Shown one piece after another: positions 1-42,433 of a stretch of DNA of 42,433 nucleotides. The translations under genes were made by a program, and so were the position numbers. The DNA lies in assembly GCA_913009765.1 (NCBI GenBank), contig CAJVYT010000002.1:1-42433 (forward strand), in the 5' to 3' direction. Numbering within the stretch: the first letter of the stretch is position 1; each line of letters opens with the position of its first letter. The DNA is from an uncultured candidate division Zixibacteria bacterium. GTDB taxonomy: Bacteria; Zixibacteria; MSB-5A5; GN15; FEB-12. Below the pieces are notes generated by a model. It saw nothing but the letters and a program-made list of their open reading frames with translations, ran no database searches and was not told where the DNA came from.

Positions 1-48
1 TCCAGATATAGAAAAGATAAATGAAAATGTTACATAGTTTTTTTTTTT

Positions 49-106
49 AATGATACGGCGACCACCGAGATCTACACTCTTTCCCTACACGACGCTCTTC
101 CGATCT
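49..106 (+). other. Illumina P5/TruSeq universal adapter (artefact)
   Basis: The 58 bases match the Illumina P5 plus TruSeq read-1 adapter exactly: they begin AATGATACGGCGACC and end GCTCTTCCGATCT. In frame they give the familiar contaminant peptide beginning IRRPPRSTLF. Bases 1-48 lie outside the adapter, include a T-run at 38-48, and cannot be assumed to belong to the phage. Genuine phage sequence is best taken to start at 107. An apparent reading frame at 50-250 crosses the adapter and is not a gene. Confidence 0.99.
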
Positions 107-125
107 AAAAAGCAAAAGCGATTGA

Positions 126-154
126 TTGACTTATCCGGATTGAAAGAGTACAAT
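126..154 (+). promoter_or_regulatory. sigma70-type promoter of the left plus-strand operon
   Basis: TTGACT (126-131), a 17-base spacer and TACAAT (149-154) match the bacterial housekeeping promoter closely. Predicted transcription start is near 161, which is the first base of the structured leader's first arm. It lies 20 bp downstream of the adapter junction, so both elements are on the genuine side. Confidence 0.75.
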
Positions 155-159
155 GTAAA

Positions 160-286
160 TATGGGCTGCGTGGTAAAAATAAACCTGAAAAATCAAATGC
201 CTTTGGCAGAGGTCTGTTCGTTTACAGTTAGCCTCCTCAGTTTTCTGTAACCACACAGCCCATACCCTCTGCCAGAGGCTTTTTTT
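160..286 (+). ncRNA. structured leader RNA with interleaved (pseudoknot-type) dyads and terminator
   Basis: Two long complementary pairs are interleaved. Arm A (160-174, TATGGGCTGCGTGGT) pairs with A' (250-264, ACCACACAGCCCATA), 14 of 15 positions. Arm B (199-212, GCCTTTGGCAGAGG) pairs with B' (266-279, CCTCTGCCAGAGGC) at every position, one as G-U. The order A-B-A'-B' means both helices can form together only as a pseudoknot. B' can instead fold on itself (CCTCT/AGAGG) followed by seven T residues, an intrinsic terminator. The RNA starts at a strong promoter and ends just before the ribosome site of the first replication gene. It is either an attenuator or a small phage RNA of about 125 nt. 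I recognise no known family. Confidence 0.6.
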
Positions 287-287
287 A
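266..287 (+). terminator. intrinsic terminator at the end of the leader
   Basis: CCTCT-GCC-AGAGG forms a 5-bp hairpin with a 3-base loop, followed by C and TTTTTTT (280-286). The stem is short, so read-through is plausible. The upstream arm at 199-212 is complementary to the whole hairpin and could act as an antiterminator. Confidence 0.6.
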
Positions 288-303
288 TTTATAAGGAGTT
301 TTA

Positions 304-1017
304 ATGGCAGACAATAAGCGATGGTTTAAAGTCTGGACATCTATTTTAACTGATCCGGATATGGCAGATTGTCATAACGATATTGCTGGAGCTTGGGTAA
401 GGTTAGGAGCTTTGATTGCTCAACATGGAAATAACGGTAAAATCAATATTTCCAAATCCCATTTTTACCGGATTATTCATTTATATACTGCTGATGATGT
501 AACGGTACAACATTTTTTTGATAAGTTAAAAACCCTCAATATAAAGATTAAATCCTGTAACGACACTTTTTCCGTTACATTTGAAAAATGGCATAAATAT
601 CAAGTAGATAACTCATCTGAAAGGGTTAAAAAATATAGGCAAAATGTAACGGTGCAAGAAGAGAAGAGAAGAGAAGAGAAGAGAAGAGAAAAAGAAGAGA
701 AGAAAACTCCTAATCCTGAAGCAAAAAAACTTGCTTCACTATTAGGAGATTTAATTTTAGAAAACAATCCCTCTTATAGAGAACTGAATAACAGAAAGAC
801 TGATAAAACACTTCAACGATGGTCTGCAGATATAGATAGACTTATTCGGATTGATAAGAAAAAAGTAGATGAAATTGAAAAAGTGATAAAATTTGCACAA
901 AATGATTCATTCTGGAAAGCAAATATATTATCCGGAGCAAAACTAAGAGATAAATATGATCAGCTTCGTATGAAAATGGATAAAAACGGAGGTTATTATG
1001 AAGCCTGGGATGCATGA
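304..1017 (+). CDS. replisome-organiser-like replication initiation protein
   Basis: This 237-aa protein resembles the N-terminal winged-helix domain of phage replisome organisers. It opens with MADNKRWFKVWTSILTDPDM, followed by a helical AWVRLGALIAQHGNNGKI segment and then KWHKYQVDNSSERVKKYRQ near residues 98-116. That last signature is common in phage initiators, which load a helicase loader at an origin. A highly charged EEKRREEKRREK linker (about residues 118-133) precedes a helical C-terminal domain. AAGGAG lies 6 bases upstream of the ATG. The next gene overlaps by 20 bp, which supports an initiator/loader pair. The linker is encoded by a perfect pentanucleotide repeat, so its reading frame may be unstable. 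Family assignment is by motif resemblance only. Confidence 0.75.
   Translation: MADNKRWFKVWTSILTDPDMADCHNDIAGAWVRLGALIAQHGNNGKINISKSHFYRIIHLYTADDVTVQHFFDKLKTLNIKIKSCNDTFSVTFEKWHKYQVDNSSERVKKYRQNVTVQEEKRREEKRREKEEKKTPNPEAKKLASLLGDLILENNPSYRELNNRKTDKTLQRWSADIDRLIRIDKKKVDEIEKVIKFAQNDSFWKANILSGAKLRDKYDQLRMKMDKNGGYYEAWDA
661..690 (+). repeat. pentanucleotide microsatellite (GAGAA)x6 inside a coding region
   Basis: Six perfect tandem GAGAA units, followed by imperfect purine sequence to about 705. They encode the Glu/Lys/Arg linker of the replication protein. The 5-bp unit is not a multiple of three, so gain or loss of one unit would shift the reading frame. Confidence 0.95.
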
Positions 1018-1456
1018 GCAATTTAAAAGACTGATTAACCATTTTCAACCTAATCCGGTACCGGCAAAACAATTTTATTCCGATTGGGCTGAGAAAATGA
1101 AAGATTTTGAACCTGAGATTATAGAACAAGCCGTAAGGCATTATATCGAAACTGTCCAGCCTAATCCTTACCGGTTCCCGACAATTATGGATTTCTGGAT
1201 AGTTGCCGACAGTCTGCAATATAATCAACACAAACAAAAAGAAAAGAAACAGGATGGACAGGCATATGAGAATATTTATGGTGGAGCAGAAAAAACGCCG
1301 GTAGGAATAGAATTTGCCCGATTAATCCAGAAAATAGTCAAAAAACAAATAACCCGTGTTGATGCAGCTGAAGAAACAAAGCGATTAGGTAAGAAATATG
1401 ACATTAATTCGGCTAATAAGGAAGCTGATAAGATGATGCTGCATAGCACATGGTAG
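998..1456 (+). CDS. probable helicase-loader-like replication protein
   Basis: The 152-aa product starts at an ATG preceded by GGAGG (5-base spacing) and overlaps the previous stop by 20 bp. Its N-terminal half (FKRLINHFQPNPVPAKQFYSDW, IEQAVRHYIE, PYRFPTIMDF) resembles small phage helicase-loader proteins of the G39P type: a helical domain with a conserved F/Y-P segment, then a charged tail. Such proteins bring the replicative helicase to the origin. Its position directly after the initiator-like gene agrees. There is no Walker motif, so it is not a DnaC-type ATPase loader. The assignment is tentative. Confidence 0.6.
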   Translation: MKPGMHEQFKRLINHFQPNPVPAKQFYSDWAEKMKDFEPEIIEQAVRHYIETVQPNPYRFPTIMDFWIVADSLQYNQHKQKEKKQDGQAYENIYGGAEKTPVGIEFARLIQKIVKKQITRVDAAEETKRLGKKYDINSANKEADKMMLHSTW

Positions 1457-1503
1457 TTGGAACCGTCCTGATGGGGTTAGAATATATCAGAAACATAGGG
1501 TAA

Positions 1504-1593
1504 ATGATGCCCTACAGAAATTCTAAGCGGCTTTTTTGGGAAAGAGGTAAGGTATTATGTCCTGGAACAAAAAAGGGCTTAAAATTGATTTAA
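1504..1593 (+). CDS. possible 29-aa basic peptide
   Basis: A short frame starting MMPYRNSKRLFWERG lies in the 149-bp gap after the loader-like gene. Only a weak AGGG precedes it, 3 bases before the first ATG and 6 before the second. No family is recognised. It may be leader sequence rather than a gene. Confidence 0.25.
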   Translation: MMPYRNSKRLFWERGKVLCPGTKKGLKLI

Positions 1594-1605
1594 GGGGAGA
1601 TTAAT

Positions 1606-1701
1606 ATGGATTTACCGTGCCGGAAAAATTGTAAGGGTAATTGTAACGATTGCCCGTCATTAGTCTGGAAATTAAAAAATCAGAAAAGGAGCGAACCATG
1701 A
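1606..1701 (+). CDS. 31-aa Cys-rich peptide
   Basis: The frame begins MDLPCRKNCKGNCNDC and is preceded by AAGGGGAGA at good spacing. Four cysteines arranged C-x3-C-x3-C-x2-C in the first 16 residues suggest a small metal-binding knuckle. Its TGA overlaps the next gene's ATG (ATGA at 1698-1701), a typical translational coupling that supports both starts. No family recognised. Confidence 0.6.
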   Translation: MDLPCRKNCKGNCNDCPSLVWKLKNQKRSEP

Positions 1702-1949
1702 AATGGAGACATTTAGACGATATTTATCGTTATGAAGCGGTAAATTGCGCAAATTGTAAGCAAATGAAAATCACGGAATCGAAGGCCAGATGTGCCCGTG
1801 ATATTATCTCATGGGGGGATGGCTGGAAAATAAATACTTTAAAAGGTCGAAATAGCAATGGCAAGTTAAAGCCGTCATGGAAAGCTCCAATTAGCTGGGA
1901 AACAGCTGAATTCTGTGTATTTTTTGCGCACAATGATATGAGAGGGTAA
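1698..1949 (+). CDS. 83-aa small protein with Cys pairs
   Basis: The start at 1698 is chosen over the upstream in-frame codon at 1650 because AAAAGGAG precedes it and it forms an ATGA overlap with the preceding peptide. The product has CANC near the N-terminus, a third Cys about 12 residues on and a fourth near the C-terminus, so a zinc site is possible. Tryptophans are frequent (MKWRHL, SWGDGWK, PSWKAPISWE). No family recognised. Confidence 0.7.
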   Translation: MKWRHLDDIYRYEAVNCANCKQMKITESKARCARDIISWGDGWKINTLKGRNSNGKLKPSWKAPISWETAEFCVFFAHNDMRG

Positions 1950-1962
1950 AAGGGGGTAAAAT

Positions 1963-2013
1963 ATGCTTTGGTTAGGAATAGGAATTGGATTGAGTATTGG
2001 AGTGGCAGTTTGA
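1963..2013 (+). CDS. possible 16-aa hydrophobic micropeptide
   Basis: ATG at 1963 lies 6 bases after GGGGG and encodes MLWLGIGIGLSIGVAV, then TGA. The peptide is almost entirely hydrophobic and glycine-rich, like the start of a membrane segment and similar in flavour to the 27-aa membrane peptide at 13607-13690. It overlaps the start of the following 76-aa frame in another phase. It could be a genuine micropeptide, a translational leader, or the true start of the next gene displaced by a sequencing frameshift. Confidence 0.35.
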   Translation: MLWLGIGIGLSIGVAV

Positions 2014-2198
2014 GAGATTTAGCGGATAAGAAATATGATAGCATACAAATAGGGAAATATTATCTTGAAGATATAGATTATTCTATTCCTGATCGGCTCC
2101 TTATCCGTATTACCGACACACAGACTGGAGAGAGTGGGACATTTAGTATTTCCAGACTTGAGACAGTTATTAATGAATTTTTCAGAAAGGAGTTGTGA
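1968..2198 (+). CDS. 76-aa phage protein of unknown function
   Basis: The frame is open from a TTG at 1968 and contains a beta-rich core: KYDSIQIGKYYLED, DRLLIRITDTQTGESGTFSISRLE. No ATG near the expected N-terminus is in frame. The ribosome site (GGGGG at 1952-1956) is better placed for the out-of-phase ATG at 1963. The true start is therefore uncertain: TTG at 1968, a later codon, or a frameshift. The stop overlaps the next ATG (TGATG). Confidence 0.6.
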   Translation: MVRNRNWIEYWSGSLRDLADKKYDSIQIGKYYLEDIDYSIPDRLLIRITDTQTGESGTFSISRLETVINEFFRKEL

Positions 2199-2317
2199 TG
2201 GCTATCAGCTTGAATACAAATACCGATGTTTTAATTTTATTGATTACCATAAATCGGCGTAAAATCAAGAAGTTAGAGGCGCAGATTAAGAAATGGGAGG
2301 CGCAAATTGAAAAATAA
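2198..2317 (+). CDS. 39-aa small coiled-coil/membrane-edge protein
   Basis: AGAAAGGAG precedes the ATG, which shares a base with the previous stop. The product has a short hydrophobic stretch (VLILLITI) followed by a charged helix RRKIKKLEAQIKKWEAQIEK with heptad-like spacing. No family recognised. Translational coupling is the main support. Confidence 0.55.
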   Translation: MAISLNTNTDVLILLITINRRKIKKLEAQIKKWEAQIEK

Positions 2318-2349
2318 ACGCAATAAAATTGAGCATCAGGAGGTATGTT

Positions 2350-2856
2350 ATGTTATTTATAGGCATTGACCCGGGTTTTACAGGTGCAATCGTGATGATA
2401 CCGGCAGGTTGTAATATTATCAGCGTAGCAGATACTCCGATATTAGAATCAAAAAAAGGGAAAAAAATCAAAAAAGAATATTTTATCCCCGGGATGGCAG
2501 GTCTTCTTGAAAGCGTATCCCCGGAAGCGCATGTATTCATTGAAAAAGTGCATGCCATGCCGGGCCAGGGTGTTACATCGATGTTTAATTTCGGGAAAGG
2601 ATTTGGTATATGGTTAGGGATTATTGTTGCCTTAAAATTACCTTATACGCTTGTTACACCTCAGGCATGGAAGAAAAAAATGCTGGATGGAAAAGGAAAT
2701 AAAGATGATTCCCGGATTCGGGCAATAGAATTATGCCCGGAACAAGCAGATTATTTCAAGCGCAAAAAGGATATCGGAAGGGCAGATGCAACATTAATTG
2801 CCATGTATGGCAAGGAGGTGATATCTCAAGATGGAAATAACAAAAAAATGGCTTAA
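2350..2856 (+). CDS. RuvC-like Holliday junction resolvase
   Basis: This 168-aa protein has the RNase H-fold resolvase pattern: IGIDPGFTGAI at the N-terminus (D7), FIEKVHAMPGQGVTSMFNFG (E65), TPQAWKKK, and the C-terminal acidic pair in DIGRADATLIA (D146 and neighbours). Length is close to RuvC (about 170 aa). It would cut four-way junctions produced by phage recombination or replication and trim branched DNA before packaging. The start at 2350 is chosen because GGAGG at 2339-2343 is 6 bases upstream. An in-frame TTG at 2329 would precede the ribosome site. It overlaps the next gene by 26 bp. It complements the Bet/nuclease pair on the opposite strand. Confidence 0.88.
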   Translation: MLFIGIDPGFTGAIVMIPAGCNIISVADTPILESKKGKKIKKEYFIPGMAGLLESVSPEAHVFIEKVHAMPGQGVTSMFNFGKGFGIWLGIIVALKLPYTLVTPQAWKKKMLDGKGNKDDSRIRAIELCPEQADYFKRKKDIGRADATLIAMYGKEVISQDGNNKKMA

Positions 2857-3418
2857 AGAGCATCATGCTTGTGAGGAGGTCATCAAAGTCTGTGAGCAAG
2901 ATGAAACAGATGTGGTCAAGTTGGTCAAGTTGTTGATTCAAAAACAAAAGCTCGATGGGGCGAACTGGCTATTGTCCCACTTTCTGGGAGAAAAAGGCCG
3001 GATAAAGTATGCCATATATGCGGCCAGACAAGTGTTGCCTATCTATGCCAATCAAGTGGGGCCTATGTATAAAAGTGCTAGTCTTGATGGTGATACACTC
3101 CACAAGACGTTAGGAGATGCCGAGAAATATCTTCAATCCAATGAATATATTTTTTCCGCCAATCTCGTTGCCAAGGTCGCTTATATCCTGGCGAAAGTTG
3201 CTATTACTATTAATTCCAGCCTCGCTGTTGAAAAAGCTATTGACGCTCTTGCGCATGCTTTTGCTGCTGCTGATATAAGTTATATCATCACTGATGCTTG
3301 CAAGGCCAGTTCTTATGCCGCTGATGCTACCTATACTATCGCTTATAAGAAAGAAGAAACAAAAATTCTAACTTATGGGTTGGAATTGTTGAAAACGGAG
3401 GTAAAACAATATGATTAA
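2831..3418 (+). CDS. Ala-rich helical-repeat protein (putative immunity protein type)
   Basis: The 195-aa product begins MEITKKWLKEHHACEEVIKV, the ITKxWLxxxxACEExV signature of short alanine-rich phage proteins often auto-labelled 'putative immunity protein'. A conserved VVKLVKLLI and a tryptophan helix follow. Next come amphipathic Ala-rich segments (YAIYAARQVLPIY, AIDALAHAFAAAD, CKASSYAADATYTIAYK), and the end is KILTYGLELLK. AGGAGGTGAT lies 8 bases before the ATG. A paralogue with the same N- and C-terminal signatures is on the opposite strand at 4849-5463. The alanine repeats suggest a helical scaffold. The function is unknown and the immunity label is unproven. Confidence 0.75.
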   Translation: MEITKKWLKEHHACEEVIKVCEQDETDVVKLVKLLIQKQKLDGANWLLSHFLGEKGRIKYAIYAARQVLPIYANQVGPMYKSASLDGDTLHKTLGDAEKYLQSNEYIFSANLVAKVAYILAKVAITINSSLAVEKAIDALAHAFAAADISYIITDACKASSYAADATYTIAYKKEETKILTYGLELLKTEVKQYD

Positions 3419-3719
3419 AGGTCAATGCCAGAAAATCGAATCTCTCAGCGATGGAAGTTTGAAGTTGTCAATATACATTGATAGGAGATATTTCAGCGAT
3501 TGCGTTCCGCTCCTGTATCAGAATGTAACAGTCAGCCTACCGGATGAAGGAATTATCGAGGACACCCGGCAAGAATTCTATCGGAAAATGATTGAATCTA
3601 TTGAGTCTCTTGCCAAAAGTATGAAGGAAGAAATCGAAACCGAACAAAAGGGAGATGAAATGGCCGAAAATATTACGTCTAGATTGATTATTAATCCAGT
3701 AGGAACGGCTATAGATTAA
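3411..3719 (+). CDS. 102-aa phage protein of unknown function
   Basis: The ATG overlaps the previous stop by 8 bp and is preceded by GGAGG at 3398-3402. The first half is beta-rich with repeated S-D-G and Y-I-D motifs (SLSDGSLKLSIYIDRRYF). The second half is helical and acidic (YRKMIESIESLAKSMKEEIETEQKGDE). It is the last gene of the left plus operon, directly upstream of the structured RNA and terminator. No family recognised. Confidence 0.75.
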   Translation: MIKGQCQKIESLSDGSLKLSIYIDRRYFSDCVPLLYQNVTVSLPDEGIIEDTRQEFYRKMIESIESLAKSMKEEIETEQKGDEMAENITSRLIINPVGTAID

Positions 3720-3727
3720 TACTCACA

Positions 3728-3819
3728 CAGGAAGGGTAAAGCCATGCAGGCCGTCTGTAGTGTTCCCATCCATCGGTTGGCCACAGCTACAGCGTCCGTG
3801 CCTGCATGGGGCCTTCCTG
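3728..3819 (+). ncRNA. long imperfect-hairpin RNA before the terminator
   Basis: Nested perfect stems are visible: CAGGAAGG (3728-3735) with CCTTCCTG (3812-3819), CCATGCAGGC (3742-3751) with GCCTGCATGG (3800-3809), and CTGTAG (3755-3760) with CTACAG (3787-3792). TGT/ACA extend the last stem, with a loop near 3764-3782. Stems of 8, 10 and 6 bp separated by internal loops make a rod of about 92 nt, immediately followed by an intrinsic terminator. No clear promoter lies just upstream (only TTGATT and TATAGA with a 20-base spacer). It may be a processed 3' end RNA or a stand-alone small RNA. No known family recognised. Confidence 0.6.
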
Positions 3820-3823
3820 CAAT

Positions 3824-3855
3824 AAAAAGGCCGTCTTTTCAGGCGGCCTTTTTTC
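3824..3855. terminator. bidirectional intrinsic terminator between converging operons
   Basis: AAAAAGGCCGTC, loop TTTTCA, then GGCGGCC and a run of T. The 7-bp GC stem (one G-U pair) is flanked by A5 on the left and T6 on the right, so it works on both strands. It lies between the last plus gene (ends 3719) and the last minus gene (ends 3868). Confidence 0.9.
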
Positions 3856-3867
3856 CTAATGCAGGAG

Positions 3868-4275
3868 TTATATCTTTCGAAAAGGTTTATTCCATTTTCC
3901 AATTTCGATGTGGAGGGCAAAATTAACATTATAATAATCTGTTGTAGAGTCTGAATCGTCGTAATTATAATAATTTGCTATTTCAGTAGCCCTTTTGAGT
4001 ACTTTCCATGCTTGAGGGGTTAACTGTGTTCCATTATTCCACCCTGGCATTCGTACCAAAGTGAAATGATTGAGTTGTGCATATTTTTTGCCATTGAGTA
4101 TTGTTTCCCAGGGAGCCGCCATTAAAGCAATACATAACGATTGTCCCATAGAGTACCTTTCAATGGTCGCGGAGAATTTGCAGTCTGGAAACTCTTTTTT
4201 GAGTTGTTTTTTTATTCTTTGTGCTATCTCTTTAATATCTATTGCAATTTTCTCTGATTTTGTTAATGTTGTCAT
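3868..4275 (-). CDS. LPD29-like small phage protein
   Basis: The 135-aa product (MTTLTKSEKIAIDIKEIAQR) has a helix KKQLKKEFPDCKFSATIERYSMGQSLCIALM followed by aromatic, polar strands and a C-terminal NVNFALHIEIGKWNKPF. The 'EFP..KFS...ERYS.G.S' pattern resembles the LPD29 family of large-polyvalent-protein-associated domains, also found as free-standing genes in phages and plasmids. Function unknown. The start at 4275 is chosen over an upstream in-frame ATG because GAGGAATGAG precedes it, lying at the end of the RHH gene one base away. It is the distal gene of the long minus operon. Confidence 0.7.
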   Translation of the reverse strand: MTTLTKSEKIAIDIKEIAQRIKKQLKKEFPDCKFSATIERYSMGQSLCIALMAAPWETILNGKKYAQLNHFTLVRMPGWNNGTQLTPQAWKVLKRATEIANYYNYDDSDSTTDYYNVNFALHIEIGKWNKPFRKI

Positions 4276-4276
4276 C

Positions 4277-4435
4277 TCATTCCTCCTCCAACCTGTCAAA
4301 AAACGCCCTGACAGCCTGATTGATTATTTTGTTGCGACTAAGACCTTCGTCCTCAGCCAGTTGATACAGCCGACTTCTGAGTTCCCGATCCAGATAGACC
4401 GTTTCAGCTCCGCCGGTTACGGTTAGATTAGTCAT
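4277..4435 (-). CDS. ribbon-helix-helix DNA-binding protein
   Basis: This 52-aa protein reads beta strand (AETVYLDRELRS), helix (RLYQLAEDEG), then LSRNKIINQAVRAFFDRLEEE. That is the layout of the CopG/Arc ribbon-helix-helix family, where the strand pairs in a dimer and inserts in the major groove. Likely a small transcriptional regulator of phage genes. The ribosome site GGAGGTATCAA is 7 bases upstream, inside the end of the preceding gene, which it overlaps by 8 bp. No toxin partner is evident next to it, so a toxin-antitoxin role is not supported. Confidence 0.8.
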   Translation of the reverse strand: MTNLTVTGGAETVYLDRELRSRLYQLAEDEGLSRNKIINQAVRAFFDRLEEE

Positions 4436-4595
4436 TTGATACCTCCTTAATGGCCTGTAAAAGGTCTTGGCGCAGATTACAGGTTTCTGATAGTGCTTCC
4501 ATGCGCTTCAGGACCGAATCATTAATTTCCTGATGGCGTTGAAGCATTGCCATTGCACAAGTGCGGCTAACAGCTTTTTTAAGTTTATATTTCAT
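4428..4595 (-). CDS. 55-aa helical phage protein
   Basis: MKYKLKKAVSRTCAMAMLQR begins a wholly helical product with the segment HQEINDSVLKRMEALSETCN. The start at 4595 follows AAGGAGGTATCAA. A longer in-frame start would precede the ribosome site. It overlaps the upstream gene by 11 bp and the downstream RHH gene by 8 bp. No family recognised. Confidence 0.7.
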   Translation of the reverse strand: MKYKLKKAVSRTCAMAMLQRHQEINDSVLKRMEALSETCNLRQDLLQAIKEVSND

Positions 4596-4698
4596 TTGAT
4601 ACCTCCTTTTCGCAAGCATCACATTTGCTATTGTGATGTTTAAGACAGCAAGTCTCTTCTTCTACTCCATTACAATTTAAACAGTTTTCTTTTTTCAT
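4585..4698 (-). CDS. 37-aa Cys/His zinc-knuckle peptide
   Basis: The peptide contains CLNC, then CCLKHHNSKCDACE: two cysteine pairs and two histidines, a likely small zinc site. AGAGGAGAAG precedes the ATG, which overlaps the upstream stop (ATGA). Its KHHN.KCDACE segment is nearly identical, in DNA and protein, to the N-terminus of the 129-aa Cys-rich protein at 13201-13590. The two copies therefore share a recent origin. Confidence 0.7.
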   Translation of the reverse strand: MKKENCLNCNGVEEETCCLKHHNSKCDACEKEVSNEI

Positions 4699-4862
4699 TC
4701 TTCTCCTCTCTTTGCTAAGAAGTTATCTTTTGAATCAAAAGCTTCCATTATGAATCCTACTAGTGAAGCCATAGCATAGTTATACTCATCAAGTTCGTAG
4801 CATTGACAGTCCTCTTTACTTAACTTTAAACCAGGTCCTTTAAAATCCCTATAGTCTTTCAT
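4695..4862 (-). CDS. 55-aa phage protein
   Basis: MKDYRDFKGPGLKLSKEDCQ starts after AAAAGGAGGAGACAG. The second half (NYAMASLVGFIMEAFDSKDN) is an amphipathic helix. ATGA overlap with the downstream Cys-rich peptide and 14-bp overlap with the upstream Ala-rich gene. No family recognised. Confidence 0.7.
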   Translation of the reverse strand: MKDYRDFKGPGLKLSKEDCQCYELDEYNYAMASLVGFIMEAFDSKDNFLAKRGEE

Positions 4863-5463
4863 CTGTCTCCTCCTTTTGATACTTATCCTCATTTTTCAAC
4901 AAGCTCAATCCATACCTTACAATCTTTGCTTGTAGTTTTCTATCGGCAAGAGCGTCAAGAGAATAACTAGCAGCATAAATGGCACAACTAGTAGCATAAG
5001 TAGCAGTACTATCAGCTGCGCAACCAGCAGCACAACCGCAAGCACAACCAGCAGTAGTACCAGCAGCACAACCAGCTGCGCTAGTAGCTGCAGCTTTAGA
5101 AGCAGCTTTAGAAGCATAAGTAGCATTACTAAAAATCTCAGTCTTAATCTTAGTCTTACCATCGTACACCTTTAATACCATCTTAGCTGCATAGATAGCC
5201 TTTCGTGGTTCGTCAGAATCTGGATAAGCATCCTCATAAATATGCAACACCGACTCAGCTGCATGGATAACATATCTAAGTCGATTCGAATCCTCTAATA
5301 CTTTAACTATAAGCCAGCTAGCCCAACGATACTTTTTCTTTTTAATCATTAACTTAACCAACTTAACTACATCTCTCTCCTTCTGCTTGCAAAAGTCCTC
5401 AACGGCTTCCTCACAAGCATAGTTTTTGCAGAGCCATCTCTTAGTTATCTTGATCTTTTTCAT
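4849..5463 (-). CDS. Ala-rich helical-repeat protein, paralogue of the 2831-3418 product
   Basis: The 204-aa product opens MKKIKITKRWLCKNYACEEA, followed by VVKLVKLMIKKKKYRWASWL, matching the plus-strand paralogue. The C-terminus (KIVRYGLSLLKNED) also matches. Between them lies a striking low-complexity Ala/Cys/Gly/Thr stretch (about residues 115-170, for example AAGCAAGTTAGCACGCAAGC). The DNA there is a run of GCA/GCT-type codons, so repeat expansion is likely. The start at 5463 lies inside the end of the upstream gene with a weak GGGATGG site. An earlier in-frame ATG at 5487 is possible. Function unknown. Confidence 0.75.
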   Translation of the reverse strand: MKKIKITKRWLCKNYACEEAVEDFCKQKERDVVKLVKLMIKKKKYRWASWLIVKVLEDSNRLRYVIHAAESVLHIYEDAYPDSDEPRKAIYAAKMVLKVYDGKTKIKTEIFSNATYASKAASKAAATSAAGCAAGTTAGCACGCAAGCAADSTATYATSCAIYAASYSLDALADRKLQAKIVRYGLSLLKNEDKYQKEETDERL

Positions 5464-5686
5464 TTTCCATCCCGAAACGGGTTTCAAAAGCGTATTTCAT
5501 GAAATCGGCTACATTAACGGCATCTGCAATATCCGCCGCTGTGTAACCCATATGCAACAGATCTGTCTTACTACCAAGATAACGATAACACACATAAGAT
5601 ACACCACCTATTACTACGGCATAGTGCAGGCCCGCCTTGACCAATGTACCCACACATAATTCCCCAATTACCGAATCGTCTTTCAT
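5441..5686 (-). CDS. 81-aa phage protein, paralogue of its upstream neighbour
   Basis: MKDDSVIGELCVGTLVKAGL follows GGGGGTAGAT. The layout 'IGELCVGTLV..AVVIGG.SYVCYRYL....LLHMGYTAADIADAVNVADFMKY' lines up with the product of 5697-6014 ('ISELAPGTIV..AEVVD....GLRYLYL....MLSVGYRAEQMATAIEVTDFHKN'). The pair looks like a tandem duplication of a small beta-barrel-like domain followed by a helix. No named family. Confidence 0.75.
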   Translation of the reverse strand: MKDDSVIGELCVGTLVKAGLHYAVVIGGVSYVCYRYLGSKTDLLHMGYTAADIADAVNVADFMKYAFETRFGMENEKDQDN

Positions 5687-5696
5687 ATCTACCCCC

Positions 5697-6014
5697 TTAA
5701 TCTAATGAACCTAATAAATTTTTATGAAAATCAGTAACCTCAATTGCAGTAGCCATCTGCTCTGCTCTATAACCCACGCTGAGCATATATCCCTCACCAT
5801 CAAGATACAGATACCGCAATCCGGCCCACTTACCATCGTGTACATCAACTACCTCTGCGTATTCACGACCGTTTGCTCCCGAAGTAAAAACAATTGTTCC
5901 AGGTGCTAATTCACTTATTGTCATACCCTCCTCCTTTAGATTAAGTTCAAGTAGCGTTGTAGGCGAACAAGCGCCAGTAGACTCTTTTCCGCTTTCAGTC
6001 TTTTCGTTTTCCAT
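5697..6014 (-). CDS. 105-aa phage protein, tandem paralogue
   Basis: The start MENEKTESGK follows AGAGGAG. A polar N-terminal extension of about 30 residues precedes the domain shared with 5441-5686 (ISELAPGTIVFTSGANGREY, YLDGEGYMLSVGYRAEQM, VTDFHKNLL). The 10-bp gap to the paralogue suggests co-translation. No family recognised. Confidence 0.75.
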   Translation of the reverse strand: MENEKTESGKESTGACSPTTLLELNLKEEGMTISELAPGTIVFTSGANGREYAEVVDVHDGKWAGLRYLYLDGEGYMLSVGYRAEQMATAIEVTDFHKNLLGSLD

Positions 6015-6027
6015 CGGTTATTCTCCT

Positions 6028-6123
6028 CTATTCTCCAAAGTGGACTTCGTTCGTCAGTCGCTTATCATGGCAGACAGCACATTCATATCCTCTATGATTG
6101 TAGTTTTGTTTATTTAAGGTTGT
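6028..6123 (-). pseudogene. start-less remnant with a CxxC-H motif
   Basis: A 31-codon open stretch ends HRGYECAVCHDKRLTNEVHF-G-E-stop. It reads like the conserved end of a small zinc protein. No ATG, GTG or TTG exists between the upstream stop at 6124-6126 and the motif. It is either a decayed gene or chance. The rest of 6015-6169 shows nothing else I can support. Confidence 0.25.
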
Positions 6124-6169
6124 TCACCCACCCACCGCTATAGTGTTCTTGGTGCGGGTTAGCTGAACG

Positions 6170-6370
6170 TTAGCTTGCCTTAATTCTATTATCATTTAGT
6201 AATATTGTTAAGACGATATCAACTTCTTCCATTCCAACTGGAAATTCCATATTCTTAGATATATCCGCAATTCGTCTAACAAAATCATAGTCAAAAATCC
6301 ATCCACATTCACCATTTTCCTGTAGTGGGCAAGCTAACAAATTCTCTTTCCCTTCCAAATAGTTTGTCAT
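6170..6370 (-). CDS. 66-aa phage protein
   Basis: MTNYLEGKENLLACPLQENG starts after GGAAGGAGGAGACC. An upstream in-frame ATG would lie before this site. It contains two Cys (ACPLQENGEC) and a helical acidic C-terminal half (MEEVDIVLTILL). The ribosome site is immediately downstream of the first tRNA-like element, which lies in the gap upstream. No family recognised. Confidence 0.7.
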   Translation of the reverse strand: MTNYLEGKENLLACPLQENGECGWIFDYDFVRRIADISKNMEFPVGMEEVDIVLTILLNDNRIKAS

Positions 6371-6397
6371 CGGTCTCCTCCTTCCAAATTTTGAGGG

Positions 6398-6521
6398 TGG
6401 CGGCAAGGGACTTGAACCCTTGCATACTTAGCATCAACAGATAATTCTGGTAAATAAGTTGTGGATACGTATCTGCTGGTATCACCATCTTTGCGTCTCC
6501 AAAACATTCCGCCACGCCGCC
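6398..6521 (-). ncRNA. tRNA-like element A (class II Leu-like ends, non-canonical core)
   Basis: Read on the minus strand, the ends are those of a bacterial class II tRNA. GGCGGC pairs with the 3' GCCGCC, then comes GUGGCGGAAUG...GGAGACGCAAAG (D arm GCG/CGC with a GG in the loop), and a perfect T arm AAGGG-UUCAAGU-CCCUU. The core between the D and T arms is about 70 nt instead of about 40. It shows no 5-bp stem with a 7-base anticodon loop. It holds TGGT-GAT-ACCA and a long CAGCAGATA/TATCTGTTG stem. No CCA end is encoded. It is probably not a functional decoding tRNA. It may be an intron-bearing, decayed or mimic tRNA. Confidence 0.5.
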
Positions 6522-6524
6522 CAT

Positions 6525-7169
6525 CTATTTACTTCTCCATTGATAATCATAAAGTTTCCGCTTAATAAGGAAATAGTTCCAATCCAGCCTATCTTTACAT
6601 ATCTCCAGCTTGCAATCCTCTCCATTTTTAGAGATATGCAGGACATTGCGGATAATCTTACCTTTGTATCCTGTATTCTCTCTGAATGCTTGCTCCTGGG
6701 CGGCTGTCTGCGGGCCAACTAATGTTGACTTTCCGGTCTTAATCTCTATGATGTGGATAATATCATCTCTGAGTTTGGCTACAATATCCGGAATGGTGGC
6801 ATAGTTATATTTCAGGGAATACATTGGCACTTCAATGAATATCGGCTCTTTTATATTTTCCCTTACCCAATGCCGGTAATCCATAAGTGGAGCGACTAAA
6901 TCATCATCAAGGCTATCCCAATCCAAGTCTTTCTCAACAATTATTTTTGCTCCATTGTGTATTGCCGTGCCAAAATCCTGAGCGGCCTCAAATATGTATG
7001 CATCAATGACCGCCCCGTTAACTGTATTCACATAATAGTAATCACGTCCTACTTTGATTTTAATATATTCACTGAGCACTTGTGTGTTAGAGGGGACACG
7101 TTTAGCGTTATAATGATATATGTGCCCCTCTGCCTGAAATGTCAATTTATCTGAATATTTCAGGGTCAT
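6525..7169 (-). CDS. PD-(D/E)XK family nuclease (recombination exonuclease)
   Basis: The 214-aa product carries the PD-(D/E)XK signature: an early His (FGTAIHNG, H71), ATIPDIVAKL (PD at 127-128), IHIIEIKTGK (E-x-K at 142-144), and a downstream QTAAQEQAF helix typical of the Cas4/RecB-like branch. Its ATG overlaps the stop of the Bet gene (ATGA). In phage systems a Bet/RecT annealase is usually paired with a 5'-3' exonuclease that exposes single strands, so this is the likely partner exonuclease. GGAG-like sequence in the end of Bet serves as ribosome site. The stop abuts tRNA-like element A. Confidence 0.85.
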   Translation of the reverse strand: MTLKYSDKLTFQAEGHIYHYNAKRVPSNTQVLSEYIKIKVGRDYYYVNTVNGAVIDAYIFEAAQDFGTAIHNGAKIIVEKDLDWDSLDDDLVAPLMDYRHWVRENIKEPIFIEVPMYSLKYNYATIPDIVAKLRDDIIHIIEIKTGKSTLVGPQTAAQEQAFRENTGYKGKIIRNVLHISKNGEDCKLEICKDRLDWNYFLIKRKLYDYQWRSK

Positions 7170-8053
7170 ATTTCCTCGGTTTCTGGAAATGGTACTGATT
7201 CTTTCGGCTCTTCTGCCATTATCTTTTTGAGTTTTCCATAAGCTGTCTTGGCGGCTGCTTCAGATATTTCATACAGAGATGTTTTACCTTCGATGGCCTC
7301 TCCCTTTTTATTCTTGAAGGTAGTCAAACTATGCAAAGTTAATGCCATTTGTTCTTTGTCATGCTGACAATAATCATTCAGCAGTTCAAGCAGTTTAAGG
7401 TGCATATCGGAAAGTTCACCCTTTTCTTTAACTGTTGAGCTTTTGGATGGCATAGGTAGTTCTTTTTCTGATTCTATAATTACTTCATTTGTTGGTAATT
7501 CATCTTTGATAGTATTAATTTCTTCAGGTGAATACATCCCTCCGAAATCTTCAGGAAAGGCTTCTCTCAATGCTTGCACAAGAGCTACTTTTTTAAGCAT
7601 GGTACGAGGTTTTTCCGACCACATTTGATTTGGTATCTTTCTGCCTGTTGGTTTACCATTTTTATATTCATCTTTAGTACCAACATATTCCTGATAATCT
7701 ACTTCACATTTGATAGGCACTTCATATCCCTGTACATATACTTCGGCCCAAGCTGTTTGACCATCTTCGGTAATACCTGTTCTATGGCCTTGATAGTTGG
7801 GATTCTTTACGGCTCTTTTGAGAAAAGTTTCTTTGCCTGTTACGATAGTCATTTTATTACCATACTTGATAAGATAGGCTTCACGCAAAAATGGATTTAG
7901 TTTTTGATATTTGCATAATGTCAAAAACATCATTATCTCTTGATCGGTAACTTTCGTTGGATCTCCATTAACCAGATAATTCCTGACTATTTCCGGCGAT
8001 AGAATTATTTCTTGCCCCGTCATACTGTGATATTTTACTATGTTTGCACTCAT
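7166..8053 (-). CDS. bet: Bet/RecT-family single-strand annealing recombinase
   Basis: The 295-aa protein shows the core of phage Bet recombinases: IMMFLTLCKYQKLNPFLREAY, then KYGNKMTIVTGKETFLKRAV, and GQTAWAEVYVQGYEVPIKCEV with EKPRTMLKKVALVQALREAFPEDFGGMYSPEE. It is slightly longer than lambda Bet (261 aa) because of a C-terminal helical extension (about residues 200-295). It anneals complementary single strands for phage recombination and concatemer formation. The neighbouring nuclease would supply the strands. Its ATG shares one base with the preceding stop (TAATG), and a good AGGAGG site lies within the upstream gene. Confidence 0.92.
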   Translation of the reverse strand: MSANIVKYHSMTGQEIILSPEIVRNYLVNGDPTKVTDQEIMMFLTLCKYQKLNPFLREAYLIKYGNKMTIVTGKETFLKRAVKNPNYQGHRTGITEDGQTAWAEVYVQGYEVPIKCEVDYQEYVGTKDEYKNGKPTGRKIPNQMWSEKPRTMLKKVALVQALREAFPEDFGGMYSPEEINTIKDELPTNEVIIESEKELPMPSKSSTVKEKGELSDMHLKLLELLNDYCQHDKEQMALTLHSLTTFKNKKGEAIEGKTSLYEISEAAAKTAYGKLKKIMAEEPKESVPFPETEEI

Positions 8054-8241
8054 TATCCTGCCTCCTTTTGTTCTTTAATTTTTTTGCCATCAAGTATATC
8101 ATGGCAGCATTCCTTACAGTAGCCATGTGAGAATATGAAAAGTTTCGGATCCATTTTTCTCCAATCTGACCCCTCAACCCCCTGCCCTTCGTCATCAAGT
8201 AACCTGTGGCATATACAACAGGCTTTGATAAAGTTTGACAT
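8053..8241 (-). CDS. 62-aa zinc-finger-like protein
   Basis: ACCICHRLLDDEGQG, then FIFSHGYCKECCHDI: a CxxC pair and a second CxxC within the 'FSHGxCxxC' motif, which occurs as a small metal-binding segment at the ends of bacterial signalling proteins and as separate phage proteins. AGGAGG precedes the ATG. Translationally coupled to Bet. Its role in recombination is unproven. Confidence 0.75.
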   Translation of the reverse strand: MSNFIKACCICHRLLDDEGQGVEGSDWRKMDPKLFIFSHGYCKECCHDILDGKKIKEQKEAG

Positions 8242-8277
8242 AATAGCCTCCTTATAATTTTGCTCTCTCCTTCCTTG

Positions 8278-8592
8278 TTATACATCAACCACAATATTTC
8301 TATCCGGGCAAATGTGATGTTCCCACCATTCAGCATCATTGTATTCGCCTCTGGAAGACCATGTGCCATCTGCGTACCAGATAAATCCAAATATTTTTTG
8401 ACCGCCATATCCGTTATCATATTCAAAACCGTTTTTCTTATCGAGTTTAGGCAACACCTCTTCCCATGTGCCTTCTATCCTTAAAGGTTCTTTTCCATAA
8501 CCTTTAAACATGGCGATTTTAACAAATTCAACTTCTCTGCCTTCAACATGCCTAAGTATTTCTTGTTTCGCATTATGCTTGTATTCTTTCAT
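8278..8592 (-). CDS. 104-aa conserved phage protein
   Basis: MKEYKHNAKQEILRHVEGRE starts after AAAGGAT-type purines. The C-terminal two-thirds (FEYDNGYGGQKIFGFIWYAD, GTWSSRGEYNDAEWWEHH) is the beta-rich, Trp/Tyr-rich domain seen in many small phage accessory proteins. No biochemical function is known to me. It lies upstream of the recombination cluster in the same operon. Confidence 0.75.
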   Translation of the reverse strand: MKEYKHNAKQEILRHVEGREVEFVKIAMFKGYGKEPLRIEGTWEEVLPKLDKKNGFEYDNGYGGQKIFGFIWYADGTWSSRGEYNDAEWWEHHICPDRNIVVDV

Positions 8593-8595
8593 CCT

Positions 8596-8784
8596 TTAAT
8601 CCTCCTTTTCAACCCCCAATATTCTTGCCAACTCTCTCAGGTCGGCAATGGCATCCATGAGGCTTATTTCATCCCCGGGTCGCCATCCATTCTGCCAATA
8701 TTCAAGCATCTCCCTCACAGTCAATTTTTCATCGTCAGCATGTATGATGGTTGATAATATTTCTCTACGGGCCAATATAGACAT
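8596..8784 (-). CDS. 62-aa helical phage protein
   Basis: MSILARREILSTIIHADDEK follows AAAGGAGGAGC. All helical with acidic residues (MLEYWQNGWRPGDEISLMDA, LRELARILG). Only 3 bp separate it from the next gene. No family recognised. Confidence 0.7.
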   Translation of the reverse strand: MSILARREILSTIIHADDEKLTVREMLEYWQNGWRPGDEISLMDAIADLRELARILGVEKED

Positions 8785-8807
8785 TTTGCTCCTCCTTTAA
8801 AATTGGG

Positions 8808-8937
8808 CGGCGGCAAGGGACTTGAACCCTTGCACAAAGCCTTTACGCATGAACCACTGCCCTGCAAGGCTTTAAGGCTGTAGAACTCTACATATGGTTT
8901 CCTTTGCGTCTCCAAACATCCATTCCGCCACGCCGCC
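8808..8937 (-). ncRNA. tRNA-like element B, second copy with a different core
   Basis: On the minus strand the 5' end GGCGGCGUGGCGGAAUG and the 3' end GCAAGGGUUCAAGUCCCUUGCCGCC are identical to element A. GGAGACGCAAAG is also shared. The core differs: TGTAG-AGTT-CTACA forms a hairpin, and AAAGCCTT/AAGGCTTT an 8-bp stem around GCAGGGCAGTGGTTCATGC. As in element A there is no standard anticodon arm. Its 5' half overlaps a 50-codon reading frame (8872-9024), so coding is an alternative explanation for that half. The T arm lies outside any frame I support. Confidence 0.5.
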
Positions 8938-9024
8938 CATCTCCTTCCGTTCTACAACACTAACTTTTTCATATGTAATAATCCAAATGTTACCCTTTCT
9001 ATCTATGTATACAGCTTTTTCCAT
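8872..9024 (-). CDS. 50-aa small protein overlapping tRNA-like element B
   Basis: The ATG shares a base with the stop of the upstream secreted protein (TAATG) and follows GGGTGA. The first 28 residues (MEKAVYIDRKGNIWIITYEK) look like a genuine small beta-rich protein. The remaining part (MGGVAEWMFGDAK) is a translation of the tRNA-like 5' end. It may be a small gene whose original end was replaced by insertion of the tRNA-like element. Confidence 0.5.
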   Translation of the reverse strand: MEKAVYIDRKGNIWIITYEKVSVVERKEMGGVAEWMFGDAKETICRVLQP

Positions 9025-9398
9025 TAAAATTTCACCCTCAAGCCCATATTAACGTTATGATTCACCCAATAAAACTCTATTCCAACCACTCCCACCTGGA
9101 ACCCATGACTCCATTTCGGAGGCAGGATATAAACTATTCCCGTTTCAATAAGATACGATCCAATAAAGTGTTTCCACACTCGATTCTGAGGGGGATGCTT
9201 CCCCAAGAGGGGATTGACTTCTTCATATCGATCCGGATGCCGGGTAATATCAAGTGTTGTACCTAAATCCATTGCAGTCAAAACCGTCACCGGGATTTGC
9301 AGGACTGTATTTCCCTCGTCCCACGAAAACCATCCATCATCACCATAACTAATAACAGGGAATGACAGCATCAGGATTATTAAGAGAAGGTTTTTCAT
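9024..9398 (-). CDS. secreted/periplasmic phage protein with HPDRYEEVNPLLG motif
   Basis: The 124-aa product starts with a Sec signal peptide (MKNLLLIILMLSFPVISYGD, probable cleavage near residue 19). The mature part has a helix MDLGTTLDITRHPDRYEEVN followed by PLLGKHPPQNRV. A membrane-like stretch (FIGSYLIETGIVYIL) and a beta C-terminus (VNMGLRVKF) come next. Similar small exported proteins with 'DxxTTxxIxxHPxxxYExNPxLGxHP' are widespread in phages of Gram-negative bacteria. Function unknown, possibly envelope modification. 4-bp overlap (ATGA) with the upstream gene. Confidence 0.8.
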   Translation of the reverse strand: MKNLLLIILMLSFPVISYGDDGWFSWDEGNTVLQIPVTVLTAMDLGTTLDITRHPDRYEEVNPLLGKHPPQNRVWKHFIGSYLIETGIVYILPPKWSHGFQVGVVGIEFYWVNHNVNMGLRVKF

Positions 9399-9757
9399 AG
9401 TGGTATTGAGATCACTTTCACTTTATAGGTTGTGGGCTGTTGAAGATTCTTTAGTTCCTTGATGACTTGAGAGAGCTCTTCTTTCTTGACTGATCTTGCT
9501 CTTGTTGTGTTGCATTCCAATAATCCATTATGACAAAATCCCCAGGAAAAATCTAATCTTTCTCCACAAATTTCAGGAGCATTCGGCCCTCTCCAGAGAC
9601 TAAGGAACTTTTCATATAAATACAAAGCATTGTCATCGTCCCCGCCAACATCAAGAATAAACCCAATGGCATAAGGATTATCTTTTTGGACTTCCTCCTC
9701 GATTCTTTTGACATCAATATTCTGAATCCTTCTTACTCTAAACTCATAGCTTTTCAT
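9395..9757 (-). CDS. 120-aa phage protein of unknown function
   Basis: MKSYEFRVRRIQNIDVKRIE follows AAAGGAGGATTCGAGAG. It contains an acidic DVGGDDDNALYLYEKFLSLW segment and two Cys-containing strands in the middle. The C-terminal part is a helix plus strand. First gene downstream of the promoter-like site at 9793-9822. No family recognised. Confidence 0.75.
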   Translation of the reverse strand: MKSYEFRVRRIQNIDVKRIEEEVQKDNPYAIGFILDVGGDDDNALYLYEKFLSLWRGPNAPEICGERLDFSWGFCHNGLLECNTTRARSVKKEELSQVIKELKNLQQPTTYKVKVISIPL

Positions 9758-9792
9758 CTCTCGAATCCTCCTTTAATAATTTCCTCCCTTCA

Positions 9793-9822
9793 ATACTACC
9801 ATACCTCCCCTTTCTAAGTCAA
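9793..9822 (-). promoter_or_regulatory. internal promoter of the minus operon
   Basis: On the minus strand TTGACT (9822-9817), an 18-base spacer and TAGTAT (9798-9793). The -35 lies in the first copy of an 18-bp direct repeat. The second copy carries another TTGACT (9850-9845) without a good -10. It would drive 9757 and downstream genes including Bet. Confidence 0.55.
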
Positions 9823-9858
9823 GTTTCACCACCTCCTTTCTCTAAGTCAAGTTTCACC
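9813..9858. repeat. two 18-bp direct repeats, 28-bp period
   Basis: TCTAAGTCAAGTTTCACC occurs at 9813-9830 and again at 9841-9858, separated by ACCTCCTTTC. Each copy contains the reverse of TTGACTTAGA. The second copy ends at the stop of the 73-aa gene. It could be an operator pair or a small tandem duplication. Confidence 0.9.
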
Positions 9859-10079
9859 TATTCAATCATATCAATTATTTCTTCCCAACTGTGCAGATAA
9901 AATCTGTAGTAAAGTTTTTCAAGGGCTTTTCTGGCCCCAAGTTTGGCCCCCCTTTTTGTTTTATAGAATTTATTTAAACGTATAACAATATTATCTATTG
10001 TTATTTGCCAATAATAAGGGCTTCCATCTCCTGTAGAAAGTACTTCATAAACCATCACATTAAATTTCTTCTCTTTCAT
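9858..10079 (-). CDS. 73-aa phage protein of unknown function
   Basis: MKEKKFNVMVYEVLSTGDGS follows GGAAGGAGAG. N-terminal beta strands (YYWQITIDNIVIRLN) lead into a basic helix (KTKRGAKLGARKALEKLYYR), compatible with nucleic-acid binding. No family recognised. Confidence 0.7.
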   Translation of the reverse strand: MKEKKFNVMVYEVLSTGDGSPYYWQITIDNIVIRLNKFYKTKRGAKLGARKALEKLYYRFYLHSWEEIIDMIE

Positions 10080-10137
10080 TTTTCTCTCCTTCCTTCTCCC
10101 GAAGTTTTTCCCGAAACCTTTGTTCTTTATTAATCAT
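10060..10137 (-). CDS. 25-aa charged peptide
   Basis: MINKEQRFREKLREKEGEKN, a highly charged helix, follows a strong AAGGAGGTTGAATC. Its ATG overlaps the upstream stop (ATGA), and its end overlaps the next start by 20 bp. It may be a true micropeptide or a coupling leader for the 73-aa gene. Confidence 0.5.
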   Translation of the reverse strand: MINKEQRFREKLREKEGEKNEREEI

Positions 10138-10280
10138 GATTCAACCTCCTTATATCCAATCACCTTCTTGTCCGTAAACAAATAATCATACAATATAAAT
10201 TGAATCGAAATCCCATCCTGGATGTCTTCGTGGATTTTTCCTTCTTTGTCGATGTATTTTATAAGGTATGAATGGTTCAT
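10134..10280 (-). CDS. 48-aa phage protein
   Basis: MNHSYLIKYIDKEGKIHEDI follows AAGGAGGAAAGAGG and its ATG overlaps the upstream stop (ATGA at 10277-10280). The strand-turn-strand start and acidic middle look protein-like. No family recognised. A longer frame in another phase over the same DNA lacks a ribosome site and is a shadow. Confidence 0.65.
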   Translation of the reverse strand: MNHSYLIKYIDKEGKIHEDIQDGISIQFILYDYLFTDKKVIGYKEVES

Positions 10281-10714
10281 CCTCTTTCCTCCTTTTCATC
10301 TTCGACTGGTGTAATATCTTCAGGATCACACCACAAGTAATCATTGTATCTTGCCGTCCATGAATTTGTTCCATGAGCGTATAAACATACCCATCCTTTT
10401 TCAAGAAAAGCAAAATGCAAGTTTTGTGGTGGTTGACCTTGAGGATGATAGACAACCTTCGCATCTCTTTTCAAAGTCTCCCAATTAATGATTGGTTTGA
10501 TATCTTTGAGCCATTCTTCTTTCACCATAAAACGATTAATCACATAGTCATATGAAGCAGATTTCGACGCTTTTTCACATCTCAACATATTACCTGTTTT
10601 TGCCAGCTCATTCATACCCGTTACATAACTCCAACCTTTTCCAGAAAACTCCTCACAGTCTTTGATTCCTGTGATTTCTTCTGCTGTCTTCAACCTTGCT
10701 TTGAACCATTTCAT
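10277..10714 (-). CDS. 145-aa phage protein of unknown function
   Basis: MKWFKARLKTAEEITGIKDC begins at 10714. The ATG three codons earlier is too close to AAGGAGG to be used. The product has several Cys and Trp residues (GKGWSYVTGMNE, GWVCLYAHGTNSWT, YLWCDPEDIT), probably one mixed alpha/beta domain. The C-terminus is acidic. No family recognised. Confidence 0.75.
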   Translation of the reverse strand: MKWFKARLKTAEEITGIKDCEEFSGKGWSYVTGMNELAKTGNMLRCEKASKSASYDYVINRFMVKEEWLKDIKPIINWETLKRDAKVVYHPQGQPPQNLHFAFLEKGWVCLYAHGTNSWTARYNDYLWCDPEDITPVEDEKEERG

Positions 10715-10730
10715 CTTTTCCATCCTCCTT

Positions 10731-10970
10731 TCAATCTAAAAGTAAATTAAAAAAATCCTGTGGTCTTGTTTCTGTTCTCGCACTATCAACCCAGGAATTA
10801 ATATGTCTGCTTGTCGTAACACTCCAGAATCTTTCTGTCCGATAGTATCCCTTTCCAGGGATATGCATTGCAACGGGGGTTTCATAACTAAACAATATAG
10901 TAGTAGAATCCCTTTCCAGCCCCATTTGTAGCTCTGTCATGTTTGATTTTAATTGTCTTACTCTTATCAT
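10731..10970 (-). CDS. 79-aa conserved phage protein (DUF8033-like)
   Basis: MIRVRQLKSNMTELQMGLER, then ILFSYETPVAMHIPGKGYYR and WSVTTSRHINSWVD. The pattern 'NMTxL...LFSYxTPVA...GYYRTxxxxSVTTxxHIN' recurs in many small phage proteins. I tentatively link it to DUF8033. Function unknown. AAAGGAGGATTTGAGAG precedes the ATG. Confidence 0.75.
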   Translation of the reverse strand: MIRVRQLKSNMTELQMGLERDSTTILFSYETPVAMHIPGKGYYRTERFWSVTTSRHINSWVDSARTETRPQDFFNLLLD

Positions 10971-10973
10971 CTC

Positions 10974-11144
10974 TCAAATCCTCCTTTTTTGAAATTCCCT
11001 CCATTCCTGATTCATAAACAATTCAATCTCCCACCAAGATAATCCTTCTTTTCTCAATTCCTCCCAGATCTTTCTCAAGCTTACTCTCAACTTTTGTACT
11101 CGAATATCATCTTCAAGTTCTTCCAGTTCTTCAATCTCATTCAT
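10974..11144 (-). CDS. 56-aa charged helical protein
   Basis: MNEIEELEELEDDIRVQKLR starts a highly acidic helix, followed by WEELRKEGLSWWEIELFMNQ and a basic end. AAGGAGG lies 11 bases before this ATG. The in-frame GTG that overlaps the site is unlikely. No family recognised. Confidence 0.65.
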   Translation of the reverse strand: MNEIEELEELEDDIRVQKLRVSLRKIWEELRKEGLSWWEIELFMNQEWREFQKRRI

Positions 11145-11149
11145 AACAA

Positions 11150-11614
11150 TTAACACCTCCTTTCCCAACCACCCCAATTAATTTTTCCCTCCTTCATAAA
11201 AGAATAAAACCCCTCTCCTATAATCACATGATCGAGTAATTTGATCTCCATCAACTTGCAAGCATCATATAATTGTGTTGTTAGTTTAATATCATTTATT
11301 GATGGTTCAATGTTTCCTGAAGGATGATTGTGAACTACTATCATGCTTACGGCATTGCATAATAGTGCTGGTTTCAACATCTCTGCGGGGCTAAACATTG
11401 TTTTATCTACCGTTCCCTTCGACACTAAATAATATCCAATCGGCTGATTTTGGGTTGATAAATAAAGTGTATAACAATGCTCAGTCGGCTTTTGTCTTAA
11501 CCATCCAAACATTTTATTGATTGAATTTGCATCTTTTATTTGTGAGATATTTTCACCCATATAGTCAACGGATTCCTCTTTCACCATCATTAATTCTAAC
11601 CTATTAATATACAT
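11150..11614 (-). CDS. radC: RadC-family JAB/MPN metalloprotein
   Basis: The 154-aa product corresponds to the C-terminal JAB domain of RadC. It has an upstream Glu (PTEHCYTLYLS), the metal motif VVHNHPSGNIEPSINDI (H95, H97, S99, D108) and the end LLDHVIIGEGFYSFMKEGKI. RadC proteins are zinc-dependent JAMM-fold proteins often carried by mobile elements. Their exact substrate is unsettled despite the 'DNA repair' label. The length equals the JAB domain alone, without the HhH N-terminus of full RadC. AAAAGGAGGTTGAA precedes the ATG. It is the last gene before the iteron region. Confidence 0.88.
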   Translation of the reverse strand: MYINRLELMMVKEESVDYMGENISQIKDANSINKMFGWLRQKPTEHCYTLYLSTQNQPIGYYLVSKGTVDKTMFSPAEMLKPALLCNAVSMIVVHNHPSGNIEPSINDIKLTTQLYDACKLMEIKLLDHVIIGEGFYSFMKEGKINWGGWERRC

Positions 11615-11654
11615 TTTTCAACCTCCTTTTTCCCCAAATTCCTCCCTCTATATT

Positions 11655-12018
11655 CCCCTCTTTCGCCTCTTTCGCTTACTTCGCTTACATTTTCCCCCCG
11701 GTGAGGTACCTCGTTTTCATGAATCTAATAAAATCAACAACTTAGAGCGTCTCATTTGTATGACAAATATATAAGATTCCCTTCCTTCGCTTCCTTCACC
11801 TGTTTCGCTACGAAGCAAGCGAAACAAGGGAACGAGGGGATTCTTATATATAAGTATACATATATATATATTTATATTTTTTCTAATATATTGATTTTAA
11901 AGAATATTTTTTCTTTTTCTCTCTTTTAACCTTCTGTTACCCCGTACCGGGGGGGAAAATGAAGCGAATTAGGTGAAACAGGGGAATTAAGCGAACCCCC
12001 TTTAAAATCAACAACTTA
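11655..12018. other. symmetric iteron/hairpin region, candidate replication origin or centromere-like site
   Basis: This 511-bp gap (11615-12125) has no supported gene. Six copies of the heptamer AAGCGAA are arranged symmetrically. Three read TTCGCTT (11671, 11680, 11786) on the left and three read AAGCGAA (11817, 11962, 11989) on the right of a central hairpin. The outer arms (11655-11700 and 11947-12000) are an imperfect inverted repeat, each with a G-run, AAAATG and heptamers. A perfect 16-bp direct repeat TAAAATCAACAACTTA lies at 11729-11744 and 12003-12018. An AT-rich stretch (11840-11930) follows the hairpin. This matches the architecture of an origin or segregation site, but I see no matching binder. 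Confidence 0.6.
11770..11848. repeat. 79-nt dyad with perfect 9-bp central stem
   Basis: TGTTTCGCT (11801-11809) and AGCGAAACA (11818-11826) pair perfectly around the loop ACGAAGCA. An outer stem TATAAGATTCCC (11770-11781) pairs with GGGGATTCTTATA (11836-11848) with one mismatch. It sits at the symmetry centre of the heptamer repeats. Confidence 0.85.
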
Positions 12019-12125
12019 CAGGGTTGAGATTTTTTTAGAGTTGCAACAAATCGAAACAATTCTAACCCTTTGGTTTTATTCGATAATTTATTAAATACTT
12101 TAAAGTGCTGTTTTTGAATGTAATT

Positions 12126-12290
12126 TCATCCTTCAACCTCCTTTTCTTTATTTTGATGCGGATTGTGTAATTCACACCAATCAATACAAGTAGCATTCTC
12201 TGGCCCAAGAGAACTTTTAATGCAACCACATTTGTATTTAATAGTACAATAGCCATTAAAACTCTTTTCTACCGATTTTATTTCTTTCAT
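12126..12290 (-). CDS. 54-aa Cys-rich small protein
   Basis: MKEIKSVEKSFNGYCTIKYK begins after AAAAGGAGGTTGAAG. The cysteine pattern (YCTIKYKCGC, ATCIDWCELHN) with a histidine suggests a zinc-binding fold. A longer frame in another phase over the same DNA lacks a ribosome site and was discarded. First gene on the right of the iteron region. No family recognised. Confidence 0.7.
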   Translation of the reverse strand: MKEIKSVEKSFNGYCTIKYKCGCIKSSLGPENATCIDWCELHNPHQNKEKEVEG

Positions 12291-12304
12291 TCTTCAACCT
12301 CCTT

Positions 12305-12526
12305 TTAAAACCTCTCAAACACTCTCTTCAATTCCCCTAAAACTCTTTTTCTTTCCTTCTTTTCCATCCCCTTCAAAATTTCAATCCCCTTCCCCCTCAA
12401 CACATAATCCGGTTCGTTCGGTTTTCTTCTCATCTGATGCAATTCAAGTTCTGTTTCAACCCGTCCCCAGATTGATCCCATTCGGTTCAATCCCTTTTCA
12501 TAATCTCTTGGTCGATAGTATTTCAT
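12305..12526 (-). CDS. 73-aa basic phage protein
   Basis: MKYYRPRDYEKGLNRMGSIW starts after the shared cassette AAAAGGAGGATCGAAGG. Basic and helical at the end (GMEKKERKRVLGELKRVFER), possibly nucleic-acid binding. No family recognised. Confidence 0.75.
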   Translation of the reverse strand: MKYYRPRDYEKGLNRMGSIWGRVETELELHQMRRKPNEPDYVLRGKGIEILKGMEKKERKRVLGELKRVFERF

Positions 12527-12541
12527 CCTTCGATCCTCCTT

Positions 12542-12790
12542 TTAAATGATATACGTGTGTTTTTCCGGCACTTCTGTTTTTCGCCACTCTTCAAGATGCT
12601 TTCTCAACATCTGGATTTGATCCTCTGCCCATAGCATAGCTTCTCTTCCAGAGAAAAAAATTTCTGATGCAAATCGACTCTTTCCAGAATCAAAAACATA
12701 ACTTGTTGGATAGTCTTCGCTGTTTATGATAGAGATACAAACCTGAATTCTGCAATCAAATATTTTATCATACGACACTTTCAATATCAT
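12542..12790 (-). CDS. 82-aa phage protein, paralogue of 14698-14988
   Basis: MILKVSYDKIFDCRIQVCIS, then SEDYPTSYVFDSG and a C-terminal MLRKHLEEWRKTEVPEKHTY. The 96-aa product of 14698-14988 has the same plan (CITVVDHQDYPTVHIFEDD ... ALKRHLEDWRAVIVPKNEEY). It combines a beta domain, a long helix and a short end strand. Uses the AAAAGGAGGATCGAAGG cassette. Function unknown. Confidence 0.75.
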   Translation of the reverse strand: MILKVSYDKIFDCRIQVCISIINSEDYPTSYVFDSGKSRFASEIFFSGREAMLWAEDQIQMLRKHLEEWRKTEVPEKHTYII

Positions 12791-12806
12791 CCTTCGATCC
12801 TCCTTT

Positions 12807-13010
12807 TCAAAAAGGCAATATCCTTTTCACGTCATTGAATTTTGAATATTGAAAAAGATACCTCACTTCCAGCACTTGAAGATACCGGGAGTTTTCCAGT
12901 TCAAAATTCTCAAGATACTTTTCCAAATCCCTTTTGGAGTTGAAACTCGTAAAGAGTTTCCCATCAATCCAAATCCAATACGATTTTCGACTTCTCTTTC
13001 TTCTCCACAT
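12807..13010 (-). CDS. 67-aa basic phage protein
   Basis: MWRRKRSRKSYWIWIDGKLF starts after AAAGGAGGACGAAAAA. Very basic N-terminus, aromatic core, then a helix (KRDLEKYLENFELEN). No family recognised. Confidence 0.7.
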   Translation of the reverse strand: MWRRKRSRKSYWIWIDGKLFTSFNSKRDLEKYLENFELENSRYLQVLEVRYLFQYSKFNDVKRILPF

Positions 13011-13026
13011 TTTTTCGTCCTCCTTT

Positions 13027-13185
13027 CTAGATATTCATAATTGGTTCATCATCAATGAACTCAATTGAATCAATTAGACTTGTCAACTCAAATAACGCTT
13101 TGGCCTGGCTTGAGGTAAGTTCAAGTATTAGTCTTTTGTTTTTGATCTCAATGAGATACTTACCAGGTATATAATGTACTCTCAT
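13027..13185 (-). CDS. 52-aa phage protein
   Basis: MRVHYIPGKYLIEIKNKRLI, then ELTSSQAKALFELTSLIDSI and an acidic end. Strand-strand-helix layout. Uses the same AAAAGGAGGATCGAAGG initiation cassette as 12526 and 12790. No family recognised. Confidence 0.7.
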   Translation of the reverse strand: MRVHYIPGKYLIEIKNKRLILELTSSQAKALFELTSLIDSIEFIDDEPIMNI

Positions 13186-13200
13186 CCTTCGATCCTCCTT

Positions 13201-13590
13201 TTAACTTAGTAACTCTATTAGAGCTAATTTCATTTCTTCAGCAGTTTTAAGATTGGGATTGTCTTTAAATGCTGTCCAATGTCCCCAGGGATCATCACAG
13301 ACATAACCATAATGTTTAAGGTAAGGACAATATTCACATTCTTGCAAATCTTCATCTAAGTTATCCTCGTCTAAGTATGCGTCACACAAAGGACAGTATT
13401 TTGATGTGCAAGGTACTTGCTCTTGAGTATCCGTCCAAGACAAACTTTTGTTCTTTATTACCCTTCCTTCTTTCAAAGGTTGGATGATATCTACCTCCCA
13501 ATGATTGATTGATTCTTTAACAGCTTCGCAAGCATCACATCTATTATTGTGATGCTTAAGACAGTAAGTCTCTTCTTCTGGAGATTTCAT
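13201..13590 (-). CDS. 129-aa Cys-rich zinc-binding protein
   Basis: MKSPEEETYCLKHHNNRCDA starts after AAAAGGAGGACGGAAA. Three cysteine clusters are visible: YCLKHHNNRCDAC near the N-terminus, TSKYCPLCDAYLDEDN in the middle, and ECEYCPYLKHYGYVC after it. These suggest at least two zinc sites. The N-terminal cluster is nearly identical to the 37-aa peptide at 4585-4698. No named family. Confidence 0.75.
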   Translation of the reverse strand: MKSPEEETYCLKHHNNRCDACEAVKESINHWEVDIIQPLKEGRVIKNKSLSWTDTQEQVPCTSKYCPLCDAYLDEDNLDEDLQECEYCPYLKHYGYVCDDPWGHWTAFKDNPNLKTAEEMKLALIELLS

Positions 13591-13606
13591 TTTTCCGTCC
13601 TCCTTT

Positions 13607-13690
13607 TTATATATCCATAATATGTAACACAAGCGAAACAATCATAATAAGCAATCCAATACATATTCCTAAGCCAAACATCATTATCAT
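13607..13690 (-). CDS. 27-aa single-span membrane peptide
   Basis: MIMMFGLGICIGLLIMIVSL is one hydrophobic helix with a short hydrophilic end, preceded by GGAGGAATAGAAG. Small membrane peptides of this kind are common in phage early operons and are easily missed. Function unknown. Confidence 0.6.
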   Translation of the reverse strand: MIMMFGLGICIGLLIMIVSLVLHIMDI

Positions 13691-13705
13691 TCTTCTATTC
13701 CTCCA

Positions 13706-13736
13706 GAAAAAGCCCGGACAGGATATATTCCTGTCC
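13706..13736 (-). terminator. intrinsic terminator inside the minus operon
   Basis: On the minus strand GGACAGGA (13736-13729) and TCCTGTCC (13723-13716) form an 8-bp stem, followed by GGGCTTTTT. It lies between the HTH gene and the small-gene cluster and should reduce read-through. Confidence 0.7.
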
Positions 13737-13760
13737 AGACTATCAAATTAATTTTCAATG

Positions 13761-14411
13761 CTATATCATTATCGCAGATGGTTTAACCTGGATTTTTTCA
13801 CTCAATCCCTTCAACGGCTTTAAATCCACAACCGGCTGGAAAGACTGTTTTTCGGTCGGAATCTCTGTGACTTTTTCCGGCTCTTTTACATGTTGTCCAA
13901 ATGGCAATTTTTCTTTAGCGTATTCGATCAGTTCAATTCTTTCCTGAATAGTTGATTTATCAAACATCCTCGCCAACTTATCCACTGTTTCTTTTGCCCT
14001 CTCAACGACCGGCCTCACAATAATCCGTTTCTTTCCCGTAACAGAGACCTTATCACTGATCTCTCGTCCCTGGAGATCAACCTTGCCCTCTGAAACCTTA
14101 GTGAGGTATTTCGGATCATCACTTGCTGCAAAGAGCTTAGATAAAAAACTCCGAGAGACATTGTATCGATCTCCGATCTCTGCCAGGGGCATCTGATTTT
14201 TCTTCGTCTTCCCATCGTTGTAAGAGTTAAAAAGTTCTTTAACTCGCACAAAAAAGACTGCTCTCAGACTTCTGGACATTGCATCAAGTCGGTTAGTCCT
14301 TGTTGCAACTTCCAACTTCAATCCGTCCAGAACTTCAAACGATGTCGCCTGAGATACTCTCTCAATCAAAGATGATGTCCCTTCTTCTTTTTCTGTTTCT
14401 TTTTTTGCCAT
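13761..14411 (-). CDS. 216-aa HTH DNA-binding protein
   Basis: The start MAKKETEKEEGTSSLIERVS follows GAGGAGTAG. An upstream open extension crosses the hairpin array and is not coding. A helical first half (LDAMSRSLRAVFFVRVKELF) precedes a helix-turn-helix: MPLAEIGDRYNVSRSFLSKL around residues 76-95. The C-terminal third holds another helix (RAKETVDKLARMFDKSTIQE) and a Pro/Lys-rich tail. It is probably a phage regulator or replication/partition-type DNA binder. A ParB-like or KorB-like role is possible but there is no nuclease/CTPase motif. It is set between a terminator and the tandem hairpins. Confidence 0.75.
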   Translation of the reverse strand: MAKKETEKEEGTSSLIERVSQATSFEVLDGLKLEVATRTNRLDAMSRSLRAVFFVRVKELFNSYNDGKTKKNQMPLAEIGDRYNVSRSFLSKLFAASDDPKYLTKVSEGKVDLQGREISDKVSVTGKKRIIVRPVVERAKETVDKLARMFDKSTIQERIELIEYAKEKLPFGQHVKEPEKVTEIPTEKQSFQPVVDLKPLKGLSEKIQVKPSAIMI

Positions 14412-14435
14412 TTTTCTACTCCTCATGACATATTT

Positions 14436-14502
14436 TTGTGGCTTAAGCCACAATCTCACACAAAATGTGTGAAACGCACATAATGTGCAAGCCCTAAAAG
14501 GC
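14436..14502. repeat. tandem array of four short hairpins
   Basis: Four adjacent dyads: TTGTGGCTTAAGCCACAA (14436-14453, perfect 18-bp palindrome), CACACA-AAA-TGTGTG (14457-14471), GCACAT-A-ATGTGC (14476-14488) and GCC-CTAAAA-GGC (14491-14502). They lie 25-91 bp upstream of the HTH gene, in its 5' leader. They may be operators for the HTH protein, or RNA processing/stability elements. The rest of 14503-14697 has only the TTAAGCCCTCA repeats (14616-14626, 14651-14661) and no supported gene. Confidence 0.85.
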
Positions 14503-14697
14503 ATAGAAACAAACTCACAAGCCACCAGTATCATCGCCACTATATAATCATTACAATTATATCTGTGGCCTGGTCTGGCCTCGTGATCTACTCAGTTATC
14601 AAAGATCAAGGGATGTTAAGCCCTCAATTTCTGCATATCGGGCGCTTGGATTAAGCCCTCAGCCCAGCCCCTCACGAGTGAGAGGCGGAGGGAAAGC

Positions 14698-14988
14698 TCA
14701 GATGGTATATTCTTCGTTTTTCGGGACGATGACCGCCCGCCAATCTTCAAGGTGACGCTTGAGTGCCCATATCTGCGTCTGTGTGTCCTCACGGGCCTCC
14801 TCCGGAGTCTCAGCCACAAATATAATATATGGCTGGTTGCTCGGTTCGAGCGAAAAGCAACCCTTCCCGGGGTAATCTTCGTCGTCCTCAAAGATATGCA
14901 CTGTCGGGTAGTCTTGGTGATCCACGACGGTTATACATGTTTTGATTTTTCCAGACTCCGTTTTCTCATACTCTACTTTGATTTTCAT
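14698..14988 (-). CDS. 96-aa phage protein, GC-richer paralogue of 12542-12790
   Basis: MKIKVEYEKTESGKIKTCIT starts after AAAAAAGGAGGTAGTT. It shares DYPT-HIF and LKRHLEDW-VPK-E-YTI with the 82-aa paralogue, with an insertion (YPGKGCFSLEPSNQ). The DNA is visibly richer in G and C than the paralogue and the rest of the operon, suggesting acquisition from a different background. A small GCC-TGAAAG-GGC hairpin precedes the ribosome site. Confidence 0.75.
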   Translation of the reverse strand: MKIKVEYEKTESGKIKTCITVVDHQDYPTVHIFEDDEDYPGKGCFSLEPSNQPYIIFVAETPEEAREDTQTQIWALKRHLEDWRAVIVPKNEEYTI

Positions 14989-15040
14989 AACTACCTCCTT
15001 TTTTGCCCTTTCAGGCGGTTGAATTATAAGGATTAAGCCC

Positions 15041-15550
15041 TCATCCCTCTGTGCGATAATATGCCTCGTGATCCCAATCGACACCGCCAAAATCATCGAC
15101 ATTATCCTGGAGCGCTACAGTGCGGGGGCAAAAGACAATATAATACCCGTCAATCTCCATATCATAGATATCATAATTGCTCCCGCTATCACGATATTGT
15201 ACATCAGCGGATTGCAGTGCATCGAGGATATCATCAGGGATGTCCTCTGGGTCGACTCTGGTTGTCTCATAACGATAATCATCTCCAATGATGTCAGCGG
15301 CGTTGAGACAATCATCCTGCTCCGCTGGTTTGTCCCAATCAATAATACTGTAAGTCGGGGATGAGTATTCTCCATGTGCCAGGTAGTACGTCCCCGCTTG
15401 TTGCTCATCAATCCATGCTTGCGCCTCTGCCTCCGTCTCCCACTTTGTGGGTTCCTGGCCATTTCTGTCATCCTCGATCATGGCATATCTCTCTTGCGGA
15501 GCATCCCAGGTGCCTGAGTAATAATGTGGTGTAATTATAATCTTATACAT
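15041..15550 (-). CDS. 169-aa acidic phage protein
   Basis: MYKIIITPHYYSGTWDAPQE starts after GAGGAGGCATAAG. The protein is very acidic and rich in Asp, Tyr and Trp (DRNGQEPTKWETEAEAQAWI, GSNYDIYDMEIDGYYIVF). Codon third positions are GC-richer than in neighbours. High acidity raises the possibility of DNA mimicry, but this is inference. It is the first gene from the minus-strand promoter, so it is likely expressed early. No family recognised. Confidence 0.75.
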   Translation of the reverse strand: MYKIIITPHYYSGTWDAPQERYAMIEDDRNGQEPTKWETEAEAQAWIDEQQAGTYYLAHGEYSSPTYSIIDWDKPAEQDDCLNAADIIGDDYRYETTRVDPEDIPDDILDALQSADVQYRDSGSNYDIYDMEIDGYYIVFCPRTVALQDNVDDFGGVDWDHEAYYRTEG

Positions 15551-15599
15551 CTTATGCCTCCTCTTGCCCATTTGGGCGCTTTATTTTTTGCCTACTCAC

Positions 15600-15628
15600 A
15601 TCATACCATACATGATTCGACGTGTCAA
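15600..15628 (-). promoter_or_regulatory. main leftward sigma70 promoter
   Basis: On the minus strand TTGACA (15628-15623), a 17-base spacer and TATGAT (15605-15600): a nearly perfect consensus. Start is expected near 15593. The transcript then carries a GCCC-AAAT-GGGC hairpin just before the ribosome site of the 169-aa gene. It probably drives the long minus operon. Confidence 0.85.
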
Positions 15629-15716
15629 ATTGTTTGTTTTTATGACCTCATAAGTCTTGCTTATAGAGGTTAAGCTCTTGAAAACATTGGATAATTCCGG
15701 GTATGGAATATGCTTG

Positions 15717-16007
15717 TTACTAACAATATAACTTGCTATTTGTAAAATACAAGCATCGAGCCCCCTAAAAACTGAGCAATGGTATATTCCTTATCCTAAG
15801 CAATGGTATATTCCTCATCCTGATGCAGGGATGAAAATCAGGAGCCCGGCACTTTGGCATGGAGATTGCTATCTATGTATGATATATGGTAGAAAAAAGT
15901 TATTAACATGTTATCCACAGGTTATTAATATAGTTACTAACAGTTTACCAACAACTTAACTTCTTGATTATAAACGGGTAAAGGCACTTACTAACATTTT
16001 ACTAACA
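15717..16007. other. candidate origin: DnaA box and TTACTAACA iterons
   Basis: Within the 597-bp gene-free stretch 15551-16147 there is a perfect DnaA box TTATCCACA (15911-15919). Four copies of TTACTAACA lie at 15717-15725, 15934-15942, 15988-15996 and 15999-16007, plus a near copy TTTACCAACA around 15945. The surroundings are AT-rich with several TTATTAA/TTAACA words. The layout suggests replication initiation or operator binding. It is close to the TerS/TerL genes and between divergent transcription units. Confidence 0.55.
15775..15814. repeat. two 16-bp direct repeats, 24-bp period
   Basis: AGCAATGGTATATTCC at 15775-15790 and 15799-15814. Both copies are followed by T(T/C)ATCCT, so similarity extends to about 23 bp. 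Likely a binding-site pair in the control region. No transposase is nearby. Confidence 0.9.
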
Positions 16008-16032
16008 GCCCCTACTACTACTAGTAAAGCCA

Positions 16033-16080
16033 AAGGCAAAAAAAAGAGAAGAAAAACTACTACGGCTTTTCTCTTTTTTC
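16033..16080. terminator. A/T-rich inverted repeat, possible terminator
   Basis: AAAAAAGAGAA on the left pairs with TTCTCTTTTTT on the right around an ACTACTACGGC-containing loop. The purine/pyrimidine arms could form a hairpin with T-tract on either strand. It separates the repeat region from the DUF559 gene. Confidence 0.4.
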
Positions 16081-16147
16081 TTTTGCTTCTTTTCTTTTGT
16101 CTCTTTTAGGTTTGAGAGACTTGTAATCAGGATAAGGAAATGATATA

Positions 16148-16783
16148 ATGAAAATAATGAACTGGCAAGCCTTTCGATATAATAATATCTTCCGAACTGA
16201 ACGAGGTGGAAAGCATAAGAAGCGGGGCAAGAAAAAAACCGGGCCTCGTCCGAAAATTGTACGCTATGACCATGAAGGCAATGTTATCGGGATTATTCCC
16301 GGCGGTATTACGATGGGTCAACAGCTTGCAATCCTGCGCCAACAGGAATCCCGCCCCCGGAAACGGAAGATCAGAACATATGTCCGGGAAAGAAAAACCA
16401 CACCAACATCAGCAGAATTGAAATTATATCGGCAATTACAGCAGAATGGCTATCAAGTATTGTTTCAACATCCTTTCCAGCATGGGAAATCTTTTTATAT
16501 CCTTGATATATATGTATGTGGCAAGAAAATAGCTATTGAAGTGGACGGCGGTTATCACAATACTGCCCGTCAGAAGATCAGAGATCAGAAAAGAGATCAA
16601 ATTTTACAAGCAACCGGTTTGAAAGTATTGCGTATCAGCAATGATGATGTATACAATCACATTGATACTGTGATTGAGCGAATTAATACGATAGCTGTAA
16701 GTCCATGCGGCGAGAGTCGGCCAAAACAAACCCGCCCTGAAAAGAAAAGGGATAATCAAACATGGCTTGTATCGTATCGCTAA
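16148..16783 (+). CDS. DUF559-type PD-(D/E)XK/Vsr-like endonuclease
   Basis: The 211-aa product has a basic N-terminal half (HKKRGKKKTGPRPKIVRYDH). A DUF559 domain follows: TPTSAELKLYRQLQQNGYQV, ILDIYVCGKKIAIEVDGGYH and DQILQATGLKVLRISNDDVY. Acidic residues D120, E131 and D133 sit where Vsr/PD-(D/E)XK nucleases bind metal. Members are thought to cut or nick DNA. A role in phage defence evasion, homing or host DNA degradation is possible. AAGGA lies about 10 bases upstream. The gene stands alone between two control regions, as free-standing homing-type genes often do. Confidence 0.8.
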   Translation: MKIMNWQAFRYNNIFRTERGGKHKKRGKKKTGPRPKIVRYDHEGNVIGIIPGGITMGQQLAILRQQESRPRKRKIRTYVRERKTTPTSAELKLYRQLQQNGYQVLFQHPFQHGKSFYILDIYVCGKKIAIEVDGGYHNTARQKIRDQKRDQILQATGLKVLRISNDDVYNHIDTVIERINTIAVSPCGESRPKQTRPEKKRDNQTWLVSYR

Positions 16784-16810
16784 TCTAATAACTGTTTGAT
16801 TTTAAAGAAT

Positions 16811-16918
16811 TGTTAGTGCTCACTTACACACTAACATAGGGGCTTATTGACCCTTCCTTTGAACATCATGAAATCTAATGATGAATAGTGATGTGAACCA
16901 GCATCATGATAGTGATGC
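16811..16918. promoter_or_regulatory. operator-like dyads upstream of the late promoter
   Basis: TGTTAGTG (16811-16818) and CACTAACA (16829-16836) form an 8-bp inverted repeat that contains the CTAACA half of the TTACTAACA iterons. GCATCA (16901-16906) and TGATGC (16913-16918) form a second dyad. Both lie just upstream of the rightward promoter. Confidence 0.5.
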
Positions 16919-16944
16919 GTCTGCTTCTTATTCCAATCGGCACC

Positions 16945-16973
16945 TTGACAATTTATTATAATCCCTGTATACT
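16945..16973 (+). promoter_or_regulatory. strong rightward promoter for packaging/virion genes
   Basis: TTGACA (16945-16950), a 17-base spacer and TATACT (16968-16973). Start is expected near 16980, within GTAAGCACTTAC, a short dyad that could be an operator. TerS begins 28 bp later. Confidence 0.85.
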
Positions 16974-17007
16974 GATTGTAAGCACTTACTTACTTAATGA
17001 GGTGAGA

Positions 17008-17487
17008 ATGAAAGCAACTACTACAGAGTTGCAAGAGATTGCAAGTATGCGAGCCGCTGGAACCAGCCTGAAGGAAATAGCCAAAAATATAAACGTGCAT
17101 GAATCTACCATCTCAAGACGGCTTAATACACAAGAAATGCAGGAGATGCTCGAACGAGAGCGTGAGGAATTCCTCAAGTGTGTACCTCAAGCCCGGCAGA
17201 ATTTGCAGAAGCTCGTGATGGATCATGATGATCTACCGGCGGACAGCCAAGACAAGCAGCGAGCATGGAAGACGAGCATTGAGATCGCAAGGGCGGCAGG
17301 TATGCTCCCCTCACATGCACCCTCAATCTACATACAAACTCTGTACCAGGACAATTCCACAACCGTTTTAGCCCCTGAAGTGAGCCAATTCTTAGACCAT
17401 TACACTGATGATGTGATCGAGGTTGAGAGTGATGACATACAAGATATAGGGGATGTGGAGAGTGATAATAATGATAATAGTTGTTAA
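17008..17487 (+). CDS. terminase small subunit (TerS), HTH type
   Basis: The 159-aa protein starts MKATTTELQEIASMRAAGTS after GAGGTGAG. A longer in-frame start would lie upstream of the promoter. An N-terminal HTH (LKEIAKNINVHESTISRRLN) is followed by a helical core and an acidic tail (DVIEVESDDIQDIGDVESDN). TerS proteins of tailed phages bind the packaging site through such an HTH and feed DNA to TerL. The position, with a small decoration-like gene before TerL, supports the call. The sequence is not diagnostic alone. Confidence 0.7.
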   Translation: MKATTTELQEIASMRAAGTSLKEIAKNINVHESTISRRLNTQEMQEMLEREREEFLKCVPQARQNLQKLVMDHDDLPADSQDKQRAWKTSIEIARAAGMLPSHAPSIYIQTLYQDNSTTVLAPEVSQFLDHYTDDVIEVESDDIQDIGDVESDNNDNSC

Positions 17488-17693
17488 TAACTTTTATCCT
17501 TTAGAATTAAGAGGTTAAGAGGGGTGCAAGTATCCGATAAGGGATGTTATGTTTACTAACTCATATTTTCAGACAATAGTTATCAACAAGTCCTTTATCC
17601 TTGAGAGCAAGGGGGCGGGGGGACCGGTTTCCGGATTTGGTACCAATCCAGTATATACAATCCCCCACAACACACAGCATACAATAAAGGTAA
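17488..17693 (+). other. gap with GC-rich patch, candidate packaging site
   Basis: No gene is supported here. A sharply GC-rich patch (17607-17645, containing GGGGGCGGGGGGACCGG and a GGTACC) stands out against AT-rich flanks and lies just after TerS. TTTACTAAC near 17551 is one more relative of the TTACTAACA word. cos/pac sites often lie here, but no cleavage site can be read. Confidence 0.3.
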
Positions 17694-17945
17694 ATGCTAA
17701 TGAATCTTCTTAAAAAAGTAATCAAGAAGATTTATAAAGGGATTAAAGAGATAATAATAATTGTGATAGAAGTCAATATTGGATTTATCGCCATATTTGC
17801 TGAATGTAATACCATTGCAATGTACAAAATATATAAAAGAATATGGAGTAGATGCCGGAAGAGTAAATATAAATATATGGTGCCGACTGATATTATTAAT
17901 ATGACTATCAAATATGATTTCAAAACCAAAAAGGATTACTTATAA
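17694..17945 (+). CDS. possible 83-aa membrane-associated protein
   Basis: MLMNLLKKVIKKIYKGIKEI opens an amphipathic/hydrophobic segment (IIIIVIEVNIGFIAIFAE) followed by a basic C-terminus (RIWSRCRKSKYKYM). A weak AAAGG precedes it. The DNA is extremely AT-rich, which lengthens chance frames, so reality is uncertain. Confidence 0.4.
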   Translation: MLMNLLKKVIKKIYKGIKEIIIIVIEVNIGFIAIFAECNTIAMYKIYKRIWSRCRKSKYKYMVPTDIINMTIKYDFKTKKDYL

Positions 17946-17960
17946 AAAGGAGGTAGATAG

Positions 17961-18296
17961 ATGTTAGTAAGGGAGATATTAGGGGATGCAGGGGCAACTG
18001 AGAATATAACACCTGGAGATACTGCCACGGGGATAACAGCAAGTAAGAGATGTCCTACAAGTGGACTCTACAAAGGGATGACAGCAGCGGGGGCATTAAT
18101 AACATGTGAAAGCAACAGTGTTAATTTTACCTTTGATGGTACTGACCCAACAGCAGCGGCAGGAACGAATGTTGGTCATTCACTGGGTGCTAGTGACAGT
18201 ATAGTTATCAGGGGGCAGACAAATGTAGCCAATTTCAAATGCATAGACCGTGTATCGGGAAGTGCAGCAACGGTAAAGGTAACGACTTTATTTTAA
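17961..18296 (+). CDS. small virion-associated beta protein
   Basis: This 111-aa product starts after AAAAGGAGGTAGATAG. The sequence (TAAGALITCESNSVNFTFDG, TDPTAAAGTNVGHSLGASDS, ANFKCIDRVSGSAATVKVTT) is the jelly-roll-like pattern of small proteins found beside terminase and head genes, often tentatively called decoration or head-fibre proteins. The stop shares a base with the TerL start (TAATG). Confidence 0.65.
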   Translation: MLVREILGDAGATENITPGDTATGITASKRCPTSGLYKGMTAAGALITCESNSVNFTFDGTDPTAAAGTNVGHSLGASDSIVIRGQTNVANFKCIDRVSGSAATVKVTTLF

Positions 18297-20062
18297 TGAA
18301 AAAGAAACTATCAAAGAAAGCTCTTAAACAATTTAACGATTTTGCTGGATTTCTGTCATTTCAGCCGACATGGGATTTCAGAAAATTTGTTCATTGTCCA
18401 CATCAGAAGATAGCTCATTTTACCGGCAATCAGCGAGGGAAGACAGCTCATGTGGCGTACAGTTATGTAATGAGGATACTGGGGATTAATCCGGTTCCAA
18501 AAAAGAATGTGGTATATTTTGAATGTGAAGAGAGGGAAAAGCTGAAACTCAGGAAGATAAGCATGGAAGAATTTCTCAGTAAGCATGGATCAAAAGATAG
18601 TGCCACATGGATAGCAAAGAAGATACCGGCTGATAAGAAATGTCCTGAATGCGGAGGGAGAATAGTACAGCACAGGAGAGATTCAAGGATATTCAGATTC
18701 TGTTCTGAAACATTGCCGGGGCAAAGTGCCGATGCCGGTAAGCAAGGGCAGAGTGCCGAGGTGAAAAATACTCAATATCCTGAGTTCAAAAAATGGTTAC
18801 CTCCATTCCTGTTGAAAAGAGATATCACTTACCGGAATCCGGCCATGACGATTATAGATCCGTTTAATGGGCCTGATATCATAGTGGAATTTGTATCATA
18901 CAGCCAGACTGTCCAGAGAAGTGCGGGGCAGAAGAGATTGAGCGTATGGATAGATGAAGAATGCAGTCCTGATTTTTATGAAGAACAACTACCGAGGGTT
19001 TTAGCTGAAGATGGGGATATAATTTTTTCCCTGACGCCCGCCAACATGATAACATGGATATATGACGAAATATTTGAAAAGGCCGCTGTATATTACAGGA
19101 CTGAATGTGTATGTGATTATCTATCTACTGATAGTGATAAAATTCCGCAGATAGAGAAAACGGACAGTACACATTCCATAGCGGTATTACAGGCTGCTAC
19201 GGACGATAATCCCACGCTTGAACCTGATGTTATAGAGAATTTGTTTGATGATGTTGATGACGATGATGTTTTAGCCCTAAGGCGTTACGGAATATTCAAG
19301 CAGGTATCAGGCAGAGTTTTCAAGGATTTTGATTATACAGTACACGTTATCGACGGAGAGAGATATTTTCCTGATGGCATGTTTCACGATTGGACATTTG
19401 CACGGGGCATTGATTACCATGAACATAATCCTTTAGCTATTGGATTTATGGCATTATCTCCTTATAATGAGGCATTTATATACCAGGAATGGTATCCATC
19501 ACCTGAGAAATGGGTAACAGTGGATATAGCACAAAGAATTGCTCAGATGAGCGGTGATTATAAGTTTACTCTTGACCTTATCGATCCTCTTGCCACAAAA
19601 ACACAAACTAATACCGGCACTTCTGTTGTAGAGGATTTAAATAGATTCTTTCATGACTATAAAAGAGAAGGATTATGCACGGGGGCATACTGGCAGGCAT
19701 GGGATACAAAATCGACAAGGGGAAGAGATGAAATACGAAGAAGGTTTAAAAATGCTAAAAAAGTAGGACGGCCATTTAATAATGTTATCATCAAAGATAG
19801 TTTGAAGACTTATCTGCCTACTTTATGGATACTGAATAATTGTAAATTATCAGCACAATTCATGAAACAATGGAGAAAAGAAGAATGGGCCGATAGAAAA
19901 TCTCTGGTTACCAAAGACTCGAAAGATACGACACAGCAGAAATTCAGCCATTTCAATATGGTATGGGAGGCTATTTTCAAGGATCGCCGTTTCAGGCCGA
20001 AAAGGATGGGATTAGTTCATGAATACAGAGAAACACCTAAATATTATCAGGGAGGGAGATAA
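18296..20062 (+). CDS. terminase large subunit (TerL)
   Basis: The 588-aa motor protein has Walker A GNQRGKT (44-50), Walker B LSVWIDEE (215-222) and coupling motif SLTPAN (245-250). The C-terminal RNase H-like nuclease has acidic residues in ARGIDYHEHNP (D373) and TLDLIDPLAT (D430). It packages DNA into the prohead and cuts the concatemer. An unusual Cys cluster, CPECGG (116-121) with a further Cys at 136, interrupts the ATPase domain and looks like a zinc-knuckle insert. The start at 18296 is set by the TAATG overlap. An upstream in-frame ATG lies in the previous gene. Confidence 0.92.
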   Translation: MKKKLSKKALKQFNDFAGFLSFQPTWDFRKFVHCPHQKIAHFTGNQRGKTAHVAYSYVMRILGINPVPKKNVVYFECEEREKLKLRKISMEEFLSKHGSKDSATWIAKKIPADKKCPECGGRIVQHRRDSRIFRFCSETLPGQSADAGKQGQSAEVKNTQYPEFKKWLPPFLLKRDITYRNPAMTIIDPFNGPDIIVEFVSYSQTVQRSAGQKRLSVWIDEECSPDFYEEQLPRVLAEDGDIIFSLTPANMITWIYDEIFEKAAVYYRTECVCDYLSTDSDKIPQIEKTDSTHSIAVLQAATDDNPTLEPDVIENLFDDVDDDDVLALRRYGIFKQVSGRVFKDFDYTVHVIDGERYFPDGMFHDWTFARGIDYHEHNPLAIGFMALSPYNEAFIYQEWYPSPEKWVTVDIAQRIAQMSGDYKFTLDLIDPLATKTQTNTGTSVVEDLNRFFHDYKREGLCTGAYWQAWDTKSTRGRDEIRRRFKNAKKVGRPFNNVIIKDSLKTYLPTLWILNNCKLSAQFMKQWRKEEWADRKSLVTKDSKDTTQQKFSHFNMVWEAIFKDRRFRPKRMGLVHEYRETPKYYQGGR

Positions 20063-20063
20063 A

Positions 20064-20219
20064 ATGAGTCCTTTGTATTATTATACCTGTGCCAAATGCG
20101 GCAAAGCATATGAGATCATGGTTCCACTGAGAAAATTAGATGATGAAATCCTGTGTCTGCATTGTCAGGAAGCATTATCAAGAAAAATGAGCGCGCCAAT
20201 GCTCATAAGGGTAAACTGA
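20064..20219 (+). CDS. 51-aa FmdB-like zinc ribbon protein
   Basis: MSPLYYYTCAKCGKAYEIMV follows GGGAGGGAGAT. The pattern YTCxKCGxxYE...CLHCQEALSRKM is a classic FmdB-type zinc ribbon (two CxxC pairs). Such ribbons occur between terminase and portal genes in many phages. Role unknown. The stop overlaps the portal ATG (TGATG). Confidence 0.8.
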   Translation: MSPLYYYTCAKCGKAYEIMVPLRKLDDEILCLHCQEALSRKMSAPMLIRVN

Positions 20220-22180
20220 TGGCTGAAGTCAAACACAAATTCAAAGAGGCAATAGAAACTCAATTAGCCGGTCATATCTTTGATAATGAACTTTCCACGG
20301 CCACATCAAACAGCAATGCCGATATAGCGGAATTTGAAAGTTATATCGACCTTATTGATTCCGTACGGTCTGAGAAAAATTACGACTGGCAGAGCGATAT
20401 AAGAATACCGGAATTTATATCTTATGTCCTTACGCAACTCTCCATTGATGTAGCCCAGTATTTCCAGACAAGGGATTTTGTAGAGGTATATCTTGAGGAC
20501 GAAAGTGATGAAGCATTGAAAAATGCCGATGCTTCAAAGGAATTGATCAACAGGGCACTTAACCAGAGACATTTAAATCATTATTCAAAATTTGTGAGGG
20601 CTAAAGCTCTTAATAATATAACCGGCAGAGTATTTATCCGTTGCTGGTGGGAACAGGAACTAAAACGGGGTATTGTTGATTATAGAGAAAAAGTCCAGGA
20701 ACTTGATGTTGATGAATATGGTAATAAGATTGTCGATCCGGCAATACAGGTTCCGGCCAAAACAACGATTGTAGAGGCAATAGAAGGGGATACTCCGGTA
20801 ATAGACAGGTTTAATTATGATATTCTCGACCAGCGGAATGTCTTCACTGATAATAAGTATGTCTATACTTTACAGGAAAAAGACTGGATAATTATAAGAT
20901 TCGAGAAAACCCGCCATGAACTTGAGATGGATAGCCAGTCGGTTAATTATTTCAACCTTGATTTACTGAAAGAAATCAAATCTGACGGAGAGACGGAAAC
21001 CTCGAAGGAATCCTATAATAAATATACCAGTAAACAAAAAGAAAACAATCCTGTTAATCAGACATTCGATATATATGAAAGATATGGCAAATACTGGTGC
21101 AAAGTTATTAAAAAAGATGAGTTGACGGGCGAGGCCATTGAAGTGGAGCCCGGCATTGATGAAAATGGAGAACCCCCTGAAGATGCCGAATTGCATGAAG
21201 TAATTATATCTCATGCGGTCAAGGGCAATACAAGAGTGCTTGTCAGATTTGAATTGACCCCGTATATAGATGCCGAAGGTAATCCATACAGACCATTAAT
21301 CAGGGGATTATGCTATATTCATCCGACTGATGACGGTGGTACGGGTGATGGTAAGTACATGAAAGAGATACAGGTTGCCATTGATGATACATTTAACTTA
21401 GGCAATGACAGGGTTTTATTTGCGACAATGCCGGTATTGAAGGGCAGAAAATATGCCGTTGAAGATAATTCAAGTATTTATTTCGAGCCCGGCCATACCA
21501 TGATGCTTGAAAATCCCGATGATATCAAGGAATTTACCATTCAGGATAATATCATTGGTGCGATGAACCAGATAAGTTATCTTACAAATAAAGGACAGCA
21601 GGTAACGTCAATCTTTCCTACTACAATGGGAAATCTGCCTGCAAAGTCCAGTACGACCGCAACGGCGGTTGCAGGGGCTGAACAGAGAAGCAATATAAGA
21701 AGCAATTACAAGTCCATGACATTCGAAAATACCGCCTTGACTGAACTTTACTGGATGATACAGCAGATGACATGGAGATTTGCCAAACCGGAAACAGGTA
21801 AAAAACTGATGGGCGATAAGGTATATGACTTCAATCCGAAGAAAGATTACTATTATAAGCCATTATCACAATCTATTGAAACAGACCAGTCGAAAACTGC
21901 CAAAGAACAGAGATTAACGCAGATTTTAGGTTATGTATCGCAAATTCAGCATCCTGATACTGTGAAGCTGGTAAATTATCTTGTAAGCCGTATATTGACA
22001 TATATGGGCGATGAATTTGTTAATTTTGGCGATAAATTACTTAATCCGAAACATGCTATACAGGGAGGGCCGAAGGGAGTTCAGAATCCTCCGGCTGTAG
22101 ATGTTGCCAGTAATCAGGCCGGAGTTGTGCAAAGTCAACCGGAACAAATGACAAGGGAGGTTGCGAATGCCGGAGTTTGA
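20219..22180 (+). CDS. portal protein
   Basis: The 653-aa product, directly after TerL and the zinc ribbon, has the size and layout of a P22-like portal (P22 gp1 is 725 aa). Features are an N-terminal helical KFKEAIETQLAGHIFDNELS, the YDWQSDIRIPEFISYVLTQL segment, a central FNYDILDQRNVFTDNKYVYT, and a C-terminal helical barrel ending in a Gln-rich tail. It forms the dodecameric DNA gate at one capsid vertex, docking TerL and later the neck. The start is fixed by the TGATG overlap. Gene order supports the call more strongly than any single motif. Confidence 0.85.
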   Translation: MAEVKHKFKEAIETQLAGHIFDNELSTATSNSNADIAEFESYIDLIDSVRSEKNYDWQSDIRIPEFISYVLTQLSIDVAQYFQTRDFVEVYLEDESDEALKNADASKELINRALNQRHLNHYSKFVRAKALNNITGRVFIRCWWEQELKRGIVDYREKVQELDVDEYGNKIVDPAIQVPAKTTIVEAIEGDTPVIDRFNYDILDQRNVFTDNKYVYTLQEKDWIIIRFEKTRHELEMDSQSVNYFNLDLLKEIKSDGETETSKESYNKYTSKQKENNPVNQTFDIYERYGKYWCKVIKKDELTGEAIEVEPGIDENGEPPEDAELHEVIISHAVKGNTRVLVRFELTPYIDAEGNPYRPLIRGLCYIHPTDDGGTGDGKYMKEIQVAIDDTFNLGNDRVLFATMPVLKGRKYAVEDNSSIYFEPGHTMMLENPDDIKEFTIQDNIIGAMNQISYLTNKGQQVTSIFPTTMGNLPAKSSTTATAVAGAEQRSNIRSNYKSMTFENTALTELYWMIQQMTWRFAKPETGKKLMGDKVYDFNPKKDYYYKPLSQSIETDQSKTAKEQRLTQILGYVSQIQHPDTVKLVNYLVSRILTYMGDEFVNFGDKLLNPKHAIQGGPKGVQNPPAVDVASNQAGVVQSQPEQMTREVANAGV

Positions 22181-22484
22181 ATCAGGAGTAAATAATGAGC
22201 ACATAGCTGCATTTCTAAAAAAGGGCGGTCAAAAAGCCGCACGGATACTTTCTATTTTAGGTAAGCAGAAGCAGTTCTATAATACGATTATGACTCCGAT
22301 AGGGCAGGAATTATTGAGAGAAGTCCTGTTTCTGATGGAAGAAAAGCTCGATTTAATTATAAATGAAAAATCAAGTGAGGCTGACAGGGCCGAATACAGG
22401 GTATTAAAGAAAATAGCATTATCATGGTCTGAAAAGATATCCGGATATCTTAAAAATATCGAAACTATTAAAAATGCGGAATAA
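22167..22484 (+). CDS. 105-aa protein after portal
   Basis: MPEFESGVNNEHIAAFLKKG begins at 22167, after GGGAGGTTGCGA, inside the end of the portal gene. Helical throughout (QKAARILSILGKQKQFYNTI, LLREVLFLMEEKLDLIINEK). Similar helical proteins lie between portal and scaffold in related phages. Function unknown. Confidence 0.75.
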   Translation: MPEFESGVNNEHIAAFLKKGGQKAARILSILGKQKQFYNTIMTPIGQELLREVLFLMEEKLDLIINEKSSEADRAEYRVLKKIALSWSEKISGYLKNIETIKNAE

Positions 22485-22614
22485 CTGGAAGAAAACATTA
22501 ACTGAAGTATTAAAGGAACTGGAAATAATCAGATTAGACATGACTGGTAAAATAGTGATAAACTTAAATCAGGGTGGTATTACAGATATTGAAAGAAGAG
22601 AGAGATTGAAATAA
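22474..22614 (+). CDS. 46-aa small protein
   Basis: MRNNWKKTLTEVLKELEIIR, then KIVINLNQGGITDIERRERL: a helix followed by a strand-turn with the 'INLNQGGI' motif that recurs in tiny phage proteins near the portal. The start lies within the previous gene's end. No clear ribosome site beyond GAAA-type purines. Confidence 0.55.
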   Translation: MRNNWKKTLTEVLKELEIIRLDMTGKIVINLNQGGITDIERRERLK

Positions 22615-22635
22615 TTATATCGGTTAGTTTTTAAA

Positions 22636-22650
22636 CCCTGTTTTACAGGG
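22636..22650 (+). terminator. short hairpin
   Basis: CCCTGT-TTT-ACAGGG, a perfect 6-bp hairpin without a T-run, just upstream of a stronger terminator. Confidence 0.5.
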
Positions 22651-22659
22651 AACTTAAAG

Positions 22660-22700
22660 ACCCGAATTGGCACAGGAATTGTGTTGATTCGGGTTTTTTA
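22660..22700 (+). terminator. intrinsic terminator between portal and scaffold genes
   Basis: ACCCGAAT (22660-22667) pairs with ATTCGGGT (22687-22694), with an inner CACA/TGTG, then TTTTTT. It is strong and placed within the virion operon, so it may tune portal versus capsid expression. Confidence 0.85.
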
Positions 22701-22721
22701 TTGAGCAAGGAGGTTTACAAG

Positions 22722-23561
22722 ATGGCAGACGAAACTCAGGAAACCAAAGCCAGCCGGCAAGAGCCTTCAGTATCTTATGAAGACCTTGAAAGGGCCGCAG
22801 CGGATATGAGTGAAGAGGATGGTGTAACACAGGAAGGAGAGCCCGCTGAAGAAGGAACAGAAGAGGAAACAGTAACAGAACCGGGACAGGCAGAAGATAA
22901 TCCCGAAGAAGATGAAGGGCAAGGAGAGGAAACAGGGGTTGAAGAGACTGAGCAGGCTATCAAGCCGGAACCGGATGGTAATGCTGAACGTTCCCGCCTG
23001 GGCCGGAAAGTCAAATCTCTTGAGGAAACAGTCCAGGCATTGATGCAAAAACTTGAAACAGTGGCTGTAACTGATATAAAAGCTCCTGAAGAAAAGATTG
23101 AGGCAGAAGAGGAAGAGGAATTTATTCCGACTACCAAAAAGGAATTGGAAGAATTTCTTGAACACCGGGAAGAAAGGAAAAAGAAACAGAATATAGATTA
23201 TGAAACAAAATATATTACAGTCGTTAATAATCTCGGACTTGAAGAAGATGATGCTGCTCATGAGGCCATTGTAGAAGAAATGATGAAAAATTTCAATGTC
23301 AGGTATTCAAATGATCCGGCCAGAGATGCGGAGATTAATTATCTCAAGGCTGAGAGAGCATATCTGAAGAAACAAATGGCGGCTGTTGCAAGTACAGAAC
23401 GGACTAATCCTTTGAAGGGTAACGGGAAACCTGTCCCGGTCGGAGGTGACACAAAGGTTACAAAAAAGAAAGTTGCATTGCCTAAACTTGACAAATATGC
23501 AGAAGAATTTGCCAGAGACACAGGCATGACTGAAGACGATTTAAGGAGATACTTAGGATAA
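22722..23561 (+). CDS. scaffolding protein
   Basis: The 279-aa product starts MADETQETKASRQEPSVSYE after AAGGAGGTTTACAAG. An acidic, disordered N-terminal third (many E, G, T) leads to coiled-coil segments (LEETVQALMQKLETV, EELEEFLEHREERKKK-like) and a basic C-terminus (VTKKKVALPKLDKYAEEFAR). This is the typical layout of capsid scaffolds: acidic head, helical middle and positively charged capsid-binding tail. Position between portal and major capsid fits. Assigned from composition and position. Confidence 0.75.
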   Translation: MADETQETKASRQEPSVSYEDLERAAADMSEEDGVTQEGEPAEEGTEEETVTEPGQAEDNPEEDEGQGEETGVEETEQAIKPEPDGNAERSRLGRKVKSLEETVQALMQKLETVAVTDIKAPEEKIEAEEEEEFIPTTKKELEEFLEHREERKKKQNIDYETKYITVVNNLGLEEDDAAHEAIVEEMMKNFNVRYSNDPARDAEINYLKAERAYLKKQMAAVASTERTNPLKGNGKPVPVGGDTKVTKKKVALPKLDKYAEEFARDTGMTEDDLRRYLG

Positions 23562-23562
23562 T

Positions 23563-23970
23563 ATGGCATATGAAAATGATTTTAATCCGTACAGTAAGTA
23601 CAAGAACCGTAAACTGCCTAAACAAAGTCGTACCATCCCCGTTAAGGGCTATGCAGAGGCAAAAGGCAGATTTTACCGTTGTTGGAATTGCGGTTTCGTA
23701 TGCGATATTAAAAGGGATGACCTTGGGGATTCCCAAAGTATGGATGGCGTAACTTATGAAAATTACTCGGTTCCATCACAAGGTTCTCAGGATAGTTCAA
23801 GTTCATTGAACAGCCTGGCAATTCTTGATGGAGGCATAGAGCATTTTCAGGTTGCATTGAAAGAACAGGCAGATGGAACAGCACAGCCGATTTATCACCG
23901 CTTTGTGGCCGTGATAAGTCATGGATGTCCATTTTGCGGAACATTGAACTGGAAGGGAGATTATCCCTAA
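23563..23970 (+). CDS. 135-aa zinc-binding virion-region protein
   Basis: MAYENDFNPYSKYKNRKLPK starts one base after the scaffold stop. CWNCGFVCD (near residue 41) and HGCPFCGTLN (near the end) give a split four-Cys zinc site around a Ser-rich loop and a strand-rich middle. Similar small Zn proteins are found between scaffold and capsid genes in phages of this kind. Role unknown. Confidence 0.75.
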   Translation: MAYENDFNPYSKYKNRKLPKQSRTIPVKGYAEAKGRFYRCWNCGFVCDIKRDDLGDSQSMDGVTYENYSVPSQGSQDSSSSLNSLAILDGGIEHFQVALKEQADGTAQPIYHRFVAVISHGCPFCGTLNWKGDYP

Positions 23971-23998
23971 ATGAAATTAAAGAATCAGGAGGTTTAAA

Positions 23999-24787
23999 AT
24001 GGGGTTTGAAATTGTAGAAGGTGTTGCCCATACAGTCTGGGCTCCTATTGTTAATTCTGATACCTTGTATGGAGGGCAATTAGTATATGCCAATAATGAA
24101 GGTGTCAGTCCGCTTGGTGCGGCATCTGGAGCTTATGATACATCGAACAAACACGTACCGTATGGCCTTGTCATTGGTACAAATCTCGACTCTCCATTGT
24201 CTGACAATACTTATAGTGCTCAGTATATCACTGATGCTACTCCGCTTGCTTCTGCTACTGAGTTTTTCGATGTGGAAGGAGTCTGGAGCAAAGGTGATAA
24301 ACAGGCAATGGTGAAATTGGCTCTTATCACACCTGAAACAGTTCTCAGAGGACAGATTTTCAATTCGTCTTTTGGAACTGCCCCTACACAGGTAACCGTA
24401 ACAACCGGAGATGCCAATGGTGTTTCTGCCACTGTAGGTGCTGTTGATGTGGCAGGTGTAGCGAATCTGGGTTGTCTCTATTTCCGTTCGGGTGCTAACA
24501 GGGGACTTTACAGAGTAACGGACGATACAAGTGCGACTGCTCTTACATGGGACAAGGCAACTCGTTTTGCTGTTGCAGTAGGAGATACTCTGGTACGGGT
24601 GAATCTGAGACCGATTGGCCTCTCAAGGGCACAGTTTGATTCCGAATCTATGTTTATTGATTGTTCAGCCGCTGTTACTGCTGACTATTACGGCATAGAG
24701 GTACTCAGACTTAACTTGAAGACGGCTCTAATTGAAACGGTTGATTTCAGGTTTAACATTGATCATTTTGCTGCTTCAAGAGCATAA
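23999..24787 (+). CDS. structural protein preceding the major capsid gene
   Basis: The 262-aa product starts MGFEIVEGVAHTVWAPIVNS after AGGAGGTTTAAA. Beta-rich with repeated Gly/Thr/Ala (LYGGQLVYANNEGVSPLGAA, ANRGLYRVTDDTSATALTWD), like small capsid-associated or decoration proteins encoded just before the capsid gene. No signature allows a firm name. Confidence 0.65.
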   Translation: MGFEIVEGVAHTVWAPIVNSDTLYGGQLVYANNEGVSPLGAASGAYDTSNKHVPYGLVIGTNLDSPLSDNTYSAQYITDATPLASATEFFDVEGVWSKGDKQAMVKLALITPETVLRGQIFNSSFGTAPTQVTVTTGDANGVSATVGAVDVAGVANLGCLYFRSGANRGLYRVTDDTSATALTWDKATRFAVAVGDTLVRVNLRPIGLSRAQFDSESMFIDCSAAVTADYYGIEVLRLNLKTALIETVDFRFNIDHFAASRA

Positions 24788-24813
24788 AATTTGAAAAAAG
24801 GAGGTAAACATAA

Positions 24814-25737
24814 ATGCCTACAAGGTTAGATAGTTCACAATTTAGACGTTTGTTAGATAAACGTCTCAGGGAAGTTGCCGAAAACAGATATAAAGAACTG
24901 ACGTCAATGATTCCGAAAATATACCGGGTCATAAAGACAGATAAACTCTGGGAAGAATTTTATTCTATCGGCGCACTTGGAGATGTTGAGCCTTTCAACG
25001 GGCAAATCACATACAAGAGCATATCTCCGGGATATCACAACAAGATAGAAACCAGTGAATTTGCTCTCGGAGTACAGGCTGAAAGAAAACTCATTGATGC
25101 GAAACAGTATCCGGTACTTGACAACATGTCTGGGTCACTCATGGAGGCTGCACATAGATCAAGAGAGAAAATAGGGGTGGAACCATTTGCCTATGGTTTC
25201 TCAAGTGCATTTACTTTCCAGACTTCAGAAGAGGGTAAAGCAGTTTTTTCCAGTAGCCACACCACAAAGTCAGGAACGAGTACCAGTTCGGGATTTGATA
25301 ATGCCGGAACATCGGCTATGTCGAAAACATCGGTAGCTGCTACCAGAATATTGATGAGACAGTTCCGTAACGATATATCCGAAAGGATTTATCGTGGGGA
25401 TAATCTGGCTCTGATATATCCTGACAATCTGGATGATACGGCAAGGGAAATCAATGGTACGTCAAAGGGGCTGGATACTGCTGAAGGTAACATCAATACT
25501 CAGTTCGGCAGATATACGCTTATTCCGTATCTCAGATTGGACGACTATGATTCAAACAACTGGTTCATGGTCGATCTGGACATGATGAAACATGACCTGG
25601 TATGGATTGACCGGATTTTGCCGGAAACAGCACATACATATGATTTTAACACTATGGTGTTGATGTCAAGGGTGTACTATGCATGTGCCAACGGGACCCT
25701 TGACTGGCGTTGGGGAATGGGACACCAGGTAAGCTAA
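24814..25737 (+). CDS. major capsid protein, Mu gpT-like (HK97 fold)
   Basis: The 307-aa product starts MPTRLDSSQFRRLLDKRLRE after AAAGGAGG. Patterns typical of Mu gpT-type capsid proteins include a long helix then YRVIKTDKLWEEFYSIGALG, ERKLIDAKQYPVLDNMSGSL (E-loop/spine region), and TLIPYLRLDDYDSNNWFMVD in the P domain. Length and position (after scaffold, before neck genes) fit. Hundreds of copies form the head. The following intergenic GC-rich hairpin may stabilise the transcript. Confidence 0.88.
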   Translation: MPTRLDSSQFRRLLDKRLREVAENRYKELTSMIPKIYRVIKTDKLWEEFYSIGALGDVEPFNGQITYKSISPGYHNKIETSEFALGVQAERKLIDAKQYPVLDNMSGSLMEAAHRSREKIGVEPFAYGFSSAFTFQTSEEGKAVFSSSHTTKSGTSTSSGFDNAGTSAMSKTSVAATRILMRQFRNDISERIYRGDNLALIYPDNLDDTAREINGTSKGLDTAEGNINTQFGRYTLIPYLRLDDYDSNNWFMVDLDMMKHDLVWIDRILPETAHTYDFNTMVLMSRVYYACANGTLDWRWGMGHQVS

Positions 25738-25744
25738 TCCTATT

Positions 25745-25773
25745 GGTGGGAGGGGGGTAAACCCCCTCACCAC
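25745..25773 (+). terminator. GC-rich hairpin after the capsid gene
   Basis: GGTG..AGGGGG, loop GTAAA, CCCCCTCACC. Strong stem but no T-run follows. More likely a transcript-stabilising 3' hairpin or weak terminator than a full stop. Confidence 0.5.
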
Positions 25774-25807
25774 TGGTTGGTATCAACTGATAGGAGGTAA
25801 ATAAGAA

Positions 25808-26464
25808 ATGGGAAGAACAAGATTCTCAGGGCCGATTAAATCAACGGGAGGTTTTGAAATAGGGGCTGCCGCTGATGGTATGACGGCTGAAATCAATACC
25901 ACGATTATTGATAGCAGTGGAAATCTGCATCAGGGTGGTACTCAGATTACTGCAACGGCTGCGGAGTTGAATTTAAGTGATTTAAGTGCTGTTGGTGCAA
26001 TGGCTAAAATCAAAAAGATTGCAGTAACTGCAAGTGATGGGACAGAGCAGGATTCCGGTTGGGATTTGCCCGATAAAGCCCTTGTGCTTGATGTATTTGT
26101 GGATGTTACAACCGCGGAATCGACAGGGACTACCAAGACCCTTGATGTTGGAATACTTTCAAGTGAAAGCGGTGGTGATGCAAATGGTCTTCTGGATGGT
26201 GTAAGTACAGCTTCGACAAGTATTGTTCGGGGTGTTCCTACAATAACTACCGGAAGCAATGAAGTATATTTTGCATCCACAACAAGAGGAGTATTACTGG
26301 CTGCATTCACAGCCGGAACCGATACTGCTACTGATGTTGGAACTTACTTTGAAAGTCCGCATCTCTCTGATTCTATCACTGGCAAGAGTGTATCCTATAC
26401 TGCCGGATCTGCTCAGACAGAATTTGTGGGTAACATCTTTGTTGTTTATATTGAACTTGCATAG
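25808..26464 (+). CDS. head decoration/stabilisation-like protein
   Basis: MGRTRFSGPIKSTGGFEIGA starts after TAGGAGGTAAATAAGA. The 218-aa product includes GTQITATAAELNLSD, a motif common in phage capsid-surface and fibre proteins. A long Ser/Thr/Gly-rich beta domain follows (LDVFVDVTTAESTGTTKTLD, NEVYFASTTRGVLLAAF). Position after the capsid gene suggests head decoration. Confidence 0.6.
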   Translation: MGRTRFSGPIKSTGGFEIGAAADGMTAEINTTIIDSSGNLHQGGTQITATAAELNLSDLSAVGAMAKIKKIAVTASDGTEQDSGWDLPDKALVLDVFVDVTTAESTGTTKTLDVGILSSESGGDANGLLDGVSTASTSIVRGVPTITTGSNEVYFASTTRGVLLAAFTAGTDTATDVGTYFESPHLSDSITGKSVSYTAGSAQTEFVGNIFVVYIELA

Positions 26465-26503
26465 GAATGATAAAGGCCGGGGATTCTCCGGCCCATTCCT
26501 TTA
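26464..26503 (+). terminator. intrinsic terminator after decoration gene
   Basis: AGGAAT...GGCCGG-GGATTCT-CCGGCC...ATTCCTTT: a two-part stem (6 bp AT-containing outer, 6 bp GC inner) ending in CTTT. The T-run is short, so partial termination is likely. Confidence 0.6.
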
Positions 26504-26520
26504 AATAAAGAGGAGGTTTT

Positions 26521-27075
26521 ATGGAAGGCATTACATTTTTCGGAGAAGTGGATATCAATAAGAAAGGGCAGATTGCCTCTGAATATCCTGCTTGGTATTT
26601 CGATAATCATATCGAAGAGATGAAAGAAACCATAGCAACCAGAGAACGGGCACTGGAAAGGAATGCTGTTCCCCCGCCTGAGATTCCTCTTTTTAAGGAG
26701 AAACTGAAAGCGGAGAAGGAAAGACTTGAAAAGATTGTATCCTCGAAACCAAAACTTACTGCAAAACAGAAAGATGAACTGGCAAAAGAGTACAAACATT
26801 TGAAAAAAGAGATAAGAGACAGCATGTTTACAAGAAGTGAGATGAAGCTGGGTATTGCAAGTCCTCATGAAGAGGCAAGAAGAATGGTAGAGGCAAGTAT
26901 TCCGATTAATCCTGTGCTGGCTGAAAAAATGGGTGTTCCGGTAAGGGGAGGCAAAATTAGCCGGAAAGGAGCCGAAAAGATAGCCAAGATAATAAGTCGC
27001 CAGTTAGGTGAGAATACCAATATCGAGGCATGGAGACGGGATAAGGCCACTGTAAGAACAGGGATGGTTGGATAA
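26521..27075 (+). CDS. 184-aa phage protein of the neck region
   Basis: MEGITFFGEVDINKKGQIAS starts after GAGGAGGTTTT. An N-terminal beta segment is followed by long charged coiled coil (MKETIATRERALERN, LKAEKERLEKIV, AKEYKHLKKEIRDSMFTRSE). The C-terminus is basic and helical. Ends exactly where the neck adaptor begins. Function unknown. Confidence 0.7.
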   Translation: MEGITFFGEVDINKKGQIASEYPAWYFDNHIEEMKETIATRERALERNAVPPPEIPLFKEKLKAEKERLEKIVSSKPKLTAKQKDELAKEYKHLKKEIRDSMFTRSEMKLGIASPHEEARRMVEASIPINPVLAEKMGVPVRGGKISRKGAEKIAKIISRQLGENTNIEAWRRDKATVRTGMVG

Positions 27076-27984
27076 ATGCCCGGCAAGACATATAATTATA
27101 AACTCAGGCAGCTTCTTAACGAAGATGCCGATTCTGCTTTCCTGGATACCAGGACATCATATGATTATCTGTGGGAAGCTGCCATTGAGTTTAATGCGAG
27201 AACGAATTTCCTGAAAAGTACACAGGAAATTACAACCGTAGCGGATAAGACGGGCTATGCCCTGAATGCCGATTTTATGAAACTGTACCTGAAAGATAGT
27301 AACAATGAGTTCTATATCAAGTATAATGATGGTTCAAACAATACTTTCCTCAACTGGAAGGAATACGAGGATATAGTGTATTCCGATAATACAACATCTC
27401 AATCCATTCCTGATTATTTCTCTATCATAGATGACCAGTCTCTTGATTCTCAGGTTACAGGTACGGCGACAAGTGCAGGTGCTTTATCGGGAGGGCAGGC
27501 TATCCTTACGGATACATCGGCTGATTTCTCTGATGTAAGTGCCGGTGATATAGTGCATAACACAACTGATGGCAGTGATGGGATTGTATTATCCAAAACA
27601 TCATCTACAGTACTTGTAACAGCCTTGTTCGGCGGTTCAGTTGATGAATGGACAGTTAGTGATAGTTATGTCATTCAGCCGCAGGGCAGATTGCAATTAA
27701 TACTTGACCCTCCACCTTCTACAGACGGACATACCATTATTGTTTATTATGTGCAGAGACCCACTCCTATTTATAGTGATTATGGGACATATCGTTTCCC
27801 ATCTCAATATATGGATGGATTGGTAAAATATGCGGCATTTCTGTATAAATTCAGAGACAGAGAGCCGAATTTCGGTAATGCCTGGTATAAGATATTTGAT
27901 AGACAGGTAAGAATGGCTGCCGATTCCGTCAATAAGTCATTGCTTAGAAGGGATTTCAAGATGAATTTAATGGCAAGGAGATAA
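27076..27984 (+). CDS. head-tail adaptor (neck) protein
   Basis: The 302-aa product starts directly after the previous TAA. The N-terminus (YKLRQLLNEDADSAFLDTRTSYDYLWEAA) and the C-terminal helical GTYRFPSQYMDGLVKYAAFL plus FRDREPNFGNAWYKIFDRQV resemble phage adaptor proteins of the P22 gp4 / HK97 gp6 class. These assemble under the portal. A central beta insertion (residues about 120-200, GTATSAGALSGGQAILTDTS) is larger than usual. Position next to the tail hub genes agrees. Confidence 0.7.
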   Translation: MPGKTYNYKLRQLLNEDADSAFLDTRTSYDYLWEAAIEFNARTNFLKSTQEITTVADKTGYALNADFMKLYLKDSNNEFYIKYNDGSNNTFLNWKEYEDIVYSDNTTSQSIPDYFSIIDDQSLDSQVTGTATSAGALSGGQAILTDTSADFSDVSAGDIVHNTTDGSDGIVLSKTSSTVLVTALFGGSVDEWTVSDSYVIQPQGRLQLILDPPPSTDGHTIIVYYVQRPTPIYSDYGTYRFPSQYMDGLVKYAAFLYKFRDREPNFGNAWYKIFDRQVRMAADSVNKSLLRRDFKMNLMARR

Positions 27985-27990
27985 AGAGTT

Positions 27991-29217
27991 ATGAGATATA
28001 TAGGCCAGGGAACATATAAAGATGGAGAAGGACATCCGGTTACATCTGGTACAGTGAATGTTTATCTTGCAGGTACGAGTACACCGGCATCTGTTTATAC
28101 TGCTTTAACCGGCGGTACTGCTGTCAATTCGGTAACTACGGATTCGGAAAATGGTTCTTTTAAATTTTATGTTGATGATGCTGATTATGTTCCTACTCAG
28201 AGATTCAGGATAATTCTTTCTAAAACTAATTTCATATCTATTGGATATGACTATATCAAGTTATTCCCTGCTTCATCCTCTGAGGTCTATCTTGAGAATG
28301 TCAGCGGTAAATATTTAGGTGATTTGTTTGACGGAGGTTATGATGTACCGATTAAACCATCTAAGGTATTTGGTGGAACTTCCAATACAAATGGTCATAC
28401 TGTACCAGATATAGCAGATGGTACATTTGTAATAAACAATGCTGCCAATGTTCTCAGTGGTTCTAATACCTTCAGCGGTGATAATACCGTTACAGGCTCA
28501 TTCAATAACCTGAAAATAAGAGGATGGGAGGGACTGACAGCATATACCAACACAACCAATCCCTCTTATCAGGTTGATGTTACCGGGTATATCATCCATA
28601 TACATCAGGATACAGGCTATGCAACAAGATTAATTGATTTTGGGGGTACCGTTCATACAGCCGATATAACCGTAAGCGGTGCAAACGGACTCGATACGGG
28701 CACGGAGGCCGTATCAACATTCTATTACATCTACCTGATTTACAACTCTACCACGGACACTAAGGGGGCATTATTATCAACACAATCCTATTTTGGAAAT
28801 GTTACCATGCCGAGCGGCTATGATTATTTAGTGCGTGTCGGAGCGGTTTACAACGATTCAGGCGGTAATTTCGTGGCATTTCATCAGAGGGGGAATGAGG
28901 TGGAATTATTAACCAGTAGTCCTATTTCAATAGGTATTACTCAAACGGCAATAGATTTAACATCATATATACCTTATGCTATATGCAATAAGGTTAAGGG
29001 ATATATAAACATGTCAGATACGATAGCAGGTGAATATTATATTAAGATATATCTTATAAATGCCTCCTCAATGATAGGTGAACAAGTAATAAGACATTAT
29101 CTTACATCTTATGTAGAACAACCTTTTTCATTATTAGTAAACGGGCAATATATATATGCATATGGAACATCAACAGACAGATATTTATACATCACAGGTT
29201 ACGAACTATGGGATTAA
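27991..29217 (+). CDS. tail fibre/spike-type protein
   Basis: MRYIGQGTYKDGEGHPVTSG starts after AAGGAGATAAAGAG. The 408-aa product has an N-terminal beta domain with 'GTYKDGxGxxVxxGTVxVYLAGT', typical of virion-anchored fibre proteins. A linker with SGSNTFSGDNTVTGSFNNLK follows, then an extended beta C-terminal domain. Likely attaches to the neck/tail and contacts the host surface. Confidence 0.65.
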   Translation: MRYIGQGTYKDGEGHPVTSGTVNVYLAGTSTPASVYTALTGGTAVNSVTTDSENGSFKFYVDDADYVPTQRFRIILSKTNFISIGYDYIKLFPASSSEVYLENVSGKYLGDLFDGGYDVPIKPSKVFGGTSNTNGHTVPDIADGTFVINNAANVLSGSNTFSGDNTVTGSFNNLKIRGWEGLTAYTNTTNPSYQVDVTGYIIHIHQDTGYATRLIDFGGTVHTADITVSGANGLDTGTEAVSTFYYIYLIYNSTTDTKGALLSTQSYFGNVTMPSGYDYLVRVGAVYNDSGGNFVAFHQRGNEVELLTSSPISIGITQTAIDLTSYIPYAICNKVKGYINMSDTIAGEYYIKIYLINASSMIGEQVIRHYLTSYVEQPFSLLVNGQYIYAYGTSTDRYLYITGYELWD

Positions 29218-29223
29218 GGAAAT

Positions 29224-31998
29224 ATGTCCGATAAACTTGACATAAAGGAAATATCTCTCAATAAGAAGCTCATCACGGCAGTGGATGGAGTAACTATTGG
29301 TGAGAATTTCAAAGAATTGACAAATCTCCGTTATACCGATACGGGACTTAAAGCTATTGCAGGTATGACAAAGATTAATACTACCGCTTTATCTTCATAT
29401 CCAAAAATAAGGAATATGATTCATTTCAAGAAAGACCAGCCTGCGGAAAGTCATGTATTGGTACAAGCTTATAATTCAGGAGAGACTGCATCACAGGTTC
29501 TGGATAATACCACAGACATACCCAATCAGGGAGATTTCAGTGCCACGGTGTTACATACTGATGCTCCCGGGGCGGGCAGAGGTAGGTTTAGCTTGGCTCC
29601 TGATGGTAATGTAGCTTACTGTAATGGTGTGGAATCCATGATATGGGGCGGTAATGAATTGAGATGTGCGGGATTTATGGCAGGATTATCAGGGGTTGAA
29701 TATGATTATTCTGATATCATTACCAATACTTTAACTGACACTCAGAATGTTGTGGATTTATCAAAAGGACTCTCAACAATTTTCCCTGCATATTATCTAA
29801 TCGGCTCTACAATACCATTAAAAAGAATAAAGTTTTATATAAAAACAGCTAATACTGCAAGTGTTGGCTGGGGTCTGAAATATTGGGATGGCAATCTCTG
29901 GCAAGGTGTAACCAATATGGTTGATGGGACATCAAATTTAACTCAAACGGGAACAATGTCATTTGATGATACAGAAGCAATAGCAAAGGTCAAAGAAGTT
30001 AATGGTATTGTTTTATATTGGTACGAAATTTCCGCCTCACGTCGTTTTAATGCTGTAGTATCTCATATAACCGTTGGTGCTTCTTTTCAGTCTGTTAAGG
30101 ATATATGGGATGGGAATTTCAGGGATTGCCTGTCTTTCCAGTTATATAAAAATGGTACTTACAATGATAATACTATAAATGTATATAGTGATGATTATAC
30201 GTCTGTTAATACGGCCTCATTTTCACAGTTAGGCAGTCTTCAATACAGTTCTGTTGGTGAACCGACTTTTACCGGTATAGGCTTAGATGATATGACAACC
30301 GGAGGAACTTTTACCGGAACTGTTGATACTAATTATAGAGTAAAGATTGATGGTACCGGAACTCCGGATACCTTTAGATGGTCTGATAATGGTGGGACGA
30401 CTTATAATGCTATAGGAGTTGCTATTACAGGATCGGCGCAAAGCTTGAATAATGGAGTTACCGTTACTTTTGGAGCAACAACCGGACATACTTCGAATGA
30501 TTATTGGGATTTTACATGCTTAGTCCATGCCAATTATGCTGTTGCCGGGTTTTTAGAAAGGCAAATGGGATTAAGTATATCTGTAGTCGGGGAAGCAGCT
30601 AATACAATAATATCAACATCATCTATATATTATTGGGGTGGCAGTGCCTGGACAGCCGCAACCGGTCAAAGAGATGGTACATCAGAGGGTGGTGTTACAT
30701 TTGCCAAATCAGGCATTATTACATGGAGTGCCACTGATTCACAAAATGAATTTACAACAGAGATAGCCAAAAGTGCAGGTTTTTATTATTACAAGGTAGC
30801 TTTCAGTGCTAATCTCAGTGCAGATGTCAAAGTCGATTCGATAAGGGGAATCCCTGCACAAAATAATATCAGGGCTTATAAATTCCCCTTCTTTGCACAG
30901 GACAGATTATTTCTGTGTTCAGACCAGAGTGATAAGAAAAATTCGGTTATATGTTCAGCAGAACATTCATCACAGGTTTTCAATGGAGATGACAGTACAA
31001 CACTGGAATTTGGAGATGATACTGAATTAACGGCTGCGACTTCTCTTTACAGCCAGTTTGGGTCAAGTTTATACAATATCATGGTATTTTGCAAAGCTAA
31101 AGAAACATGGGTTGTCATCGGCAATAGTATAACTGAATGGGTACAATATCCGGCATCTTCCATAGCGGGATGTATTGCCCCTCTGACAATGAAAGTTATG
31201 GATATACCATTAAGGGATTTGCCGGGACAGCACAGGCAAATAGCGATATGGCAAGGTGAAGATGCTATTTATATGTTTGATGGAAAATCCCCCGTGCCGA
31301 TCAGTAAGGATATAAGAGATATCTTTGATAAGAATAATGCCGATGGTATCAATCAGGACAAGATAACTGATTCCATTGGATTTTATGATGCACAAAATCA
31401 TGAGTATCATTTCTGTTGGGCGCAAGGTACATCTACAACACTTAATAAGGAATATGCTTATGATTTACTGCGTCATAAATGGTTTAATGTGGACAGAAGC
31501 ACAGGAATACAGGCAGCAACAATGGTTATTGATGCCAATGGTAATAAACATAATTACGGAGCCATTGATACAGGTTATATGGAACGGCTGGAATACGGCA
31601 ATACCTTTGATGGTACTAATATGACGTTCAGTATTCAGACTGGCGATATGGCTATTTATAAAGGAAGTATTATGTATGAGACGATAATAAGGAAAATAAA
31701 ACTTATTACCGCCGCTAAAACCAATACAACTAATTCCGTTAATGTTACTCATTATGGAGATACCGGGACGACCGGAACAAGTCTTACAATGTCTCCAGTT
31801 AAGAGCGGTTACAGGGTGGCAGATGTATTAAAAGGGACGAAATTGGGGCCACATATCTTCCATTCAATTAAATTCAGCATGACGACTAATAATGAACCAA
31901 CGGGTTTTGAACCTTATTATTTAGGAATAGTTTATAAGGTAGCAAGATTGGATATGAATAAAGGAGGTAGTTATGCCGGTGATGCCAATCCCCAGTAA
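29224..31998 (+). CDS. tail hub/tail-tube-like protein (P22 gp10 / T7 gp12 type)
   Basis: The 924-aa product starts MSDKLDIKEISLNKKLITAV. 'IGENFKELTNLRYTDTGLKA' at the N-terminus and the blocks LFLCSDQSDKKNSVICSAEH, WVVIGNSITEWV, AIWQGEDAIYMFDGKSPVPI and EYAYDLLRHKWFNVDRSTG give the beta-propeller repeat of short-tail hub proteins. A Gly/Thr-rich Ig-like insertion lies around residues 300-450. This is the main tube of the short tail. The next gene starts within its end (26-bp overlap). Confidence 0.75.
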   Translation: MSDKLDIKEISLNKKLITAVDGVTIGENFKELTNLRYTDTGLKAIAGMTKINTTALSSYPKIRNMIHFKKDQPAESHVLVQAYNSGETASQVLDNTTDIPNQGDFSATVLHTDAPGAGRGRFSLAPDGNVAYCNGVESMIWGGNELRCAGFMAGLSGVEYDYSDIITNTLTDTQNVVDLSKGLSTIFPAYYLIGSTIPLKRIKFYIKTANTASVGWGLKYWDGNLWQGVTNMVDGTSNLTQTGTMSFDDTEAIAKVKEVNGIVLYWYEISASRRFNAVVSHITVGASFQSVKDIWDGNFRDCLSFQLYKNGTYNDNTINVYSDDYTSVNTASFSQLGSLQYSSVGEPTFTGIGLDDMTTGGTFTGTVDTNYRVKIDGTGTPDTFRWSDNGGTTYNAIGVAITGSAQSLNNGVTVTFGATTGHTSNDYWDFTCLVHANYAVAGFLERQMGLSISVVGEAANTIISTSSIYYWGGSAWTAATGQRDGTSEGGVTFAKSGIITWSATDSQNEFTTEIAKSAGFYYYKVAFSANLSADVKVDSIRGIPAQNNIRAYKFPFFAQDRLFLCSDQSDKKNSVICSAEHSSQVFNGDDSTTLEFGDDTELTAATSLYSQFGSSLYNIMVFCKAKETWVVIGNSITEWVQYPASSIAGCIAPLTMKVMDIPLRDLPGQHRQIAIWQGEDAIYMFDGKSPVPISKDIRDIFDKNNADGINQDKITDSIGFYDAQNHEYHFCWAQGTSTTLNKEYAYDLLRHKWFNVDRSTGIQAATMVIDANGNKHNYGAIDTGYMERLEYGNTFDGTNMTFSIQTGDMAIYKGSIMYETIIRKIKLITAAKTNTTNSVNVTHYGDTGTTGTSLTMSPVKSGYRVADVLKGTKLGPHIFHSIKFSMTTNNEPTGFEPYYLGIVYKVARLDMNKGGSYAGDANPQ

Positions 31999-33202
31999 TA
32001 TATTCAGGAGAATCCGACCTCAGATAGCTCAGTATGAGGCCACAACAGGCCGTAGAATTGGAAGGGCGCAGCTTGAGGCTTTATATAGAGCTGCATTGGA
32101 AACTGAAACATCAAGGGCTTTGGAGGCAGCAAGGCTGGAAAGTGATATATCTGCACGAAAACAAAACTTTACTCTGCGAAAACAAGCTATTGAAAATGCA
32201 AGAAAAGCTGCTAAAGCCAGTGGTATAGCTCAATTAGCAGGAACAGCCATACAAGGCGGCATGCTTCTTAAAGGAACGGGGACAGGCAAGGCTATTACTA
32301 AAGGAGTAAAATCTTTATTTGGTGGGGCCGGAGCCGGGACAGCAGGAAGTGAGCTAAGTTTAAGTGTTCCGGGTGCATCAACTCAAACTGCACCTGCATT
32401 TACAGGATTGCCTGAATTGCAAGCCGGAACCGTTTCAGGAACTACAGGGGTTGGAACAGGTGCCGGAGCCGGGGCACAGACACAGGCAGTAACAGGGCTT
32501 GCTGAACCGGCATTGACTACAGGGGCAGAAACCACAACACCTGCGATAGCAACGGAAACCGGAGCGGCGACAACTGGTGCAGGAGCTACAGGAGTTGGAG
32601 AAGGAACTACAGCGATAGGGGCCGGGGAAGTAGCAGGTATGGCGGGATGGGGTGTTGTTGGTGGTACGGCAGGTGGTTGGATAGCTTCTCAGAAATCAGC
32701 ACAGGAATTGACGCCGTGGGGCGGTCAGAAGACTGAAAGACAAATGGGTGGTGTAGCCGGAGGAGCGGGAGCAGGCGCACTTTATGGTTCATCTTTTGGC
32801 CCTGTTGGTACTGTAGTAGGTGCAATAGTAGGGGGTGTAGTAGGAGGTGTATCTCAATCTACAGTTATTTGTACTGAGCTTAACAGACAGGGTTATATGC
32901 CTTATGAAATCCTGCAATTAGATAAGATATACAGGTTACTCTATATAGATGATGATGTTTATGAAGGTTATTTGACATGGGCTGAACCGCTTGTCGGACT
33001 AATGAGAAAATCAAGCATTATGACTCATATTGTCAAACCTTTTGGTCTTGCATGGGCCTATGAAATGGCAAGCAGAATCAAGCCGGATAAATACAAAGGG
33101 AATATCGTTGGTAAGATTATGCTTAAAACAGGAGTGCCTGTTTGCAGATTCATAAACAGAGTTGTCAATAAAAAATCGGAGGTGCGCAATGGGGTTTCTT
33201 GA
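31973..33202 (+). CDS. virion ejection-type protein with glycine-zipper membrane segment
   Basis: MPVMPIPSNIFRRIRPQIAQ starts after AAAGGAGGTAGTT. The 409-aa product has an Ala-rich helical N-terminus and a low-complexity Gly/Ala/Thr middle (GAGAGAQTQAVTG). A glycine zipper follows (VGGTAGGWIASQK, VGTVVGAIVGGVVGGVSQST), then a C-terminal domain TELNRQGYMPYEILQLDKIY. Such proteins are packed in the head and injected to form a channel across the envelope. First of three consecutive ejection-type genes. Confidence 0.65.
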   Translation: MPVMPIPSNIFRRIRPQIAQYEATTGRRIGRAQLEALYRAALETETSRALEAARLESDISARKQNFTLRKQAIENARKAAKASGIAQLAGTAIQGGMLLKGTGTGKAITKGVKSLFGGAGAGTAGSELSLSVPGASTQTAPAFTGLPELQAGTVSGTTGVGTGAGAGAQTQAVTGLAEPALTTGAETTTPAIATETGAATTGAGATGVGEGTTAIGAGEVAGMAGWGVVGGTAGGWIASQKSAQELTPWGGQKTERQMGGVAGGAGAGALYGSSFGPVGTVVGAIVGGVVGGVSQSTVICTELNRQGYMPYEILQLDKIYRLLYIDDDVYEGYLTWAEPLVGLMRKSSIMTHIVKPFGLAWAYEMASRIKPDKYKGNIVGKIMLKTGVPVCRFINRVVNKKSEVRNGVS

Positions 33203-34157
33203 AGATATAGGCAGAACAAATGCTCTAAGCAGTCAAATGAAGTCTATCGCTGATTTGAGTTTAAATCTGAGAAGACAGGCAAATTCAGAACGGACACAGG
33301 CTGTTAATGAAAAATCAGCATTGATAAATCAGGATATAGCCAAAATCAAGTTGAATGACTTAAAGCGGCAAAACGAGGAACTTCAGAAACCTTATGATGT
33401 TACCACCGATCCGACGTTCTTACAGTTGCCTCAAAATGTCAGAAATCAGGCATTGAATGATATGAAATCTATGGGAGTTATTGATGACAAAGGAATAGGT
33501 CAACGGGGCAAATTATTGAATTTCATGAGTATGATAGAAAAAACTCCGGCATTGTTTAAAAGATATATGGAGCCGACTATTATGAATAAGAAGCAGACAT
33601 TTGATAATCTTGTCATGCAGAAACAGCAGTTAATAAATAAAGGTGTATCACCTGCTGATAAGAAGATACAAACCTTAGATGCACAAATAAATGCTACCAG
33701 AACGGATTATAATAATTCCCTGAGTGTTTATACTGGTCATCTGAAAAAATTACAAACTCCGGCAGAACAAGTCGGCAAGACTTTCAGTAAAACAGTGCAA
33801 ACTCCACAAGGGCCACAAGTGGGTCTATTTGATGCCAAAACGGGAAGACTCATAAAATATGTTGGTGAGGCTGTTGTTAAGGGTGATAAACCAAAAGTAG
33901 ATGCAACTTTGACGAAAATCAAATCTATAGAAGGTGCTATCCAGAAAGCCAAGAATGATTTAGTTGATGCAACATATCAATTTAATGATAAAGCCGTAAA
34001 GGAAGTAAAAACTTATATCAAGAAACTTGAAAATATGAAGAATATATTTGTAAGGAAATTGCCAAAAGATGTGCAAAAACAATTAGAAGGAGCAATATAT
34101 CCAACTAATCCGAATGATCCAGTAGGGATTTTAGGACCAGAAGGAATAACTCAATGA
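33189..34157 (+). CDS. helical virion (ejection-type) protein
   Basis: The start MGFLEDIGRTNALSSQMKSI follows TCGGAGGTGCGCA and overlaps the previous gene by 14 bp. The 322-aa product is almost wholly helical and Gln/Lys-rich, with coiled-coil stretches (INQDIAKIKLNDLKRQNEEL, VDATYQFNDKAVKEVKTYIK). Consistent with an internal virion protein. No catalytic motif. Confidence 0.65.
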   Translation: MGFLEDIGRTNALSSQMKSIADLSLNLRRQANSERTQAVNEKSALINQDIAKIKLNDLKRQNEELQKPYDVTTDPTFLQLPQNVRNQALNDMKSMGVIDDKGIGQRGKLLNFMSMIEKTPALFKRYMEPTIMNKKQTFDNLVMQKQQLINKGVSPADKKIQTLDAQINATRTDYNNSLSVYTGHLKKLQTPAEQVGKTFSKTVQTPQGPQVGLFDAKTGRLIKYVGEAVVKGDKPKVDATLTKIKSIEGAIQKAKNDLVDATYQFNDKAVKEVKTYIKKLENMKNIFVRKLPKDVQKQLEGAIYPTNPNDPVGILGPEGITQ

Positions 34158-37100
34158 ATATAACTGAGTTTAGGCAAAAATATCCTATGTATGATAAATT
34201 ATCTGATACTGATTTATCAGATAGGTTATATCAGAAATATTATGCCGATAAACTTCCAAAAGAAGAATTTCTTAATAGTTTTGTTGCCCCGGCATATCCG
34301 CAACCTGAAACACCGGAACCTTCAGCAATAGATTTTGTCAATAAACAACAGGCTCAATATGAAGCTCAGCGTGCCACTCTCCCTCCGGTACAGCAATTAC
34401 AGGGAACGGAGACAAGAGGATTTGCTCCTCAATTAAATTCTTTCAAATCAAGAGGGAATATAGATATTTTTAATCGCCCCATTCATAAAAATAAAGATGG
34501 TTCTATCTCTACAGTACGATCTATTTCTTTCAATGAAGATGGGAAAGAAATACTTATACCAACTATTTCTGATAATGGTCAACTTTTAACCCTTGAACAA
34601 GCCATTGATTTATATCATAAAACAGGCAAATATCTGGGTAAATTTAATTCAGTAGCTGAAGCTGATAAATATGCAGTTGCTTTACATAAACAACAAGCAG
34701 CATTATATGAACAGAAAAAACCAAAGCATGTTTCTTCAAAGGATATAGCTGAATTTGGCTATAAATTACTTTCGGGTGCGGCACATGGAGAATTTTTACC
34801 TAAAAGAGCAAAACCGGAAGAAGGAGTGGCGGGATTTACAAAAAATATGCTTATTGGAATGATGGCATTACCGACTTATGCAGCACAATTAGGAGCTTTA
34901 ATAGGAAAAGATTTAATTGTTGATCCGTTATTTCCTGAACTTGCTCAACATGTAAAAATAGCAATGGAAAAGAATCAAAAATTGCCTGATAGTTATTTAG
35001 GTAGATTATGGCAAGGTGCTAAAGATACAGGGGCCGCTCTTGCAGGAATAATTACACAGTTTATTCCAGGAATTAATCCGCATGTACTTCAAAGTATTTA
35101 TGAATATCCGGAAAGCATACCGATTGGTATTCATATCGGCAAGAAATTCAAAGATTTTGTTAAAGCCAAAGGCCTTAAAAAAGCACAATTAGCCGATGAA
35201 ATTAAACAGATCGTAGATGAAGTAGAGAAGAAAGGGCCTGAAGTCTTTGCTGAAAAATATGCAAAAGAACTTTCTACACCTGAAGTTCATCCTACAAAGA
35301 AGAATATGGAGAAATTACAGAAAAAACTTGCAAAGGAACCTGCCCCGACTGCTACTTCAGAGATAATGAAGACAATTATAAATCCTGTTGATAAAGCAAT
35401 CAAAAAATTAGATACTATCAGGCAAAAACGCCCTGAACAAATTACAGGTCTTGCAGAAATCATCAATAGCACTCCTGACAAAATAATAAAAGCTATTGAT
35501 AATATGAAGAAAAATGGCAGGCCGGAAACTGTTATTGAAAAACAACTTATTGAAAATGTCATTCCGGAAAGAAGGACTGTATCAAGAGAACAACCTCAAC
35601 CCGTTCCTGAATCCGGCAAGATTAATGCTATCACAAGGAAAGAGGCCGGTCAACTAATTGCTGAAGGCAAACCTGAAGTAATCCCGCATATCAAAGAAGG
35701 TCTGGCATCCGGCAGACTTACGCCCAAAGAGATGCAGGATACTATCCGTAATCAAGTATTAAGAGAGATAGCCAAGGCACCTAAGGAAAAAAGGGGTGGA
35801 ATAAAAGCCAATTATAAAAGATTGCAGCCTGAAATTGATAAGGTATTGAAGGGCGAAAAAACTACTGAAAAACTACCATCCTTTCCTGTTTCAACAGCCG
35901 AAACACTGCATGGTGAAGTAGTCCCTGGAGCCTCTGCCATATCAGCATTTGTTGAAAGAGACCTCTTGAAACCCTTCAAGGGAAAGCAGGGGATATTAAG
36001 AGATATTGCCGTTTATGCTCGTAACTGGCTTGAACCTGACAGGATAAAAGATGCAGTAAAAGCCAAATTGAGACAGGCTAATGTAGATATTAAACATTTC
36101 ATATCAATGACACAAAATGCCATTGATGCCCGTAAGAAATGGTGGGATAAGGTTCCGAAAGACAGGATATATACATTCCTGGATAATGTGGAGATGGGCA
36201 AAATCAATGCACAGGATATGGAGAGATTATTCGGCAAAGAATATGCTAAAACAATGTCTGGAATAGCAAAGGAATACAGGGCACGATTAGAGAAAACTTA
36301 TCAACTGGATAAAACCTATAATCAGAAGATGGGATATATAGAGAATTATTTCCCGCATATCTGGAAAAATCCCGAAAGAGCTGCTGAATTTTTCTCTGCC
36401 TATGCCAAAAAATTAGGCAAGCCGGGATTCATGAAAAAGAGATATCATGAGTTTATAAAAGATGGGATTGATGCGGGACTGAAATTAAAAACCGATAATC
36501 CTGAGCAACTTGTTGTGATGCGTGAAACGGCAAGTTATCAACATGCGAGGATGAATGAATTTTTGAATGAGATGAAGGATATAGGATTATTGAAATTCAA
36601 GAAAGGTATAGGGCGGCCTCCTATGGGCTGGTCTGTAGTAGATAATGCGGCCATGAGAGTTTATTTCAGGTCTGAAAAAGGTATGGTTCATGCAGGTGAT
36701 TGGATTATGCCTGATCAGGCGGCCAAAGTTCTTAATAATTATTTGTCTCCTTCTCTCTGGTCTAATCCTAAATGGTATGGAAAGATATTCAGAACGGCGG
36801 CTGCTGTTAAATCATTTATTGTGGCCGTAAAGCTCGGATTATCTCTTTTCCATCTATCAGAAACAACTGTTTCGAGTATAGCCTCCGGTAGTTATATGGG
36901 ACTTCGTTCTTTCGCAAGGGGAGATATCAAGACAGGTGTGAAAGGTTTAGCCAAAGCATTATCTTCTCCTGTTCTGGCTATGAAAAAGGGTGGTGATATT
37001 ATCAGGGCATGGGATAAAGGACCTGAAACACCTGAGCAAGCGGCGGCAATAGATTTAATGAAGAGGGGGGGATTCTCTCCCAAAATGGACAGACAATGGC

Positions 37101-38392
37101 TCTATGGCATTAAAGGACAATGGGATAAGGCACTGGAAGAGTTCAGGCACGACAATATAATAGGCGGGACTATCAGGCTTATTCCTGCTGTTGCAGAAGC
37201 TATCCAGAAGCCTATTATGGAATATTATGTGCCAAGATTGAAAGTATATAATTATCTTGAATTGGTAAAAAGAGATATTGAGACTCATCCGGACCTTACA
37301 CGAATTGAACAGGATATAAGACTTGCCAAATTATCCGATAGTATCGATAACAGATTCGGGCAGTTGATATATGATAATTTATTCTGGAATAAGACATTAA
37401 AAGATATTGGCGTATTCAGTTCATTATCATTAGGATGGAATTTAGGTACTATCAGAGAATTTGGCGGGGCTATGAATGATGCTGCAAAAGTAATTGCAAA
37501 ATTAGGCAAGATGGATAAAACATTTGTTGCAGACAGGATGTATTATTCTGTTACTTATGCAGCCTTGTTTGGTACAATAGGATCTTTGATAACTTATGCC
37601 AATACAGGTAAGGCTCCATCTTTAATACTGGATTATTATTATCCGAAAACAGGCAATAAAAATCCTGATGGTTCAGATGAAAGATTGCAAATGCCTACAA
37701 TGATGAAAGAGTTCTTTGCATCTACGGAAGCTGTAAACAAGAAAGGATTACTTGTAGGTGTTCCAACTTATATCTGGCACAAGACCAATCCTCTTGTAAG
37801 TCTGACACTTGATATGCTATTAAATAAGAATTTCTATGGTGCTGAGATAAGAGACCCTCATGCCCCGATCAGAGAACAGGCCAAACAGGTTGCTATCTTT
37901 TTGGGGACTGAAGGCATGATACCTATATCATTGAGTGGATATTTAAGACATAAGGGCATAACCGGGAAATCTACAGCAGCACCTTTTATGGGCTTTGTAC
38001 CTGCCCCATCTTATATTACACAATCCCCGATTCAAAGTGAGATATATGAACTTGCATCAAAACGTTTTGGTGGTACTATAAGCGTAAAGACAGCGGAAAA
38101 AAGAACATTCATGAGAGAACTTAAACAGTTAATAAGACAGAAAAACAAGACTGAAATTATAGCTAAATATCGTGAAGGAGTACAAAAAGGATATATAAAT
38201 CCCAGGATGAGAAAGCAGATATTCAAAAGGGCAAGACGGGCTCCTGATATTAACACATTTGGAATGTTGCCCGAAGACGATCAGGATTATTTACTTAATA
38301 AGATGTCCCTTACTGAACTTAAAAGATATTTGCCTGTGGCAAGGGTGAAATTAAGACGTAAATATTTCCGTAAACTCAAAGGAGGTAAGTAA
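34154..38392 (+). CDS. large internal virion/ejection protein (1412 aa)
   Basis: The N-terminus (FRQKYPMYDKLSDTDLSDRL YQKYYADKLPKEEF, split here) is the 'YPxYxxLSDxxLxxxLYxKY' anchor seen at the start of giant phage virion proteins. A short conserved module follows (about residues 100-180: FNRPIHKNKDGSISTVRSIS, LYHKTGKYLGKFNSVAEADK). The remainder is mostly helical with hydrophobic stretches near 215-310, 880-920 and 1120-1140. No lysozyme or transglycosylase signature is obvious. It occupies the place of T7 gp16/P22 gp16-type injected proteins. The ATG overlaps the previous stop (ATGA). Confidence 0.7.
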   Translation: MNITEFRQKYPMYDKLSDTDLSDRLYQKYYADKLPKEEFLNSFVAPAYPQPETPEPSAIDFVNKQQAQYEAQRATLPPVQQLQGTETRGFAPQLNSFKSRGNIDIFNRPIHKNKDGSISTVRSISFNEDGKEILIPTISDNGQLLTLEQAIDLYHKTGKYLGKFNSVAEADKYAVALHKQQAALYEQKKPKHVSSKDIAEFGYKLLSGAAHGEFLPKRAKPEEGVAGFTKNMLIGMMALPTYAAQLGALIGKDLIVDPLFPELAQHVKIAMEKNQKLPDSYLGRLWQGAKDTGAALAGIITQFIPGINPHVLQSIYEYPESIPIGIHIGKKFKDFVKAKGLKKAQLADEIKQIVDEVEKKGPEVFAEKYAKELSTPEVHPTKKNMEKLQKKLAKEPAPTATSEIMKTIINPVDKAIKKLDTIRQKRPEQITGLAEIINSTPDKIIKAIDNMKKNGRPETVIEKQLIENVIPERRTVSREQPQPVPESGKINAITRKEAGQLIAEGKPEVIPHIKEGLASGRLTPKEMQDTIRNQVLREIAKAPKEKRGGIKANYKRLQPEIDKVLKGEKTTEKLPSFPVSTAETLHGEVVPGASAISAFVERDLLKPFKGKQGILRDIAVYARNWLEPDRIKDAVKAKLRQANVDIKHFISMTQNAIDARKKWWDKVPKDRIYTFLDNVEMGKINAQDMERLFGKEYAKTMSGIAKEYRARLEKTYQLDKTYNQKMGYIENYFPHIWKNPERAAEFFSAYAKKLGKPGFMKKRYHEFIKDGIDAGLKLKTDNPEQLVVMRETASYQHARMNEFLNEMKDIGLLKFKKGIGRPPMGWSVVDNAAMRVYFRSEKGMVHAGDWIMPDQAAKVLNNYLSPSLWSNPKWYGKIFRTAAAVKSFIVAVKLGLSLFHLSETTVSSIASGSYMGLRSFARGDIKTGVKGLAKALSSPVLAMKKGGDIIRAWDKGPETPEQAAAIDLMKRGGFSPKMDRQWLYGIKGQWDKALEEFRHDNIIGGTIRLIPAVAEAIQKPIMEYYVPRLKVYNYLELVKRDIETHPDLTRIEQDIRLAKLSDSIDNRFGQLIYDNLFWNKTLKDIGVFSSLSLGWNLGTIREFGGAMNDAAKVIAKLGKMDKTFVADRMYYSVTYAALFGTIGSLITYANTGKAPSLILDYYYPKTGNKNPDGSDERLQMPTMMKEFFASTEAVNKKGLLVGVPTYIWHKTNPLVSLTLDMLLNKNFYGAEIRDPHAPIREQAKQVAIFLGTEGMIPISLSGYLRHKGITGKSTAAPFMGFVPAPSYITQSPIQSEIYELASKRFGGTISVKTAEKRTFMRELKQLIRQKNKTEIIAKYREGVQKGYINPRMRKQIFKRARRAPDINTFGMLPEDDQDYLLNKMSLTELKRYLPVARVKLRRKYFRKLKGGK

Positions 38393-38394
38393 TA

Positions 38395-38601
38395 ATGGCT
38401 GAACTTACTTATGCAAAAAGAAAGAGATTATCAAAGAAAACATTTGCTATTCCTGAGAAGAGAAAATATCCCATAGAGGATATCTCACATGCCAGAAACG
38501 CTTTGGCTCGTGTTTCGGGAAATGGTACACCTTCTGAAAAACGGAGAGTACGTTCTGCTGTTTATAAAAAGTATCCATCTTTGAAGAAAAGAGGTAAATA
38601 A
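38395..38601 (+). CDS. DUF6582-like basic small protein
   Basis: MAELTYAKRKRLSKKTFAIP starts after AAAGGAGGTAAGTAAT. The core (FAIPEKRKYPIEDISHARNA, LARVSGNGTPSEKRRVRSAV) matches the widespread 'FAxPExRxYPIxDxxHARNALARV' domain I know as DUF6582. Found in many phages as a free domain or fused to proteases. Function unknown, probably nucleic-acid or capsid binding. Confidence 0.8.
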   Translation: MAELTYAKRKRLSKKTFAIPEKRKYPIEDISHARNALARVSGNGTPSEKRRVRSAVYKKYPSLKKRGK

Positions 38602-38602
38602 A

Positions 38603-38758
38603 ATGCCGAAAGCCTTTAATAAGTGCGTTAAATCAGGTGGCAGAGTCAGAACGATTAAGCCGAAGAAAAACAAGTATATACATGTTTGTTATAAGAATAA
38701 CAAGAGCTATGCCGGTGAGGTGCATACTGATAAACCTAAAAGGAAAAAGAAGAAATGA
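38603..38758 (+). CDS. 51-aa very basic protein
   Basis: MPKAFNKCVKSGGRVRTIKP, then YIHVCYKNNKSYAGEVHTDK and a Lys-rich tail. The 'CVKxGGRVRT...G' pattern recurs in small phage proteins encoded near structural genes. AGAGGTAAATAA precedes the ATG and the stop overlaps the next ATG (ATGA). Confidence 0.7.
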   Translation: MPKAFNKCVKSGGRVRTIKPKKNKYIHVCYKNNKSYAGEVHTDKPKRKKKK

Positions 38759-39141
38759 CCGATGCTGAATTCAAAAACTTAATCCAGACGGAAATGTTAC
38801 CATACATCAAGCAGACAAAGTGCGAATACTTTGCGGACTGTCAGACTGAACGAGCGGAACGTCAGCAATTCAAGGGTGAAACTATTACACAGATATCTAA
38901 TATCGCCCGTGATATCAAGGAAAGCAAGGATGGAATCAAGGAAATTTCAGTTAAATTCAGCGAAGAGATTGACAAGGTGCATACAAGAGTTACTGACGAA
39001 TTGCAGGCACGGATGCAGGCCGATATGCAAATCAGCAAGGATATTGATAAGAAGGTAGATAAGACAACACTTTTTACCGTGTTAACGATAATGATATCGC
39101 TGGCAGGATTGATTTTATTGTTTTTAAAGGCATTTCCATGA
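38755..39141 (+). CDS. coiled-coil protein with C-terminal membrane anchor (XhlA-like)
   Basis: The 128-aa product has two Cys near the N-terminus (TKCEYFADCQTE), a long coiled coil (residues about 40-100) and a C-terminal membrane helix FTVLTIMISLAGLILLFLK. This layout resembles hemolysin XhlA-type holin accessory proteins. It lies just upstream of the endolysin and holin, so a lysis role is plausible. Confidence 0.65.
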   Translation: MTDAEFKNLIQTEMLPYIKQTKCEYFADCQTERAERQQFKGETITQISNIARDIKESKDGIKEISVKFSEEIDKVHTRVTDELQARMQADMQISKDIDKKVDKTTLFTVLTIMISLAGLILLFLKAFP

Positions 39142-39284
39142 AGGTGCCGAATATCAAAGAGTTTGAAGATTGGTTACTGGACAGATTAAAGAGACATAAT
39201 TTCTGTCAATACGGCGGGATGTGCTATCCATCAATAAAGCAGGAAATATGCAGGAAATGTTTTGAAGAGGATAAGGTAAGGTGA
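39138..39284 (+). CDS. 48-aa Cys-rich protein
   Basis: MKVPNIKEFEDWLLDRLKRH, then FCQYGGMCYPSIKQEICRKC: four cysteines in a C-x5-C-x8-C-x2-C layout suggest metal binding. The ATG overlaps the previous TGA (ATGA). No family recognised. Confidence 0.65.
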   Translation: MKVPNIKEFEDWLLDRLKRHNFCQYGGMCYPSIKQEICRKCFEEDKVR

Positions 39285-39290
39285 TAAGGA

Positions 39291-39719
39291 ATGAAGTTGA
39301 GTAGGAATTTTACGCTTGAAGAACTTATAAGAACCAATACTGGGTTGCTAAACAATCCTGATGAGGCATGCAGGGAGAAATTATTATATCTTGCTACTTA
39401 TATTCTGCAACCAATACGGGATAAATTCGGGACAATAGATGTTACATCAGGTTTCAGAAGTGATGAGGTCAATAAAGCTATTGGTGGCAGCACCACAAGT
39501 CAGCATCTGAAAGGTGAGGCGGCGGACATTACTTCTCCGGTTGTTTCACTTGATATTATCTGGAAATGGATAGATAAAAATTTAATATATGGGCAGGCGA
39601 TTAATGAAAGAGCAGGAACAAAGAGATGGATTCATATATCACTGCCACGATTAAATAAACCTGATCAAATGTTTATGACATATGCAAATGGAAAATATAC
39701 TATTATAGAAAGGAGTTAA
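39291..39719 (+). CDS. endolysin, peptidase M15A type
   Basis: The 142-aa product is a complete M15A-type domain. It starts LSRNFTLEELIRTNTGLLNN and has SGFRSDEVNKAIGGSTTSQH, HLKGEAADI and KRWIHISLPR. The expected zinc ligands are H72, D79 and H115. It would cut D-Ala-containing peptide bonds of peptidoglycan at lysis. There is no signal peptide, so it depends on the holin encoded immediately after. Length equals the family domain. Confidence 0.92.
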   Translation: MKLSRNFTLEELIRTNTGLLNNPDEACREKLLYLATYILQPIRDKFGTIDVTSGFRSDEVNKAIGGSTTSQHLKGEAADITSPVVSLDIIWKWIDKNLIYGQAINERAGTKRWIHISLPRLNKPDQMFMTYANGKYTIIERS

Positions 39720-39720
39720 T

Positions 39721-40164
39721 ATGAGTTTACTTGCAAATATATTCGGGCCTGCAATAGGTGAGACTGTCAAGGGTATTGGTGATGGTATCGGAAGTCTTGC
39801 AAAAGGTATCAGGACTGCCATAACCGGCATAGATCCGGACAAGGCCGCTGAGCTTGAGAAAATAGCGGCTCAGGCGGAAGTATTAGCAAGCCAGGCACAG
39901 TCCGATATCAACAAAATCGAGGCTCAGAGTCATAGTCTGTTTATAGCCGGATGGCGGCCATTTATTGGCTGGATATGCGGTTGTGCATTGGCATTTAATT
40001 ATATCATCAACCCGCTGATTGAATGGATAGCCAAGCTGGAAGGCAAAGTTATTACACCTCCCATGCTTGATATGAATCAGTTATATCCGCTCGTATTGAC
40101 TTTACTGGGTATGGGTGCATACAGAACTTTTGAAAAAGCGAAAGGAGTAAGTAATAAACATTAG
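39721..40164 (+). CDS. holin, 3TM GTA-release type
   Basis: MSLLANIFGPAIGETVKGIG starts after AAAGGAGTTAAT. An amphipathic N-terminal helix precedes a DINKIEAQSHSLFIAGWRPF linker and three hydrophobic segments (IGWICGCALAFNYIINPLIE; LYPLVLTLLGMGAYRTFEKA). 'AGWRPxIGWxCxxxLxxxY' is the signature of the 3TM holin family first described in gene transfer agents. It permeabilises the inner membrane to release the endolysin. Confidence 0.9.
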   Translation: MSLLANIFGPAIGETVKGIGDGIGSLAKGIRTAITGIDPDKAAELEKIAAQAEVLASQAQSDINKIEAQSHSLFIAGWRPFIGWICGCALAFNYIINPLIEWIAKLEGKVITPPMLDMNQLYPLVLTLLGMGAYRTFEKAKGVSNKH

Positions 40165-40176
40165 GAGAATCCGGCT

Positions 40177-41481
40177 ATGATTACACTGATTAATGCCAAC
40201 AATTACGATTTAAACGAGGCTTCAGGCTCACCTTCCTTTACCCGTGCCACACCTGCATGGGTGGCGGACTATGAAGGGAATATTATAGAGATACCTTCCG
40301 GAACTCCCTGTTTTGAAGGGGCGAGGTATTCCGGCGGCTCATGGTATAACACTCAGGCAGATGGCGTTACTCCTATCTCCGACAGCACTCTCAAGGGTCT
40401 GCTTGTCGAGGGCACAAGGACTAATTCTTTGCTCTATTCGAGGGACTTGACGAATGGGGTGTGGGCAACAAACGCAAGTCCCGTCTATAACGAAATCGGA
40501 ATTGATGGGGTTGCAAATTCCGCCTGCACGCTGACGGATGATAGTGTGACAGCAATTGAACTCATATATCAATCCATAATTGTTCCAAATGATTCTAATT
40601 CTCATAGTATGAGTTTTGATGTTCTGAAAGATACTGATGAAACAAGGTTTCCTGAATTTAATTTGTATTTGAGTGGGGGAAGTACTGAGAATGATCAATA
40701 TTTTCTCAATACTAAAACAGGAGCTTTATATATATTCGCAAGTTGGTCCGGTGGCTCTTCTCATGCTACATTAGTTCACAGGGGTGGACGGGATTGGTGG
40801 AGATGGGATGCTAATATAATAAACAATTCAAGTGGTAATACAAGTTTGAGATTTATGATAATCCCTGCAAGATCCACTGACTTTGCTACTGCATCCGCTG
40901 CCGTAACCGGCTCAATCGTAGTCGATGGCTGTCAAGTCGAACTCAATCAGACCCGTCCTTCTTCTCCTATATTTACGACCTCAGCGGCTGTAACAAGAAA
41001 TGCCGTGGTTATGAGCTATCCTGTATCCGGCAATCTCATGACCAACAATACTTCCGGGATTATGGAATGGACGCCTGGCTTATCAACAAATGGTACGGTC
41101 TATCTCTTTGGCTCCTATTCAGATGCCGGTAATTACATGGGGATTATCCATGACGGAACGAATATCATATTTCGCAAGGTGATAGCAGGAACAACGTATG
41201 ACGCAACTAAGGCGTTATCCTTCACAGTTGGGACGACATATAAGATAAAATGGCGGCAATCATCTACATTCGGCATGGATATATACGTAGACGGGGCAAA
41301 GGGCACAACTAATGCCAATACCGCTGACATGGTCTTAGGTACGACATTTGAAATCGGGAGCGATGGACAGGGAGGTAATCATGATTTTGCATTGCATAAG
41401 AACGTAAGAATAGGTGGTGATAGTTTAGCATATCCCGATAGAAGTTTTAATACTAATGAAATAAATCAGTTATACTTATGA
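40177..41481 (+). CDS. lectin-like tail fibre/receptor-binding protein
   Basis: The 434-aa product has the phage 'SFTRATPAWVADYEGNIIEI ... GLLVEGTRTNSLLYSRDLTN' module, then a carbohydrate-binding-like domain (residues about 85-260). A concanavalin-like jelly roll ends the protein (GIMEWTPGLSTNGTVYLFGS, TYKIKWRQSSTFGMDIYVDG). These are typical of fibre tips or surface decoration binding glycans. It follows the lysis cassette, where late receptor-binding genes are often found. Weak GGAGAA site. Confidence 0.75.
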   Translation: MITLINANNYDLNEASGSPSFTRATPAWVADYEGNIIEIPSGTPCFEGARYSGGSWYNTQADGVTPISDSTLKGLLVEGTRTNSLLYSRDLTNGVWATNASPVYNEIGIDGVANSACTLTDDSVTAIELIYQSIIVPNDSNSHSMSFDVLKDTDETRFPEFNLYLSGGSTENDQYFLNTKTGALYIFASWSGGSSHATLVHRGGRDWWRWDANIINNSSGNTSLRFMIIPARSTDFATASAAVTGSIVVDGCQVELNQTRPSSPIFTTSAAVTRNAVVMSYPVSGNLMTNNTSGIMEWTPGLSTNGTVYLFGSYSDAGNYMGIIHDGTNIIFRKVIAGTTYDATKALSFTVGTTYKIKWRQSSTFGMDIYVDGAKGTTNANTADMVLGTTFEIGSDGQGGNHDFALHKNVRIGGDSLAYPDRSFNTNEINQLYL

Positions 41482-41518
41482 ATGATGAATTGATAACATC
41501 AAACAAAAGGAGGAAGCT

Positions 41519-41812
41519 ATGACAATATTATGGATAGTAATTGCGGTAATTGCGGGGATTATAGTAGGGATAGTATTTGCAGACAAAACAAATATCCTTT
41601 CGGCGTTCAAAGAAAAGGAAGTTGATAAATACTCGTTCGGACGTTCATTCGGGGCTATACTCTGCTTATTCTATATGCTCCCATCCGGTATCAATATGAT
41701 TAAATCCGGTACGGTTGTAAATTTCCCCGATATACCGCAGAATCTGGCTTTGCTGATTGCAGGATTATTCGGCATCACTGCTTTTGCAGGGGCTATGAAA
41801 AAGAAACCTTGA
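41519..41812 (+). CDS. 97-aa membrane protein, possible second holin
   Basis: MTILWIVIAVIAGIIVGIVF is a clear N-terminal membrane helix. A charged segment (KEKEVDKYSFGRSF) and a second hydrophobic region (ALLIAGLFGITAFAGAM) follow. AAAAGGAGGAAGCT precedes the ATG. It may be a holin-like or superinfection-related membrane protein. No family recognised. Confidence 0.7.
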   Translation: MTILWIVIAVIAGIIVGIVFADKTNILSAFKEKEVDKYSFGRSFGAILCLFYMLPSGINMIKSGTVVNFPDIPQNLALLIAGLFGITAFAGAMKKKP

Positions 41813-41825
41813 AAGGAGATACTCA

Positions 41826-42433
41826 GTGAAAAAAATCATATCGGCAAGTATATTAATTTTATTAATGTGTATGCCCGCATGGGCGGCAAATCTGGAAATG
41901 AGCAATTTCGGATATGGAACTCTCGCAACTGATAGAGGAGTCGGTGCTACCTCGCTGACGATTAATTATAATTCCCTTTCGGATACTTTTCCGGCAAGCG
42001 GAAAGTTCCGGGTTCTGGTATTCAGCGCATCCTGTTCAAGTCCGGCAAGCTGTACTAATCGGGAGATCATCGAACTCAATGGAAGTGCAACCACGACATT
42101 CTCAATCAGTCAGAGAGGAAGCGACATAACAGACAGTGATTCCGGAACCACAACTCAGGCATGGTTAGCTGGAGATAAAGTCTGGGGAGCAATTACAGCG
42201 GAATATACACACAGCCAGCTTCAGAGCGTTAACGAACTACCGGATTTGACACAGAACTACATATGGGTTGGAGATGCCTCAAACCGGCCAGTTGCAACAC
42301 AGGATTTTCCACTTGTATCTCTTGATGAATCCGTCTATTACACTGATGGGACTGATCCAACTAAAAAGGGAAACTTCGAGCTCGGAAACGTTGCAACCGG
42401 AACTCAACGAACAATTGATTTTCTGGCTCTTGG
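41826..42433 (+). CDS. secreted fibre-like protein (3' truncated by window)
   Basis: GTG start with AAAGGAG 7 bases upstream. The frame is open for 202 codons to the window end. A Sec signal peptide (KKIISASILILLMCMPAWAA, cut after about residue 20) precedes a Ser/Thr-rich beta protein with two Cys (SASCSSPASC). A segment YIWVGDASNRPVATQDFPLV resembles the 'xxIWVGDxSNxPxxV' module of phage tail fibres. An exported version of a fibre-type protein is unusual. The C-terminus is missing. Confidence 0.75.
   Translation, partial: MKKIISASILILLMCMPAWAANLEMSNFGYGTLATDRGVGATSLTINYNSLSDTFPASGKFRVLVFSASCSSPASCTNREIIELNGSATTTFSISQRGSDITDSDSGTTTQAWLAGDKVWGAITAEYTHSQLQSVNELPDLTQNYIWVGDASNRPVATQDFPLVSLDESVYYTDGTDPTKKGNFELGNVATGTQRTIDFLAL

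Follow-up and report, generated by a model that had tools for sequence, protein, structure and literature searches.

The window analysed here, a stretch of 42,433 nucleotides, carries near its left end a candidate leader RNA that lies between a promoter-like site and a DnaD-like, replisome organizer gene with its ATG at 304 (Table 1). Positions 49–106 consist of stretches that are also present in many unrelated phage records, and we take them to be an Illumina adapter inside the contig. Phage DNA therefore begins at about position 107, bases 1–106 are unfit to be read as phage DNA, and the true flank upstream of about 107 is probably not represented in the window. An ORF at 50–250 is partly adapter. 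The sequence-only reading of this DNA had proposed a strong promoter and a leader directly before the replication gene, and that arrangement was borne out. In a consensus scan of positions 1–2000, the site at 126–154 was the only plus-strand promoter-like site ahead of the gene start, and none followed it on this strand between 154 and 304; with 9 sites in the whole scan where 7.1 were expected, the promoter by itself is statistically unremarkable. Judged from promoter spacing, transcription is predicted to start at about 161, at the arm that we call A.

Table 1. Features of the candidate leader and the adjoining gene, in window coordinates.
Feature	Position	Strand	Remarks
Sigma-70-like promoter, TTGACT-17-TACAAT	126-154	+	consensus match 10/12
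Arm A	160-174	+	predicted RNA 5′ end; contains AUG of leader ORF
Leader ORF, 29 codons plus stop	161-250	+	AUG at predicted first base; spans B; stop at start of A′
Arm B (core 199-212)	195-212	+	antisense segment within the domain closed by A:A′
Arm A′	250-264	+	pairs with A, closing a 105-nt domain
Arm B′ (core 266-279)	266-283	+	target of B; forms a 5-bp hairpin of its own, which is weak
U-run, terminator-like	280-290	+	begins right after the core B:B′ stem; letters TTTTTTTATTT
AAGGAG, Shine-Dalgarno-like, of replication gene	293-298	+	sequence motif
DnaD-like/replisome organizer gene	304-1017	+	presumed regulated gene; phrog_2514, 4e-25

The four arms follow the promoter in the order A-B-A′-B′, such that the pairs A/A′ and B/B′ interleave. 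A and A′ pair at 14 of 15 positions, with one C·A, and the cores of B and B′ at all 14, with one U·G; as scored, the B:B′ helix covers the full spans in Table 1. When the weaker of the two helices is taken as the interleaved score, the leader reaches 32, a value matched by none of 1000 dinucleotide shuffles and by none of 854 tiles from the remainder of the window. The interleaved arms, which the sequence-only reading had pointed out, are real and far beyond chance. B and B′ are also near-copies of one imperfect palindrome, forming a direct repeat with 11 of 13 positions identical, and since both are self-complementary, their complementarity to each other is in part explained. These features would suit an element that acts as DNA, either as palindrome copies for a dimeric protein or as an origin hairpin. 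However, a single additional copy occurs in the window, inside the ORF at 13761–14540 and with 2 mismatches; the B and B′ arms of 16 other leaders described below form weak folds or none when taken alone (0 to −3.6 kcal/mol); and the A/A′ pair and the U-run are left without explanation. We consider a DNA-level element very improbable.

The RNA from 161 to 290 folds with −42.9 kcal/mol (z −4.7). In minimum-energy folds of the growing transcript, A:A′ is complete once the RNA reaches 264, before B′ is made. B′ had been read as a terminator hairpin that B can sequester. A 5-bp hairpin (266–278) followed by T's is indeed present, but it is weak alone (−4.4 kcal/mol). The B:B′ duplex amounts to −28.6 kcal/mol, and the U-run begins immediately after its 14-bp core. 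Sequestration of B′ by B agrees with the energies of most of the other leaders; in the window itself the nested A:A′ state is favoured (−44.0 versus −38.2 kcal/mol for B:B′, a gap of 5.8), and B is 35% unpaired in the domain. Given these fold energies, the two helices may form a pseudoknot, may exchange, or B may meet B′ across two molecules. The strong fold, together with a promoter-like site of its own and a terminator-like end, is also compatible with a separate small RNA that has its 3′ end near 286 and other RNAs as its targets, in which case the gene would be reached by incidental read-through or from another promoter. We find this unlikely, as the plan directly precedes a gene start with a Shine-Dalgarno-like sequence in several phages and the window has no second plus-strand promoter-like site in 154–304.

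The sequence-only reading knew of no described family with this plan. That claim is not supported: in the C4/CI RNAs of P1, P4 and N15 the order of the arms is identical. In C4 (RF01695; P1, P7, N15), as in the window, a closing stem surrounds an antisense segment B, B′ lies before the next gene, and the leader is co-transcribed with the gene that is silenced; the P4 CI RNA (seqA/seqB/seqC), which belongs to the same Rfam family, follows the same plan. Excerpts from the literature (among PMC12197685, PMC4825925, PMC10448788, PMC2864571 and PMC5320573) present C4 as an antisense RNA that is processed, pairs through its loops around the ribosome-binding site and acts in trans. An excerpt of PMC2864571 lists C4 RNAs for Proteobacteria and phages, and according to an excerpt of PMC4825925 the P4 CI RNA halts transcription of the replication genes of P4 itself via seqA and seqC.

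The same kind of scan that gave the window leader a score of 69.8 was applied to the three known systems. In the c4-icd-ant leader of P1 (L162), with a score of 68.2, the A/A′ pair is the C4 closing stem (8343–8360/8401–8418), B is the b′ segment of C4, and B′ is b2, ahead of icd; on the scanned P1 plus strand the element came third, after the iteron repeats of RepA and a site annotated as part of plp. The C4 element ranked first on the minus strands of both P4 (64.8; one shuffle reached 68.2) and N15 (65.8; shuffles up to 58.8), and in P4 it was found at 8502 on the minus strand, where Rfam places C4. As positive controls, the Rfam C4 model marked the P1, P4 and N15 elements at the positions given by the scan. 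This model has no match in the window, either at its gathering score or at E ≤ 10, none at the gathering score in L203, L204, L075, L131, L139 and L152, and none at E up to 5 in L001, L073, L050, L102, L063, L067 and L015. A MIR399 match in the window, also from Rfam, lay far below its own gathering score and was rejected.

Several features set the window leader apart from C4. The second C4 target pair (a1/b1, seqA) is absent upstream of the window RNA: A begins about 6 nt past the −10 box, so that, if the predicted start is right, no sequence upstream of A is transcribed. The predicted start at A differs from the production of C4 by RNase P processing from a longer RNA, and the gene downstream is a replisome organizer instead of icd/ant. 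A U-run at B′ is a further difference; B′ lies on it and ends 9 nt short of AAGGAG, the C4 target being one that overlaps the ribosome-binding site. Against P4 CI, the differences are the lack of an upstream seqA copy, the intrinsic-terminator-like U-run at the target and the lack of a Rfam match. The domain of 105 nt compares with 77 nt for P1 C4 and about 88 nt for the Rfam matches. Since neither a match to the model nor an upstream target pair was found, we do not file the leader as C4; the comparison suggests a leader that is built and may work like C4/CI, with no recognisable common sequence.

Countertranscript attenuation of plasmid rep genes is known from pT181 and pIP501, where, as may be the case here, a leader decides whether transcription terminates or a replication initiator is expressed. 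In the window, unlike in these plasmids, the antisense segment is part of the same transcript, and none of the 9 promoter-like sites of 1–2000 (consensus scan only) is an opposing, minus-strand site in 107–400. Our literature searches returned no description of such a leader, which does not prove that none exists.

Relatives of the replication gene were collected from IMG/VR (with at least 80 in each of three of the sets) and from GTDB genomes, where alignment of the protein gave no match in one search and 80 distant loci in another. A second contig that encodes the same protein exists. No close relative emerged from a single-protein scan of viral contigs, and the leader pattern was absent from viral contigs. 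A distant blastn search of the leader against phages gave only three weak matches (E 0.6), blastn of 107–1017 against plasmids a single match, inside the gene, and tblastn of the replication gene and of the terminase against phages only distant matches; among 19 loci with terminase relatives, a DnaD-like match occurred in 1/19 records and a match to the second gene in 0/19. No close relative of the window leader with compensatory changes was found among the matches listed from the viral contigs, phages, plasmids, GTDB and IMG/VR collections searched. Several distant relatives of the gene carry A-B-A′-B′ arms between a promoter-like site and the gene, in unrelated letters. Except for duplicates of one contig, the leaders found have no detectable common sequence and do not align, and, with no close relative at hand, a covariance model could not be built.

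C4 RNAs are recognised with a covariance model; if the plan exists without conserved sequence, phage leaders of this kind escape such searches, and the order of the arms is needed as the search key. The promoter-anchored scan called for −35/−10 boxes matching at ≥10/12 positions, A within 42 nt, an A′ to B′ distance of ≤25 nt and T-rich sequence at B′. At a score of ≥56, 12 of 1076 distinct promoter-anchored leaders were recovered, the window included, versus 0 of 10,760 shuffles and none in offset control regions (400 nt downstream, 600 nt upstream). At lower scores the offset controls gave 1 versus 12 leaders at 52 and 3.5 versus 13 at 48; when the T requirement was dropped, 11 leaders scored ≥58 against 0.4 expected. 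Three of the 12 are an AT repeat (L143), a leader without a gene signal (L398) and one before a recombinase-like gene (L295). Since the scoring had been fixed after the first examples were seen (the promoter cut-off was later raised from 9 to 10), a held-out test was run on loci fetched later, and 4 of 561 matched where 0.05 were expected: L204 before a replication gene, L203 before a 70-codon ORF that precedes one, L295 before the recombinase-like gene and L398 before no clear gene. Among 214 distinct regions directly ahead of DnaD-like genes, 7 scored ≥46 (0.4 expected) and 5 scored ≥50 (0.05 expected), the window included in both counts; with a frequency of about 3%, the leader is uncommon at such genes. 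The promoter-free version of the scan was noisy, with 270 matches at ≥50 versus 244 in shuffles (27,910 windows), 34 versus 15 at ≥62 and 9 versus 1 at ≥70; many of its matches were GC-rich. The top A-B-A′-B′ pair of that unbiased scan (L067, 3746–3890, score 89) lies at the start of a replication-like gene; it has the plan but neither a U-run nor a site at the promoter criterion, and it was left out of the counts.

For comparison we chose 17 leaders, the window among them. Twelve came from the promoter-anchored scans (including L015, L131 and L139, which score only 47–50); the other five (L001-rep, L050, L063, L102, L203-rep) were picked by eye or taken from the replication-gene scan. L050 and L063 have no site at the promoter criterion, and their −10 boxes were placed by eye; for L001-rep and L102 the replication-gene scan preferred another B pair, or other A and B pairs, than those used. 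Scan matches dropped from the set were L143, L398 and L295, for the features given above, L157 and L019, with a weak promoter or no U-run, and L007, which is GC-rich and weak. The genes 3′ of the leaders include replication genes, a TnpB/OrfB gene (L001), an HNH gene (L152) and unknown genes. The replication gene of L015 has no PHROG match and was called from an alignment search; L131 and L139 are followed by very short ORFs of 23 and 48 codons; and in L075 the first ATG after the leader opens only 14 codons, with the replication frame about 90 nt downstream. More than one leader occurs in L001 (three), L073 (two) and L203 (two). The A-B-A′-B′ plan thus recurs in other phages without common sequence. 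The TnpB/OrfB_IS605 gene on the phage contig L001 has its leader directly ahead of it (7529–8678), and the L295 leader (4789–5000), on a contig of a Patescibacteria genome, precedes a gene that by eye resembles a serine recombinase.

Folding energies were compared for 15 leaders, with L295 included and L063, L102 and L203-rep left out. The nested B:B′ state is the energy minimum in 11 of the 15; in the isolated domain A:A′ is mostly paired (72–99%), and B is unpaired by 35–82%. In C4 the corresponding antisense segment is exposed in a loop. Cognate B:B′ pairs range from −12.8 to −32.1 kcal/mol (mean −22.4) and non-cognate pairs average −6.5, but the separation is incomplete, since the 272 non-cognate pairs extend to −17.8 kcal/mol, with one of −14.6 within the L001 contig.

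In 14 of the 17 chosen leaders a reading frame that crosses B begins with an ATG within A or beside it, against 4.7 expected from shuffles and 6.4 from 1046 other promoter-anchored leaders (P = 1.9e-4); this test is not independent, as the ORF was first noticed in those same leaders, and the count becomes 14/19 if the dropped leaders L295 and L398, which have no such ORF, are included. When, more strictly, only frames running beyond the start of A′ were counted, the numbers were 13 of 17 for ATG (4.5 expected) and 14 for any start codon (9.2 expected). All three C4 leaders examined have an equivalent ORF, with its ATG at A−1 to A+12, that stops just ahead of the next gene (P1) or continues past its start (P4, N15).

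Such an ORF could set a switch confined to one transcript, with A:A′ and B:B′ acting as a pseudoknot or kinetic switch under the control of leader-ORF translation, a protein or a ligand, and with nothing supplied in trans. In a leader-peptide attenuator the position of the ribosome on a translated ORF decides which helix forms, and the ORF of the chosen leaders may play this part. Besides the frequency of the ORF, this cis-only attenuator is favoured by the B:B′ minimum in most leaders despite the pairing of A:A′ in the domain alone, by the 5-nt overlap of A′ and B′ in the L001 replication leader, and by the U-run that adjoins B′ in the window. It is opposed by the closed domain and the antisense/target arms in C4 order, C4 being trans-acting in the excerpts cited above, and by the leader peptides, which by eye appear unrelated to one another. 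We regard it as the main rival reading, possible but less likely than not.

The reading that we think best, at roughly even confidence, is a self-encoded, co-transcribed antisense attenuator like C4/CI. It draws on the sequence, the complementarity of the arms and its statistics, the shared C4/CI plan and the recurrence of that plan; the leader ORFs, the stronger pairing of cognate B and B′ and the reported action of P4 CI RNA on replication genes also speak for it. Transcription would start at A, and A:A′ would fold once A′ has been made, closing the 105-nt domain that presents B. Pairing of B with B′ would then create a 14-bp stem ending at the U-run, that is, an intrinsic terminator with B as its 5′ half, and B could come in trans from RNA of earlier rounds or in cis from the same RNA. 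Intrinsic termination by strands annealed in trans is known. As the RNA accumulates, transcription would stop before the replisome organizer gene. The result would be negative feedback, and a further copy of the same phage would be shut out. If ribosomes translate the leader ORF, they may open A and B and so favour read-through. Counted against this attenuator are the preference for A:A′ and the mostly paired B in the window, the lack of a Rfam C4 match there or in the other loci scanned, the absence of room for an upstream target, the low frequency at DnaD-like genes, offset controls that are non-negligible at lower scores, and the lack of a close relative with compensatory changes.

Copy-number control by the leader, as first proposed, is one possibility, with autoregulation or immunity equally likely. 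Prophage immunity is doubtful, because no tyrosine integrase was found in 13 phage contigs. These contigs may be fragments; 8 of the 11 other leader-bearing phages are represented among them (L063 by its duplicate L064), and they encode one resolvase, on that of L001, and HTH_3 domains in four, three of them over the cut-off. The subset of window ORFs scanned includes no integrase or repressor, and feedback or timing and prophage immunity are equally likely.

More tentatively, and with less confidence than an even chance would allow, the recurrent leaders may represent a broad class in which B, packed in a self-closed domain, completes a terminator in trans on later transcripts. Each such split terminator would silence mainly itself, and its sequence would be free to drift as long as A matches A′ and B matches B′. 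If so, it would give the phage a timer or immunity device of its own that works without repressor proteins, several independent copies could run in one genome, and phages without a detected integrase may time or limit their replication by a self-encoded antisense RNA.

Two further features of the window lie away from the leader. A DUF559/MTES_1575 endonuclease-like gene at 16148–16783 adjoins an HTH gene at 16906. After a DUF3800-V RNA (RF02964, 54.7 bits) at 3726–3821 comes a GC-rich inverted repeat with T's; of the ORFs beside this RNA, those at 3411–3719, 3868–4299 and 4070–4426 gave no DUF3800 match.
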